54,150 nt of DNA from a bacterium (GTDB lineage: Bacteria > Armatimonadota > Zipacnadia > Zipacnadales > UBA11051). Within the stretch, counting starts at the first letter, position 1. Each line of letters opens with the position of its first letter. A program made the translations under genes and the position numbers. The stretch spans positions 1 to 54,150 of the forward strand of contig JAUVVY010000028.1 in the NCBI GenBank assembly GCA_030604405.1, in the 5' to 3' direction. Under the pieces are notes generated by a model. That model was not told the origin of the DNA. It ran no database searches and saw only the letters and a program-made list of their open reading frames with translations. Below, piece by piece: positions 1 to 54,150 of this stretch.

Positions 1-64
1 CATCGGCGGCATCCTTGGCGAGCTCGGCATTGAATGTTGCTGCATTTAAGCCTGTGTTCGCCAT
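1..64 (-). CDS. N-terminal fragment of an unidentified, probably element-borne protein
   Basis: ATG is at 64 on the minus strand; 21 codons are visible before the contig ends, reading MANTGLNAATFNAELAKDAA then D. The same gene start is present at 54092-54150 on the plus strand. A strong purine-rich ribosome site (AGAGGGGG) lies just upstream. Because it starts about 50 bases inside an IS-like end and occurs at both contig ends, a transposase is the likeliest product, but the short fragment shows no recognisable motif and I do not assign a family. Confidence 0.5.
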   Translation of the reverse strand, partial: MANTGLNAATFNAELAKDAAD

Positions 65-114
65 ATGCCCCCTCTTATCTTGCTTCTACCAACAATTTTT
101 TGCATAACTACAGT
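1..114 (-). mobile_element. End of an IS-like element (left contig end)
   Basis: Positions 6-114 are the exact reverse complement of 54042-54150 (109 bases, no mismatch). The element end, read on the minus strand from 114, begins ACTGTAGTTATGCAAAAAAT; about 50 bases later there is a ribosome site (AGAGGGGG) and an ATG. A short terminal inverted repeat followed closely by a gene start is the usual layout of an insertion sequence. Related ends flank or border non-coding repeats at 37749-38045, 42468-42861, 48910-48929 and 51239-51258. The rest of the element lies outside the window, so family and length cannot be read. Confidence 0.6.
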
Positions 115-179
115 TCCAGCCCGAGTCCGTTGCCGTTGTCCCCTCTCCCTGCGGAAGAGGGGAATTGAAGGGGTGAGGG
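115..179. repeat. Half of hairpin repeat A plus a REP-like C/G-run palindrome
   Basis: Directly after the IS-like end, 115-136 reads TCCAGCCCGAGTCCGTTGCC, the right half of the dispersed hairpin repeat seen whole at 48807 and 49901. At 140-179 follows a C-run/G-run palindrome (CCCCTCT ... AGAGGGG, then GGGGTGAGGG), a type widely scattered in bacterial intergenic DNA. The rest of this gap, 180-324, shows only a GGGTACCCGCGCC segment at about 218-230 like those in the repeats at 10009 and 42717, and the ribosome site of the next gene. Confidence 0.5.
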
Positions 180-324
180 CGCCTTTGCCGCGTAGTTCGG
201 TCTGCCCCAAACATCATCCCGTCGGGTACCCGCGCCCCGGCAGTTACTTCGCAGTAGGAATCCGCAGCTTCTTGGCGAAATCTCCCATAGACTTGAGCGC
301 AAGTGAATTACTGAAAGAGGGAAA

Positions 325-3300
325 ATGAGACCATTAAAGCGGGTTGTGATCATCTCATTGCTCAGCACACTGATTGCACCACTGCTTGCCCAGGACATCT
401 TGTGGCAGGCCGACTTCAGCCTTCCCAACGGCGGCTTTGACACATACCATAAAGACGGCGGCGGGGTTACTATCGAGAAAGCCGAGCTTGACGGCACGCC
501 GGTGGTCGTCGCAAAAACGCCGGGCAAGCAGCCGCTCGAAGGTGTTCGCATATCGGCCTCGAATTTGCCCCCTGGCCGGCTTTGCACCTTTACCGCCGAG
601 GTGCGCGGCCAGGGCGATGTGTGGCTGATAGCGTATTCGAGCAACGGCTGGCTCTACAGTCCACATACCGTCAAGCTCACCGACCGGTGGCAGGAGATTA
701 CGCTGACCAAGCCGCTGGGCCTGGACAACGCCGGCGTGTCCGTATGCCTGCTCACCAAAGACATCGGGCCCTTGCACGTGCAGATCAAGTCCTTGCGGGC
801 TCGTCCCGAGCTTACACCGCAGGTATGGGATCGAGAGGTTCCGCCGGTGCGGTTCGAGGCCGAGGAGTTCTCCGTTCACGCCAACAAGATTGTGGAGCAT
901 GTGGGTGCGTCTGGCGGGAAAGTCGTAACAGATGCCAGGCACATGTACCTGCGCGGTATCCCCTGTCCGCGCACCAGCAAGCCGATCTACGTGTATCTGC
1001 GCGCCAAGATGCCGGAAAACGAGGGCTACTTTGCCGTGATGAGCACGGCCGGCAGCGCGACGCAACGCCTTAACAGAATGCACGGAGAGTTGACGAAGGA
1101 CTGGCAGTGGGTCAGCGACAAGCCGTTCGCCCCGGCGATGGTAGGCGACACCTTCAACATCGAGTACTTTGGGCCCAAAGCTGCGCGCGAACCTGCACAG
1201 GTGGACTATGTCGTGGTGACCACCAACTCCGATCCAACTGCCGAACAGCTTGGCAGTGCAGCAACAGTCCGCCTATCTGGTGAAGCGTTGTTCGGCGTCA
1301 GCCGTGCCCAGCAGCCGCCCGTGCTCGACGGCAAGGGGGATGACCCGTGCTGGGCGGACGCACCGGCGCTCAACAATTTCGTGCGCCGGGGCACTTTCCA
1401 CCCGGCCGAGCAGCCTTCGCAGATGCATTTCTGCTACGATGATGATAACCTCTATTGGTTCTTCCGAGGCGAGGAGCCGGTGCTGCGCCATGCGCTCAAT
1501 CAGTTGCATGAGTTCAAGAAAAACGTCACAAACCGCGATGGGAATGTCTGGAAAGACGATTGTATTTTCCTGATCGCCGACCCCGACGAACGCGGCCAGC
1601 ACATCTTCGACGTTGCGCTAAATGCCCTGGGCACCGTGGCCGACGCGCGTATAACCGGCGAGGACCTCTGGAGCAGTCGCGAACCTGATTTCAACGCCGA
1701 TATAGAATCCGTCTCCGCCATAGGCGAGGGCTATTGGACCGTGGAGGCCCGCATCGGATTTGCCAGTCTGGGTGTGCAGGCTCCCAAGCCGGGGGATGAT
1801 TGGCGGGCGATAGTAGGGCGCATCGAGCAGGCCGACAAGGAAACGAGCAGTTGGAACCTGTGCACGATCGGCTTCCACGACCCGACGGCTTTTGCGCGCA
1901 TGGAGTTCCTCGAAACGGGTGTAGGAGCGACCGTCGGCATACCCCCGCGTTTGCAGTTGGGAGACAACCCGTTCACAGCCACAGTGACCGCAAGCGGCGC
2001 GCCGGCGGGCTATTATCTCTACTCGCGCCTCGCCCACCAGGCCGGCTTTGCTGACAGTTGGACTTACATTCAGAGCGCGGCAGAGCCCGTGCCGACCGAA
2101 GCCGCCCTCCACATAGCCAGCGAGGGCGACGTAAAGCTCGGCTACGGCGTGCTGGATGCTGTCAGCCTACGGCCTCTGCTTCTTTCGCCCGCCTATCCCC
2201 GCAGCGTGAAATCCTCGGTCGCGGAGGTGCGCATTGACAGCGCAGGCCCGTATCGTCTCTACCTCAACAGTGTCGAAATAGCCTCTGGCGCATCCAGTAA
2301 GCCCGATACGCCAATCAAGGCCTTCCTGCAAAAGGGCGTCAACGCCTTTGGCCTGGCCCTGGAAAAGGGCACTGCGAAAATCGCGATCGGTGCCGGCGGA
2401 TTGACAGTAACCGGGGCTGGAGGCTGGCGCCTGGCACCGGACGACGTGGCAGACTTTTCCGCGCCGACGATTGACCCCAAAGACTGGCAGCCGGCCCCGG
2501 TTCAGAATGGCGATGACGGCTCCAATATAGGTAACCCGGATGGCCCGTCCCGCGTGCGCCTTTCCATATTGTGGGAAGACACCCGCATTTTCCCGAATCC
2601 GATGCCCGCCCTATATGTCGCCCGAGGGAGCAATCAGCATTTCACGGTCGCTGCCCGTGGCCTGCCCGGCCACCGCCTCCAAGGTTACCGCTGTCATCTC
2701 GCCCTGCCGCCCGAGCTGCAACTCGTCGGCGTCACCGGCTACTATGGCGTGCGCGAGACGCAGCCGAAATATGCTGTGACGGAAGCCGGGGAGTCGGAGT
2801 ACGATGGCGATAAGTATCGTCACTATGTCATCGCGACGGAGCAGCCGATCCGGTATCGGGACAAGGTGCGCATACTGGAGCTTTTCAACGTGTTCATCAA
2901 GTATGATGATACTGCCGGTGAACCCGAAGATCGCGACTACCCGATCTACTTCGGTGCGGAGGCGCTGGACGGTAACATCATCGAGGCAATGCGCCCGTTT
3001 GCGGTACGCATACTTCCCCCGCTGCAAGGCAAACAGCCCCAGCAGCTTGTCTGGCAGTTGTGGGGCAGTTTCTTCGGCAGCATCAACAAGCCAGAGATGA
3101 AGCAGACAACCATGCAGACAATGCAGCAGGCCGGGTTCAACAATCTGGTCTCCGGGGACCGCGAGTCCAGTGACTTCGGAGATCCGCTTGCCATTGACAA
3201 TGTGATGGCTATCAACTTCGAGCCGTGGTCTATTAACATGGCGGCGTGGCTCGAGCAGCATCCTGATGACGCCCTCACTGATAATAAGGGCGAGCAGAGC

Positions 3301-4242
3301 GAAAAGTACGTATGTACGTCGGTTCTGCTTGGTGGTGCCGCATCGTACATTGAGCAGGCCTTGCAGGAAAAGATTGCCGAAAGGAAGTCGGACTACGTCA
3401 CGTGGGATTTCGAGTCCGGCGTGACGACCGGATACCTGTCTTGCTACTGCCCGCGCTGCCTCAAAGAATTCCGCGAATTCGCCAAGATCGGCGCCGATAT
3501 CGAGCTCTCGCCCGATGTAATCGAGAGCGATCACCTCGCGCAGTGGATCGGGTTCATGGACCTGCGGATGGCGAAGATGGCGAAGATGTTCAAGACCATC
3601 GTCAATTCGGCAGACCCACCGGCGAAACTCATGATCTATAGCGGCTACCACTCGGAGGACACCAAATGGCGCTATGGCGTGGACTGGCAGATGATCGGCG
3701 ACTTGCAGGCTACCGACGTAGCTATGTGCGGTTATGGCCGTGACTATGAATGGGTGCGGGCCACTGTTGAGGCGCTGCAGGGCATCCCGCTGGTGTGCGG
3801 CAAGATTATGCACCCTTATGACCGCAACAGCGACGACATACTCGCACCGGCGACAAAGGCGATTCTGCTGCGACGGCTCTTCGACAGCACCGGCGGCGTA
3901 CTCGTCTATGACCGCATGCCGATGGCGGGGCGCTCCTGGCAGGCCAGCGCCGAGGCCTCGCGCCTGGCTGCCGCGTATGAAGAGGTCTTCCTCAAGGGTG
4001 AGTTTGTCGAGGTGCCGGGCGTGTCGGCTTCCGTGGACTGGCTTGGTGCGCGCAAGCACGGCAATACTCTCCTGGTTGCCGTCATGAACGCAACCAGCCA
4101 GGAGAAGAGCTACAGCTTCGCCCTGCCCGAAGGTTACGCCAGGGCCGTCGAGTTCTACAGTGCAGAGGCGGTCTCCGCCGGGGAGATACTGCAGCTCGAA
4201 TTACCGCCCGGCGCAGCACGCGTATATGTATTGACAGAATAG
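325..4242 (+). CDS. Large secreted glycoside-hydrolase-like protein with carbohydrate-binding modules
   Basis: 1305 residues with a signal peptide (about 1-22, LLA^QD), so exported. Visible modules: an N-terminal beta-sandwich-like part (24-170); a CBM6/35-like stretch starting RFEAEEF near 176; a CBM9-like module at about 325-525 (PPVLDGKGDDPCW, then the CYDDDNLYWFFRG strand pattern); beta-rich linkers; and a C-terminal TIM-barrel-like domain at about 905-1220 followed by a small beta domain. The barrel has a Cys cluster C1040-Y-C1042-P-R-C1045 like those in beta-galactosidase-like and related barrel enzymes of this kind of bacterium. A GAGGG ribosome site precedes the ATG. The PIG-L deacetylase starts 12 bases after the stop, so both may act on one glycan. 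Substrate and catalytic acids cannot be read; glycosidase activity is inferred from fold resemblance. Confidence 0.7.
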   Translation: MRPLKRVVIISLLSTLIAPLLAQDILWQADFSLPNGGFDTYHKDGGGVTIEKAELDGTPVVVAKTPGKQPLEGVRISASNLPPGRLCTFTAEVRGQGDVWLIAYSSNGWLYSPHTVKLTDRWQEITLTKPLGLDNAGVSVCLLTKDIGPLHVQIKSLRARPELTPQVWDREVPPVRFEAEEFSVHANKIVEHVGASGGKVVTDARHMYLRGIPCPRTSKPIYVYLRAKMPENEGYFAVMSTAGSATQRLNRMHGELTKDWQWVSDKPFAPAMVGDTFNIEYFGPKAAREPAQVDYVVVTTNSDPTAEQLGSAATVRLSGEALFGVSRAQQPPVLDGKGDDPCWADAPALNNFVRRGTFHPAEQPSQMHFCYDDDNLYWFFRGEEPVLRHALNQLHEFKKNVTNRDGNVWKDDCIFLIADPDERGQHIFDVALNALGTVADARITGEDLWSSREPDFNADIESVSAIGEGYWTVEARIGFASLGVQAPKPGDDWRAIVGRIEQADKETSSWNLCTIGFHDPTAFARMEFLETGVGATVGIPPRLQLGDNPFTATVTASGAPAGYYLYSRLAHQAGFADSWTYIQSAAEPVPTEAALHIASEGDVKLGYGVLDAVSLRPLLLSPAYPRSVKSSVAEVRIDSAGPYRLYLNSVEIASGASSKPDTPIKAFLQKGVNAFGLALEKGTAKIAIGAGGLTVTGAGGWRLAPDDVADFSAPTIDPKDWQPAPVQNGDDGSNIGNPDGPSRVRLSILWEDTRIFPNPMPALYVARGSNQHFTVAARGLPGHRLQGYRCHLALPPELQLVGVTGYYGVRETQPKYAVTEAGESEYDGDKYRHYVIATEQPIRYRDKVRILELFNVFIKYDDTAGEPEDRDYPIYFGAEALDGNIIEAMRPFAVRILPPLQGKQPQQLVWQLWGSFFGSINKPEMKQTTMQTMQQAGFNNLVSGDRESSDFGDPLAIDNVMAINFEPWSINMAAWLEQHPDDALTDNKGEQSEKYVCTSVLLGGAASYIEQALQEKIAERKSDYVTWDFESGVTTGYLSCYCPRCLKEFREFAKIGADIELSPDVIESDHLAQWIGFMDLRMAKMAKMFKTIVNSADPPAKLMIYSGYHSEDTKWRYGVDWQMIGDLQATDVAMCGYGRDYEWVRATVEALQGIPLVCGKIMHPYDRNSDDILAPATKAILLRRLFDSTGGVLVYDRMPMAGRSWQASAEASRLAAAYEEVFLKGEFVEVPGVSASVDWLGARKHGNTLLVAVMNATSQEKSYSFALPEGYARAVEFYSAEAVSAGEILQLELPPGAARVYVLTE

Positions 4243-4254
4243 GAGAATGTGCAG

Positions 4255-4938
4255 ATGAACTACGAGCGCATCCTGGTTTTCGGGGCCCATCCCGATGATG
4301 AGCAGACGATGGCCGGCACCATGGCAGAGATGGCCGACCGGGGCGTGGAAGTATATGTGGCGATATTCACCGACGGGCGCGAGGGCTATCCGGAGCCGTG
4401 GATGAAGGACAAGATCGTTGAAATGCGCCGGGCCGAGGGAGAAGCCAGCGACCGCGTTCTGGGCGTCAAAGAGCGCGTTCGTTTCGATCGCCCTGACACC
4501 GCCCTGGTCAATGACTCAGAGACCTTCAAGGCAACGATTGCGGTAATTCGGCGGATACGCCCGCACGCCATCTTCAACCACGGCCCGCACGACCGCAACC
4601 GCGATCACACCGCTGCCAGCGCAATAGTCCTGGAGGCTGCCTGGCAGGCGGGCGAGCCGGTCTGCGCGGAACTCGGCGAGCCGTGGTACGCGCCGCATCT
4701 GTTCTACTACAAGGGAGTGGCCGACCGGGAACCGGACCTGCTATACGACATCACCGGCTATGCGCATAAATACCTCGAAAGCCGGGCCACGCAGACATCG
4801 CAGCACACGCTGTTTGGGAAAACGGCGGGGGAATTTGCGGAAGAGGTGGCGCGGATCAAAGCGGAAAATCCCTCCGCACAGGATCGCTTCTGGCTCACCG
4901 GGCGCACTCCGTTGCGGGACTTTCCGGATGTGAAATAG
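4255..4938 (+). CDS. PIG-L/LmbE family deacetylase
   Basis: 227 residues. The family zinc motif is intact: H12-P-D-D15-E, and the second site H112-DRNR-D-H118. Members are zinc-dependent N-deacetylases of GlcNAc-containing lipids, mycothiol/bacillithiol precursors or antibiotics. I chose ATG 4255 because AGGAGA lies 8 bases before it; the in-frame GTG at 4249 is only 2 bases from that site. It follows the secreted glycosidase-like gene by 12 bases, so the two are probably co-transcribed. There is no signal peptide, so it acts in the cytoplasm. The exact substrate is unknown; a sugar amide is likely. Confidence 0.88.
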   Translation: MNYERILVFGAHPDDEQTMAGTMAEMADRGVEVYVAIFTDGREGYPEPWMKDKIVEMRRAEGEASDRVLGVKERVRFDRPDTALVNDSETFKATIAVIRRIRPHAIFNHGPHDRNRDHTAASAIVLEAAWQAGEPVCAELGEPWYAPHLFYYKGVADREPDLLYDITGYAHKYLESRATQTSQHTLFGKTAGEFAEEVARIKAENPSAQDRFWLTGRTPLRDFPDVK

Positions 4939-5030
4939 CCCCCCCGATTATCGGCACTGCTGGCGAGACGCTGATGAAACGAAAGCGATTTGGAAGTCAG
5001 CCGACCGAGAAAACGTGCACAGAGCAACGA

Positions 5031-5066
5031 ACAGGCGGCGCTCTTCCGGCAGCGCCGCCTTGTTGA
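5031..5066. terminator. Bidirectional Rho-independent-type hairpin between convergent genes
   Basis: Perfect 9-base stem GGCGGCGCT (5034-5042) / AGCGCCGCC (5051-5059) with an 8-base loop, followed by TTGTTGATT and preceded by AACGAACA. It sits between the stops of the convergent PIG-L gene (4938) and PDZ gene (5105). The T-tract is short, so efficiency is uncertain. Confidence 0.6.
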
Positions 5067-5104
5067 TTGCGCATGGAATCGCCTCGCCGTCTCCGGCTGA
5101 GTTC

Positions 5105-5845
5105 TCAGGGCGCGCGAGGAGGCGCAGGTATCAGCATCCCCTCTGGCGGCGGACGCGGGGGCGGAGGTCCCATCATCCCCGGCGGTGGTGGCGGTGGAAT
5201 CAGATGGACGGCGTTGATCTGTTCCAACGTCTCGGCATCCAGCTTGAATAAAACGTTGCCGGTGAGGATGTAGAGATAGCCCTGGTCAATTAGCATGACC
5301 GGCTGGGGCTGGGGCATCATGCCCATCATTGGTCCCATCATCCCGCCTGGCCCACCCGGCATTTGTCCCATCATCCCACCTCGGCGGCCCGGCCTTTGCC
5401 CCATGAAGTCGGGGGGCACACCTACTCTTATGTTGTCTCTAACTATGCCCACTTCAAGGAGGTCATCCTCGCCTTCGCGCACAAGGGTGAACTTGACTTC
5501 GGTGCCTTCCTCGCCGCGGATTCGTTCTACAACTTCTTTCAAGGTAAGGTCCTCCACCGGTTCGCCGTCAATTTCCAGGATGCGGTCGCCGGGCCGGATA
5601 CCCGCCTTCTCAGCCGGCGTGCCAGGAATCACCGCACTGATGATGATCTGTTCTTCGTTGGTCTCCCCGTCAACCTCCACACTCAAGACCGCTCCTATGC
5701 CGGCAAAGCCTGGTGGATGTCGGCCTGCGTCATCGCCGAAGATTTCGAACCTCGGCGGCTGCGCGCTGGCCGCACACACCCCGATGAGCAGCAGCACCAG
5801 AGACGCAAGCACAGCCATGCGAATGTCACGGACCCAGATATTCAT
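5105..5845 (-). CDS. Secreted PDZ-domain protein with Met/Gly/Pro-rich tail, no protease domain
   Basis: 246 residues from ATG 5845, which has AGGAGGG six bases upstream; the alternative ATG at 5851 touches that site. A signal peptide (hydrophobic stretch ending ...GVCAASA) is followed by one PDZ domain at about 45-125, with the carboxylate-loop and GDRILEIDGEPV-type core of CtpA/DegP-like PDZs. Next come a Met-Gly-Pro-rich linker and a segment YLYILTGNVLFKLDAETLE, then a proline-rich end. No catalytic Ser/Lys or His/Asp/Ser triad is present, so it is not a protease by itself; it may bind peptide C-termini in the periplasm. It lies 14 bases downstream of the isomerase gene on the same strand, so they probably share a transcript. 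Function unknown. Confidence 0.72.
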   Translation of the reverse strand: MNIWVRDIRMAVLASLVLLLIGVCAASAQPPRFEIFGDDAGRHPPGFAGIGAVLSVEVDGETNEEQIIISAVIPGTPAEKAGIRPGDRILEIDGEPVEDLTLKEVVERIRGEEGTEVKFTLVREGEDDLLEVGIVRDNIRVGVPPDFMGQRPGRRGGMMGQMPGGPGGMMGPMMGMMPQPQPVMLIDQGYLYILTGNVLFKLDAETLEQINAVHLIPPPPPPGMMGPPPPRPPPEGMLIPAPPRAP

Positions 5846-5859
5846 GATCATCCCTCCTG

Positions 5860-6654
5860 CTACAGGTTGTCGAGCAAACGCTGCAGGTACTCAAGATTAT
5901 AAGCGCCCGCCGCCATCGGGTCATCTGTGGCGGGGGTCTCCAGAACCAAATAGCCATCATAGCCGATCCCGACCAGTGCCTTCATGCACGCCTCGATCGG
6001 AACGGTGCCCGCGCCGAGCAGGTCGCCTTCGCGGTCCTTGACGTGCACGATGCGGATAAGTTCACCCAACTGCTCGATTTCCCCGACCGGGTCATTGTCA
6101 AACGCTACTGCGTTGCCGATGTCGTAATAGACGCCGACAGCGGGGGAGTCTATTCCTAGAGCAAGCTGCAGTAGGTTGGCGGCTGATTTGCCGCAGCCGC
6201 GCCCCACATTCTCCAGGCAGTACTGTACCCCGAGGTCTTCAGCTACCGGCGCCACTGCAGATATCTCCTCGATCCAGCGCCGGCTGCACTCGTCATGATC
6301 CACTTCATCGCCGCCCGGAGTAACAGGCAGCAGCATCCACTGCGCGCCCAGCTCGGTAGCAAAGGCGGTGGAGGTGGTTGTCAGCTCGCTTGCCTCGGCG
6401 CGGACGTACTCATCCCGGCTCGCCGGGCTAATCTCCCAGAACGCGCCCAGGCACAGCGACGCTATCTCGCAGTCATTGTCTCTGGACGCATCATACAGAC
6501 TGCTGCGGCCTTCGGCTTGCCACATGATGGTCTCGGCGTAGTCCGCGCCGATGTCCAACTCCACGCTGTCGTAGCCGAGTTTGGCAGCGGCTTCGATTGC
6601 CGCCAGCGGGTCCATACCCAATGATCCATTTCTGATACCGATTTTCAAGAGCAC
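5860..6654 (-). CDS. Sugar phosphate isomerase/epimerase (xylose isomerase-like TIM barrel)
   Basis: About 264 residues, matching AP-endonuclease-2/xylose-isomerase-like barrels in length and pattern. Probable metal ligands sit at the ends of strands: Glu in CLENVG, Asp in YYDIGNA, His/Asp in HVKDREGD, Glu in LVLETP. Such enzymes isomerise or epimerise free or phosphorylated sugars in the cytoplasm. The start is ambiguous: GTG at 6654 has AGGAGG only three bases upstream, while TTG at 6648 is nine bases from it and may be the true start. The PDZ gene follows closely. A second, diverged barrel of this family lies at 27886-28794. Substrate not predictable. Confidence 0.82.
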   Translation of the reverse strand: MLLKIGIRNGSLGMDPLAAIEAAAKLGYDSVELDIGADYAETIMWQAEGRSSLYDASRDNDCEIASLCLGAFWEISPASRDEYVRAEASELTTTSTAFATELGAQWMLLPVTPGGDEVDHDECSRRWIEEISAVAPVAEDLGVQYCLENVGRGCGKSAANLLQLALGIDSPAVGVYYDIGNAVAFDNDPVGEIEQLGELIRIVHVKDREGDLLGAGTVPIEACMKALVGIGYDGYLVLETPATDDPMAAGAYNLEYLQRLLDNL

Positions 6655-7207
6655 TTTCCTCCTCGATATTGCACATTTTGCCGGCGCCGAGGTCAGATGT
6701 GTCTCCGGCCGCTTGCCGGATCTTCACAGCCGCCATCGCCCGGAGAAGGTGTGCGTCGTCGCCTTCAACGTTTGAGGCCACGGCTGCACAACTTCGCGCA
6801 CCATCGGCCGCTTTGATGACTTGGCATCTGTGTATCAGCAGCACTCGAACGATAACTTTCGTCCAGCACTGCCCTGTTCCCTCCCCGGCGCAGTGGAATA
6901 AGGGATTGTATGGGTGCCCTGCTTGAAGCAGCCGATCATCGCTCCACTGTTGCTACACCCAGATTCCGCGGGCATCGGCGCTGATAGAATCCTTCGCTGA
7001 CAACTGAGAACAGGCGAGGCACGAAGAGGGGCGCTGTTGTGCGTTCGGTTCAAACAGCAACTATTGCAATAATGGCTGCAGCTTGATACAATTGTTTCTA
7101 CGTAACGAGACTGTTGCAAAAGCCCATTGACAGAGTGGGGGGGGAGAAGGGAGGTAGAATACTATTTGTTGGGTAGTCAAGTCAAACCACAGAGAGAAGG
7201 TGTCGTG
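6655..7207. other. Divergent intergenic region
   Basis: 553 bases between the divergent isomerase gene and the pilin-like gene. It holds the AGGAGG of the isomerase at its left edge and the pilin promoter at 7064-7092. In 6670-7060 I see no gene, repeat or strong hairpin; the short open frames there have no ribosome site or recognisable product. Confidence 0.5.
7064..7092 (+). promoter_or_regulatory. Sigma-70-type promoter of the pilin-like gene
   Basis: TTGCAA (7064-7069), a 17-base spacer, TACAAT (7087-7092). Start of transcription would be near 7099, giving a leader of about 109 bases before ATG 7208. This is one of the two best -35/-10 matches noticed in the window. Confidence 0.65.
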
Positions 7208-7918
7208 ATGAGAAAGGGATTTACGCTTATTGAACTTCTGGTGGTAATCGCGATAATCGCGATCCTGGCAGCTATTCTATTCCCGGTGTTTGCCCGGGCC
7301 AGGGAAAAGGCTCGCCAGAGCACCTGCCTGTCAAATGTCAAGCAGTTGATGCTAGGTGTGAAGATGTACATATCAGACTACGATGAGACATTGCCGCAGG
7401 CATTCATTCTTGCACCAAGCTGGGATCCACCCGGCGGCGGGCCTGCCGTTACGGTAGGCGGCATGCCGTGGCCGGTGTGCATCCACCCCTATCTGAAGAA
7501 CTTTCAGATTCTTAACTGCCCGTCTGTCAGCAAGGCCTGGGACGGTACCGAGTCTGGCGTCCCCAGTGATGGGGTGGGCGTCCATAGCATTTCTTATGCA
7601 ATGAATATGCACTGCGCGGGTATCGCAGAGGCCAAAGTCAACTTCGTAGCTGAGACCATGTTCCTGGCGGACGCTGAGGGCGGCGATGACGACTGGAATC
7701 CTACCAACGGCGAGGCTATGGGGCTTGACCCCAGCGCCGGTCTCAGCTTCGACAGCATTCCTCCGCGCCACAATGAGGGCGCTAACGTCGGCTTTTGTGA
7801 CGGGCATGGCAAGTGGCGCAAGATCAGCGATATCCCGCCTGACATCACCTACGTCTCCGGCGACGACACCACCGGCAGTCGCTTCTGGCAGCCCGCGTAT
7901 GATGGTGCCCGCCCGTAA
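7208..7918 (+). CDS. Type IV pilin/pseudopilin-like protein (H-X9-DG class)
   Basis: 236 residues from ATG 7208, with GAGAAGG seven bases upstream; the frame is open further upstream but without a start that fits. MRKG^FTLIELLVV is a class III prepilin signal: basic leader, Gly before the cut, Phe1, Glu5, then a long hydrophobic helix. The body has the SNVKQL...Y..DYDETLP pattern and ends with [12 protein letters not shown], an exact prepilin-type H-X9-DG signature. Processing by a prepilin peptidase (not in the window) is expected. Such proteins are numerous in Armatimonadota and Planctomycetota; their role (surface fibre, minor pseudopilin or anchored sensor) is unresolved. It has its own promoter and terminator. 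Confidence 0.9.
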
Positions 7919-7945
7919 CTCGGAGCCCACAACGCACCCCACTGA

Positions 7946-7977
7946 GCCGACCCCACACGGGGCCGGCTTCTTTTCTT
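7946..7977 (+). terminator. Rho-independent terminator after the pilin-like gene
   Basis: Stem GCCGACCCC (7946-7954) / GGGGCCGGC (7959-7967) with loop ACAC and one mismatch, followed by TTCTTTTCTT. It lies 28 bases after the stop codon at 7918. Confidence 0.8.
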
Positions 7978-8064
7978 AGTGCTGGCCTCCGTTGGTGCGA
8001 TTCACTCACCAGCCGTAGCACAGGCATGTGGCTCTCGTCACTTTCCTGACTCTTCCAATGCCTG

Positions 8065-9684
8065 CTATGCGCGTGGCTTACGCGCCTCGGGCGGGAGCTT
8101 GAGGATGTCAGCCATGTTCTGGCCCAGGACCTTCTTCTTCTGCTCGTACGGGATGCGGGCCCATGCGACCCAGCCAAGCTGTGGTGCGACATCGCGCATC
8201 ACGCAATCGGTGCCGAACACGAGCTGCTCGGCTCCGGCCGTCTCGCAGAAGTACTCGATGAAGCCGTACAGGATCATCGTGTAAGTAATCTCGCCATAGA
8301 CGTTTTTGAACTCAGTGGCGGTCTCGGCTGTTCCCTCGGCAAGCTCCCAGTTGGAGCCGGTGTGGGCGACGAGGAACTTCGCGCCCGGGTACTTGGCTGC
8401 CATAGCCTTCTGCACGTCCGGCGGCATGGCGTGGCACAACACGGGCTTTTCGTTTTCGTCGGCCCACTTCATAATCAGCTCGTGATCGGGATGGTCGAAC
8501 GGTTTGCCCTGCTGGGACGGATACGGCTTGTAGCCTACGACCTTATCGGTCAGAAAGATGCGCTCGAATTCGGCCTGGTACTGCTCCGGATAGTTGGGAT
8601 TGTTGCAGCCGTAGGCCATCAGCCTGTCCGGGTACTTGGCCACGGCTTCAAGTGCAAGGTCGTTGGCTTCGGGGTCACCTTCCGTAATGCCCGACCAGGT
8701 GCTGAAGACGCAGGCGTCTATGCCCACGCGGTCCATGGTCGCGACCAGGTTGTCGGCGTCGTTGTAGGCGAGTGCGACACGAACGCCCATGCATCCAGGA
8801 TGCGCAATATGACCGTGAGCATCCACGAGGAACTCATCAGACAACGGTTTGCCTGCACGTACGCAGGCGACAATGGCATCATCATCAGGATGCTCGGGTG
8901 GCGCATTCAATTCAGGCAGAGGTCTTCCTGGGGCCGCCTTTACGTTCTGGAGCAGGCGCAGCATGTTGCCGCCGGCGATCTTGTAGCGATCGTCCTCGCT
9001 GATGTCTTCGTAATTGCACATCATGCGGGCAGCGCCGGGGCTGCGATGGGGCAGATCGGTGCCGAACAGCAGCCGGTCAGAGCCGAATTGCCGCACGAAT
9101 ACCTCATACGCCCGGTGCTCCTGGTATGCCCAGGTCTCCAGGTGCAGATTCGGTGCCTGCGCCAGAGCAGGATAGAGCGCGCGGCCGCCTCCCCAGCCCT
9201 GACCGCACATCACCACCGGCAACAACGGGTGTGCCTGACACAGGCGGACCATGTCCGATAGCTCGATCTCAGCCTTGTCAATGAATACGGGGATGCGGTG
9301 GCGTTCGAGCTCAGACAGCAGCAGGCCGATGATGTACTCGCTGGTGCCGAAGCCGTGGGTCTTAGGCATAAGGCGGGCGGTGCGGACACCAAGCGACAGC
9401 ATCTCCTGCACAAGCTCGGGCGCCGGTGGCATCTCGCCGGTGTGATGGGGCAGAAGCACCCACTGGGGCACCAGTTGCGGATCATCGCCGATTTCTCGCA
9501 GCAGACGGCGGTTGCCGTAATCGCAGGAATACTCGCGCGCAACGGCATGGCTGACGACGGCGGCCATTATGTCGTAATAGTCAAAATCGCGCTTGTAATC
9601 ATCAAGTTTCCAGATGGTACTCGGATGGCGGTTGGCGCGGACGCCAATCATGCAGTTACAATCGAAAAACGGTATTGCGGACAT
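8065..9684 (-). CDS. Double amidohydrolase (two tandem amidohydrolase-2 barrels)
   Basis: 539 residues from ATG 9684 (upstream AAGGAAGG, 12 bases away). Two amidohydrolase-2-type barrels are joined in one chain: 1-255 and about 283-539. The C-terminal copy keeps the metal motif V-D-A-H290-G-H292 and a late G-T-D (GTDCVM). The N-terminal copy keeps GTDLPH but has D8-C9-N10-C11 where the H-x-H metal pair should be. The family includes decarboxylases and hydrolases of the ACMSD/5-carboxyvanillate type. A pseudo-catalytic or differently metallated first domain is an inference. Downstream gap 7978-8064 is short. The MITE-like element at 9749-9940 lies just upstream of its start. Confidence 0.8.
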   Translation of the reverse strand: MSAIPFFDCNCMIGVRANRHPSTIWKLDDYKRDFDYYDIMAAVVSHAVAREYSCDYGNRRLLREIGDDPQLVPQWVLLPHHTGEMPPAPELVQEMLSLGVRTARLMPKTHGFGTSEYIIGLLLSELERHRIPVFIDKAEIELSDMVRLCQAHPLLPVVMCGQGWGGGRALYPALAQAPNLHLETWAYQEHRAYEVFVRQFGSDRLLFGTDLPHRSPGAARMMCNYEDISEDDRYKIAGGNMLRLLQNVKAAPGRPLPELNAPPEHPDDDAIVACVRAGKPLSDEFLVDAHGHIAHPGCMGVRVALAYNDADNLVATMDRVGIDACVFSTWSGITEGDPEANDLALEAVAKYPDRLMAYGCNNPNYPEQYQAEFERIFLTDKVVGYKPYPSQQGKPFDHPDHELIMKWADENEKPVLCHAMPPDVQKAMAAKYPGAKFLVAHTGSNWELAEGTAETATEFKNVYGEITYTMILYGFIEYFCETAGAEQLVFGTDCVMRDVAPQLGWVAWARIPYEQKKKVLGQNMADILKLPPEARKPRA

Positions 9685-9748
9685 GCTAGCTCGGGACCTT
9701 CCTTGATTCAGTGTGTGCAGACATGCGATAGCGAACATAGCAGCGTGA

Positions 9749-9940
9749 GAGGTGTGTGTAGGAATCGTCGGTAGGACAGCGACCTCTTGAACAACATCGA
9801 GGACAGCCATCCTTGGCTGTCCAAGCCTCGACAGGCAGGGATGCCTGTCGTCCAGGAAGGCGCTGTGCGGGGCGTGATGAATCGCGTCCCCACGAACAGC
9901 CTGCCTCTTGTGACCTACCGACAATCTTTACACGCACCCC
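9749..9940. mobile_element. MITE-like element, family C, full copy
   Basis: About 192 bases, no coding capacity. The ends are imperfect inverted repeats: the left one (9751-9779) matches the reverse complement of the right one (9911-9939) at about 22 of 28 positions and shares a GTCGGTAGG core. The 7-base direct repeat AGCGTGA occurs immediately outside both ends (9742-9748 and 9941-9947), as expected for a target-site duplication. Inside are strong hairpins, including GGACAGCC...GGCTGTCC and GGACGACAGGCAT/ATGCCTGTCGTCC-type arms. A second, incomplete copy is at 21860-22005. Confidence 0.65.
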
Positions 9941-9996
9941 AGCGTGAAGATTGGGTATCTGCTATTTCCGCCGGTGACGAGGATTTCCTCTATTCA

Positions 9997-10058
9997 CCTG
10001 TCGCGTGGGGTACCCACTCCATAGGAGTGGGTCAGGCTTCCAGCCCGACAGCGACAGG
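9997..10058. repeat. Nested hairpin repeat (type A with inner stem)
   Basis: Outer arms CCTGTCGC (9997-10004) / GCGACAGG (10051-10058). Inside: ACCCACTCC-ATA-GGAGTGGGT, a perfect 9-base stem, then repeat A in the form GTCAGGCTTCCAGCCCGAC. The inner stem matches in position, but not in sequence, the one near 42718. It ends 7 bases from the queC stop and could act as a 3' structure for that gene. Confidence 0.55.
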
Positions 10059-10064
10059 ATGTTA

Positions 10065-10769
10065 TCACAGATGATGACGAAGTCTTTCCCAGTGGCCGGC
10101 TTCGGTGAGGGCTCTCTGAAGCCGGCGACAGCTCTCGCACCGCCAGCAGTGTCGCGGGCCGACTTCGTAGCAGCTATACAACATATCGAGGGCGATCCCG
10201 CGCTCGGATGCAAGCTCAACCATTTCGGTCTTGGTCATTTCCAGAGTGGGTGAGACGATTGTGGGCTGATTGGCTGCTGAGTACTGCAGCAGGTTGCTGG
10301 CCGCGGCGACGAATTCGGGGCTATTATCGGCGAAGGTGGCGGCTTCTTCGGCGTTGAAGCCGGCGACAATGGCATCGCACTCCAGTGCCTCGGCGTAAGC
10401 GGCAGCTACCATCACAAATACGGCGTTGCGGTTGGGGACCCAGACCTGGCGTGCGCTGTCAGCCGTCACGGTGGGCTGGTTAAGCTGCGATATTTGCGGA
10501 TGTGGCATTTGTGCACCGGGATCGGTGATGGCTGCGGCGGAGATGTCCCCGAGCCACGGCAGGTTGACGACATGGTGGGGGATGTTGAGGCGCGCCGCCT
10601 GAATGGCTGCGGCTTTGATCTCGGCGACTGCAGCGCGCTGCCTATAATCGCATGTAATCGCCAGACGCAGGTCATGGTCACAAGCGGCCAGGTGGGCGGC
10701 TATCAGAGAATCAAGACCGCCAGAAAGCAGCACTATTGCCCGTGTGGTACAGTTGCACCCGCCGCTCAT
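10065..10769 (-). CDS. queC: 7-cyano-7-deazaguanine synthase QueC
   Basis: 234 residues. The ATP-pyrophosphatase motif LSGGLDS is near the N-terminus, and the QueC zinc site is complete: C200, C208, C211 and C214. QueC converts 7-carboxy-7-deazaguanine to preQ0 with ATP and ammonia, on the way to queuosine in tRNA. The GCN and PNRN motifs typical of the family (VPNRNAVF) are present. It starts one base after the queD stop, so the two are translated from one message. queE and queF are not in the window. Confidence 0.95.
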   Translation of the reverse strand: MSGGCNCTTRAIVLLSGGLDSLIAAHLAACDHDLRLAITCDYRQRAAVAEIKAAAIQAARLNIPHHVVNLPWLGDISAAAITDPGAQMPHPQISQLNQPTVTADSARQVWVPNRNAVFVMVAAAYAEALECDAIVAGFNAEEAATFADNSPEFVAAASNLLQYSAANQPTIVSPTLEMTKTEMVELASERGIALDMLYSCYEVGPRHCWRCESCRRLQRALTEAGHWERLRHHL

Positions 10770-10770
10770 C

Positions 10771-11142
10771 CTAGCTTTCCCTGTAGGTGATGGCCGAATC
10801 TTCCGTCTCGTACAGCTTCACCTCGAAGAGACGGACATCGAAGCCCGCTAGCAATTTGGCGATTTTCTCGAAGATCATAGCCGCCAGGTTTTCAGCCGTC
10901 ACATTGGCCTGTGCAAACTCCGGCAGTTCATTCAAGTACGCGTGGTCATATCTGTCCAGCACCTGGTCGCAGATCTGCTTGAGCCTGGCGAAATCTATCA
11001 GCATCCCGGCGTCATTGAGTTTATCGCCCGCGACGGTGATCTCGACGTTGTAGTTGTGCCCGTGAAGCTGGGCACACTTGCCCTCATAGTCGCGCAAGTG
11101 ATGTGCTGCCGAAAAGCGCCGTTTGACCGTAAGGCGATACAT
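10771..11142 (-). CDS. queD: 6-carboxy-5,6,7,8-tetrahydropterin synthase QueD
   Basis: 123 residues from ATG 11142, the usual length for QueD; an upstream in-frame ATG at 11184 would add 14 unlikely residues. GGAGG lies 12 bases before the chosen start. Zinc ligands are H14 or H15 (FSAAHHL), H27 and H29 (LHGH), catalytic C23, and the YDHAYLN region carries the Asp/His pair. QueD makes carboxytetrahydropterin from dihydroneopterin triphosphate for queuosine synthesis. It is followed directly by queC and preceded by the DgkA-PAP2 gene 48 bases away, so it may be transcribed with the phoH-ybeY operon. Confidence 0.93.
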   Translation of the reverse strand: MYRLTVKRRFSAAHHLRDYEGKCAQLHGHNYNVEITVAGDKLNDAGMLIDFARLKQICDQVLDRYDHAYLNELPEFAQANVTAENLAAMIFEKIAKLLAGFDVRLFEVKLYETEDSAITYRES

Positions 11143-11190
11143 TAAGTGACATTGCCTCCGCATGGATAACACGTTGGCGGACAAGCAGCT

Positions 11191-11958
11191 CTAGTTGAAG
11201 TACCAGGCAAATAGCATCAGACTTACGAGTGCGCCCGCTAGGGCCCCCAGCAGGGCTTCGGGAAGGCTATGGATGCGGGCCTGCACTCTGCTTTGCAGCA
11301 GCATCCCCGCCAGTGCCAGTGCCAGCAACATAATCGCCAGACTATGGGTCAGGACCATGATAGCAACCGCGCAGAGAAAGCCGAGTGCGGAATGGCCCGA
11401 CATGACGCCACCACGGGCGAAGGTTCCGCGGCCTGTAGCGCGCTTGACCCATGTGATAAAGATACCCAGCAGGACGCAGCCGGTGATGGCCAACTGGACG
11501 GCGTCGAGCTCGGGTACAGGCGGAGGCTCGGGCAGGTTGAGGAACACAGCAGCCACACGTGGCGCGCTGCTGAACACCAGTATGGCAACAGTAATTGCAT
11601 AGATCGCCGAAATCAAGACCGCGCCGGCGGCGATGTCCTTGGCGACCTTGGCGCGCGGGTCATAGTCCTGCACGACTAACTCGATTGTCGCTTCAAGGGC
11701 CGTGTTGAACATCTCAGCGATTAGCACAATCGCCATCGCCGCGACCAGGTGCAGGAACTGCGCGCCTTCGATGCCGAGAGTCCAGGCGGTCAGTAAGACC
11801 AGGATCACGAGTGTAAAATGCACGCGCATGTGCTGCTGGGTCTCGAAGCAGAACGTGACCCCTTCCCAGGCGTGCCCAAAACTCAGGGCCACGGACTTTC
11901 GCTTCCCGGGATCGGGGACATTGGCTTTGGTTTCGTCGCGCTTCTCACTCTTGGACAA
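11191..11958 (-). CDS. Diacylglycerol/undecaprenol kinase fused to a PAP2-like phosphatase domain
   Basis: 255 residues. The N-terminal half is a DgkA-type membrane kinase: a soluble helix, three membrane segments and the catalytic EMFNTALEATIE motif, then AKVAKDIAAGAVL. The C-terminal half is PAP2-like, with GGVMSGHSALGF and a later SRVQARIHSLPEALLGA segment giving the Arg and His of that family. The kinase phosphorylates diacylglycerol or undecaprenol; the fused domain would remove phosphate. The start is TTG 11958 with GAGGAG ten bases upstream; it overlaps the ybeY end by 14 bases, suggesting coupled translation. Kinase-phosphatase fusions of this kind are known in bacteria, but the net direction of the reaction is unclear. 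Confidence 0.85.
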   Translation of the reverse strand: MSKSEKRDETKANVPDPGKRKSVALSFGHAWEGVTFCFETQQHMRVHFTLVILVLLTAWTLGIEGAQFLHLVAAMAIVLIAEMFNTALEATIELVVQDYDPRAKVAKDIAAGAVLISAIYAITVAILVFSSAPRVAAVFLNLPEPPPVPELDAVQLAITGCVLLGIFITWVKRATGRGTFARGGVMSGHSALGFLCAVAIMVLTHSLAIMLLALALAGMLLQSRVQARIHSLPEALLGALAGALVSLMLFAWYFN

Positions 11959-12385
11959 TGCTGATGCGCTCCTCGAACTGTCTCACTACGCCGTTCTGTT
12001 TGTCGAACATCTTCTGTTTGTGCTCGGCGTCGTGCTCCTTATAGCCCAGGGCGTGCAGGACGGCATGGGCGATAAGGAATGCGAGTTCCCAGTGTAGGCT
12101 GTGTCCGTGCTCAGCGGCTTGAATGGCCGCTTGCTCTACGGAGATGTAAGCTTCAGCCTCGGCTTTGCCGTCGGGGCCGGTCTCCGCCTCGAATGCAATC
12201 ACGTCCGTCGGCCAGTCGGCCCCGAGTAGTTGCCTATTGAGCTCCTGCATCCTGTCGTTGTCAACAAGTACCGCGCTGAAGGCGTCGAGACTTGCTGCTT
12301 CAGCCTGTGCCGTCGCTGCGGCCACCTGCGCAAGCAGGTCTTCGTCAACGCGATGGGTCTGCAGGTCTCTAATCTCAACTTGCAG
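11945..12385 (-). CDS. ybeY: Endoribonuclease YbeY (non-ATG start proposed)
   Basis: The zinc motif AHAVLHALGYKEHDAEH near the C-terminus and DWPTDVIAF identify YbeY, a single-strand RNase of 16S rRNA maturation and ribosome quality control. The first ATG in frame is at 12325 and would cut off about 20 family residues. The frame stays open upstream and encodes QVEIRDLQTHRVDEDLLAQV, just what YbeY N-termini look like. No ATG, GTG or TTG fits; CTG 12385 has GGAGGG ten bases upstream and overlaps the stop region of the HD gene (12375), so coupled initiation at CTG is proposed (146 residues). Position in the phoH-HD-ybeY-dgkA order is classical. Gene identity is firm, the start is inference. Confidence 0.85.
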   Translation of the reverse strand: MQVEIRDLQTHRVDEDLLAQVAAATAQAEAASLDAFSAVLVDNDRMQELNRQLLGADWPTDVIAFEAETGPDGKAEAEAYISVEQAAIQAAEHGHSLHWELAFLIAHAVLHALGYKEHDAEHKQKMFDKQNGVVRQFEERISIVQE

Positions 12386-14558
12386 AGGAGGAATTCCCTC
12401 CCTCAGACGCAGAATCCTCGTCCGGCTTGGGACCGGTAAGCCCGCGCATATTCTCCGGCAAGAAGTTGTCGGGATATCGCGTGCGATGGTGGAACATGCG
12501 ATTCAAGGTGTGAATGAAGCTTTCTTTGATGGTGGTTATGTCGTGAAAGGTGAGGGGAGCCTCGTCGAGCTGGCCGTCCTCGATCTTGGCGTCCACCAGG
12601 TGGTTGACAAGCTCTTCGATGCGCTGTGGCTGCGGGTCCTCCATGGTGCGTGCGGCAGCCTCGACGGTATCCGCGAGCATGATTATCGCGGTTTCTCTGC
12701 TCTGCGGGCGAGGTCCGTCATAGCGGAAATCGGCCTCGCGCACCTCCTCGGGGTCATCTGCTTCGGTGGCGGCCTTGCGATAAAGGTACGACACAAGGCT
12801 GGTGCCGTGGTGCTCGGGTATTACCGCTGCTATTTCGGCAGGCAGGCCGGCCTCCTCGGCCATCTCCATGCCTTCTTTGACGTGGGATATCAGGACCAGC
12901 GCCGATAGGTGGGGCGAGAGGTGATCATGCGGGTTCTCGACGCCGAACTGGTTTTCAGCGAAGAACAGCGGGCGCTTGAGTTTCCCGATGTCATGGTACA
13001 TGCAGCAGGTGCGAGTGAGCAGGCCATTGGCCGCAATCGCCTCAGCGGCCGGCTCGGCAAGGTTGGCGACCATGACCGAGCTCTGGTACGAGCCCGCTGC
13101 CTCGGTCAGCAAGTCTTTGAGAAGAGCCTCGTTCGGGTTAAGCAGTTCTATCAGACGCATCTCGGTAATCAGACGCAGCGGACGCTGAATGACCATCACC
13201 AAGCCGAAGGCCAAAATAGCCGAGGCCAGACCGGCGGCGGCGGCCACGCCGAGTTGCTCGTAGGCGATATTCATCCCCAGGACCTTACTGCTGATGCCGA
13301 GGACGGCGGGGTTAATGAAAGCTGTGAGCAGCGCCGCCCGCGTTAGCATTGTGGTCCTCGTATGGCCGGTGGGGACGGCATAAGCGGCGGCCATGCCACA
13401 GATCGCGGTCGCAATCAGCAATCGCGTGTCCCCGCCGGCGCTCATCGAGCCGACGACTATGGCCATGAAGACTACCGCAGCAACGGCCACCTCTGAGCTT
13501 ATGACTACCGACAAAAACATCGCCAGCGTGGTGACTGTGGTCAAAGCCCAGATCGGGTGGTAGGGGTTGCCCTCGAGGAGCCTGATGATCAGAATGGCCA
13601 GTACCATGCTTGCGCACAGCGTATAGAACAGCCGCTCGTCACGGTGCGCCTGCGGAGCGAACCTGAATACGAAAACTACGATGGACAATGTCAAGCTGAT
13701 GACCAGCAACAGCAGAGCGAGGGCCTGGCTGTAGTCAATCGTGGGCTGGACTAGTCCGAGGGCCTCAAACATCGCCAGATGGCGCTGGATAACGGTCTCG
13801 CCGAGGGAAATGATGATGTCGCCGGGCTGCAACTGACGGCGCTGCTCTTCCACCTGCCTGGCGGCCTGTTGTTGCTTTTCCTGGGTTGCCTGTGCGTCGT
13901 AGATGAGATTGTTGCGCAGTGCGACCTTCGCGAGCTCTGCCTCCATCTGCTTGAACTGGGCAGAGATGTCCAGTTTGTCGGCCGCTGCTGCAGCTTTCTC
14001 CCGGGCATTCTTCAGATCGTCGGTGTTGCTGCGTATCTCGCCGGCCATCTGCTCGCGTACGATCTGCACGATAGATGCCCTGCGGCGTTCAAAGGCGCCT
14101 TCCTGCATCTTGACTAGCAGACTCAGCGTTGGTGAGCTGAGGGAGACATCCAACTGATCGCGCAAGCGATCTACCTTATCGAGAGCAGTGGGGAGAGCTT
14201 CATCATCGCGCACTGTCTGAGCAGCGGCGAATATGTCGAAGGCCGTCCGTTCAGCGACGGCGATGGCATTGGCATCCCGGTTATAGACGGGGCTTACGGA
14301 GTTGGCCGCCTCCAGCCGCAGACGCTCTGTCTCCTCAACATCCACATACACCGCGGCTCTGTTGGCGGTGATAGTCTGGGTGGCCTCATCACCAGGGCGC
14401 AGTGAGACCTGCTGGGGCTGCAAGCGCCACAGCAACAGGAGAAACACGATCAAGGTGGTCAACGCTGTCGTTATGAACTTGCGGAAGGAGCTGCCTTCGA
14501 TCTTGCGACCAAACAGCTTCTGGCCAGCGTCGTTGTTCCTATGGTTATGTTTAGGCAT
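12375..14558 (-). CDS. 7TM-HD (PgpH-like) cyclic-di-AMP phosphodiesterase
   Basis: 727 residues. Order: short cytoplasmic N-terminus, one membrane helix (about 28-46), a long extracytoplasmic coiled 7TMR-HDED domain (about 50-270), seven membrane helices (about 275-480) and a cytoplasmic HDIG domain with YH522-D523-IGK, HLSPHLSALVLISHVKEG and IPEHHGT metal ligands. Family members such as PgpH hydrolyse cyclic di-AMP to pApA. It lies 62 bases after phoH and overlaps the proposed ybeY start, the usual operon order. The C-terminus is acidic and Ser-rich (DEDSASEGGNSSSAS). Confidence 0.92.
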   Translation of the reverse strand: MPKHNHRNNDAGQKLFGRKIEGSSFRKFITTALTTLIVFLLLLWRLQPQQVSLRPGDEATQTITANRAAVYVDVEETERLRLEAANSVSPVYNRDANAIAVAERTAFDIFAAAQTVRDDEALPTALDKVDRLRDQLDVSLSSPTLSLLVKMQEGAFERRRASIVQIVREQMAGEIRSNTDDLKNAREKAAAAADKLDISAQFKQMEAELAKVALRNNLIYDAQATQEKQQQAARQVEEQRRQLQPGDIIISLGETVIQRHLAMFEALGLVQPTIDYSQALALLLLVISLTLSIVVFVFRFAPQAHRDERLFYTLCASMVLAILIIRLLEGNPYHPIWALTTVTTLAMFLSVVISSEVAVAAVVFMAIVVGSMSAGGDTRLLIATAICGMAAAYAVPTGHTRTTMLTRAALLTAFINPAVLGISSKVLGMNIAYEQLGVAAAAGLASAILAFGLVMVIQRPLRLITEMRLIELLNPNEALLKDLLTEAAGSYQSSVMVANLAEPAAEAIAANGLLTRTCCMYHDIGKLKRPLFFAENQFGVENPHDHLSPHLSALVLISHVKEGMEMAEEAGLPAEIAAVIPEHHGTSLVSYLYRKAATEADDPEEVREADFRYDGPRPQSRETAIIMLADTVEAAARTMEDPQPQRIEELVNHLVDAKIEDGQLDEAPLTFHDITTIKESFIHTLNRMFHHRTRYPDNFLPENMRGLTGPKPDEDSASEGGNSSSAS

Positions 14559-14620
14559 CTAGAAAGGCCTCATAGATCATTAGCGGCCAGGTCGGGCTTG
14601 AAGTCCGACGCGTGGTATCG

Positions 14621-15769
14621 CTACGGCGAATCGGTTTCGGTGTCAGACCGGGTGTTTTTGGGGCTTGCCGGCGGCTCGCCGCCGATGGCCGCATCATCGT
14701 TTCCTGTCGCCTCGTAGGCGTCAACGATGCGCTGCACCAGCGCATGTCGCACGATGTCGTTGCGGTCCAGCTTGCAGATGCCCACGCCCTTGACCTCGCC
14801 CAGCACGGACATGGCGTGAGTTAGACCACACTGGACGCCGCTGGGCAGATCGGTCTGCGTAATGTCGCCGGTGACGATCATCTTGGACCCAAAGCCCATG
14901 CGTGTTAAGAACATCTTAATCTGTCCGGGGGTAGTATTCTGCCCCTCATCCAGAACCATAATGGCGTCGTTTATGGTGCGTCCGCGCATGTATGCCAGCG
15001 GCATGACTTCGATAACGCCGCGGGCCAAAAGCTTCTCCAGGCGCTGAAAGCCGATAATGTCAGTAAGAGCATCGTGGAGGGGACGCAGGTATGGCTGGAC
15101 TTTTTCAAGCATATCACCGGGTAGGAAGCCGAGCTGCTCGCCGGCCTCCACAATCGGCCTGGTGAGCACAATTCGGCTAACCTGGCCGGACCTCAGTGCG
15201 GCTACAGCCATTGCCATTGCGAGGAATGTCTTGCCGGTGCCGGCCGGGCCGATACACAGGATCAGATCGTTCTCGACGATGGTCTGGATGTACGTGGCCT
15301 GGCCGAGGGTCTTGGGGCGCAGCGGCTTGTTCCGATGGGTAGTAATAATCGTATTGTTAAGCGCCTCTCTGACTTGCTGCGAAGTGCCGTTGCTGACCGC
15401 TTCGAGCACCAGTGCGACATCGCGGCCGGTGACATTGCGCTCGGCACGTACGAGCTGCAACACGCCATCCAGCGCCTCCGCGGCCTGGTCGGCCTGCGGC
15501 TTCTCCCCATAGACCAGCACTGCACCGTCAGTGGGCACCAGACGCACGCCAAAGCGGTCCTCGATGCTGCGCAGGTTACGGTCGCGGCTTCCTACGAGTT
15601 GTGGCAATTCGCCGGCGGCCACCTGAATGCTGGCAACTGCCGTTTCTCGGGCCTCTTCGGAGGCCGCAATGTCCCGTTCTTCCAAGCTTGTCACCGCTGT
15701 CTCAAATGTCAGGCCGGCAGCCGCGCTGGTGGGATTGTGAAAGTGAAAAGCCGGGACGCCGACAGGCAT
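14621..15769 (-). CDS. PhoH-like ATPase (YbeZ type)
   Basis: 382 residues from ATG 15769. Walker A G174-PAGTG-K180-T181, Walker B MVLDEGQNTT, then VTGDITQTDLP. The N-terminal part (about 60-130) resembles the KH-like/PhoH N-domain (GSRDRNLRSIEDRFG). Proteins of this type bind RNA and work beside YbeY, which is two genes downstream. The upstream GTG 15829 is also in frame, but the likely promoter (15833-15859) would start transcription at about 15825, at or downstream of it, which favours ATG 15769 (AAGG seven bases before). It is the first gene of the phoH-HD-ybeY-dgkA-queDC block. The C-terminal tail past about residue 360 is low-complexity. Confidence 0.92.
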   Translation of the reverse strand: MPVGVPAFHFHNPTSAAAGLTFETAVTSLEERDIAASEEARETAVASIQVAAGELPQLVGSRDRNLRSIEDRFGVRLVPTDGAVLVYGEKPQADQAAEALDGVLQLVRAERNVTGRDVALVLEAVSNGTSQQVREALNNTIITTHRNKPLRPKTLGQATYIQTIVENDLILCIGPAGTGKTFLAMAMAVAALRSGQVSRIVLTRPIVEAGEQLGFLPGDMLEKVQPYLRPLHDALTDIIGFQRLEKLLARGVIEVMPLAYMRGRTINDAIMVLDEGQNTTPGQIKMFLTRMGFGSKMIVTGDITQTDLPSGVQCGLTHAMSVLGEVKGVGICKLDRNDIVRHALVQRIVDAYEATGNDDAAIGGEPPASPKNTRSDTETDSP

Positions 15770-15832
15770 ATCCCGACCTTCGGAGTATTGACCTGGCCGC
15801 CGGTCGCTGTAACGTAGGATTACTGGCACTAG

Positions 15833-15859
15833 GGTATATCACGGGCCTGGCAAAGTCAA
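15833..15859 (-). promoter_or_regulatory. Candidate promoter of the phoH operon
   Basis: Minus strand: TTGACT (15859-15854), a 15-base spacer, TATACC (15838-15833). The spacer is short and the -10 imperfect. It would place the start of transcription at about 15825, upstream of ATG 15769. Confidence 0.35.
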
Positions 15860-15909
15860 CTCTAACTAGGACTTAGGGAAACGAAGTGATACCTTAGTGG
15901 TAAATTCAT

Positions 15910-15966
15910 TGGCGGAGGCCCGTCGGCTGCTGAGCCGTCCGCGAGATGCTGAGCCCCGCTCCGCCA
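15910..15966. other. Structured palindrome, possible small RNA or leader element
   Basis: Outer stem TGGCGGAG (15910-15917) / CTCCGCCA (15959-15966), 8 perfect pairs, enclosing a small perfect hairpin CGGCT-GCTG-AGCCG (15923-15936) and a second arm. No T-run follows on either side, so it is not a typical terminator. It does not match a riboswitch or tRNA that I know. Confidence 0.35.
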
Positions 15967-16052
15967 TAGGCTGACAATCTTTCCCACAATCCCATGCTCC
16001 GATTCTGCCCCATTCTTACGTCAGTAAGAGCCAAGGTGCCGCTGAAGGGTGT

Positions 16053-16082
16053 TTGACCGCTACCTGGGAAGTAGGGTAGCAT
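16053..16082 (+). promoter_or_regulatory. Candidate promoter of the R-M gene
   Basis: TTGACC (16053-16058), an 18-base spacer, TAGCAT (16077-16082). This would give a leader of about 185 bases before ATG 16274. The match is moderate. Confidence 0.35.
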
Positions 16083-16273
16083 AGCCGTGCGTTCGCCCCA
16101 TCAGCAAGATGGATTGGCGAAGAACGCCATGCGAAAACCTTTTCGTGGCTGTCGGGTTGCATGCTCCGATGCAAACTGTACCGGCCATTTCTGCAAGGCT
16201 GGAGGAATCCTCTCGCTCTCAAGTGAACAATGATCTGAGAGGGGAACACGAAAGCGAACCATAGGATAATGTG

Positions 16274-19267
16274 ATGAGAGACTTGCGATCACGACTTAAC
16301 GAAGACAATACTCGGGACAGGCTTTTCCATCCGCACATGAAGCTTCGCGGCTATCCCTCTGCAGACCAAGTCGGGGCTACGCAGTATGATCAGCAGGGCT
16401 ACCTCGAATCTGGAAGATTCGACGGCTGCTACCTCCTTAACGGGCGGCCAATGGTTCTGGTGGAGTTGAAGCGCGAAGGTCTGTTGAGGAATCTGCCGGA
16501 GCTGGAGAAGGCGCAGGCGCAGGTGACAGCGTACGCTCTTGCGGACGATTTTGAAGTGCCGCCGCCGTATGTCCTTATGTCCGACGGTGCTGTTTTCGAG
16601 ATGTATGAGCGGACAAGTCTGAGCCCAGATGCACCCACTTACCAGCCCTTACCTCGCTTGCTGACTTGGGCTGAGGTTAGAAAACAGACGCCCGGGAAAT
16701 ACACTGCGCGCTTTGTCTCGTTGCGTGAGCTAATACGCCTCTTCAGGCACTACGTGAAGATGATCGAGGACGAGATACGCGTGCAGGTGCTGAGACTCTC
16801 TGAGGCTGCTACCAAGGGAATGACTGCGCTGTCGGTTCAAGGGCGGCAATTCGGTCGGGCTGAAATCGAGGCGGTGGGTGGCTTGCTGGACGCGAAAATG
16901 GCAGCGGTCAGGACTGAGGACGCCAAAGCAAGGAAAAAGGAGGCCGTTAACGAACTCACGGCAGCAGCAGCCCTCAACTACGTCAACAAGGTATTCTTCC
17001 TGAAGTATTGCGAGGACCGTCATCTTGAGGGCCTGTTCCGCATACTGGAGGAGGTCGAAATTGACCCAGTGGCTGGTCCGAAACAGGCGGCCTACGCGGC
17101 CACATTCATTTCCTTGCTGAAGCGACGCATTTCGTGCGCAGCCGAGTGGACACATGAAGCGGAGGCTGAGTATCGAGAGCTTATCCGGCAACTGAAAACG
17201 GGGGTACTCGATCACAGGAGCTGGTTTGAGATCGTGCTTGCTGCCTTCCTAGTGGCTGAGCAGTCATTCCCCGTGATCTACAGACCGAACGCATACGATT
17301 ACCTGTGTCCCACCGATGCCACCATCGTGGAGATGCTTTGCGAGTTGCGCACCAAGGACTTCAGCGTGCTTGATCAGGAGATGGTCGGGTCCATATACCA
17401 GGCCATACTCCGGAACGAGCAGTATCGACAAAAGGTCTTGGGAGCCTTCTACACGCCCCCGAAGACCGTAGCGTACATGGTATCAAAGCTTGGACTGGAG
17501 CGGGAACATGTCACTTTGGAGCCTGCCTGCGGGTCCGGACACTTCGTTGAGGAGGTCTGCAGGGAGTACCTTAGGCTCTGGGAAGAGGGTGGCTATGAAG
17601 AGAGCGAGGCCGCCAGCGAGATCATCTCCAAGCGGATAATAGCCTTCGACATAGACGACTTCGCCGCCCAACTAGCTGCCATGCGGCTGTTCTTCCTCTT
17701 TCAGGAACCTGTGGACATCGTTCCCAATATCTTTGTGCGCGATACCCTCGACATGAATGTCGGAGCGGGACAGGGTGCCTTCGTCGATGCGGGCGGGCAC
17801 ACGATATACGACGAAATCGAGAGTCTAGACCCCCGCGCCAAACTATCCCGTGCCGACGAGCTTGATAGCGTGCAGTTTGACCGAATAGTGGGGAATCCTC
17901 CTTACGGCGGGAAGCCGACGTCCAGACGTCAAGAAGCGTATAGGCGGCTCTACAGGGAGCCTCCGGGCGTGTATGGTCAGTCCTTGGGCTCCAATGACAC
18001 CTTCGGTTTCTTCATAGCAAATGCGATCCAACGCGTCAGAGAGGGTGGGGTCATCTGTCTTATCGTCAGTGACAGCTTCCTGTCCATCGCTACCCACACT
18101 CAGCTTCGGAGTCTGATTCTCAGGACGTGCAAGATCCGTGAGATACTGATGGCTCCCGTCGACCTTTTCCATCCGGTGGCTATACCCCGCACCTGCATCC
18201 TCACACTTGAGAAAGCGAACGGCAACGGAAATGCTGAGGCGCGTCGGAGTAATTCGATGAGGCTCGTGGACCGGGTGCAAACCGAAGACGAATACTGGGC
18301 GCCCCCCGAGCATCTTGTGGAAACACGCCCCCAATCAGACTACGAACGCGTCCCGCGAAATCCCTTCTTCATACGCGTCCACGAAGACGTGCTGTCTTGC
18401 TTTGAGAGGTGCTCGCGAACCGTCGGCGATTTCACGGAAGGTGGCGCGGGCCTCCAGACGGGGAATAACCCGCGCTATGTGGCGTTGGTTGCCGGGTCGC
18501 CAGAAGCCGAACAGCAGGAATCGAGAATACTGGAACGACAGGTCAGCGGCAAACCTGAGCTGAAGCGCGTGTACCGCGTGATAAGTCCGGGGGAGGTGGT
18601 TGACTTCGAAAGCACTGGGGCACCCGTTGCGGGCTCCGGATTCCCCGATGAGGGTCCACACTTCGTGCCCTTCGTACGCGGTAGCAGCCGCCACCAGTAC
18701 TATGCCGAGCCAGATAGGTATGTTGACTATAGCGCTACTGCGGTGGAGGCTTACAGGACCAGCCAGTCCGCGGTTTATAGGAATGCGCCCTACTACTTTG
18801 GGCGGGGCTTCGTCACCAATGCCCACAACAAGCTCCTGCGCGCCGCACTGGTTGAGAACAGTGTGCCCGCAGTCAACACCAATATCTTCCTGCCAACAGC
18901 GTATTCTGTTGAGTACTTCCTGGCTCTCGTGAACTCGCGCCTTGCCACCTACATCTGCACCAAGATACTGAACACATCCATAGGCGGGCTGTCCGCGCAC
19001 CCGACTCCGGAAGACATCCGCCTGATTCCCTTCGCCGAACCCCAGGCGACACAACAAGCGGGAGCGGAGGAGGCAGTCAGATCAATTCTCCAGAAGAAGA
19101 TCTCTGACCCTCTGGCTGATTGCGCTGATGAGCAGGCTCTGATTGATCGCACAGTGTACGAGATCTACCGCCTGTCCTCTGGGGCGATCGCTGCCGTTGA
19201 GGCGTATTGGGAACAGGTTCTGTCGGAACAGGTCAGCGGTGATGAGGACTGCGAAGAGAGCGACTGA
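16274..19267 (+). CDS. Single-chain Type IIG-like restriction-modification enzyme (Eco57I-type)
   Basis: 997 residues from ATG 16274 (AGGA seven bases upstream; GTG 16271 is the alternative). N-terminus: a PD-(D/E)xK-type nuclease pattern, F-D50 ... V-E64-L-K66. Middle: a helical linker, then an N6-adenine methyltransferase with motif I LEP-A-C419-G-S-G-H and motif IV N541-P-P-Y544. The C-terminal third (about 660-960) resembles TaqI/Eco57I target-recognition domains. Type IIG enzymes join cleavage, methylation and specificity in one chain using S-adenosylmethionine. No separate methylase, specificity or helicase gene adjoins it. It stands alone between housekeeping genes, as expected for an acquired defence gene. 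The recognition site cannot be read. Confidence 0.85.
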   Translation: MRDLRSRLNEDNTRDRLFHPHMKLRGYPSADQVGATQYDQQGYLESGRFDGCYLLNGRPMVLVELKREGLLRNLPELEKAQAQVTAYALADDFEVPPPYVLMSDGAVFEMYERTSLSPDAPTYQPLPRLLTWAEVRKQTPGKYTARFVSLRELIRLFRHYVKMIEDEIRVQVLRLSEAATKGMTALSVQGRQFGRAEIEAVGGLLDAKMAAVRTEDAKARKKEAVNELTAAAALNYVNKVFFLKYCEDRHLEGLFRILEEVEIDPVAGPKQAAYAATFISLLKRRISCAAEWTHEAEAEYRELIRQLKTGVLDHRSWFEIVLAAFLVAEQSFPVIYRPNAYDYLCPTDATIVEMLCELRTKDFSVLDQEMVGSIYQAILRNEQYRQKVLGAFYTPPKTVAYMVSKLGLEREHVTLEPACGSGHFVEEVCREYLRLWEEGGYEESEAASEIISKRIIAFDIDDFAAQLAAMRLFFLFQEPVDIVPNIFVRDTLDMNVGAGQGAFVDAGGHTIYDEIESLDPRAKLSRADELDSVQFDRIVGNPPYGGKPTSRRQEAYRRLYREPPGVYGQSLGSNDTFGFFIANAIQRVREGGVICLIVSDSFLSIATHTQLRSLILRTCKIREILMAPVDLFHPVAIPRTCILTLEKANGNGNAEARRSNSMRLVDRVQTEDEYWAPPEHLVETRPQSDYERVPRNPFFIRVHEDVLSCFERCSRTVGDFTEGGAGLQTGNNPRYVALVAGSPEAEQQESRILERQVSGKPELKRVYRVISPGEVVDFESTGAPVAGSGFPDEGPHFVPFVRGSSRHQYYAEPDRYVDYSATAVEAYRTSQSAVYRNAPYYFGRGFVTNAHNKLLRAALVENSVPAVNTNIFLPTAYSVEYFLALVNSRLATYICTKILNTSIGGLSAHPTPEDIRLIPFAEPQATQQAGAEEAVRSILQKKISDPLADCADEQALIDRTVYEIYRLSSGAIAAVEAYWEQVLSEQVSGDEDCEESD

Positions 19268-19368
19268 CAGCACGGCGTCTGTGGCTTCCTGGCTTACCAT
19301 AGCTTGTTTCAAGCTGTGGCAGCATCTGTGAGGTCGGAGAGCTGAGATCGCGAAGAGAGTGCAACGAA

Positions 19369-20202
19369 ATGCCGGCTGCAGTGGCATCAAAAGATGATAA
19401 GCTGAGGCAGATTCTGGCCGACATGGGAAGCGTGCTGGTGGCATTCAGCGGCGGGGCGGATAGCACATTGTTGCTGGCGGCGGCTGCACAAGCCCTCGGT
19501 GACAGGTGCGCTGCCGCCACCGCCGAATCGGAAGTGTATCCTGCTGACGAGTTAGTCAGAGCCCGGCAGACCGCCGCCGAGCTTGGCGTCGAGCATATCG
19601 TATTTGCTTTCGACCACCTCGGGTTGGAGGAATTTGTCGCCAACTCGCCGCAGCGGTGTTACTACTGCAAGCGGGCGCTGTTTGAGCGCCTGCGTCAGAT
19701 CGCCGACGAGCGGGGTCTGGCACACCTCGCCGACGGAACTGTGGTGGATGATCTGAGTGATTTTCGGCCCGGGCTTGAGGCCTCTCGGGAGCTGGCAGTG
19801 CGCTCTCCGTTGCTGGAGGCGGAACTGACCAAGGATGAGGTCAGACAGCTTGCCCGACGACGCGGCCTGGCGACGGCGGAGTTGCCCTCCATGGCATGCC
19901 TGGCATCGCGGATACCGTACGGCGATGAGATCACCGCCGCCAAACTCCGGCAGGTGGCGGAGGCCGAGCAGATTCTGCTACAGATGGGTCTTACACAAGT
20001 GCGGGTGCGTCACCACGGAGACATGGCGCGGATAGAGGTATTGCCGGAGGAAATGCACAAGATTGTCTCTGAAGCGGCCAGGAACACGATTGTTGACAGG
20101 TTGGCTGGTCTGGGCTTCAAGTATTGCACTTTGGATTTGCGCGGCTACCGCTCCGGCAGTATGAACGAATTGCTGGCAGAGGAAGAAGAGGTAAATGAGT
20201 AA
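19369..20202 (+). CDS. larE: ATP-dependent sacrificial sulfur transferase LarE
   Basis: 277 residues. The PP-loop motif S27-G-G-A-D-S32 is present. Cys residues C97 and C100 (RCYYCK) and C177 (SMACLASRIPYG) sit at the positions discussed for LarE; C177 matches the sacrificial Cys region of the Lactobacillus enzyme, and the three-Cys form is known from LarE proteins that use an iron-sulfur cluster. LarE inserts sulfur into the pyridinium nucleotide that becomes the nickel-pincer cofactor of lactate racemase-like enzymes. larB, larC and larA are not in the window. It overlaps nadB by 8 bases; both concern nicotinate chemistry, so co-expression makes sense, though that link is inference. Confidence 0.88.
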   Translation: MPAAVASKDDKLRQILADMGSVLVAFSGGADSTLLLAAAAQALGDRCAAATAESEVYPADELVRARQTAAELGVEHIVFAFDHLGLEEFVANSPQRCYYCKRALFERLRQIADERGLAHLADGTVVDDLSDFRPGLEASRELAVRSPLLEAELTKDEVRQLARRRGLATAELPSMACLASRIPYGDEITAAKLRQVAEAEQILLQMGLTQVRVRHHGDMARIEVLPEEMHKIVSEAARNTIVDRLAGLGFKYCTLDLRGYRSGSMNELLAEEEEVNE

Positions 20203-21799
20203 GTGTGAACAGTTGCAGTACGATTTCATTGTTGTAGGTTCGGGGATTGCCGGGCTGTGGACCGCAGTGCATCTGGCCGACACCGGCAAAGTGGCGCTAC
20301 TCACGAAGGACGAGCTGCGGCAGGGCTCGACCGTACACGCCCAGGGCGGCATCGCTGTGGCGCTGTCGGACGAAGATGACCCTGAACTGCACCTGCGCGA
20401 TACGCTGGAGGCCGGCGCCGGGCTTTGCGATGTGCCGGCGGCTGAGATACTCGTCTTCCAGGGCCCCGAGGCGGTTCGCCAACTGATAGAACGTGGCGTT
20501 CAATTTGACATGGAAAACAGTGAATACGCATTCGGGCGCGAGGCTGCTCACTCCCAGCGCCGAATCATCCACGCTCACGGCGATGCCACGGGTGCCGAGA
20601 TCGAAAGGGCCCTGGCAGCGGCGGCTCGAGAGCACAACAACATAGACATTTTCGAAAAGACCCAGGCCGCCCATATACTCACAGTGGATGGCCGCTGTGT
20701 CGGGATACAGGCCCACGATTTTGCCGCCGGAAAGCCGGTTTTCTTTGTGTCGGGAGCCACGGCTCTGGCCACCGGCGGGCTGGGATGCCTCTATCGGGTG
20801 ACTACGAATCCGCCGGTGGTAACGGGCGATGGCATAGCTCTGGCCTACCGCGCCGGAGCTACCTTAAAGGATATTGAATTCGTGCAGTTTCACCCCACGG
20901 CTTTGGCGGCGCCGGGCTTCCCGAAGTTCTTGATGTCCGAGGCGCTGCGGGGAGATGGAGCGCAGCTTCTGAGTCACAACGGGGACCCGTTCATGCAGCG
21001 GCATCACAGAATGGGAAACCTGGCCCCCCGCGATGAAGTTGCGCGAGCGGTCATGGAGGAGATGAAGGCGGCTCAGCAGCCCTTTGTCTATCTGGATCTG
21101 CAGCCGATCGGAAAGCAGCGTCTCGAAGAACGCTTCCCGACGATCGTTGCGGAGTGCAGGGACAGAGGCTTTGCGGTGCCGGATCAGCCGGTGCCGGTGT
21201 CGCCGGCCGCGCACTACTTCATGGGCGGCGTTGATATCGATATTGACTGCATGAGTTCGATGCCGGGGTTATTTGCAGTCGGAGAGTGCGGCTGCATCAG
21301 CGCACACGGGGCCAACCGGCTTGCCTCAAATTCGCTGCTGGAGGGCCTCGTCTTTGGTCGGCGCTGCGCAATAGCAATGGCCAATGCCGACGCGCTCAGC
21401 GCCGCGACCATAGCCGAGATAGCGAGACGCGAGCCCCAGGCGGTGCCGGTCGGTAGCGGCTTCTACCACGACCTGCGTGACATCATGTGGGACAATATGG
21501 GAGTGGTCCGCTCCGGGGCGACTCTAGGCAACGCTCTGCAGCACGTAGCCCATCTTTCCGCGAAAGTCTCCGAAAGCGAAGAGCCGACGCAGGACGGAAT
21601 GGAAGCGGCCAACGCGCTGCTGCTAGCAGGGCTGATGGCCAAAGCGGCCTTGAGCCGACGGGAAAGTCGCGGTGCGCACTACCGGGTCGAGCATCAGGAT
21701 ACCTCGCGGAAGATGCGCCAGCACACCCTGGTAACAACTGGGGACAACGGCGAGCCGCAAATTGATTACCGGCCAGTCGAACTACAGCGCCTGCGGTAG
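20195..21799 (+). CDS. nadB: L-aspartate oxidase NadB
   Basis: 534 residues. FAD-binding GSGIAG near residue 16, TGGLGCLYRVTTNP, the active-site region QFHPTAL and GANRLASNSLLEGLVFG are all in place. NadB oxidises L-aspartate to iminoaspartate, the first step of de novo NAD synthesis in the cytoplasm. The GECGCISAHG segment replaces the more usual GEVACTGLHG, a small variation. The start overlaps larE by 8 bases, with AGAGG just before the ATG. nadA and nadC are absent from the window. Downstream is an incomplete MITE-like repeat. Confidence 0.93.
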   Translation: MSKCEQLQYDFIVVGSGIAGLWTAVHLADTGKVALLTKDELRQGSTVHAQGGIAVALSDEDDPELHLRDTLEAGAGLCDVPAAEILVFQGPEAVRQLIERGVQFDMENSEYAFGREAAHSQRRIIHAHGDATGAEIERALAAAAREHNNIDIFEKTQAAHILTVDGRCVGIQAHDFAAGKPVFFVSGATALATGGLGCLYRVTTNPPVVTGDGIALAYRAGATLKDIEFVQFHPTALAAPGFPKFLMSEALRGDGAQLLSHNGDPFMQRHHRMGNLAPRDEVARAVMEEMKAAQQPFVYLDLQPIGKQRLEERFPTIVAECRDRGFAVPDQPVPVSPAAHYFMGGVDIDIDCMSSMPGLFAVGECGCISAHGANRLASNSLLEGLVFGRRCAIAMANADALSAATIAEIARREPQAVPVGSGFYHDLRDIMWDNMGVVRSGATLGNALQHVAHLSAKVSESEEPTQDGMEAANALLLAGLMAKAALSRRESRGAHYRVEHQDTSRKMRQHTLVTTGDNGEPQIDYRPVELQRLR

Positions 21800-21859
21800 C
21801 GAATGCAGCATGTCTGACCGTCCACAGCGCGCATATTGGCGCTTAAGTGTGCCAACCAG

Positions 21860-22005
21860 GGGTGCGTGTACGAATTGTCGGTAGGACAGGAACCTCCTGC
21901 AAAACCTGGAGGACAGCCATCATTGGCTGTCCAAGCCTCGACAGGCAGGGATGCCTCTCGTCCAAGACGGTGCTGTGTTGTAGGGGCGCAATTCATTGCG
22001 CCCGG
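21860..22005. mobile_element. MITE-like element, family C, incomplete copy
   Basis: It begins with GGTGCGTGTACGAATTGTCG and continues with the same GGACAGCC...GGCTGTCC hairpin and AGCCTCGACAGGCAGGGATG segment as 9749-9940. The right inverted end is missing: the copy stops in a GGGGCGCAATTCATTGCGCC palindrome a few bases before the pgeF stop at 22011. It fills most of the 211-base gap between the convergent nadB and pgeF genes. Confidence 0.6.
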
Positions 22006-22010
22006 TGGCG

Positions 22011-22793
22011 TCAGTCTTCAGTGATGGCAATGAAGGCTCCTTGCAGGCCCGTGTTTGGGCCGCTTGCCCGGTAGGAGAAAAACGGCACCTCGCCGCAGCG
22101 GGTGCAGAGCTTGGACTTTGCTATTGCCTCTTCGCGCAGCCCGCAATCCAGCAGTGTCAGGCGATTCAACTCCGGCAGGTCAACGCGATTTGTTGGGGCA
22201 CTCGCCAACAACTCGGCCGCGCCAGGCAGATCGGCCACGGCGGCGATAACCTCGGGACCCACCTCGTAGCATTGCGCGCAGATTGCAGGGCCAATGACCG
22301 CCCTTATGTCTGACGCTCGCACCCCCAGGGAGCACATTACCTCGATGCCTGTGCGTGCTATCTGAGCCGCCGTACTGCGCCAGCCGGCGTGCAGCAGTCC
22401 CACAGTCAGCGGCTGCGGGCAGTAGAGCAAGATAGGCACGCAATCGCCGAAAGTAAGGTTCAGCACCAGCCGCGCCTCCTGGGTTACCAGCCCGTCGGTT
22501 TGCAGACAACAAAGGCCGGCGGGGCAAGGCCACAGACTCTCGAAGTCCGCCGGGCGCACGATCGCGACATGGTTGCCATGCACCTGCTCGGCGCATACCA
22601 CCGGCCAGGCTTCGGCGCCCATTGACGCCAGCACGCGCTTGCGGTTGGCGGCAACACGCTGCGGATCGTCACCCACATGATAGGAGATATTCAGGCCGGA
22701 GTGGCTGTGGGCCGGATCATGCTCGCCGCGGCAGTTCACGCCTCCGGTCACCTTTGGCCAATCGAGCCTCACAGCCCACATTTGCTCTTCCAT
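22011..22793 (-). CDS. pgeF: YfiH/PgeF family protein (peptidoglycan editing factor, multicopper-like purine nucleosidase fold)
   Basis: 260 residues from ATG 22793 (AAGG seven bases before). An upstream start at 22880 would overlap the previous gene. The conserved zinc/active-site set is present: EQVHG, GDCVPILLY and LLHAGWRSTA, then GPAICAQCYEVG. The family is reported both as a cytoplasmic peptidoglycan editing factor and as an adenosine-phosphorylase/laccase-domain enzyme. It is the last gene of a minus-strand group after the FG-GAP protein, 38 bases away. The C-terminus (FFSYRASGPNTGLQGAFIAI) is typical. Confidence 0.88.
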   Translation of the reverse strand: MEEQMWAVRLDWPKVTGGVNCRGEHDPAHSHSGLNISYHVGDDPQRVAANRKRVLASMGAEAWPVVCAEQVHGNHVAIVRPADFESLWPCPAGLCCLQTDGLVTQEARLVLNLTFGDCVPILLYCPQPLTVGLLHAGWRSTAAQIARTGIEVMCSLGVRASDIRAVIGPAICAQCYEVGPEVIAAVADLPGAAELLASAPTNRVDLPELNRLTLLDCGLREEAIAKSKLCTRCGEVPFFSYRASGPNTGLQGAFIAITED

Positions 22794-22831
22794 GCGATCG
22801 CCTTCTTCGAGTTCTGCTGCAAGTGCCGGCG

Positions 22832-24739
22832 TCATCTTGTCAGCAACGGCGCTACCGTCTCTGCGGGATAGTAGCAGCAAAAGCCGTATGCCCCGGTGCC
22901 ACAGAGCAGGCCGAAATTCGGGCTGCCTGCACGGGCGTTTGCCGACCGCACAGCCGTCATGCTGTAACAGGGCGGGATCAGCGCGCGCGGCAACGATGCA
23001 GGATCGCCAGGCAAAGCGAGAGTGGGATAGTTCCAGCGCTGATTGGTACAGTCAAAATGGAACCAGCCACGAGCCGTGCCGACCAGAAAGCTCCACTTGT
23101 CGCCGTTCAATATCAGCGGCTCGGCATAGCGCAGTCCTAGCAGGCCGGCATGCAGGCGAGCAGAAGTCTCATCACCATCGCCCAAAAAGCCCAGCAAGCG
23201 CACCCCCTTATTGAACACGGGCATACCGCCGCCCTTAGGCACGACGTTTTCAAAGTACATCAGCCCGCCCTCGGGCATCACAAACTGCGGCAGCGGGCTG
23301 TCAGATCGAGCCGTCGCCTCGCCCGCGGGAATCGGCGCCGTGCCGACGAACAGATCCGCGTCGCCGTCGTCATCGTAGTCAAGCAGCTCAATTGCGCTAA
23401 GGCCGCTGACCGTTATCGGCGCACCGGCCATCTTCAAGTGTCCAGCATAACGCAGCCCGCCCTGATTGAGCCATAGTTGGACCGTGCCCCCGGCATTGCC
23501 AACAACCAGGTCCAGGGCTCCGTCGCCGTTGATGTCCACCAGGCGTGGCCATGCGCACGGCGTTGCCTCAGAGGCATCTCCGGCACGGATCGGATCGCCA
23601 TTGACGTCAGTGACAAGGCACGGCCGCTGATATGAGTCGCCGCGTTTGAAGCATACCCAGATGTGCCCCGATGCGCCGCCGGCTAGAACGTCCGTGGCTC
23701 CGTCGCCATCGTAGTCAGCCGCTGTCACCGCCGCGTAGCGCCCGACATCGAACGGCACCTGCACGCCTCGGAGATACCCGCTGAATTGCAGACCCTCGGT
23801 GGCGAATTGGTGGAGACTGACGAAGCCATCTTCGTCACCGAGTAGTATCTCCACTGAGCCGTCGGCGTCGTAATCCACAATGGTAGGTGAGGCGGCGCGG
23901 ATGTGACTGAGCTGTACTGGCAAGGCGACGGGCTCGGCAAGACCTTGGGGAGTTCCCCGGTAGAAATGCAGACTGCCGGCCGCATCGCCGACGAGTAGAT
24001 CGAGAATGCCGTCGCCATTGCAGTCGCCTGCAGTGGGGCGGGCACGGCCCCGGACCGCAACCGGAACTCCGGCTGTGTTTGCCAGCGGCGCAGCCGCGGA
24101 AAGAGCAGGCTTTCCTGCTGAGCTGTTTGCCACCCACCACACAGCGCCCGCCTCGTCACCTACCAGCAGGTCGAGGTCCCCGTCGCCATCGAAATCAACT
24201 GCCTCCGGAGCCAGGCCGCGCACCTGCATCTGGCCGAAAAGCGGCTTGTTGTCGGCGGTGAGCAACTGGCGCGCCACGGCCAGTTGCTCATAGCCCCAAT
24301 AGACCAGCAGCCGGTTGTTATGGCCGAGCAGCAGGTCGGTCTTGCCGTCGCTGTCAAGATCGCACAACTTGGGACAGCTCGCAGAGCCGTCGCCGACATC
24401 TGTCAGTGTCGCCGCGTGCTTGAGCATGACCTGCGGAGGGCCGAAATTGAGCTCGGCCGTCTGTTCATACAGCACCAGGTCGCCGTAGTCGGAGCCGAGC
24501 AGCAGGTCGGCTTTGCCGTCGCCGGTGTAATCGCCCCACGTTGGGTTGGCGTAATCACCGGCAGTCAGGCGGCCCTCCGCGACGATGATCGGCTCCCCCT
24601 GCAGATAGGGAATCGGCCCCCTGCTGATCAACATGCCAAAGCGTTCGGCATGGGCGCAGGCGGCAACGACGAGGCAGCTCACTATCGCGCAAGCGAAGCC
24701 AAAAGCGGCTTGTCGGGCGGCTGGGCTATTTGTACGCAT
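22832..24739 (-). CDS. Secreted FG-GAP/VCBS-repeat protein with eight calcium-loop repeats
   Basis: 635 residues with a signal peptide (hydrophobic 12-31, AHA cut). Eight repeats each carry a D-x-D/N-x-D-G calcium loop followed by a D-L-L-x-G-type strand: DYTGDGKADLLLG, DLDSDGKTDLLLG, DFDGDGDLDLLVG, DCNGDGILDLLVG, DYDADGSVEILLG, DYDGDGATDVLAG, DINGDGALDLVVG, DYDDDGDADLFVG. This spacing builds an integrin-alpha-like beta-propeller, probably eight-bladed or seven plus cap. It is likely exported and ligand-binding; no enzyme domain is visible. It starts 12 bases after the aminotransferase stop, so it belongs to that operon. Confidence 0.85.
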   Translation of the reverse strand: MRTNSPAARQAAFGFACAIVSCLVVAACAHAERFGMLISRGPIPYLQGEPIIVAEGRLTAGDYANPTWGDYTGDGKADLLLGSDYGDLVLYEQTAELNFGPPQVMLKHAATLTDVGDGSASCPKLCDLDSDGKTDLLLGHNNRLLVYWGYEQLAVARQLLTADNKPLFGQMQVRGLAPEAVDFDGDGDLDLLVGDEAGAVWWVANSSAGKPALSAAAPLANTAGVPVAVRGRARPTAGDCNGDGILDLLVGDAAGSLHFYRGTPQGLAEPVALPVQLSHIRAASPTIVDYDADGSVEILLGDEDGFVSLHQFATEGLQFSGYLRGVQVPFDVGRYAAVTAADYDGDGATDVLAGGASGHIWVCFKRGDSYQRPCLVTDVNGDPIRAGDASEATPCAWPRLVDINGDGALDLVVGNAGGTVQLWLNQGGLRYAGHLKMAGAPITVSGLSAIELLDYDDDGDADLFVGTAPIPAGEATARSDSPLPQFVMPEGGLMYFENVVPKGGGMPVFNKGVRLLGFLGDGDETSARLHAGLLGLRYAEPLILNGDKWSFLVGTARGWFHFDCTNQRWNYPTLALPGDPASLPRALIPPCYSMTAVRSANARAGSPNFGLLCGTGAYGFCCYYPAETVAPLLTR

Positions 24740-24751
24740 TGGTGTCTGTCG

Positions 24752-25981
24752 CTATGGAATTTCGTCTTTGTATTCGATTACCTTTTCTATTGCATCGGCG
24801 ATGGCGTCCATGTCTTTCGTGGTGCCCAACAATACCGATTGGCCCACGTAGAAGCTGCCATCCTCGCAGACATGCTCGCAGACAGGGCAGTGCGTCTGAG
24901 TGTAGTCAATGCTGCCGTGGTAATACTGCGACACGAACGGGAAGGCTTGCATGTCGAGGTCTTCGGTAAACATACGCTCGCGGTACAGTGGGTTATAGCC
25001 TTTGGCGACTGGTATTCCCTCAGCGGATAGTGCCTCGATGAACCGGTCACGGCTGACGCCCACCGTTGCACTGTCATAGCGGAAAATGAACATGTGGTAG
25101 GCACTGCGGGTGGCGCCGTCCGGAAATGTCTGGGCCGCTACGCCATCAATTGTGCTTAAACGTTCGCGCAGATGTGCGGCGTTTTCGTCGCGGATGTCCA
25201 TGTGTGCGGGCAACAGTTCCAGCCCGCGCAGGGCTACTGCAGACTGGAATGCGCTCAGGCGCATGTTGTAGCCGTAGGTACGATGATCGTACCACGCCCC
25301 GCCCATAATACGGCCGCAGTTGACGAATCTCCATCCGGCTTCATACAGCGCGCGGTCGTTGGTCAGCACCATCCCGCCCTCGCCGGCGCAGACGTTCTTC
25401 GATGCCTGCAGCGAAAAGGCACCCATGTCGCCAATAGCGCCGACCTTGGTGCCATCATACTCAGCGCCGTGAGCCTGGCAGGCATCCTCGACCAGCCTCA
25501 AATCGTGTTCGGCGCAGATGTTCTGCAGCGCCGCCATATTGCAGGGCATGCCGCCGATATGCACCGGAATCACCGCCGCGGTGCTGTCGTTTATCTTGGC
25601 CTTGACGTCCTCAGGATCGAGGCAGAACGTGTCCGGCTCAATATCGGCGCAGCGGGGAACAGCGTTTGCGGCAATAACGGCCTGGGCGGTGCCGACAAAT
25701 GTGTATGGCGGCACGATCACCTCGTCCCCCGGGCCGACACCCAGAACGTACAGGCAGAGTTGAATGGCCTGCGTGCCGTTAGTTATTGCGATAGCGTATT
25801 CGGCGTCATGAAATGCGGCGAACTTTTCACAAAGCTCTTTGCCTTGTTCTCCGTGACCTCCCCACGCGCCGCTGTCGAGGACCTGCTGCAGCCTTTGTAG
25901 AAAGCCGGGGTCATCGGGCGGCCAGCCTGTGAAAGGTTCTGTACGTAGCGGCTCGCCTCCGTTGATTGCCAGTCTGGACAT
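24752..25981 (-). CDS. DegT/DnrJ/EryC1/StrS-family sugar aminotransferase
   Basis: 409 residues from ATG 25981 (GGGAG eight bases upstream). PLP lysine K195 in SLQASKNVCAGEGG, with the VEDACQAHGA aspartate/His region before it. Enzymes of this family transaminate nucleotide-linked keto-sugars or act as sugar dehydratases. Its place between a GT39-like transferase and the FG-GAP gene suggests a role in surface sugar or glycoprotein synthesis. An AHBA-synthase-like or keto-inositol role is also possible; substrate unknown. Confidence 0.88.
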   Translation of the reverse strand: MSRLAINGGEPLRTEPFTGWPPDDPGFLQRLQQVLDSGAWGGHGEQGKELCEKFAAFHDAEYAIAITNGTQAIQLCLYVLGVGPGDEVIVPPYTFVGTAQAVIAANAVPRCADIEPDTFCLDPEDVKAKINDSTAAVIPVHIGGMPCNMAALQNICAEHDLRLVEDACQAHGAEYDGTKVGAIGDMGAFSLQASKNVCAGEGGMVLTNDRALYEAGWRFVNCGRIMGGAWYDHRTYGYNMRLSAFQSAVALRGLELLPAHMDIRDENAAHLRERLSTIDGVAAQTFPDGATRSAYHMFIFRYDSATVGVSRDRFIEALSAEGIPVAKGYNPLYRERMFTEDLDMQAFPFVSQYYHGSIDYTQTHCPVCEHVCEDGSFYVGQSVLLGTTKDMDAIADAIEKVIEYKDEIP

Positions 25982-26017
25982 TGCACTTTCTCCCTTTGAC
26001 TGAAGCATCTTCCGGCC

Positions 26018-27715
26018 TCAATTCGGCTCTGATGAGGTATCAATTTCATCCGTGTTGGCCTCGGTCTCGGCTACGCCATGCTTGGTAATCCAGAGGTGAA
26101 GCTCCGGGAACGGATATAGCCAATCCTGGGGCGGGACCCATCCACAGCAGCCGGCCAGAGGTGCTCGCGTGTCGCTTTCCCATGTCTTGTCGTAGTCTGC
26201 CGCAAGCGCCTCCATGAATTCCAGCGCGCCCGTTTGCCCGACCCGCAAGGCGTCCCTCACCTCGAAATTGCTGTACGTCACCGCATAGGGAGCGAACTCT
26301 TGCAGCGTCTTCGCATCCAGCCCGAGCGTGACATGGGGCCGCACGGGCCGGCTGTAGGTCTGCCACAGCGGATTCTCCCGCAGCATCGCACCGCCATTGA
26401 CGTAATCCAGCGGCGGGCCCTGAAACCACGGCTCCCAGATGGTGCCCACGGTTCGGTACTGCGGAACATATTCGCCCACCACCCAGAGCATGCGATCCCT
26501 GTCATCAGGCTCCATCAGCTCCCGGTCAAGCTGGACGCTGTAGTAGGTGCTGGCGCCCAGCAGCGCTGCGACTGCGAGGATCGCCGCCAGCTTCCACTCA
26601 GCGCGCCTGCTCCACACAAGCAGCGGGCTGGCAGCCGCCAACACCGCCAGCACCGGCACCAGGGGCATCTCGTAGCGCATGTAGCGCACTCCGGACGCGC
26701 CGATCATCGCAAGCCAGATGACGCTGAAGATGACCAGAATCATTGCCGGAGCCCGGCAGCGTTTCGTACGCAGCAGAGCCCACGCGCCAAGTATCGCGAA
26801 AATCGTCGCTCCGGTTGTGGTGATGGTCAGGTTGACCAGATGGAACCAGTAGCCGTTGGGATCAGCCGAGCGTGCGGGCTCCTCGCCCAGCCGCATGTGC
26901 TGGAGTTCGTAAGAGATGTCGCGCCAGGCATGCTCCCAGTCCAGAAAAATATATGGGGAAGTCAACACAAATGCGGCCAGCGCGATGGCCAGCAGCCACC
27001 ACAAATTGCGTTTCGGCGTCGCCTCAGACCTTTGCCACACCAGGCGCAGGCTATGAGCGGTCAAGGGGGCGACGATGGCCACTGCGCCGTTGTACTTCGT
27101 TGAAGCCGCCAGCCCCACCACCAGGCCGGCGAGGACATAGTTGAGCCACGACGGCTGCTGATAGATCCTGACCGCGAAAAGCAGAACCAGCGTTGTGAAC
27201 AGCACTTGCGTAATATCCACAGTCGCGTAATGAGAATGAAGCACGTGGATGGGGAAAACAGAGCACAGGGCGGCGGCGATGAGGCCCTGGCGATGATCGC
27301 TGATCTGGCGGGCCAGCCAATAGACAGCCACCACGGTCAGCAGCGCCGTTGTGAGGGTCACCTCGCGGCCGATTAGTGTCCAGAATTGCAGCAGTTGCGG
27401 CACGTGATCGAAGCCGACCATTGATACCTGGCCGCCGGAAGAAAGCAGGCAGGAAAAGCCCACCAGGTACAGATACAGGCTGCCGTAATTGAAGAAATGT
27501 GGGTTGAGGTCACCCGTCACCAGGGAGATAGCTCCGCGCAGGGAGTGAAACTCATCAGGGTGATAGCTGAACAGGTGCAACTCATTGGGCAGGCCCCAGG
27601 TGATGCCGAGGTAGCGCAGCACGCCGGCTACTATGACAATGGCCAGCAGGCCGGCCCATGCTGAGGTGGGCGTCTGCGGGCGCTGTTGCTCAACTTCGCT
27701 TGTCTGCTCGTCCAT
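26018..27715 (-). CDS. GT39/GT-C type membrane glycosyltransferase
   Basis: 565 residues, about 11-13 membrane segments, then a soluble C-terminal part (about 420-565). The first periplasmic loop carries FSYHPDEFHSL, the acidic motif of PMT/ArnT-type enzymes that use polyprenyl-phosphate sugars. Such proteins add a sugar to a protein or lipid on the outer face of the inner membrane. A TACAAT at 27772-27767 could be the -10 of its promoter, without a good -35. It is followed by the DegT aminotransferase 36 bases later. The acceptor is unknown. Confidence 0.8.
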   Translation of the reverse strand: MDEQTSEVEQQRPQTPTSAWAGLLAIVIVAGVLRYLGITWGLPNELHLFSYHPDEFHSLRGAISLVTGDLNPHFFNYGSLYLYLVGFSCLLSSGGQVSMVGFDHVPQLLQFWTLIGREVTLTTALLTVVAVYWLARQISDHRQGLIAAALCSVFPIHVLHSHYATVDITQVLFTTLVLLFAVRIYQQPSWLNYVLAGLVVGLAASTKYNGAVAIVAPLTAHSLRLVWQRSEATPKRNLWWLLAIALAAFVLTSPYIFLDWEHAWRDISYELQHMRLGEEPARSADPNGYWFHLVNLTITTTGATIFAILGAWALLRTKRCRAPAMILVIFSVIWLAMIGASGVRYMRYEMPLVPVLAVLAAASPLLVWSRRAEWKLAAILAVAALLGASTYYSVQLDRELMEPDDRDRMLWVVGEYVPQYRTVGTIWEPWFQGPPLDYVNGGAMLRENPLWQTYSRPVRPHVTLGLDAKTLQEFAPYAVTYSNFEVRDALRVGQTGALEFMEALAADYDKTWESDTRAPLAGCCGWVPPQDWLYPFPELHLWITKHGVAETEANTDEIDTSSEPN

Positions 27716-27885
27716 GATGCTCTGCTCGCGAACAATGGTGCATCAGTTACACGCATGCGCGCCGGTATTGTAGCATACTTGGGGAATTGTTTTTAGGGTG
27801 GCGGGGAGTTACGCGGCTTCTGAGGATCGGGCTAGCGAGCTACCCAACGCAAGCGCATTCACTCATCCAGTGTAGCAGGCCCTTG

Positions 27886-28794
27886 TCACTCACCTTCGGC
27901 GACGTTCCAGCGCTGTTTGAGGCGGCGGCTGCCCTCCCAGATGCCTATGATCATCTCCTTGGATTCTTGGCAGTGCGCAATCACCTGAGTGAGGTCGTGG
28001 CCCTGAATCTCGCAGACAATAGGGCCTTCGTAGCCGATTTCTCTAAGCCGCTCGTACGCGCCCTGAAAATCTATAGTGTTGTTCAGGTGAGGCGGCTGAT
28101 GCTCCATGTATCCACCCCAGTACTGGTTGACGCCGTTGTGGTGAACCTCGGCGATGCGGCCGGCGAACTCGTCAATAAAGGCAAAGAAGCCCTCGTCACT
28201 GCCGCCGGCCATGTAGGCGTGGCCGATGTCGAGGTTGATGCCCCAGCCCTCGACGCGATCGGCGACATACTTCAGCGCCGACAGATGACCCACCTCATAC
28301 CCGACGGGCATGGCCGGTTCTTTGGCCCGCGCCATCAGGTGCGTGGCATATTGCGTGTTGTATTCGTGGACGTGCTCCACAGAGCGTATGTAACCGTGGG
28401 TCCCACCGCCCATGTGGTAGGTCATCGCCGCCGCTCCCAGCGCTTCTGCCAGGTCCATGCAGCGGTCGTAGTACTCCCACGTCAGCTTGCGCAGATGGCG
28501 GTTGGCGCTGGCCAGGTTCCAGTCAAGGTGCGGCGAGTGTACGGTCACCCACTCAAACACGCTCATCGCATCTTTCAGGTCCGCTATGTCCTCATCGGTT
28601 GCCTCGAACAGGTCAAAGCCGACGTTGGGGTGGTTTTCCGGATATCCGAGGTTGGCCTGGTCGAGCGTCGGCACGATCTCGAAGCCCCTGAAGCCTGCCT
28701 CATGCACCATGCGTATTGCGTCAAAGACGTCCTCGCCGTGCGTAGAGGGCATAAAGTGGGTCGAAATGCCGATCCGGTCCTTGATATTCTGCAA
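27886..28794 (-). CDS. Sugar phosphate isomerase/epimerase (TIM barrel)
   Basis: 302 residues from TTG 28794, which has AAGGAG eight bases upstream; a longer reading from 28854 adds residues with no family match. The stop codon of the previous gene (28796-28798) is one base before this TTG, so translation is probably coupled. Metal-site residues: Glu in VGYEVGHL, Asp/His in NLDIGHAY, His in AEVHHNGVN, Glu in IVCEIQG. Same family as 5860-6654 but clearly diverged. Substrate unknown. Confidence 0.82.
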   Translation of the reverse strand: MQNIKDRIGISTHFMPSTHGEDVFDAIRMVHEAGFRGFEIVPTLDQANLGYPENHPNVGFDLFEATDEDIADLKDAMSVFEWVTVHSPHLDWNLASANRHLRKLTWEYYDRCMDLAEALGAAAMTYHMGGGTHGYIRSVEHVHEYNTQYATHLMARAKEPAMPVGYEVGHLSALKYVADRVEGWGINLDIGHAYMAGGSDEGFFAFIDEFAGRIAEVHHNGVNQYWGGYMEHQPPHLNNTIDFQGAYERLREIGYEGPIVCEIQGHDLTQVIAHCQESKEMIIGIWEGSRRLKQRWNVAEGE

Positions 28795-28795
28795 C

Positions 28796-29275
28796 CTATG
28801 CACTCCTTTTTCGGCGGCGCAGCCACCTTCCAACTTGCCCTCCGACCGCCCCACCGAACGAGACAGTTACTATCGTGTGGATGAAGACGTGCAGAGCGGC
28901 ACCGTGTGTCACCGGCGGCAGGCTTCTAATGGAATCCAGGTAAGAATACAGAGAGCACCCAACTGCGCCCAGCGCTACGACTTCTCCCCACCACCTGAAG
29001 CGGGCATGTTGCCTGATAAGATAACTCGCGCTGGCCGCTGCCAGCGTTACCCACGTAAGTGGGAAACAGTACATGTTCGCGTAATAGAAGACTGTCGCGC
29101 CGGCCAGCCGCGGCAATGCATCAAGAGAATCGTAGAGCCAGAGGAACACAAGGCCCGCCGTCACTGGAACGACAAGCCACATGGTGATAGCGCCGACAGA
29201 CAATGAGATGACCAAGCCTGAGAGTAGTGGCCACGCACCAGTTGTTGGACGCTCAGTCTCCGGCCCAGGCATCAT
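28796..29275 (-). CDS. Small membrane protein, unknown function
   Basis: 159 residues with about four hydrophobic segments (roughly 15-35, 38-52, 58-84, 97-150 with breaks) and a basic C-terminus RRRKRSA. No recognised family. Its TAG stop is separated by one base from the TTG start of the isomerase, suggesting coupled translation. It lies 55 bases downstream of the large TPR protein on the same strand; an AAGG sits close to its ATG. Confidence 0.6.
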   Translation of the reverse strand: MMPGPETERPTTGAWPLLSGLVISLSVGAITMWLVVPVTAGLVFLWLYDSLDALPRLAGATVFYYANMYCFPLTWVTLAAASASYLIRQHARFRWWGEVVALGAVGCSLYSYLDSIRSLPPVTHGAALHVFIHTIVTVSFGGAVGGQVGRWLRRRKRSA

Positions 29276-29330
29276 CCTTACTATGCCTCCACACTATGTT
29301 GCCACAGTGTACACGTACAGTGGCTGACGG

Positions 29331-32300
29331 CTACGGTTTGGTGTGCATGATGGGGTGTGTGGCGGTCGGGCCCCAGTTGCCGGCGCCGTCCTGGGCCCGC
29401 AAGTGGAAGTACCATACCCCGGGCTTGAGTTGACCGAACTGCTTGGCAACCGCCAGGCCCTCCGGCTCAGTGTCAGGAGTTGTCAGCGGGTCCTGATCCA
29501 GGGTGTAGCTGTATCCCTGGATGCCTGTGGTATCGGTGGCCTTCCAGCGGATGACCGGTGCCTTCGCGCCGACCTTGCCGATGATAAAGTTGTCGAAATG
29601 CGCCACTGCGCCCTGCGCATTGTTGGCATTGTTGCGGTCGTAGATGATGACGTAACGCACGCTGAGCGCCCCGCTCTTTTGCTGGCGGCGCAGCGCCGAG
29701 CCCAGATTGAAACTGGCGTGATGCCACTGGTTGTTGGCCTTGACCCCGGATATCTTGCCGATCGTGCGTCCGCCGCCGTCGGTGAAAGCGAAGTCCCACC
29801 ACCGGCCGCCCATATAGACACCGAAGTCGAGTTTGACCGACGACGATAACTTGTAATCGAACGAAATGATCGGATACTGTTCGGCCGAGTAGTTGCCGTC
29901 GTAGATAAACGCCGACATGTCCCCGCCTCTGCTCCTGTTGGTGAGCTTGACACTACAGTTACCGCTGGCGGCGGTGGTCTTATCAATGCTCACATCTGCG
30001 CCCTTGGCGCCACCGCGATTGCGCCAGCCACCCAGGCCGTCCTCGAAAGTGTTCGCAATGAGCGTGGGGTGAGTGGGGGACTTGATTTCGCGGATGGACG
30101 GGCCGTCTTTGTCCGCCGCGTATGACATCGTCCATGACCATGACGGCAGCGTGGCGACCTCGTTGCCGGCGTAATCGGCCGCCTTGAGCAGCTTCACATC
30201 AACTTTGGTCTTGTCATCGAATACCACCGGCGCGGGAGTAACATCCTCGCAGTTCCAGATCAGTTTGCGCTTCTGGCGATAGTATCGCAAGCCGGCGTTG
30301 GCAATGCTGTATTCGTGACCGGCCACTTCCAGAATGACCGTATTGGGATCAACGGCGGCTTTCCCATTGTCATGGAGGTTCAGCACCATTTCCGAGACCG
30401 CTGTGGTTGAATCTGCAGCAGGCGCGGAGATGGAAGCGACCGGCCTGTCCGAATCGACAAGTACCGGTCTCTGGGTGACGGTGCTCCAGTTGCCGGCACG
30501 ATCCTGCGCGCACAGGCCGATCCACAGCCTCCAGAGATCCGGCAGTGTCATTCTGAAGACGTTGTCTTTCTCCATCAATTCGCGCGAGGGCAGCTTGCCG
30601 GCCTGATTGTCGGCTGCCCAGCTTACGCCGGCGATGCCTGAGACATCAGCACTTGTCCAGCTCACAGAAATCGGCTCTGCGCCGGAGATGACAGGAACAA
30701 TCCGGAAGTTGTCAATGTGGTAATGAGCGCCGACGCGGTTGCCCGTCTGGCCCCAGTCGGCGAGCAGAAACTGGCGGACTTCGTAATTGGCGGCCTCCGG
30801 ATCGGCCTTTTTCAGCATTTCGTACAGATCGAATTCCGCGTGGTGCCATTCACCATCAGCCTGTACGTTTGGAACACTGCCGATTACGCCGATGTTGTTA
30901 TCGTTGTCCGTGAACTTGATTCCCTGCAGATTGCCATTCACATAGACGGCGAAATCCGTGCGAATGCGATCGTCCAGCTTGTAGTCAAATGAGACGATAC
31001 GGTGTTTGCCCGCATCGAAACGCTGGCGGGTAACATACGCGCCGAACCTGCCGCCGTATGTCGAGTTGTACACTTTGAGGCTATAACGGCCATCTGTGGC
31101 CGTGGTGTCATCCCGGTAGAGCTTGGCCCCACTGCTGTCGCCATAAGGCTGCCAGCCGCCCAGGTCCTTCTCGAAAGTATCGTCAATCAGGTAGGCCTCG
31201 GCGATGTTGATAGTGGGGGCTGTGGGCGGCGTCTGGTCGTGCTTGTAATCAACTGCGAAGGTGAACTGTTGCAGCGCAGCAGTGTTGCCGGCGCGGTCGG
31301 AAAGACTTGCCAGCTCGATCGCCGCCGACTGGCCATCTTCGATGCTGATACCGGCACGAGCAGGATCGAGCTGAAGAATGCTCGCAGCCGGGTCCCAGCT
31401 TACACCGTTGCTGGCCAGCGAAAGTTGCTGGTCGTTGAAGCGAACCGACAGCTTGCCCAGGTCAATGCCGCTGCCGCCCGGGTCTCTGAGCGTGATACGA
31501 ATCACGCTGTCGCCAATTGCGGTTCCGGGTTGCGGCTCGACGGACTCGACCACTGGTGGCTGGGCATCCACGGCGGCGCGGTAATTGACCGTTGGCCCCC
31601 ACTGCTCATCCGCCAGCAGCGGCTTGATGTGGGCATACCAGGTGCCCTCGCCCTGCAGTTGCAGACTCAGCGCCTTGTCCTGGGTGGTGACTTCCGCCGC
31701 AGGCTGTCCGTGCGGGTCCCTGTCCACCGACACTGCATAGCCCTTGATACCACTCTTGGTTGGTGTGATAGCCAGCTTGAGTTCTGCGCCGTGAGGCTGG
31801 CCGAGGCAGAAATTGTCCACGTACCACGTGGCGCTGATGCGGTTGCCGCCAAACCCGGCCAACAGATACGCCTCATTGCTGGCATTGCCGACCCACAAAT
31901 CGCTGCACCTGAGGCTCTTCTTCTCCGGCATCAGCGCCTGCAGATGTCCCCGCAGGTCGAACTCCGCATGATGCCACTGGCCGTCCGTCTGAACATCGGG
32001 AATATGGCCGAGAACTACGCAGTCGGAAGCCGGCTTGGTGGGGCCGGTGAACACGATCTCGTATGGCCGACCGTTGCAGGTGAGGTAGAAGTTGACTTTG
32101 GACGCCTGCGTGATACGGTAGTCGAAGGCGAGCTTTGACAGTTCCGCAACGTCGAATTGCTGCCTGCGCAGGGTGGCGCCGAAGCTGCCGCCGGCTGCGG
32201 CATTGACCAGTCGGAGGCAGTGCCCGCCGTCTTTACCGGCAGCGACGATGCTCAGTTGCGCGCCCTGGTCTCCGTCGCGGGTTCTAAAGATGCCAACTCC

Positions 32301-33521
32301 ATTCTCGAAATCATTCTGCACCGAAGAATGGCTCTGACTTGTGAGTCTCAAATTGGCAGGCGTGACCTCGACAGCGCGCTCGGCAGGAGCACCATCGTCC
32401 GGCAGCGGACTGCGCACCTGCTTCTCGTCCTCGTAGTAAACCTTTATGCGTGGAGTGATGATGTCGTTGCGCAGGACCCAGATGCCGACGCGACCACTCT
32501 CCAGAGGGTCTTCGTCCTTGGCTTGCAGCACCAGTTTGTTGTCCAGATAAAGCTCCAGTGCGCTGCCGGACTTGCGGACGCGGATACCCCACCATTTGCG
32601 ATGCCATTCGTATGTGGGCGGCGTACCGTTTTCGGTAATCGGCCACAGAGCTGCCGGCTTGGTGGTCTCCGCCAGCATTTTGGTGCCCCGCATGATGCGC
32701 GTCACACGGTTGTCGTTGCCGCCTATGATGAAGCTGTAGCCGCTGTCGGGGTTCGCGCCGTCGCCGCAGATGGTGATATTCATGTCATTGGGCGGCAGGT
32801 AGGTGGGGGAGCGGTTAGTCCGCATCTTGAAGCCGATATACATCTCGACCACGATGTCGCCGACGAATTCCCGCTTGTTCCACATCGCCGCAATGCCCTC
32901 ACGCGAGTAGCCACCGTACCACGACCACTGCGGCGAGCACGTCCAGCGGCTGGTCGCGTTCCACTCGCCGCTGCGGATGAGCCAGTCGGTGGGGGCCTTG
33001 CTGAAAGTGTAATCATACACATTGCTGGAGAATAGCTCCGCCGAGGCGCCGTCGAGAGCAAGCGCTGAGGCATAGAACCCGCTGCGGCCGCCGTGCTCAA
33101 ACCGCTCGACGTTCGCAGGCAGGTTTTCCAGCCGCGCCAGGGCCTGACGGGAAGCAGCGTGGTCCGGCTCGTGCTCGAGGACGGCATTGAAAACCGAGAT
33201 AGCCTCTTCTTCGCGCCACTGTGCAGTCAGCGCCTCCCCTAACCAGTACCGCGACTCGACCGATTCCGGCTTGCTGGCGAGGATTTCGCGCAGATGCTTC
33301 TCAGCGCCGATGAAATCACCGGTCGCGATCTCGCACCGGGCCAGCCAGTAGATCGCCTCAAGGTTGTCAGGCTCAGCGGCAAGTACCGCCTTGAATTCCC
33401 GCGCCGCCAGCTCGTAATAGCCTTGCCTGAAAGGAACCAGTGCCTCCTGCACCGACGCCGCCTGGGCACCAGCGCCCAATAGCACCAGCACAGCCAAAAC
33501 AAGGCCGAATCTTGAGATCAT
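29331..33521 (-). CDS. Very large secreted protein: TPR repeats plus repeated beta-sandwich and Ig/FN3-like domains
   Basis: About 1396 residues from ATG 33521, which opens a good signal peptide (MISRFGLVLAVLVLLGAGAQA). Order: three TPR-like helical pairs (about 22-130, ...EPDNLEAIYWLARCEI...), a LamG/DUF1080-like sandwich (about 150-370), then three copies of a related module, each with a D/N-x-FE-x-GxG(G)W start, SFDYK strand and WHHA-x-F signature (QWHHAEFDL, EWHHAEFDL, QWHHASFNL). Each copy is followed by an Ig/FN3-like domain, the last with GVWYFHLRAQDGAGNWGPT. No catalytic motif is visible. Probably a surface adhesin or carbohydrate-binding scaffold; no anchor or PEP-CTERM is present at the C-terminus. 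Confidence 0.75.
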   Translation of the reverse strand: MISRFGLVLAVLVLLGAGAQAASVQEALVPFRQGYYELAAREFKAVLAAEPDNLEAIYWLARCEIATGDFIGAEKHLREILASKPESVESRYWLGEALTAQWREEEAISVFNAVLEHEPDHAASRQALARLENLPANVERFEHGGRSGFYASALALDGASAELFSSNVYDYTFSKAPTDWLIRSGEWNATSRWTCSPQWSWYGGYSREGIAAMWNKREFVGDIVVEMYIGFKMRTNRSPTYLPPNDMNITICGDGANPDSGYSFIIGGNDNRVTRIMRGTKMLAETTKPAALWPITENGTPPTYEWHRKWWGIRVRKSGSALELYLDNKLVLQAKDEDPLESGRVGIWVLRNDIITPRIKVYYEDEKQVRSPLPDDGAPAERAVEVTPANLRLTSQSHSSVQNDFENGVGIFRTRDGDQGAQLSIVAAGKDGGHCLRLVNAAAGGSFGATLRRQQFDVAELSKLAFDYRITQASKVNFYLTCNGRPYEIVFTGPTKPASDCVVLGHIPDVQTDGQWHHAEFDLRGHLQALMPEKKSLRCSDLWVGNASNEAYLLAGFGGNRISATWYVDNFCLGQPHGAELKLAITPTKSGIKGYAVSVDRDPHGQPAAEVTTQDKALSLQLQGEGTWYAHIKPLLADEQWGPTVNYRAAVDAQPPVVESVEPQPGTAIGDSVIRITLRDPGGSGIDLGKLSVRFNDQQLSLASNGVSWDPAASILQLDPARAGISIEDGQSAAIELASLSDRAGNTAALQQFTFAVDYKHDQTPPTAPTINIAEAYLIDDTFEKDLGGWQPYGDSSGAKLYRDDTTATDGRYSLKVYNSTYGGRFGAYVTRQRFDAGKHRIVSFDYKLDDRIRTDFAVYVNGNLQGIKFTDNDNNIGVIGSVPNVQADGEWHHAEFDLYEMLKKADPEAANYEVRQFLLADWGQTGNRVGAHYHIDNFRIVPVISGAEPISVSWTSADVSGIAGVSWAADNQAGKLPSRELMEKDNVFRMTLPDLWRLWIGLCAQDRAGNWSTVTQRPVLVDSDRPVASISAPAADSTTAVSEMVLNLHDNGKAAVDPNTVILEVAGHEYSIANAGLRYYRQKRKLIWNCEDVTPAPVVFDDKTKVDVKLLKAADYAGNEVATLPSWSWTMSYAADKDGPSIREIKSPTHPTLIANTFEDGLGGWRNRGGAKGADVSIDKTTAASGNCSVKLTNRSRGGDMSAFIYDGNYSAEQYPIISFDYKLSSSVKLDFGVYMGGRWWDFAFTDGGGRTIGKISGVKANNQWHHASFNLGSALRRQQKSGALSVRYVIIYDRNNANNAQGAVAHFDNFIIGKVGAKAPVIRWKATDTTGIQGYSYTLDQDPLTTPDTEPEGLAVAKQFGQLKPGVWYFHLRAQDGAGNWGPTATHPIMHTKP

Positions 33522-33641
33522 CTCGCCCGACCGGTCAACCGTCATGTGTGATAGCACCAATTACTCACCTAGCCGTAGCTCAACGTCGAGCCCGAGGTCG
33601 TTGGGATGATTACAGTGTGTCATTTTGCGGCTGTGCGTCTT

Positions 33642-35678
33642 TCACTCGACAGGCTTTGGTAGTGACGCCATATTCGCCTGCAGCACGCAATCGTCATTGA
33701 GCAGGACGACGAGCCAGTGGCCGCGCCGCTCGAAGCTGAGCTTGGCCTTCGGGCCCTCGACTTGCGCTTTCGCCTCTGCGAGAAGCTGGTCACCCGCCCG
33801 CAGCGCCAGTGCGATTTCTTTGGAGCCGGAAGTGAGTGCCACCACGAGATTACAGGCATCCTTGTCGCCGGGATCACTCGCACCGACAAGCAGTTTGATA
33901 TTCCCGCTCTTGGCACCGACGTTCGGTATTGTGAAAACGAGCGCATGCTCGCCGAAGTAATCGCCCTTGGTCCACCAGGTCGAACCAACGTCCGGCTTGA
34001 CCCACGGGGCCTGAGTGCTGGCCCATTCGGCCATCTCCGGATGCTTGGAAACATCGGCAAACTCTTGCGTAATCCGGCTGGTCTGCTTGGGTGGGATGAT
34101 CTGCAGCAGCGCGTTGTCGAACTGCGTGCCTGCCGCTGCGGTGGCGAACACGCCTACGGCTCCTGCAGTTAGCCCCGGGCTGAAAGCCTCAACCTGGGGC
34201 CGTCCCGCAACAGCAAGGGCGATAAGCCCATCCGTGAGCCTGGCTTCAGCGCGGTACCAGCTCTTGGCGGGGATCGAAACTGGCGCTTCGGCGAGGACCT
34301 TTTCTTCGCCCTCCCTGACCCGCACCACCTGCGCCTTGCCGGCATAGGGCGTACCCTTCTGCGCCCACCGCAGCAGGCAATAGTTATTGGAGTCCTGATA
34401 GCCCACCACTAGTCCGCACCCGCCGCTTTCGGCCGGCTGAATCGTGATGGAATACTCGTAATGTTCCCAGGCGCGCCGCCCGGTCACGACCAGCGCCGGA
34501 GTGTTGCTAGTTGGACGCAGCGAGCCGTTAGTGTGCTGCCAGCCGCCCTCCAGCGTCTGCCATTTGCCGGGCACTTCCTCAGTGAAATTCTCTGCGAAAA
34601 GCTCCCACGGCCCACACACAACATCGTCGAAGAAAGCGCCCTTGTTGCTTTCACAGTAAAGGCCCACCTGGCCCTGGCCGAAGGCATCGGTCCGCGTGGC
34701 AAGCCGCAGTTCGTCGTCAACCCAGACGTGAATGACCCCTGCCGAAACGGCGCAGCGCAGGCAGTACCATTGATCGGCGCGAAAGCCGCCCTTCGATTCG
34801 GCGACGACTTCGCTTTCGCCATTCCTGACCGCAACGACCTGTAGGCTGCCGCCTGCGGGGTGCTCTCGACCCAGCCAGCGGATGACGATATAGTTGTCGG
34901 CATCCTGGAAATAGATGACCAGGCCGATAGCTTCGTGGTCGGCAGGCTTGATGGCCGCTTGCATGCTGTAGATGTCCCAGAACCAGTACCCGGTGACCGC
35001 AATGGCGGGCTTGTCATCTTTGCGCTTGCCGAGATAAGAGAAAGCGTTTGCCGACTTGTCGGCATCTTGTCGGCCGGCCTGGTCGTCCTCGCGCAGGGTG
35101 CGCTGCTGCCATTTGCCGCTAGCGACCTCCCAGGCGCTGAGGCCGCCCTCTTCGCGCACGAAGTCATCGGCGACGAAGATGTCACCAACCGGCTGGATCA
35201 TAAGCTCTTCGAAGCTGCCGCCGCCTGCGGCCACTGTCCCTGCCTTGCCGTCATGCAGCAAACTGTCGTAGGCACGAGCTATCACCCGGCCATCCCACAC
35301 CAGGGCCATGCGCCAGTCACGCCGCTGGACGGTGAAAGCTGCGGTCTCGGCACCAGCGCGCGGTGGTGTCAGTGCGCCGATGCTGCCGATGTGGGTTGTG
35401 GTCGCGCCCATCACACGGAAAAACTTCGCCTTGCCGCCGGCGAAAGCCACGGCATAGTGATCGCCGCTGTCCTCCTGGTAGTTGATGACAACACGCGCAT
35501 TGAGCTTTGCGAGGGAGGAAAAGCGCAGTTCGCCGACCACGTTGAAGTCGCCGCTGGCTTCATCTTCGAGAAATGCAACCTCGCCGGCGACGGCGATGTG
35601 GGCTGATATGCACAACGCTGCGGCACACGCTACGAGTAGCGTTATGAGATGGTTATTCGCTAATCTGAGCAAGCACAC
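33642..35678 (-). CDS. Secreted protein with repeated concanavalin-like (LamG/DUF1080) domains
   Basis: 678 residues with a signal peptide (hydrophobic 10-30, ending AHIAVAG). Three sandwich domains of similar pattern lie at about 32-165, 168-358 and 362-530; domains 2 and 3 share the YQD/FQD-x-NYxxxRW signature (YFQDADNYIVIRW, YQDSNNYCLLRW) typical of 3-keto-disaccharide-hydrolase-like or LamG folds. A beta-rich end follows. No catalytic residues can be named. It stands 120 bases upstream, in transcription order, of the large TPR protein, which has related sandwiches; the two may work together outside the cell. Confidence 0.72.
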   Translation of the reverse strand: MCLLRLANNHLITLLVACAAALCISAHIAVAGEVAFLEDEASGDFNVVGELRFSSLAKLNARVVINYQEDSGDHYAVAFAGGKAKFFRVMGATTTHIGSIGALTPPRAGAETAAFTVQRRDWRMALVWDGRVIARAYDSLLHDGKAGTVAAGGGSFEELMIQPVGDIFVADDFVREEGGLSAWEVASGKWQQRTLREDDQAGRQDADKSANAFSYLGKRKDDKPAIAVTGYWFWDIYSMQAAIKPADHEAIGLVIYFQDADNYIVIRWLGREHPAGGSLQVVAVRNGESEVVAESKGGFRADQWYCLRCAVSAGVIHVWVDDELRLATRTDAFGQGQVGLYCESNKGAFFDDVVCGPWELFAENFTEEVPGKWQTLEGGWQHTNGSLRPTSNTPALVVTGRRAWEHYEYSITIQPAESGGCGLVVGYQDSNNYCLLRWAQKGTPYAGKAQVVRVREGEEKVLAEAPVSIPAKSWYRAEARLTDGLIALAVAGRPQVEAFSPGLTAGAVGVFATAAAGTQFDNALLQIIPPKQTSRITQEFADVSKHPEMAEWASTQAPWVKPDVGSTWWTKGDYFGEHALVFTIPNVGAKSGNIKLLVGASDPGDKDACNLVVALTSGSKEIALALRAGDQLLAEAKAQVEGPKAKLSFERRGHWLVVLLNDDCVLQANMASLPKPVE

Positions 35679-35711
35679 ACCCTCCAGATATTGGTCATTG
35701 GGGAATCTCGG

Positions 35712-36347
35712 CTATTTCGGCCTGATGATGTATTGCTTGGTTTCCTTTTCGGCCCGTACCGGCACGTAGCGCGTGTCGGTGGTGAGCATGAACTGATCGA
35801 GTTTCGCGCCGTCTTCGCGGTTCTGGAAGCGGATGGTGTGGACGCCCTGGGTGAGGCTGATACGCAGGCCGCGGACCCAGTGCCAGCGCTGGTAAGTGCC
35901 ATCATTGCCGAACACCATTTGGGGCTTGTCGTCAATCTTCAGCAGGAATGAGTTGCCGCAGCCATCATACCAGTGCACACGGCCCCACAAGTTGTAGGTG
36001 CCGGTCTTGGGAATCTTCACCTTGAACAAAGCATAGCCGGTGTCAAAGGGCGCACCCTCGGTAGCACCATGCGGCTGCTGCAGCGGTATGTGGACATAGG
36101 CGCTGCCGGATGCGACCTGGCTTGAGGCCTTCGCCATGGACGACTTAAGGGTGTAGTAATGCTCCGCCTCCACGACGACCTTGGCCGCGCTGGCCGCCGC
36201 CGCGCTAATCAGCAACATGCTTAGCACGATCGCAAATACCCACCCATCGCGTAGGTCGGGCTTCCGGTTCGACAAGCTCACCGCCCTGAGCGAAGTCGAA
36301 GGGCAGCCCGACACCGAAATGCTCAGTGTCTTGTTGGCCGTATTCAT
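35712..36347 (-). CDS. Secreted CBM6/35-like protein with a repeat-derived N-terminus
   Basis: 211 residues. ATG 36347 has a strong AAGGAG eight bases upstream, so this start is favoured. Residues about 12-35 (SVSGCPSTSLRAVSLSNRKP and on) are encoded by a nested dispersed repeat at 36253-36310; behind it comes the hydrophobic part of a signal peptide (36-55, ending SAAAASAA) whose basic head is supplied by the repeat. The mature part has VEAEHYYTLKSS and a GTYNLWGRVHWYDG / HTIRFQNREDGAKLDQF pattern like CBM6/35 sugar-binding domains. It is 33 bases upstream of the LamG-type gene in transcription order. Function: probable extracellular sugar binding. Confidence 0.75.
   Translation of the reverse strand: MNTANKTLSISVSGCPSTSLRAVSLSNRKPDLRDGWVFAIVLSMLLISAAAASAAKVVVEAEHYYTLKSSMAKASSQVASGSAYVHIPLQQPHGATEGAPFDTGYALFKVKIPKTGTYNLWGRVHWYDGCGNSFLLKIDDKPQMVFGNDGTYQRWHWVRGLRISLTQGVHTIRFQNREDGAKLDQFMLTTDTRYVPVRAEKETKQYIIRPK
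36253..36310. repeat. Repeat A interrupted by a 39-base palindrome, inside a coding region
   Basis: GTCGGGCTTCC (36253-36263) and AGCCCGAC (36303-36310) are the two halves of repeat A, which elsewhere run together (48650-48669, 48809-48828). Between them lies a 39-base imperfect palindrome (36264-36302) with arms TTCGACAAGCTCA and TGAGC..GTCGAA, a repeat of the kind often seen scattered in bacterial DNA. 39 is a multiple of three, so the reading frame of 35712-36347 is kept. Confidence 0.8.
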
Positions 36348-36417
36348 TTCTTATTCTCCTTGCGGAAGCAATGCGTTCGCCGTGCGAATTAGAAGCAACA
36401 GTGTGCCTGGGCCGCAA

Positions 36418-37716
36418 TCATTCATTTCTCATGGCCCCTTGGCTCATAACCGCGATCATCGCGAATACCAGCGCCCATATTACCCCTGTTCCTCTGACGA
36501 ATAGAGAGGTGAATATGTTTGCCAGAGCTATGGCGGCCACTGAGCCGGCCAGCCCCATCGCCAGCCCCCTGGGCCAGCCGTCTTCAACTTGTAGCCACAG
36601 TACGCTGGCTTTGCGCCAGAAATGTCCCAGATAGGCGACCAGGCATATCAGGCCGGCAAAGCCCATCGTGCAGCCAACCACCAGGTAGAGGTTGTTGGTA
36701 TCGGGTTCTGACTTTTTCACATTGGGCAGGAACCCGTAATACTCCGAGCGGCCGATGTTGAGCTGGAAATTGCCGGCCCCGACGCCCAGGATGAAATTCT
36801 CGGCCATCATATTCAGTGCCGGCCCCCACTCCAGCCAGCGCTTCTTAACTATGTATGGTTCCTGCTCGCTGTCTCCTACTTCATTCGCCAGCTTGTAGAG
36901 CGGGCCCTCTTCACGCGGGTCGAGAAGCTCCCGCACGGCTGCGTCGTGATTCTTCGGCAACAGTATCACCAACGCGGCCACCGACACTACCAGGGCCAGA
37001 CCGTAATTGCGGGCCTGCCGCTGTGCCGACATTATCAGGACCAAAGCCACCACCAGCGCAACCCACACCAGCGGCGGCGACAGCATGGTCAGTACTCCGG
37101 CCGCGATGCCCAGACACAGTAGCCACCGCAGCCATCCGGCCGCCAGCCATAGCATGATGCCAAAGCCGATCGGCAGGACCATCGCCAGATAAGCGCTGTA
37201 CACGTTGCGGTTAGACAACAGTGCTCCGACATCAAACGCCTCATCGGCCGCGAAGTACTGGTACACTCCGATGACAACGTTCACTGCGGTCGGTATAGCC
37301 AGTGCAATAAGCGCGCCTCTGATGCGCTGGCGGGTAGTCAGAATGTCGGCAAACAGCATATAGACAGCTACGAAGTAAAGCGTAATCTGCACGGTCTCAA
37401 CGGCCACTGCCTTGAGGCTTTCAGCCATTCCGGCCGATAGTAGCGCGGTGAGAAGCAGACCTGCCACGGCCATCGGCGGCCAGATCAGGCCCGCGCTGCC
37501 TTTGCGCAGTCGCCAGATCATCCACAGGCCTACGACGGCGGCGGCCAGGATATCCCCGTAGGCGATGAACGGCCCGGTCTTCGGATCCAACGCCAGCGCC
37601 AACTGCGTCGGCGCGAGCACTATCAGCAGCAGTGTCGCCCGGTACAGCCACTCCGGGGCCTGCTGCTGCGTCTGGGCATCCGCTACGCCTTTTTCGGTCT
37701 TTACCAATGCCAGCAT
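36418..37716 (-). CDS. O-antigen ligase/polymerase family membrane protein (WaaL/Wzy-like)
   Basis: 432 residues with about 11-12 membrane segments and one long external loop (about 255-340). The loop ends with GVGAGNFQL and N341-N342-LYLVVGCTMGFAG. In WaaL-type ligases this site reads H-[N/S/Q]-x9-G-x-x-[G/T/Y]; here the spacing is kept but the His is Asn. The protein either polymerises repeat units or joins a polysaccharide to its acceptor on the periplasmic side. It lies among glycosyltransferase genes, between the 239-residue membrane protein (beyond a repeat-filled gap) and three secreted proteins. Confidence 0.82.
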   Translation of the reverse strand: MLALVKTEKGVADAQTQQQAPEWLYRATLLLIVLAPTQLALALDPKTGPFIAYGDILAAAVVGLWMIWRLRKGSAGLIWPPMAVAGLLLTALLSAGMAESLKAVAVETVQITLYFVAVYMLFADILTTRQRIRGALIALAIPTAVNVVIGVYQYFAADEAFDVGALLSNRNVYSAYLAMVLPIGFGIMLWLAAGWLRWLLCLGIAAGVLTMLSPPLVWVALVVALVLIMSAQRQARNYGLALVVSVAALVILLPKNHDAAVRELLDPREEGPLYKLANEVGDSEQEPYIVKKRWLEWGPALNMMAENFILGVGAGNFQLNIGRSEYYGFLPNVKKSEPDTNNLYLVVGCTMGFAGLICLVAYLGHFWRKASVLWLQVEDGWPRGLAMGLAGSVAAIALANIFTSLFVRGTGVIWALVFAMIAVMSQGAMRNE

Positions 37717-37748
37717 GATGTCATCTGACTTTTCGAACTCGGGCTGGA

Positions 37749-38045
37749 ACTGTAGTCATGCAGATTTCAAGCAAGCATAGTTTCGGGCTAATGGCCTGTA
37801 GTCGTTAGTCGTAATGGAGGGGCCGTGTCGAGCATCGGACGACACTGTCGTCCGATGGGAGGCCGGCCCACGCACAACGCTATCAAGCCAAGGTCACCAC
37901 ACCCAAACGGCCAACGACAACGGCTGGGCCAGCCTTATCGGCTTTGAACGACAAAGCCGACTGCGACAGGCCCTTCCATTACGACTAACAACTTGCCGGC
38001 CATCCCTATAGAACTCAGATTCACTCAAATCTGCATAACTACGGT
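37749..38045. mobile_element. Non-autonomous element with IS-like ends
   Basis: 297 bases. Left end ACTGTAGTCATGCAGATTT (from 37749); right end AAATCTGCATAACTACGGT (38027-38045), its near-perfect reverse complement (two mismatches in 19). The ends resemble the IS-like ends at 114 and 54042 (ACTGTAGTTATGCA). There is no coding capacity. Internally it contains a second inverted-repeat unit and hairpin cassettes. No convincing target duplication is visible. Confidence 0.6.
37804..37989. repeat. Nested inverted-repeat unit with hairpin cassette
   Basis: 186 bases bounded by GTTAGTCGTAATGGAGGGGCC and GGCCCTTCCATTACGACTAA(C), 20 of 21 complementary. It includes a hairpin cassette at 37816-37870: flanks GGAGGGGCC and CCGGCCCA around a perfect stem CATCGGACGAC-ACT-GTCGTCCGATG. 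A further palindrome, CGGCTTT...AAAGCCG, lies near 37940-37960. Reverse-complement homology to 42498-42620. Confidence 0.6.
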
Positions 38046-38090
38046 AGAAAGCCCCACCTGCGCGTCCGTGAATGATGCTCGCCGGCCTTC

Positions 38091-38810
38091 TCATGCCATT
38101 CCGATTCCTGCAATATGCCGAACTGCCGCAGCCAGCAAGCCCGCGGCCAGATACCATGCTGGCGCACTACCTACACCCGGCGCGCCCGTCATTCGCAGTA
38201 TTGCCAGCAGCAGCAGTCCGTACTCAACCACTCGCGCAACCAATAGCCTGGTATAGACGCCCCCTTGCAGATCATACACCGGCGCCAGCGCAATGTACAT
38301 GATGATACCGAGGACCAGCACCAGACCTGCCGCGACCGCAGTTGCCCACGAAAAGGGTACGTTGACTGGCCGGCGGTCGCAGCGTGCAATCAGGTACAGA
38401 CCCACCGCAACCAGGGCCACCAGCAGTCCGATCGTGCCTAGACCTGGTGTGAATTCGGCGATAGCCGGAGCCAGTTCTCCGCCCCGGGAGGCGACCAGGT
38501 CGGCGATCTGCGGTTCATAAGCCAGGTTGTAGGCTATCCCTGCCATCAGTGCTGTGAGGGCCTTGCCGGCCAAAGTCCGGGCGAATCGGCCTCCGGCAAT
38601 CAACAACGCGGCGATAACTGCGACGGCCAGGGCTGCGATGGTAGCGAAATACAGCTTGGTATAATTCGCCGGCTGCAAGGTGTAAGCGCATGAGCACACG
38701 ACGGCCAACATGCCTGTATGAAACAGGGCGGAGAATGCAAATGTTGCCCGTTTGTCGCTCAGTGCCACTGCATCACCAGGGATATCCGCCTGCATTGTGT
38801 TTTCTACCAC
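38091..38810 (-). CDS. Polytopic membrane protein, unknown function
   Basis: 239 residues from GTG 38810 (ATG 38795 is possible), about seven hydrophobic segments (roughly 24-44, 52-72, 80-95, 120-142, 152-172, 187-205, 215-237). No family recognised. It starts 20 bases after lipB. Between lipB and the O-antigen ligase-like gene it may belong to the polysaccharide locus, but nothing in the sequence proves that. Confidence 0.55.
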   Translation of the reverse strand: MVENTMQADIPGDAVALSDKRATFAFSALFHTGMLAVVCSCAYTLQPANYTKLYFATIAALAVAVIAALLIAGGRFARTLAGKALTALMAGIAYNLAYEPQIADLVASRGGELAPAIAEFTPGLGTIGLLVALVAVGLYLIARCDRRPVNVPFSWATAVAAGLVLVLGIIMYIALAPVYDLQGGVYTRLLVARVVEYGLLLLAILRMTGAPGVGSAPAWYLAAGLLAAAVRHIAGIGMA

Positions 38811-38830
38811 CGCATGTAGTAGATAATACC

Positions 38831-39544
38831 TTAGATACTTTGTTTTGTAAAGAGTTTCGCTGTTTCAAGCCAGACAGTTTCGCGCTGAAATATCTTGCCA
38901 CAGCTTGCGGCCAGTGCGTATCGCAAGCCGTCCTCCGCAACATCATATCCCAGGCTTTTCAGGCTGCCGACCTCTTCAGGGGCCAGACCACACGGTGAGA
39001 ACGCTGAAAACCGTGTCAGGTCAGCGCTGACATTGAGCGCAAATCCATGATAAGTAATCCAGGAACGCACTGCAACGCCGATGGCCGCTATTTTCTTGCC
39101 TTGCACCCACACGCCGGTCTTGTCCGGCACGCCGGCGGCTTTGATCCCGTACTGGCCGAGCGCGGATACGATCACCAACTCGATGTCGCGCAGGTACAAG
39201 TGCAGGTCGCGTTGCGGCCCGCTGAGGCGTATTATCGGGTAGCCGACAATCTGCCCCGGGCCGTGATAGGTCAGACGACCACCGCGGCTGACCCGCACCA
39301 CTTGGATGCCTTCGCCGGCCAATTCTTCAGCGATCACTTCGTCCTGGCGGTCGGCTGATCGGCCGACAGTAACAACCGGCGAGTGGGTAACGAAGAGCAG
39401 GTAATCCTCGGCGGCACCTGCCAGTTTCCGTTTCACCAGTTCCTCCTGCAGCCGCAGGCAGTCGGTGTATTCCTGATGGCCGCAGTCTATTGCCACAAGC
39501 CGGCCCTCGATGACGCTTGCCTCATTCACGGTATCTGCCGCCAA
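38831..39544 (-). CDS. lipB: Octanoyl-[acyl-carrier-protein]:protein N-octanoyltransferase LipB
   Basis: 237 residues from TTG 39544; GTG 39529, which overlaps the previous stop, is an alternative. Family motifs: VGRSADR, RVSRGGRLTYHGPGQIVGYPI, the catalytic Lys region GKKIAAIGVAV, and Cys185 in FSPCGL. LipB moves octanoate from acyl carrier protein to the lipoyl domains of ketoacid dehydrogenases. An E1 beta subunit (50021) and an ACP (48299) are in the same long block, though far apart. It overlaps the preceding glycosyltransferase gene by 23 bases, unusual company for lipB. Confidence 0.92.
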   Translation of the reverse strand: MAADTVNEASVIEGRLVAIDCGHQEYTDCLRLQEELVKRKLAGAAEDYLLFVTHSPVVTVGRSADRQDEVIAEELAGEGIQVVRVSRGGRLTYHGPGQIVGYPIIRLSGPQRDLHLYLRDIELVIVSALGQYGIKAAGVPDKTGVWVQGKKIAAIGVAVRSWITYHGFALNVSADLTRFSAFSPCGLAPEEVGSLKSLGYDVAEDGLRYALAASCGKIFQRETVWLETAKLFTKQSI

Positions 39545-40682
39545 CTTCTGTATAGAGCTTAATGTACCCGGCTATCATATTCTCCAAAGTATAATCGCTT
39601 TCCACGAGCCTGCGTGCGGCGGCGGCCCTGCTGTCGGCTTCCGCGCGATTCTGCACGGCCTCGCGAATTGCCCTGGCCAGCGCCGCCGCATCAGCGGGCG
39701 GCACGAGCCAGCCGGTGGTATCGCCGTCTATCAGGTCAGAATTGCCGGGGATGTTCGTGGTCACCACGGGTGTGCCGGCGGCCATCGCCTCCAGCAGCCC
39801 ATAGGGCAGACCCTCCCACAGCGACGGCAGCACAAAAAGATCGAGCGATTTCAGCAAGTCGGCGACATCGTCTCGCTGCCCCAGGAACATGACACGATCC
39901 TCAATATCCAGGCCTTCGGCCTGCGTCAGCAGGGCCGATTGCTGGTCGCCTGCCCCGGCCAGTAGCAGTATCGCATCAGTTTCGCGGCCCACCTCCGCCA
40001 TCGCCTCAAGCAGATAGCGGTGCCCCTTTTGCAGCGTCAGCGCGGCCACGCTTCCAATAATCGCACGAGAGCCGCTCACACCCAACTTGTCCCGCAGTTG
40101 GTCGCGGTCAGCCTGCGACTGGTAATTGCTGGCGCGGATGCCGGTGGGGACTATGGCGATCCTATCCGGCGGGACGATGCGCTGCGCGATGGCAATCCGG
40201 CGCTGGCTCTCGCAAGCAAGCACCAGAGCATCGGTGTAGCGCCCGGCAAAACGCTCAAGCTGCGTGTAGAGCAGGCGACGACGCGGGCACACGCGCATCT
40301 GGAAGGCAAAGCAGTGCGGGCTGTACAGGCTGGCGCACGGCAGCGCTCTGGCCGCCATCCGCGCCAGAAAGCCCGCCTTGGAGCTGTGGCTGTGGATCAC
40401 GTGTGGCCGCCACGCGCCGATTGTCTGGCGGATCTTGCGGTAACATGCCCAGTCCGAGCCCGGGCTGATGCTTCGCCGCATCGGCACTTCGGTGACGTGC
40501 ACGCCGGCGGCTCTCAGGCGCTGGATATCGTCGGCAAAGCCGCGGTCGCGTAGCGTGGAGACGATGAGGTGCTGGTCAAACTGCGCCGCAGGCAGGTTGT
40601 AAGCCACGTCGAGCAGGTAATGCCGCGTACCCCCGACCGTGGCCTCGAGCACCTGCATTACGCGCAGCTTATCCGCGCCCAA
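39522..40682 (-). CDS. GT4-family glycosyltransferase
   Basis: 386 residues; TTG 40682 is the longest start, overlapping the flippase gene by 14 bases, and ATG 40658 is an alternative. GT-B fold: N-domain with GGTRHYLLDVA and HSHSSKAG, C-domain with the donor-site E-G-L-P-Y-G-L-L-E motif (E-x7-E). It transfers a sugar from a nucleotide donor with retention. Probably a lipid-linked surface glycan enzyme; its partners are the flippase upstream and three more GT4 genes. Confidence 0.88.
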   Translation of the reverse strand: MGADKLRVMQVLEATVGGTRHYLLDVAYNLPAAQFDQHLIVSTLRDRGFADDIQRLRAAGVHVTEVPMRRSISPGSDWACYRKIRQTIGAWRPHVIHSHSSKAGFLARMAARALPCASLYSPHCFAFQMRVCPRRRLLYTQLERFAGRYTDALVLACESQRRIAIAQRIVPPDRIAIVPTGIRASNYQSQADRDQLRDKLGVSGSRAIIGSVAALTLQKGHRYLLEAMAEVGRETDAILLLAGAGDQQSALLTQAEGLDIEDRVMFLGQRDDVADLLKSLDLFVLPSLWEGLPYGLLEAMAAGTPVVTTNIPGNSDLIDGDTTGWLVPPADAAALARAIREAVQNRAEADSRAAAARRLVESDYTLENMIAGYIKLYTEVGGRYRE

Positions 40683-42375
40683 GACGCTTCTTCACCTTGC
40701 CCATCACGTGCTCCCAGACGACAGCAAGCTCCTCGATGCGCACTACAGCGGCAGCAGCAAGATAAGTCACAATTCCGGCCCCGCCGACGATCCCAAACAG
40801 CAGCAGCATCTGAACTTTCTTGCCCCCGAACGGCGGCTCCCAGGCCATTATCGGCTCCCGCACCAAGTCGAGCAGCAGCCACATCACTATTCCCATCACA
40901 GCCGTGCTCAAGGCAAGCTTGGCGACAAACGAATAGACTTTCCGGGTATCTATGCGGCCAATGCGTTTGAGCAGCAGGCCGTAGAGTACGACGACTTTGG
41001 CGCTCTTGCTGATTGTCAGGGCCAGGGCGATGGCGGCGATTCCGACACCGACCGCCCCCAGGTTCGCCACTTCTCCCGCTGCGCTGCCCCTTGATACTAT
41101 GAAGACACCGACATAGCCGATGCTGATGTGCAGCACGGCCATCAAAGCTCCTACATAGTTGGGGGTCCCGGTATCTCCGAGCGCAAAATACCACTTGTTG
41201 ATCGAGCCCTCAACCGAGAACGTCAGAATTCCCACGGCATAGCAGAACAGACCGATAGCCGCCAGCCGCGTGTCTTCTGGCCCAAACTTGCCGTGTTCAA
41301 ACATTACAGCGATGATCACGTCTGAGAGTAGCATTATCGCAACCGCGGCTGGCACGAAAACGAACGCCAGCGCCCGTGTCGTCGCCACCAGCGCATCGGC
41401 GAGCTTGTCCTTGGCGCCCTCAAGCGCCCATTGCGACAGGTAGGGATAGACCACAAAGCTGACCGCCAGCGGCAGTATCTGCATCGGTGCATCGAGCATT
41501 TTGCGGCCAAAACGCAGACACGTGAAGATGCCCTCGCCTATCTGGTCGGCGTAGATGCTGTCAGCGAAGCCCCTGCCCCACGAGAAGACAAGCCCCAGCA
41601 CCACCGGTGGCATCAGCGCAAAGATCGTCTTGACCTCCGGACTTGAAAAATCCAGGGACAGGACATAATTCTTCAACTTTGACCACAGGCTCGGAAGCTG
41701 CGCCAGGAAGCGTAGTGGGTAGCCCACCAGCACACCCAGGCCGGCGGCATAGATTGCGTTCGGCTGATCCGGATGCCACAGGTATTCCAGGGCGACAAAG
41801 AGGGTCACGAACATGCCGATGCGGCAAATGCATTCAGCCACTGCCGGCGCTGTGAACCTCGTATAAGAATGGAGGGTGAGTTCGGGCATCACCGACAGGC
41901 TGAAGAGTAGTAGGGCAGGGGCCATGATGCGCACAAGCGTGACAGTAAGGCGGAAGCTGTGTGGGTCGGAGGAGTGCTCCCGCCACAGAGTCCTGACCAG
42001 TGGGCCGGCGAAAACCTCAAGCACTATGACGATCACCAGCAGCGTCAGGAAGTGGATGTTCGTTATCACACTGGTGATTTTCCAGGCGACCTTTTCGTCG
42101 TCTTGCAGCTTCTTGACAAACTGCGGCAGATAGGTGGGCCGCAGCAGCTTTTCGATTTTGGCGTAGATCTCGTTGATGATGGTGTAGTAGGGAAAGTAGA
42201 AGGCATCGCTGACGCGAGTGCCACCGAAATAGCCGGAGATGATCATATCCTTGCCATAGCCCGCGACCTTACCGGCGAAGAGAAACACGGAGATGACGAT
42301 TGCCGCCACCGTCATCTGCGTAGCGGCACTGCGTTCGGGTTCTTGTGGCTTCGTGGGGTCGGCGTCCTCGTTCAT
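40669..42375 (-). CDS. MurJ/MviN-family lipid-linked glycan flippase
   Basis: 568 residues with 13-14 predicted membrane segments from about 25 on; the first helices read VISVFLFAGKVAGYGKDMIISGYFGG, a MurJ signature. MOP-type flippases move lipid II or other undecaprenyl-linked saccharides across the membrane. Amid four GT4 genes it is more likely a polysaccharide exporter of the Wzx/MurJ kind than the housekeeping MurJ, but both are possible. GAGGC precedes the ATG. Confidence 0.85.
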   Translation of the reverse strand: MNEDADPTKPQEPERSAATQMTVAAIVISVFLFAGKVAGYGKDMIISGYFGGTRVSDAFYFPYYTIINEIYAKIEKLLRPTYLPQFVKKLQDDEKVAWKITSVITNIHFLTLLVIVIVLEVFAGPLVRTLWREHSSDPHSFRLTVTLVRIMAPALLLFSLSVMPELTLHSYTRFTAPAVAECICRIGMFVTLFVALEYLWHPDQPNAIYAAGLGVLVGYPLRFLAQLPSLWSKLKNYVLSLDFSSPEVKTIFALMPPVVLGLVFSWGRGFADSIYADQIGEGIFTCLRFGRKMLDAPMQILPLAVSFVVYPYLSQWALEGAKDKLADALVATTRALAFVFVPAAVAIMLLSDVIIAVMFEHGKFGPEDTRLAAIGLFCYAVGILTFSVEGSINKWYFALGDTGTPNYVGALMAVLHISIGYVGVFIVSRGSAAGEVANLGAVGVGIAAIALALTISKSAKVVVLYGLLLKRIGRIDTRKVYSFVAKLALSTAVMGIVMWLLLDLVREPIMAWEPPFGGKKVQMLLLFGIVGGAGIVTYLAAAAVVRIEELAVVWEHVMGKVKKRLGRG

Positions 42376-42509
42376 TTCTGCCTCAGAATTCGTTGATTCA
42401 GTCTGCTCTGGCTTTCAAATCCGCGGGTCCGGCTTCCACACACTCTTGTCATGCAGTTCGCGCTTCCACTGTAGCTGTGCAGGTTTGGCGCACTTTCGTT
42501 AGTCGCAAT

Positions 42510-42562
42510 GGAGGGGCCTGTCGCAGAACGCTTCGCTTCGCGAAGCGTTCAAGGCTGGCCCA
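42510..42562. repeat. Hairpin cassette copy 2
   Basis: Flanks GGAGGGGCC and GGCTGGCCCA around the stem AACGCTTCG-CTTCG-CGAAGCGTT (9 perfect pairs). The inner stem sequence differs from every other copy. Confidence 0.6.
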
Positions 42563-42707
42563 GCCGTTGTCGCTGGCCGTTTCGGCGTGCAGAGCTCCCT
42601 GGGATAGCGTTGTGCGTCCGTATTCGGCCCATCCGAAAGACAACCGCTCAACCTTTGAGCGCGTAGGTCGGGCTTTCCAGCCCGACACCGTTGTTGTTGA
42701 GTCGTCC

Positions 42708-42788
42708 GGAGGGGCAGGGTACCCGCGCCGCAGGCGTGGGTCAGGGTGGATTTTGCGAAAGCAAAATTCGGGTTCCCTATCCGGCCCA
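42708..42788. repeat. Hairpin cassette copy 3, with extra inner stem
   Basis: GGAGGGGC, then ACCCGCGCC-GCA-GGCGTGGGT, then ATTTTGC-GAAA-GCAAAAT, then CCCTATCCGGCCCA. Repeat A (GTCGGGCTTTCCAGCCCGAC) precedes it by about 20 bases. The first stem matches the position of ACCCACTCC-ATA-GGAGTGGGT at 10012 with paired changes. Confidence 0.6.
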
Positions 42789-42895
42789 AGGCCTGTCGCA
42801 GCCCCATCGCCTACCACCACACATGCGCGCAGCACAGACCAGAGATTTGCATAACCACAGTTTTCAGCCTGACAATGCCCTATCCGCAGGTGACC

Positions 42896-44212
42896 TCAGT
42901 CAAGTTCGACATCCCCGGGCTCGCGAGATGGCAGACGGCCACGTGCGGTTGCTGTCGGCGGCCACCGGCGCAGTTTCAGCACCTCGGCAAACAGCGCTCC
43001 GAGCTCGCGGGCATTCTTATTGGCGTCATAATCGCGCTCGACCCGCTGCAGCGCACCGCCGACAATATGCTCGCGGAGTGGGCGGTCAATCAACGCCCGC
43101 TCCAGGCACCGCGCAATCTCGGCCACATCGCCGGGCTGGGCCAGCAGGCCGGTCTGCTCGTGAGCGACAAGCTCGCCCACTGCGCCGACATCTGTGGCCA
43201 CTACCGGTATCTCTGCTGCCATCGCCTCGATGATGGCATTCGGCAGCCCGTCGCGGTCGCCGTCGGCGGCCACGATAGGGGTGAGGGCAAAGACATCGGC
43301 GCGACGATACACGGCCCACAGATCCTCCTCGCCTAGATAGCCCGGCAGGTGAACCCGCTTGGCCAGGGCCAGCCCGTTGATGAGTTGCTCGAGCTCTTCC
43401 CGCTGCGGCCCTTCGCCGATAATCGCCAGTTCGAAGTCTATACCTTCGGCGGCCAGCATCGCGGCTGCGCGCAGCAGGATCGGAAAGCCCTTTTTCTCGA
43501 CCAGACGCCCCACCGCAACGATCAGCGGCACATGGTGGTCTTGGTGCGGGCCGATCTTAAAGTCAACAAAGTCCAGGCCATGCCGGATGACACGCAGCTT
43601 TTCGGAATTAAGTGGTGAGTATCTGCGCTGCAGCCGCTCGGCCCCGTAGTCGGTGCATACGGTCACGAACTCGGCCTCGGCGATCTTGAACGATAGCAAC
43701 TTCGCTGTGTCGGTGAAGATGTCGCGCGCGTGGCAGCTCATACTGCAGCCCACACCGAGAATCTCGGCAAGCAACAGACCGACGGTAGCAGGATAGGTGG
43801 CAAAATGGGCGTGGATGTGGCGCATCTGTCCGGGCGCGATCCGCGCCACGAAGTAGCAAGCGGCACAATAGGCGGAGAGAAGCTCCTTGATAGCGCCGAA
43901 ATTCCGCATCCCGTGGCTGACCACCAGGCGCAGGGCGGATACGCAGCCGAACGGCTTGAGAAAAAATGCCGTGAACAGACTCGCCAACGCGGGCCATGAC
44001 AGCGGCCCGGGGCGATACACGGTGCGCTCGGCGAAGGCTTGGGCCGACCTGTGCACTGGCTCGCCGGGCGGCTCCATCGAGAGCGGCGTTATGTCGAAGC
44101 CGAGATTCTGCACCGCTCGCATCTCACGCAGGATGAAGGTTTCCGACACCGACGGAAACTGTCCGAGCACGTACGCCAATCTCGCACGCGGCTCGACTAC
44201 CTGCTCAGACAC
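42896..44212 (-). CDS. GT4-family glycosyltransferase
   Basis: 438 residues from GTG 44212, with AAGGAGG six bases upstream inside the end of the previous gene, an 8-base overlap. GT-B fold, with VSETFILREM near the N-terminus (typical of colanic-acid/EpsD-like transferases), HAHFATYPA, and the donor motif D-G-L-P-N-A-I-I-E, where the first Glu of E-x7-E is Asp. Cytoplasmic, probably acting on a membrane-bound oligosaccharide. Confidence 0.87.
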   Translation of the reverse strand: MSEQVVEPRARLAYVLGQFPSVSETFILREMRAVQNLGFDITPLSMEPPGEPVHRSAQAFAERTVYRPGPLSWPALASLFTAFFLKPFGCVSALRLVVSHGMRNFGAIKELLSAYCAACYFVARIAPGQMRHIHAHFATYPATVGLLLAEILGVGCSMSCHARDIFTDTAKLLSFKIAEAEFVTVCTDYGAERLQRRYSPLNSEKLRVIRHGLDFVDFKIGPHQDHHVPLIVAVGRLVEKKGFPILLRAAAMLAAEGIDFELAIIGEGPQREELEQLINGLALAKRVHLPGYLGEEDLWAVYRRADVFALTPIVAADGDRDGLPNAIIEAMAAEIPVVATDVGAVGELVAHEQTGLLAQPGDVAEIARCLERALIDRPLREHIVGGALQRVERDYDANKNARELGALFAEVLKLRRWPPTATARGRLPSREPGDVELD

Positions 44213-45323
44213 CTGACGCCTCCTTATACAGCGCCGCTACTTGTCTCGCATGCTCCGGCCATGTCCACTGCGCCGCCAGTTTGCGGCCATCTTCTGCGAT
44301 CCGCTCGCAGCGTCCCTTATCACTAAGCAGCCCGACGATGCCCTCGGCCAATTGCGCGGCCGGCCCCAGCGGCACCACTTCAGCCGCTTGGCCGGCCAGC
44401 TCCCTCAACGCTCCGCCGTCGGACACTAAAGCGGCCGTCCCGCAGGCCATCGCCTCCAACGGCGGCAGGCCCACCCCCTCGTACAACGACCATTGTATCA
44501 GAAGCTCGGCTGTGCTGTACAGAGGCGGTAAATCGGCCCCATCTATCGGCCCGGTGCGCACGATTCTATCGCGGACCCGGCTGCGCTCGATCATCCTCAG
44601 CACCCGGCCGCACCTCCACGCCTTTGCTCCGGCGATAACCAGATCAACGTCGAACTCATCGGCAATCTGCTCGTAGGCAGCAACCAGCGCCTCCAGATTC
44701 TTCTTCGGCTCAATGTTGCCCAGGTGCAGGATGAAGCGCTCGGGTAGCGCATACTTCTGGCGTACCTGCTCGATCAGGCGCTCGTCGGTAACGGGCTTGA
44801 ACTGTTCGCCGACTCCCAGATGGATGACGCGCAGCTTGTCGGCCGCGTGCGGGAACATCTCGCGCACCGCTGCCGCAGTCGTCTCGCTGGGCACTACGAT
44901 GCGAGTAGCTTTGGCGATGCTGGCCGGCACGGTCATGCGGTAGTGCATGACATTGCTGGGCTTGCACCATTGCGGGTACTGCAGGGCGATCAGGTCATAG
45001 ACGGTCAGCACGCACGGCCCGGCCCAGTTGCGCGGCAGGACGTAGCCGGGGCCGTGAAGCACTTGCCAGCCGCTTTTGCTGAGCCGGCGGCTCATCAGCA
45101 GTTGTTCGAACAGTATTCTGCCGCCACGATACTTGGTCAGGGAGGGAGTAGGCAGCGGCTGCACGCCGAGTTTTGCCGCGCGCGGCAGATACTCAGCGGT
45201 GCAGACCAGGCCGATCTCAAAGTCGAGGTCGAGTTGGCCCAGAGCGCCGGCCAACTGCTCGATGCAGTTCTCGACGCCGCTGTGGTGGCGGCCAAGCAGC
45301 AGCCCATCAATGGCCACTTTCAA
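44205..45323 (-). CDS. GT4-family glycosyltransferase
   Basis: 372 residues from TTG 45323, eight bases after GGAGG; this TTG shares the TTGA overlap with the stop of the upstream gene. The longer GTG start at 45332 touches the ribosome site. Motifs: GRHHSGVENCIEQL, GNIEPKKNLEALV, and E-G-V-G-L-P-P-L-E donor site. A mannosyl- or rhamnosyltransferase-like member; the sugar is not predictable. Confidence 0.88.
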   Translation of the reverse strand: MKVAIDGLLLGRHHSGVENCIEQLAGALGQLDLDFEIGLVCTAEYLPRAAKLGVQPLPTPSLTKYRGGRILFEQLLMSRRLSKSGWQVLHGPGYVLPRNWAGPCVLTVYDLIALQYPQWCKPSNVMHYRMTVPASIAKATRIVVPSETTAAAVREMFPHAADKLRVIHLGVGEQFKPVTDERLIEQVRQKYALPERFILHLGNIEPKKNLEALVAAYEQIADEFDVDLVIAGAKAWRCGRVLRMIERSRVRDRIVRTGPIDGADLPPLYSTAELLIQWSLYEGVGLPPLEAMACGTAALVSDGGALRELAGQAAEVVPLGPAAQLAEGIVGLLSDKGRCERIAEDGRKLAAQWTWPEHARQVAALYKEASGV

Positions 45324-46507
45324 ATCGGCCACCTCCGGGGCAGCTTCTGCGATCGCAGCCTCAGGTAGAGTTGCTCGGTGCGACGCGCCATCTGCTCGGC
45401 GCTGAAGTTTTCAGCCACTCGTGCCTTCCCACCCTCGGCTAATGCTTCTGCCAGCCGTGGCTTGCTTAGTACCGAGACCGCAGCATCGGCCAGCGACTGC
45501 GCGTCGGCCTCGGCCAGCATTCCGCTCTCCAGATTCTCAATGATCTCAGCCGGGCCGTTGGCATTGACGGCAACACACGGCGTTCCTACGCACAGTGCTT
45601 CCAATATCACTCGCCCCAGCGGCTCGACCTCAGCGGTGTGCACCATCGCATCCATCGCCGCCATCAAATCGGCCACGTCATCGCGGTAGCCGGCCCAGAT
45701 GACGGCTTTTCCCAGCCCGAGTTCGCGCGCCTTGGCACGCAGGCTGGCAACGTAGTCGAGGTGCTCGCCGAACATATCCGCGCCGACGATGACGAACCTG
45801 GCCCGTGGTAATTTCGACGCGATCAGTGCGGCGGTATCGAGAAACATATCCTGTCGCTTCCAGGGCACAAGCTGGCCGACGTTTCCCACCAGCAGCTCAT
45901 CCTCCTCAAGCCTGAGCATCTGGCGCACCGCGGCGCGTGCCTTTTGTGGCCGGAATTGCTCCTCGTCAATACCGTTGTAGATAACCTCAATCTTATCCGC
46001 CGCCTCCGGCGCTACTTCGACAACGGCCTTCTTCACACTCTCGGAGATGGCGATGATCGCTTCCGCGCCGCTGCTGGCCCATTGCATAGCGCGCTTGGGG
46101 AAACTGAGGTCGCGGGCATGGCAGACGACAGGTGGCATTCCTACTGACCACGTAGTGGCCGAGACGGCTGCAGTGAGGCTATTGGCGTGGACGATGTCGG
46201 GGCGCATCCGTTGGATGATGCCACCGAGTTGGATGCGGCGCAGCATCAGAGCGCCCGCCTGCCCCGCCAGTGCCAGCGGATTGCGCGTCTTACGCAGGCG
46301 CAGCGGGGGTATGTGTTGTGTGGTGATGTTGAGTTTGTCCAGGAGAGCGTGCAGCGGCCCCTGTCTCGGAGCCGCTGCGATCGGTTCAAACTCCTGGGTC
46401 TGCAAATGACTGAGCAGTGTCAGCAGGCTCATCTCGCCGCCGGAGACCTCACCGACGTGGTTCACGTACAGCACCCGGCATGGCGTGTCAGCTTCGGGAG
46501 GCCGCAT
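45320..46507 (-). CDS. GT4-family glycosyltransferase
   Basis: 395 residues from ATG 46507 (GGAGG nine bases upstream). GT-B fold: VGEVSGGEMSLL, HANSLTAAVS, VGNVGQLVPWKRQD, and E-P-L-G-R-V-I-L-E donor motif. It overlaps the hydrolase upstream by 20 bases and the next GT4 by 4 (TTGA), so the four are almost surely one message. Confidence 0.88.
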   Translation of the reverse strand: MRPPEADTPCRVLYVNHVGEVSGGEMSLLTLLSHLQTQEFEPIAAAPRQGPLHALLDKLNITTQHIPPLRLRKTRNPLALAGQAGALMLRRIQLGGIIQRMRPDIVHANSLTAAVSATTWSVGMPPVVCHARDLSFPKRAMQWASSGAEAIIAISESVKKAVVEVAPEAADKIEVIYNGIDEEQFRPQKARAAVRQMLRLEEDELLVGNVGQLVPWKRQDMFLDTAALIASKLPRARFVIVGADMFGEHLDYVASLRAKARELGLGKAVIWAGYRDDVADLMAAMDAMVHTAEVEPLGRVILEALCVGTPCVAVNANGPAEIIENLESGMLAEADAQSLADAAVSVLSKPRLAEALAEGGKARVAENFSAEQMARRTEQLYLRLRSQKLPRRWPI

Positions 46508-47363
46508 CGAGGTGTGCCTCCACCTTCTGGCACTGGTCTTTGAGCCAATCCAGGGTAACCCTCATCACCTCTTCCTCCCAGCTCACCGAGTAGAACGCAT
46601 GATTCGAGCCGGGCACGATGTGGCTATTGAATTCCCGCTGCGCCTGCCTGCTCAGAGACTTGTAGTAGGCGATGCACTCATTGGCTGTCGGGTCGTTGCC
46701 GCCGTATATGAACAGGACTTCGCCTGGGAATTCGACGAAGCGCTGCACCCAGTTAATCTGGTCGTCTTCTTCAGCGCCTTCTTCGCCTGCGCCTTTGCCG
46801 CCGCGCAGCAGCGCCCTTTTGATCATACCGAACCGCAGCCGGCGCGTGAACAGCTTCGCCCAGGTCGCGCGCAAAAACAGCTTGCGCAGGTACTGCTTGA
46901 TGATGTACCACTTCCTGGCCCGGTCGCTTTCCGTACGGTCGGTGCCGACCATCGGCGGCGACCACAGTACCGTGCTGTGGATTTGTGGCCGCAGCAGCCC
47001 GGCGCCGATGGCTACTTCCGCGCCCGAGCAGTCGCCCACCAGCGCAATCCGTTCCAGGCCCGTCTCAGCGACCAGCCAGTCAACCGCCGCCACCGTGTCG
47101 GAGATCATGGTACTGAGCGTGGTATCCGCAGCCTCGCCCTCGGAGTCGCCACGACCGCGAAAGTCGAAGCGCAGGCAGGAAAAGCCTGCCGCTTCGGCCG
47201 TACGCGCCAGTTTGGTGAACATCTGGTGCGCTCCGATGCGGTAACCCGCCCAGCCGTGAAGCATGATGATACCGATCGGCTGGCTGTCTGCGTCACCCGC
47301 GGGCCGGTGGTAGGCGCCCAGCAGGCGGCAGCCTTCGTTGCTAAAATATATGTGTTGGAGCAT
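46488..47363 (-). CDS. Alpha/beta hydrolase, exosortase-associated hydrolase-like
   Basis: 291 residues from ATG 47363 (GTG 47399 possible). Alpha/beta fold with HGWAGYRIGAHQ, FRGRGDSEG, and nucleophile S113 in GDCSGA; the late Asp (GGNDPTAN) and His (GSNHAFY) complete a triad. It resembles one of the two hydrolases found in exosortase/PEP-CTERM polysaccharide loci. It lies beside a second hydrolase, an ACP and glycosyltransferases in the same order as such loci, though no exosortase is here. It may act on an acyl or glycan intermediate. Confidence 0.75.
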   Translation of the reverse strand: MLQHIYFSNEGCRLLGAYHRPAGDADSQPIGIIMLHGWAGYRIGAHQMFTKLARTAEAAGFSCLRFDFRGRGDSEGEAADTTLSTMISDTVAAVDWLVAETGLERIALVGDCSGAEVAIGAGLLRPQIHSTVLWSPPMVGTDRTESDRARKWYIIKQYLRKLFLRATWAKLFTRRLRFGMIKRALLRGGKGAGEEGAEEDDQINWVQRFVEFPGEVLFIYGGNDPTANECIAYYKSLSRQAQREFNSHIVPGSNHAFYSVSWEEEVMRVTLDWLKDQCQKVEAHLDAASRS

Positions 47364-47435
47364 TGCTCTTATCGCATCCCACTGACCCGAATAACTCACA
47401 AGACGCGTAGCTCGGCCTGTATTGGAGCGCGCCCT

Positions 47436-48293
47436 TCACTGCTGTTTGTCGCGGCTTGGCGTTACCGCGCCGGCTGGCGTCTGGCCTTGCAGCTCTGCCA
47501 GCCACAGCGCCGTCGCTTCGACTACAGATTCGCTTGAAACCAGGCCGATCCGATTCCAGAACGGTTCCTGGACTATGCCGACGGCCTCGGCGTTGGCCAT
47601 CTCCTCGGCCAGCTCTCTGTACTCATTGGTCACCTGGTCGCGGCTGCTGAGATTGAGTATCAGTGCCGGGCCGGCGAACTGCGTCTGATCTTGCAGAAGG
47701 TCTATTTCCCCGATCTGCTCTCTGGTCGCCTGCGTCACCTGGTAACCGTCGAAGTCCACGACTTCGGCCCGGTCGTGCTGTTTGCGCACTTCGTCGCCGG
47801 CAAACTCATCGCCATCGGTCAGCATTGCCTTCATCAGCGAGCGGCGCAGGTTCAGTTTCAGGTAGTGTTGCCCATTCACAACCGGCTCCCACAACAGTGC
47901 GAAGTCGAATATGTTGTGCAGTTCGCTGGCCTGCATAGCCATTGTCGCCCCTAGCCGCAGCCCCAGCGCGCCGACTGTGCGAATCCCTGGTTGCTGGCGC
48001 ATGTATCGGGCGGCCGCCAAAATATCCTCCACCCACTCAGTCGGCCCGTAATCCTCAAACCGTCCTGCGCTATCACCGCAGCCCCGGTAATCGAAACGCA
48101 GGCAACTGAGTCTAGCGACCGCCAGCGTGCGTGCCGTCTCCACCAGCACCCGGTGCGCGCATTTCTTCTCCTCCGCGAACGGGTCACAGAACACCATCCC
48201 CCATTCAGCGTCCGCTCCGCCATCGTGGTACACTGCGTGCAGCCTGTTATTGCCGGACGGTATCTCCACCACGCGCTCTTTGACACGCACCAT
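47436..48293 (-). CDS. Alpha/beta hydrolase-like protein lacking the nucleophile Ser
   Basis: 285 residues. Pattern FCDPFAEEKKCAHRVLVETA and FDYRGCGDSAGRFED matches the second exosortase-associated hydrolase family. At the nucleophile elbow it reads G111-L-R113-L-G115-A rather than G-x-S-x-G, so a classical hydrolase mechanism is unlikely; this appears to be common in that family. It starts 5 bases after the ACP stop and ends 72 bases before the active hydrolase. Perhaps an acyl-binding or regulatory partner. Confidence 0.75.
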   Translation of the reverse strand: MVRVKERVVEIPSGNNRLHAVYHDGGADAEWGMVFCDPFAEEKKCAHRVLVETARTLAVARLSCLRFDYRGCGDSAGRFEDYGPTEWVEDILAAARYMRQQPGIRTVGALGLRLGATMAMQASELHNIFDFALLWEPVVNGQHYLKLNLRRSLMKAMLTDGDEFAGDEVRKQHDRAEVVDFDGYQVTQATREQIGEIDLLQDQTQFAGPALILNLSSRDQVTNEYRELAEEMANAEAVGIVQEPFWNRIGLVSSESVVEATALWLAELQGQTPAGAVTPSRDKQQ

Positions 48294-48298
48294 AGGGC

Positions 48299-48556
48299 CT
48301 AACCCCGTTTCTTGGCCACATACTCGGCGATGTTGGTCACTGTCGAGAACGTCTCGACTGTGAAATCGGCGTCCTCCAGCGACACCTCAAAGACCTCTTC
48401 CAGACCCACTACAAGCTCGAAAAGGTTCACAGAGTCGATATTGTAGGTCTCCATCAGGTTCTCGTCATCGGCGATCTGGTCTGGCTCCACTTCGAGAAAC
48501 AGGCGTTCGACGATCAGTTCTTTGATTTGTGCTCTCAGTTTTTCTGCGTCGGACAT
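48299..48556 (-). CDS. Acyl carrier protein
   Basis: 85 residues, acidic, four-helix ACP pattern with the phosphopantetheine serine S42 in NIDSVNLFEL. GGAGGT lies five bases before the ATG. It carries acyl groups as thioesters on a 4'-phosphopantetheine arm. Placement next to two hydrolases and glycosyltransferases suggests a dedicated carrier for an acylated surface glycan, not the fatty-acid ACP, which usually sits with fab genes. Confidence 0.9.
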   Translation of the reverse strand: MSDAEKLRAQIKELIVERLFLEVEPDQIADDENLMETYNIDSVNLFELVVGLEEVFEVSLEDADFTVETFSTVTNIAEYVAKKRG

Positions 48557-48682
48557 TCAGCACCTCCGGGCATGATCCAGGACTATTATCGCGTAGGTCA
48601 AGCTTCCCCAAAGAATCCCGTGGGTCCGGCTTCCCCAAAAAACCGCGTGGGTCGGGCTTCCAGCCCGACAGCCGTTGTCGTC

Positions 48683-48735
48683 GGAGGGGCCGCATGGCCG
48701 TAAGTTTGCCTGCAAACTCACGGCCATCCGGCCCA
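48683..48735. repeat. Hairpin cassette copy 4
   Basis: Flanks GGAGGGGCC and CCGGCCCA; inner stem TGGCCGT-A-AGTTTGC / GCAAACT-C-ACGGCCA, paired except for one internal mismatch. Confidence 0.6.
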
Positions 48736-48842
48736 CGCAGGACGCTATCCTGGCGAACTCTCCACACCGAAACGGCCAACGACAACGGCTTCCCCCAAAA
48801 AACCCCGTGGGTCGGGCTTCCAGCCCGACTCCGTCGCCTTTC

Positions 48843-48900
48843 GGAGGGGCCAAATAGGGTGAATTTCGCGTAGCGAAATTCGGGTTCCCTATCCGGCCCA
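48843..48900. repeat. Hairpin cassette copy 5
   Basis: Flanks GGAGGGGCC and CCGGCCCA; second pair AATAGGG / CCCTAT; inner stem GAATTTCGC-GTA-GCGAAATTC (9 pairs). Repeat A lies about 15 bases before it. Confidence 0.65.
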
Positions 48901-48944
48901 GCCGTTAGAAGAATCTGCACAACTACTATCCCACCCCGACTCAT

Positions 48945-49811
48945 TCACACAATCGGCGGCGTGTCGATCTCTTCGATGCTCTTGATGGTGATGTCGAGCC
49001 ACTTACAGTCCGCGTCCGGCGGGCCGTTTTCGGTCGCGAACATGTGCTGCCAGCGGTCCTTGAACAGCTTACCGTGCTTGATCGTAATGTACTTGAAATT
49101 GAAATCCTGCGAGCCAGCCGTAGTGACGTTCTCGAAATGATACATTTCGGCGGCCGGCTGGTAGAAGACTTCCCATCCCGCCTCGCGTGCCCGGTAGCAG
49201 TAATCAAAGTCCTCGAACTGGGCCGGGTTGAATATCTCGTCCAGCTCTCCTATCTGCTCGTAAAGCTCGCGCCGCATCAGCCAGCACGCACTCGTCAGGC
49301 ATTGCACCGTCTTCGGCTCGCAAGATTGGGGGCTGTCCTTGGACTGGCCGCGGCCGAAGTACTGCACCCGCCCGTTTGGCGATATCCCCACCCCGGCGCA
49401 TTCGATGTCATACGGTGCGTGCGCAAACAGCAGCTTCGGCCCGGCGATGCCCACTTCGGGGTACTGCTCGAGCGTATCGGCCAACGTCGCCAGCCAGTTG
49501 TGGCTGCGCACGCCCAGGTCATTGTCGCAGAACGCGATATAGTCGCCGTTGGTGACCTTCAGCGCCTGGTTGCGGGCTGTGCAGGCGCCCGCATTGTCCG
49601 AATTGGCGATAAGGACGTATTCAGTCCCATGTGCCCGGCACTGTTCGGCAAAATCATCTTCCAGAAAGACTACGCTCCCGTCGCTGGAGCCGTTGTCCAC
49701 CACGATTATCTGCTCCGGTGAGGGCGTAGCCTCCAGCATCCCCCGCAGGCACAGCTCGGTGTAGGGCCGCTTGTTGTAGCTCACCACGATTACTGTTGTG
49801 CGCTGCTTCAT
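48945..49811 (-). CDS. GT2-family glycosyltransferase
   Basis: 288 residues. GT-A fold: VVSYNKRPYTELCLRGM, VDNGSSDGS, then the metal-binding FCDNDLG (DxD-like) and FNPAQFEDFDYCYRAREAGW acceptor loop with the catalytic Asp/Glu region. An inverting, rhamnosyltransferase-like enzyme is likely. It is separated from the ACP by a repeat-filled gap and from E1 beta by another, so co-transcription is uncertain. Confidence 0.88.
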   Translation of the reverse strand: MKQRTTVIVVSYNKRPYTELCLRGMLEATPSPEQIIVVDNGSSDGSVVFLEDDFAEQCRAHGTEYVLIANSDNAGACTARNQALKVTNGDYIAFCDNDLGVRSHNWLATLADTLEQYPEVGIAGPKLLFAHAPYDIECAGVGISPNGRVQYFGRGQSKDSPQSCEPKTVQCLTSACWLMRRELYEQIGELDEIFNPAQFEDFDYCYRAREAGWEVFYQPAAEMYHFENVTTAGSQDFNFKYITIKHGKLFKDRWQHMFATENGPPDADCKWLDITIKSIEEIDTPPIV

Positions 49812-49883
49812 TGCCTTTCCCTCCTCGATAAATCATCGTCCTGTGGACCTGTCCGCCGTCGGTACGCTGCATCGGGTCAGATT

Positions 49884-49990
49884 TCCCAAGTAGTGTCCCG
49901 TGGGTCGGGCATCCTGCCCGACTCCGTTGCCGTTGCAGTTCGGAGGGGCCAAATGGGGGATGTTTGGGGCCCCATCCGGCCCATGGCCTT
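49884..49990. repeat. Composite repeat: repeat A variant plus hairpin cassette copy 6
   Basis: GTCGGGCATCCTGCCCGAC (49904-49922) is repeat A with paired changes. Cassette 6 at 49942-49983 has flanks GGAGGGGCC / CCGGCCCA and inner arms ATGGGG / CCCCAT with a GATGTTTGGGG-type loop. It occupies the 209-base gap before E1 beta. Confidence 0.6.
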
Positions 49991-50020
49991 CCCGGCTCGC
50001 CGCGACATCAGTTATCCCGG

Positions 50021-51004
50021 CTAGTAATTCGCCACCAGTTCAGCCGCCGCTCTGGCGATGTCCTTGAAGTCGGGTGTGGCCGCCTGTTCGAGTACCCGAC
50101 TGGCCGGCACCGGCACGTCGGCCGCAGCGACTCGCCGTGGCGGAGCGAGCAGGGATTCAAAACATTCCTCGCTGATTCGCGCCGCCACCTCGGCACCAAC
50201 TCCGCCCGTCAGCCAGCCCTCTTCTATGACTACCACCCGGCCCGTCTTATTCACGCTTTTTGTCACCGTATCCATATCCAGCGGCGCCAGGCTGCGCAGG
50301 TCTATGACTTCGGCGCTGATGTCGTGTGCGCCCAGTGCCTCTGCGGCATTCAGCGCTTCTTGCACCATGCGGCTGTAGGCCACGAGTGTGACATCGTCGC
50401 CCTTGGCGCACACAGTGGCCTCCCCAATCGGCGTTATGTAGTCGCCTTCAGGCACCGGCCCGACCGTCGAATACAGCAACTTGCTTTCTATGAAGATTAC
50501 GGGGTCATCGCAGCGGATGGCACTCTTCAGGAGGCCTTTGGCGTCTGCCGGGTTGGCGGGCGCGAGCACCACAAGACCGGGCGTGGCCACGAAATAGCGT
50601 TCCAGGCTTTGGGAGTGTGTCGGCCCATAGCCGCGCCCTGCTCCGGCAGGGCAGCGCACCACCAGCGGAATCTTACACTGCTTGCCGAACTGATAGCGGA
50701 ATTTAGCGGCGTGGTTGACGATCTGGTCCATGGCCAGGGCGATGAAGTCCATGAACATGATCTCGACGACCGGCCTCAGTCCGGTCATAGCCGCGCCGAT
50801 TGCCACCCCTACGAAGCCATTCTCAGAGATCGGCGTATTGCGCACGCGTTCTTTGCCGAATTGCTCGGCGATTCCGGCGCTCAGTTTGAACGCGCCGCCA
50901 TACTCGGCGATATCCTCACCGAGCAGGATCACGTTCTCGTCGCGCGCCAGTTCCTCCTCCAGCGCCTCCCTGATTGCGTGTGAATAGTAGATATCTCGTG
51001 CCAT
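50021..51004 (-). CDS. Alpha-ketoacid dehydrogenase E1 component, beta subunit
   Basis: 327 residues, normal length. ILLGEDIAEYGGAFK, PISENGFVGVAIGAAMTGLRP, MDFIALAMDQIVNHAAK and CPAGAGRGYGPTHSQSLE are standard for PdhB/AcoB-type subunits, which pair with an alpha subunit to bind thiamine diphosphate and decarboxylate pyruvate, acetoin or a branched-chain ketoacid. No alpha subunit, E2 or E3 gene is next to it: upstream is an aldehyde dehydrogenase, downstream a glycosyltransferase. It may have a partner elsewhere or a special role. GGGACA before the ATG is a weak ribosome site. Confidence 0.88.
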   Translation of the reverse strand: MARDIYYSHAIREALEEELARDENVILLGEDIAEYGGAFKLSAGIAEQFGKERVRNTPISENGFVGVAIGAAMTGLRPVVEIMFMDFIALAMDQIVNHAAKFRYQFGKQCKIPLVVRCPAGAGRGYGPTHSQSLERYFVATPGLVVLAPANPADAKGLLKSAIRCDDPVIFIESKLLYSTVGPVPEGDYITPIGEATVCAKGDDVTLVAYSRMVQEALNAAEALGAHDISAEVIDLRSLAPLDMDTVTKSVNKTGRVVVIEEGWLTGGVGAEVAARISEECFESLLAPPRRVAAADVPVPASRVLEQAATPDFKDIARAAAELVANY

Positions 51005-51069
51005 TGTCCCTGATTCTCAGGTCGCTAATCCATGCCCGGAGTCGTTTAAGCTGTCCAGCCCGTATTATT

Positions 51070-51262
51070 CATAGACGCGTGGCTCGGGCATCCTGCCCGA
51101 CTCTCTTCCTGTTGTCGTTGCCTTTCGGAGGGGCCAAATAGGGTGGATTTTGCGAAAGCAAAATTCGGGTTCCCTATCCGGCCCAGGGCCGATCACAGTA
51201 CCAGCGGCAACAATCAGAGATACGTGAGCCACAAACCAAAAATCTGCATAACTACTGTTCCA
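51070..51262. repeat. Composite repeat: repeat A variant, hairpin cassette copy 7 and IS-like end
   Basis: CTCGGGCATCCTGCCCGA near 51083-51100, then cassette 7 (51127-51185): GGAGGGGCC, AATAGGG, ATTTTGC-GAAA-GCAAAAT, CCCTAT, CCGGCCCA. An IS-like right end AATCTGCATAACTACTGTTC follows at 51241. No matching left end is evident. Confidence 0.6.
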
Positions 51263-51275
51263 GCCCCCGTCGCCG

Positions 51276-52679
51276 TCATATCTCAATACTCACAACCTTC
51301 AACTCTGTCATCGCATCCATGGCGTATTTGACACATTGGGGCCCGATCCCACTTCGCTTGACGCCGCCGTAGGGCATCATATCTCCCCGCCATGCCGGCA
51401 CCTCATTAACGAACACCGAGCCATGATCGACGCCGCGCACGAACGCCAGCGCCTCATCAAGCTGGTTGGTGAATATGCCCGTATTCAGCCCGTAGCGCGT
51501 CGTGTTGCTAAGTGCGATAGCCTCCGCGACATCGGCAATGCGAATGACCGAGACCACAGGCCCGAAGACTTCGTCCCCAAATAATTTCATCTCCGGGGTG
51601 ACACCTGTCAGCACTGTCGGGGCGACGAGATTGCCTGCGCGCGTCCCGCCGGTGGCGAGTTCAGCGCCTTGTGCTTGGGCTTCGGCTATCCAACTGTCCA
51701 GTCGCGCGGCGGCGCCCTCATCTATAACCGGGCCGATATCTGTTGTCTCTTTGCGCGGGTCGCCGACATTCAAGCTCTTCACTCGCTCGACAAACTGCGC
51801 CAGGAAGCTGTCATAGAGGTCGCTCTGGGCGAATATTTTCTGAATGCTTATGCACATCTGCCCGGCGACAGCATAGCTACCGCGCACGCATCCTGCCACC
51901 GCCGCCTCCATGTCAGCGCTTGGCATCACCGTCACCGATGATCCGCTCCCACATTCCAGCAGCAGCTTCTTCATCCCTGCGGCCTGGGCGACTATTTCGC
52001 CGGTGCGGTCGCTGCCGGCAAAGACCACCACTCTGACCCGCTCGTCCCGTACCAGTGCATCACCGACTTGTGCACCGCCCGGCACCACGTTTACGGCTCC
52101 GGCCGGGAAGCCGGCCTCATGCAGCAATTGCCCGAACATGCACGCTGCCAGCGGGGCTTGCGGTGGCGGCTTGAGCACCACGGTATTGCCTGCCGCCAGG
52201 GCCGGGCAGAGCTTATGGGCCGTGAGCGCTATCGGGAAATTGAATGGCACAATTGCAGCTACGATGCCCGCAGGCACGCGCAGCGTAAAGCCGATCTTGC
52301 CGGCACTGTTACAAGCCCCATCAAGATGCAACTGCTCGCCGCAGAGCCGCTTGGCCTCTTCCGATGACAGCCGCACGACCTCCAGGGCGCGGCTGACTTC
52401 GCCGCGGGCCTCGCGGATGGTCTTGCCGACCTCCTGGCAGATGGCAGTGGCGAACTCCTCCGCACGCGCGCCGAGTGCTTGATATGCCGCGAATAGCAGT
52501 TCACTGCGCTCGTACGCCGTCAGCTCTGCCATCGGCCTCAGCGCATTGTAAGCCGCGCTCACCGCAGCATCTACATGCTCGGGTCCGCCCTCCACGATGG
52601 TATCAATGACGCTCCCATCGTAAGGGTTTATCACTTCGGCCAATGAGCCGTCGAATACTTCCTCACCCTTGATCAGCAT
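51276..52679 (-). CDS. NAD(P)-dependent aldehyde dehydrogenase
   Basis: 467 residues from ATG 52679. ALDH fold: IVPFNFPIAL, KPPPQAPLA, FAGSDRTG, Glu242 in LLLECGSGSSV and the nucleophile C276 in GQMCISIQ, then EVFGPVV and the C-terminal oligomerisation strand. The Glu loop reads ECGSGSS instead of the usual ELGGKNP, which places it in a minor ALDH branch. It oxidises an aldehyde to an acid, substrate unknown. Divergent from the Gfo/Idh/MocA gene across a 259-base gap. Confidence 0.88.
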   Translation of the reverse strand: MLIKGEEVFDGSLAEVINPYDGSVIDTIVEGGPEHVDAAVSAAYNALRPMAELTAYERSELLFAAYQALGARAEEFATAICQEVGKTIREARGEVSRALEVVRLSSEEAKRLCGEQLHLDGACNSAGKIGFTLRVPAGIVAAIVPFNFPIALTAHKLCPALAAGNTVVLKPPPQAPLAACMFGQLLHEAGFPAGAVNVVPGGAQVGDALVRDERVRVVVFAGSDRTGEIVAQAAGMKKLLLECGSGSSVTVMPSADMEAAVAGCVRGSYAVAGQMCISIQKIFAQSDLYDSFLAQFVERVKSLNVGDPRKETTDIGPVIDEGAAARLDSWIAEAQAQGAELATGGTRAGNLVAPTVLTGVTPEMKLFGDEVFGPVVSVIRIADVAEAIALSNTTRYGLNTGIFTNQLDEALAFVRGVDHGSVFVNEVPAWRGDMMPYGGVKRSGIGPQCVKYAMDAMTELKVVSIEI

Positions 52680-52812
52680 CACACAAGCCTCAAATCGGCT
52701 GTCGCGGCCGCTGCCGAGTGGTCGCACTCCGTCGTTCGCCGTGCTAAGACATATAGTTCACTACCGTCCGCCTCGCACCTCCTGAAACCCCACCTTCACA
52801 CTCGCAGGCGAT

Positions 52813-52841
52813 TTGCATTATAGCCGATAATTTGCTATATT
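52813..52841 (+). promoter_or_regulatory. Sigma-70-type promoter of the oxidoreductase gene
   Basis: TTGCAT (52813-52818), a 17-base spacer, TATATT (52836-52841). Transcription would start near 52848, about 90 bases before ATG 52939. The surrounding AT-rich patch stands out from the GC-rich DNA. Confidence 0.65.
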
Positions 52842-52938
52842 TACAGCCCACATTCTCGACGGTTGACAAGCGCGCGCCGGTCGAGCACAGAGGCGATTCC
52901 TTTGGGATTGCCCTTGATAAACGAGGAGGATGGAGCCC

Positions 52939-53979
52939 ATGGCAAGCAACGAAGTTCACGGATTTGGCGTTGTCGGATGCGGTGTGATCTCAGACACTCA
53001 TCTCGACGCAATCGAGGCGCTGCCCAACGGCGAGGTCATAGCGGTGTGCGACAAGATCGAAGCAGCCGCCAAAGCCAAGGCCGAACAATACGATTGCGAC
53101 TACTACACCGACCTTGCCGCGATGCTTGAGGACGACGACATAGACGTTTGCAACATTGTGGTGCCCAGCGGGCTGCATGCCGAGCTGGGCATCCAGTGCG
53201 CCGAGGCGGGCAAGCATGTCATCTGCACCAAGCCGATTGATGTCACGCTTGAGAAAATTGACAGTCTGATTGATGCCTGCGACAAAAACGGTGTCAGGCT
53301 CGGCGCGACGCATCAGTTTCGCGGCTACACCGTTTACAAGCGGATTAAGCAGGCCGCCGCAAGCGGCAGGCTGGGCAAGCTGCTTTACGGCAATGCGATC
53401 GTCCCCTGGTATCGCACCGACGAGTATTACAGCGACAGCTGGCACGGCACCAGGTTGCTTGATGGCGGCGGCGCGCTGATGAACCAGTCTATTCACTATG
53501 TTGACCTGCTGCTGTGGATCATGGGCGATGTGGCGAGGCTTGGGGCATTTGCCGACGCGCTGGCACATGATACCATCGAGGTCGAGGACTGCGCTACCGC
53601 CACGCTGAAGTTCACCTCCGGCGCTCAGGGCATCATCCAGGGCACCACTTGCACCTATCAGGGCCATTCGGCGGTGCTTGAGATTCACGGCACCGAGGGC
53701 AATGTCATCGTCGTCGGCGAGGATTTGAAACTGTGGGAGGTAGCAGGCGACGAGACGGAGTACAACTCCGAGGCCGGTGCAGTTGGCGGTGCGGCGGACC
53801 CGAAGATGGGCATGTTGGGCGAGGCGGTGCAGGCCCACACCGAACAGATCGCTGACGTGCTGGCAGCGGTTGAGGAGAGCCGGGAGCCGGTGCTATCGGG
53901 TCGCGAGGCCCGCCGCGCCGTCGAGCTCATCCTCCGCATCTACGAGTCTGCCGAAACCGGCAAGATGATCGAACTCTAG
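52939..53979 (+). CDS. Gfo/Idh/MocA-family oxidoreductase
   Basis: 346 residues from ATG 52939, nine bases after GAGGAGG; ATG 52930 directly abuts that site. Rossmann motif VVGCGVIS near residue 11, the C96-T-K98-P sugar-binding lysine motif in place of the usual E-K-P, and GGGALMNQSIHYVDLL. Such enzymes oxidise or reduce sugars and inositols with bound NAD(P)(H). It has its own promoter, and its stop is 62 bases from the IS-like end. Confidence 0.88.
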   Translation: MASNEVHGFGVVGCGVISDTHLDAIEALPNGEVIAVCDKIEAAAKAKAEQYDCDYYTDLAAMLEDDDIDVCNIVVPSGLHAELGIQCAEAGKHVICTKPIDVTLEKIDSLIDACDKNGVRLGATHQFRGYTVYKRIKQAAASGRLGKLLYGNAIVPWYRTDEYYSDSWHGTRLLDGGGALMNQSIHYVDLLLWIMGDVARLGAFADALAHDTIEVEDCATATLKFTSGAQGIIQGTTCTYQGHSAVLEIHGTEGNVIVVGEDLKLWEVAGDETEYNSEAGAVGGAADPKMGMLGEAVQAHTEQIADVLAAVEESREPVLSGREARRAVELILRIYESAETGKMIEL

Positions 53980-54041
53980 CGCGGGCAATCTGCTATTGCC
54001 TCGCTTGCGCTTCCCCCAAGAACCCCGTGGGTCGGGCTTCC

Positions 54042-54150
54042 ACTGTAGTTATGCAAAAAATTGTTGGTAGAAGCAAGATAAGAGGGGGCATATGGCGAAC
54101 ACAGGCTTAAATGCAGCAACATTCAATGCCGAGCTCGCCAAGGATGCCGC
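54042..54150 (+). mobile_element. End of an IS-like element (right contig end)
   Basis: The same 109 bases as 6-114, inverted. The element end ACTGTAGTTATGCAAAAAAT follows directly on GTCGGGCTTCC (54031-54041 region), the left half of repeat A, so the insertion point lies within a repeat-A copy. The left contig end shows the other half of a repeat-A copy. Confidence 0.6.
54092..54150 (+). CDS. N-terminal fragment of the same element-borne protein as at 1-64
   Basis: ATG 54092 with AGAGGGGG just upstream; 19 codons and part of a 20th are visible before the contig ends, identical to those at 1-64. Likely a transposase, not proven; see the entry at 1-64. Confidence 0.5.
   Translation, partial: MANTGLNAATFNAELAKDA

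Follow-up and report, generated by a model that had tools for sequence, protein, structure and literature searches.

Palindromic repeats nested in the signal-peptide region of a predicted secreted-protein gene: a 39-bp element in the loop of a GTAG-type REP

Background

Short palindromes lying within other short palindromes have reportedly been seen in Nostoc, where Elhai et al. are said to have described, in 2008, SDR5 elements inside HIP1, the elements measuring 21-27 nt and nested copies occurring as well. Palindromic repeats are also known from coding sequences. In the parts of PMC3733652 drawn on here, in-frame intragenic REPs are described, together with the warning that many REPs at the N-termini of predicted open reading frames are in fact extragenic, the start codon having been misannotated. 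The same parts of that source treat the Rickettsia palindromic elements (RPEs), which lie in-frame in open reading frames and of which N-terminal examples are expressed (PMC3733652). REPs may themselves be targets: ISPsy8, ISRm22, IS1397, and IS621 are insertion sequences that target REPs, and the IS110-type recombinases form a family with members known to do so (PMC1525189). Here, we describe a gene in which a REP near the 5′ end is itself interrupted by a second repeat, and we follow both repeats through related genomes.

Results

The window, meaning the whole stretch of DNA that was analysed (54,150 nucleotides), belongs to a genome of 4.37 Mb, designated G000; its sister genome is G001. 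The window carries a terminal 119-nt inverted repeat (positions 6-124 and 54032-54150, 97%), and a dispersed repeat is therefore the probable break point of the assembly. Positions 23342-24544 hold degenerate direct repeats of 40-50 nt with spacings that are multiples of three, and are probably a gene for a tandem-repeat protein.

The REP hairpin GTCGGGCTTCCAGCCCGAC, hereafter A, is split by exactly 39 bp at the 5′ end of a gene on the minus strand. The features of the locus, the nested part of which spans 36251-36312, are as follows:

35712-36347, minus strand: gene for a predicted secreted, CBM6-like protein of 211 aa; open frame, with the nested repeats as residues 12-35
36356-36361, minus strand: AAGGAG, candidate ribosome-binding site of the start at 36347; GTCTGGAGGAAT stands in the same place in L029 and L030
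36204-36239, minus strand: predicted signal-peptide hydrophobic core VFAIVLSMLLIS, residues 37-48, with the repeat-derived stretch immediately before it
36251-36254, plus strand: GTAG tag of A
36255-36264, plus strand: left part of A, GTCGGGCTTC; A is intact at the same locus of the sister
36265-36303, plus strand: palindromic element B, 39 bp, CGGTTCGACAAGCTCACCGCCCTGAGCGAAGTCGAAGGG, in the loop of A; net 13 codons, missing in the sister orthologue
36304-36312, plus strand: right part of A, CAGCCCGAC

The split point is the hairpin loop, GGGCTTC^CAGCCC; the initial annotation had placed it after TTCC, an equivalent placement with one C being common to both. That annotation had claimed that a repeat is split exactly by a 39-base palindrome of a second repeat family, that the frame is kept, and that residues 12-35 come from repeats and stand directly before the signal core. 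The insert indeed measures 39 nt between the two parts of A, the frame is open over 211 codons straight through it (ORF reading), and the hydropathy peak (2.81, 12-residue window) lies at residue 37, where the core begins. The second family was confirmed by pattern search with up to three mismatches, which found 40 copies of B in G000, 32 in G001, and none in G002-G006, while the reversed-pattern control found 0; a second exact match to the 37-nt core of the insert lies at G000:C26. Only the symmetry did not hold in full, since B has the stated length but is an imperfect palindrome. An Rfam search over the region gave no match. The nested arrangement is not due to chance. The facts of the initial annotation are right and its meaning very probably so; it did not recognise A as an older in-frame insertion, nor B as a general mobile element that enters REP loops.

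Element A is a REP of the GTAG kind. Its fold has 8 bp in the stem and TCC in the loop (z -5.8), and about 80 copies were found in G000 with up to two mismatches. Gene context was surveyed over 1.64 of the 4.37 Mb with gene calls from a hexamer model. In this portion, 33 of 37 copies are intergenic, and the 19 perfect A-type hairpins carry the tags GTAG (9), GTGG (9), and ATAG (1). A-type REPs also stand directly upstream of RAYT (PF01797) genes, both in G000 (L154, two copies) and in G001 (L168). Tag and stem-loop, high and mostly extragenic copy number, and RAYT association are thus all present. A gapped pattern, TCGGGC...GCCCGA, was too loose to serve as a search query. The window itself holds uninserted copies of A:

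48651-48669, plus strand: uninserted copy of A
48807-48829, plus strand: uninserted copy of A with GTGG tag
42663-42686, plus strand: uninserted copy of A with GTAG tag and 6-nt tip

The protein of the nested gene has orthologues in 35 of 41 related genomes (protein search) and gives a weak match to CBM_6, under the Pfam cut-off. A comparison with sister genomes, which the initial annotation had proposed as a way to find the uninserted form, did reveal it. In G001 (JALGTY010000159.1, a Candidatus Zipacnadia MAG; L010/L029), the same gene reads MNTANNTPTISVSGWKPDLRAGWVCAIVLAMLLIS... and contains an intact A hairpin, GTCGGGCTGGAAGCCCGAC, where G000 has the split one. The A-derived 33 nt are identical at 32 positions between the two genomes, and the G000 gene minus 39 bp is 597 nt long, exactly the length of the G001 gene. 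The orthologue of G002 (JAUWOG010000075.1; L030) reads MKNTRNSLTVIALVVAVALLTASSATAAKIV and has neither A nor B, and those of G003 and G004 have short leaders and no repeats. The locus is therefore seen in three states, with no repeat in G002, A only in G001, and A plus B in G000.

Repeats are where metagenome-type assemblies break, and an inverted repeat stands at the ends of this contig, which raises the question of whether A and B were joined artificially by misassembly. This is extremely improbable: a usual read is longer than the 58-bp structure, the gene is in frame on both sides of that structure, and the same A+B structure recurs at other loci in two independent genomes.

Whether the repeats are coding depends on the start codon. 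Reading the reverse strand from 36347 gives ATGAATACGGCC..., with AAGGAG 5′ of it, and the initial annotation had taken this as support for translation from the ATG at 36347. The start codon of the repeat-free orthologue in G002 aligns upstream of the repeat site (MKNTRNSLT against MNTANNTPT), and the GTCTGGAGGAAT ribosome-binding region before the start is common to G001 and G002; both observations strengthen that claim. Orthologues starting at residues 36-44, which would have spoken against it, were sought and none was found. Since the start at 36347 is homologous in repeat-free relatives and lies upstream of the repeats, translation very probably runs through the repeats, which would then make up the signal-peptide n-region. 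The changes between G000 and G001 in codons 1-11, before the repeats, fall 0/2/5 on codon positions 1/2/3, a coding-like distribution of only 7 changes.

The hydrophobic core is kept in all three states of the locus, including the repeat-free orthologues, and is preceded by 9 residues in G002, 23 in G001, and 36 in G000, where the n-region would be long for a signal peptide. In the G001 protein, both K/R residues before the core derive from A, and there are no others. This suggests that the repeat residues are tolerated as n-region and may partly provide its positive charge.

Alternatively, the repeats could form a 5′ untranslated leader, with translation from an internal GTG or ATG after them and no repeat-derived coding sequence. 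The warning in the cited parts of PMC3733652 on start misannotation at the N-termini of REP-bearing ORFs applies here, and our hexamer coding model did put the start later, at 36275, because repeat sequence scores poorly. Against this, the repeat-free orthologue has its start aligned 5′ of the repeats, the ribosome-binding region is common to L029 and L030, both insertions kept the frame, and the candidate internal starts (residues 42-45) would leave a signal peptide without a positive n-region. We regard an untranslated leader as quite unlikely. Translation from the ATG at 36347 is well supported by these comparisons and very probably occurs.

The copies of B follow a strict rule of placement. 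The 71 copies in G000 and G001 were examined together with their flanks, and once the 39 nt were set aside, 58 proved to lie at the loop bond of a resident REP hairpin, TTC^CAG. Both orientations use this same bond, 42 copies as GCTTC^CAGC and 16 in reverse (GCTG^GAAGC, or near variants such as GCTG^GAAAGC). Among the 13 copies off the canonical site, about half are themselves nested in a further B copy, at TTCGA^CAG, so that B lies in B in A (as at L123, L124, L142, and L149), and two are the guanylate kinase copies discussed below. The 9-mer GCTTCCAGC occurs 29 times inside genes outside REPs (1.64 Mb), and none of the B copies read lies at such an intragenic non-REP site; selection against gene insertions could explain part of this absence.

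In the phylum, B was found in 7 of 251 genomes, all seven in one order; it was found neither in viral contigs nor in plasmids. Another genus, g16, provides a further view of the target. There, the loop of GTAGGCGAGGTTCTCCAACCTCGCC holds B at CTC^CA, and from the sequences flanking B a REP unlike A in sequence was predicted, GTAGGCGAGGTTCTC^CAACCTCGCC. Empty matches to this REP were then found in numbers (54 in G037, 15 in G030, and 17 in G038), and thus two REP families whose stems differ have B at one and the same place in the loop (TC^CA).

Other inserts were seen at such tips. A 26-bp element (such as CCGCAGGTCCTGAGCTTGTCGAAGGG) occupies B's position at the tip of A at L175:8353, L172:4021, and L195:10023. 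Both sister genomes also have a larger composite hairpin family with the stem GGTGAGAATGC...GCATTCTCAGC (L060, L140, L114), whose second tip varies in content between copies and between the genomes.

Both repeats occur in-frame in further genes. In the 1.64-Mb survey, no intragenic element was more than about 100 nt from a gene end, the pattern to be expected if insertions persist only where they are tolerated. In a cysteine synthase (L190:14752-14770, G000:C63), A lies in-frame in a loop before the conserved IVTVLPDTGERYLST, and the sister orthologue is without it. In a prepilin-like gene (L248:5079-5097, G000:C76), A lies in the leader, which makes this a second export leader with a repeat. 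Guanylate kinase (gmk) carries 13 B-derived codons near its C-terminus in G000 (L233:19284-19901) and G001 (L148). This B-like C-terminus in both genomes hinted at gmk as the origin of B, an origin rejected in view of the gmk genes of G002-G004, in which the 13 codons are absent. A supposed B in acetate kinase (L232) was rejected, its position being upstream of the likely true start.

An IS3-type OrfA also has 13 in-frame B-derived codons, within its HTH_Tnp_1 domain (PEQIINKL-PFGFAQGGEPAEP-RQAEVEL). It was found at L330 (G001:C486:300-1100), L322 (G037:C152:5500-6200), and L325 (G030:C249:3600-4200). The same insertion is thus present in two bacterial families, that of G001 and that of G037, and the IS3-type element could carry B between genomes.

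Filled and empty sites were compared between the sister genomes for eleven B loci of G000 with matching stretches in G001, all but L006 and L110 with a clear state in G001 (the empty-site query comprised 33 of the 40 prepared B blocks, reaching as far as L114). At five of the eleven, G001 is empty by exactly 39 bp and keeps A (L003/L304, L053/L308, L114/L313, L005/L309, and L112/L312). At L007/L306, the same tip holds a different occupant in each genome. At three (L051, L073, and L111), the whole composite is missing in G001, so larger gains or deletions occur too. Including the locus of the window, six pairs are filled in G000, and at L060/L250 the roles are exchanged, with B in G001 and an empty site in G000. 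Each of these seven orthologous pairs differs by exactly 39 bp, and no target-site duplication, a feature of IS and MITE insertions, was seen in any of them. Four B loci are common to G000 and G001.

These data bear on the order of events at our locus. A and B might have inserted as one composite, and in the sister B might then have been precisely excised, or removed through conversion with one of many plain A copies. Some A+B composites do lie at sites common to both genomes (L071/L078, L077/L050, and L057/L066), and whole composites have been gained or lost at the three loci named above. However, relatives have A without any B, B occurs outside A (in gmk, the IS3-type orfA, other B copies, and a different REP), filled and empty pairs run in both directions, and a deletion at the nested site would have no more than 1 bp of junction homology to use. 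A composite origin is accordingly improbable to us. A is present in G002 and G003, both without B, and is therefore older than B.

It is highly likely that A came first, in the common ancestor of G000 and G001, and that B then entered its loop in G000 only, the frame being kept twice. The GTAG-tagged A would have inserted in-frame (about 13-15 codons) into the n-region; for REPs of its kind, REP-associated Y1 tyrosine transposases (RAYTs) are the presumed agents of movement. Later, B would have entered between TTC and CAG of the loop, adding 13 codons without disturbing the frame and without target duplication. At this locus, the difference between the sisters thus appears to reflect insertion of B rather than excision.

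Discussion

The use of a single loop bond, in both orientations and with no target duplication, speaks against ordinary cut-and-paste elements. The most likely chemistry would be that a putative Y1/HUH-type enzyme, acting in trans, integrates B into the loop of an extruded hairpin while that loop is single-stranded; we favour it because B targets a loop and leaves no duplication. The constant TC^CA target and the lack of duplication fit IS200/IS605-like Y1 transposition, but with both orientations in use this mechanism is tentative. RAYTs are present in G000 and G001 and are candidate enzymes, with no direct link to B. IS110 was rejected as the mobiliser, as no IS110-type transposase (PF02371) was found in either genome; in the same survey (IS110-type, G000 and G001), no full-length transposase-encoding parent of B was found.

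Movement by a dedicated enzyme may not be needed if a further palindrome is copied into the hairpin loop during replication, by slippage or by a switch of template. Hairpin loops do vary much, with inserts of 26 bp, 39 bp, and longer nested ones at one tip, and the occupant of L007/L306 differs between genomes. Yet B has fixed 39-bp boundaries, two orientations, and a genome-wide scatter, as a defined element would, and the edges of its filled and empty sites are clean. Such copying, by slippage or template switching, is in our judgement an unlikely source of the B copies.

Returning to transposition, we tentatively propose, as a possibility short of a probable one, that B represents a class of mobile palindromes so far undescribed and ultra-small (39 bp, and 26 bp in a cousin with the same position). 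Integration of such elements would recognise the single-stranded loop of an extruded REP and not its stem. REPs would then act as landing pads on which palindromes stack in palindromes, and a length that is a multiple of three would let B spread through genes, even inside an IS transposase gene.

If the reading of the locus given above is correct, the three states document in three steps how a signal peptide acquired coding sequence from mobile repeats, and the earlier states survive in sister genomes. The copies of B also yield a testable movement rule for tiny non-coding elements, namely one loop position, no duplication, either orientation, and two REP families. Such a system makes it possible to measure the transposition of elements below 100 bp, and whether or not hairpin loops are landing sites.

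In comparison with known systems, A resembles the GTAG REPs of REP/RAYT REPtrons in its GTAG/GTGG tag, 8-bp stem, 3-nt loop, high and mostly intergenic copy number, and copies upstream of RAYT genes, while a second 39-bp element in the REP loop, present here, is not described in the parts of PMC3733652 compared. The start-codon question raised for REPs in those parts is addressed here through a repeat-free orthologue.

Like RPEs, A and B are small palindromes found in-frame in unrelated functional genes, which is a likeness of behaviour only, with no homology claimed. This feature is seen at 35712-36347, the gmk C-terminus, the cysteine synthase loop, the prepilin leader, and the IS3-type orfA. 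The host differs from that of RPEs, and here one palindrome lies within another at one exact site. Compared with the small dispersed repeats reported for Nostoc, B is longer, sits in a REP loop in both orientations, and has filled and empty sites between sister genomes.

The insertion sequences that target REPs offer a parallel in site choice: ISRm22 enters the palindromy axis, and the REP entered by ISPsy8 is perfectly rebuilt on joining the flanks, both as at B sites (PMC1525189). ISPsy8, ISRm22, IS1397, and IS621 are full insertion sequences with a transposase (PMC1525189), whereas B has 39 bp and no protein of its own. So small an element targeting REP loops is new relative to the REP, RPE, and IS literature compared here, and the system combines known kinds (intragenic REPs, RPEs, and elements at REP axes) in a form not matched in that literature.
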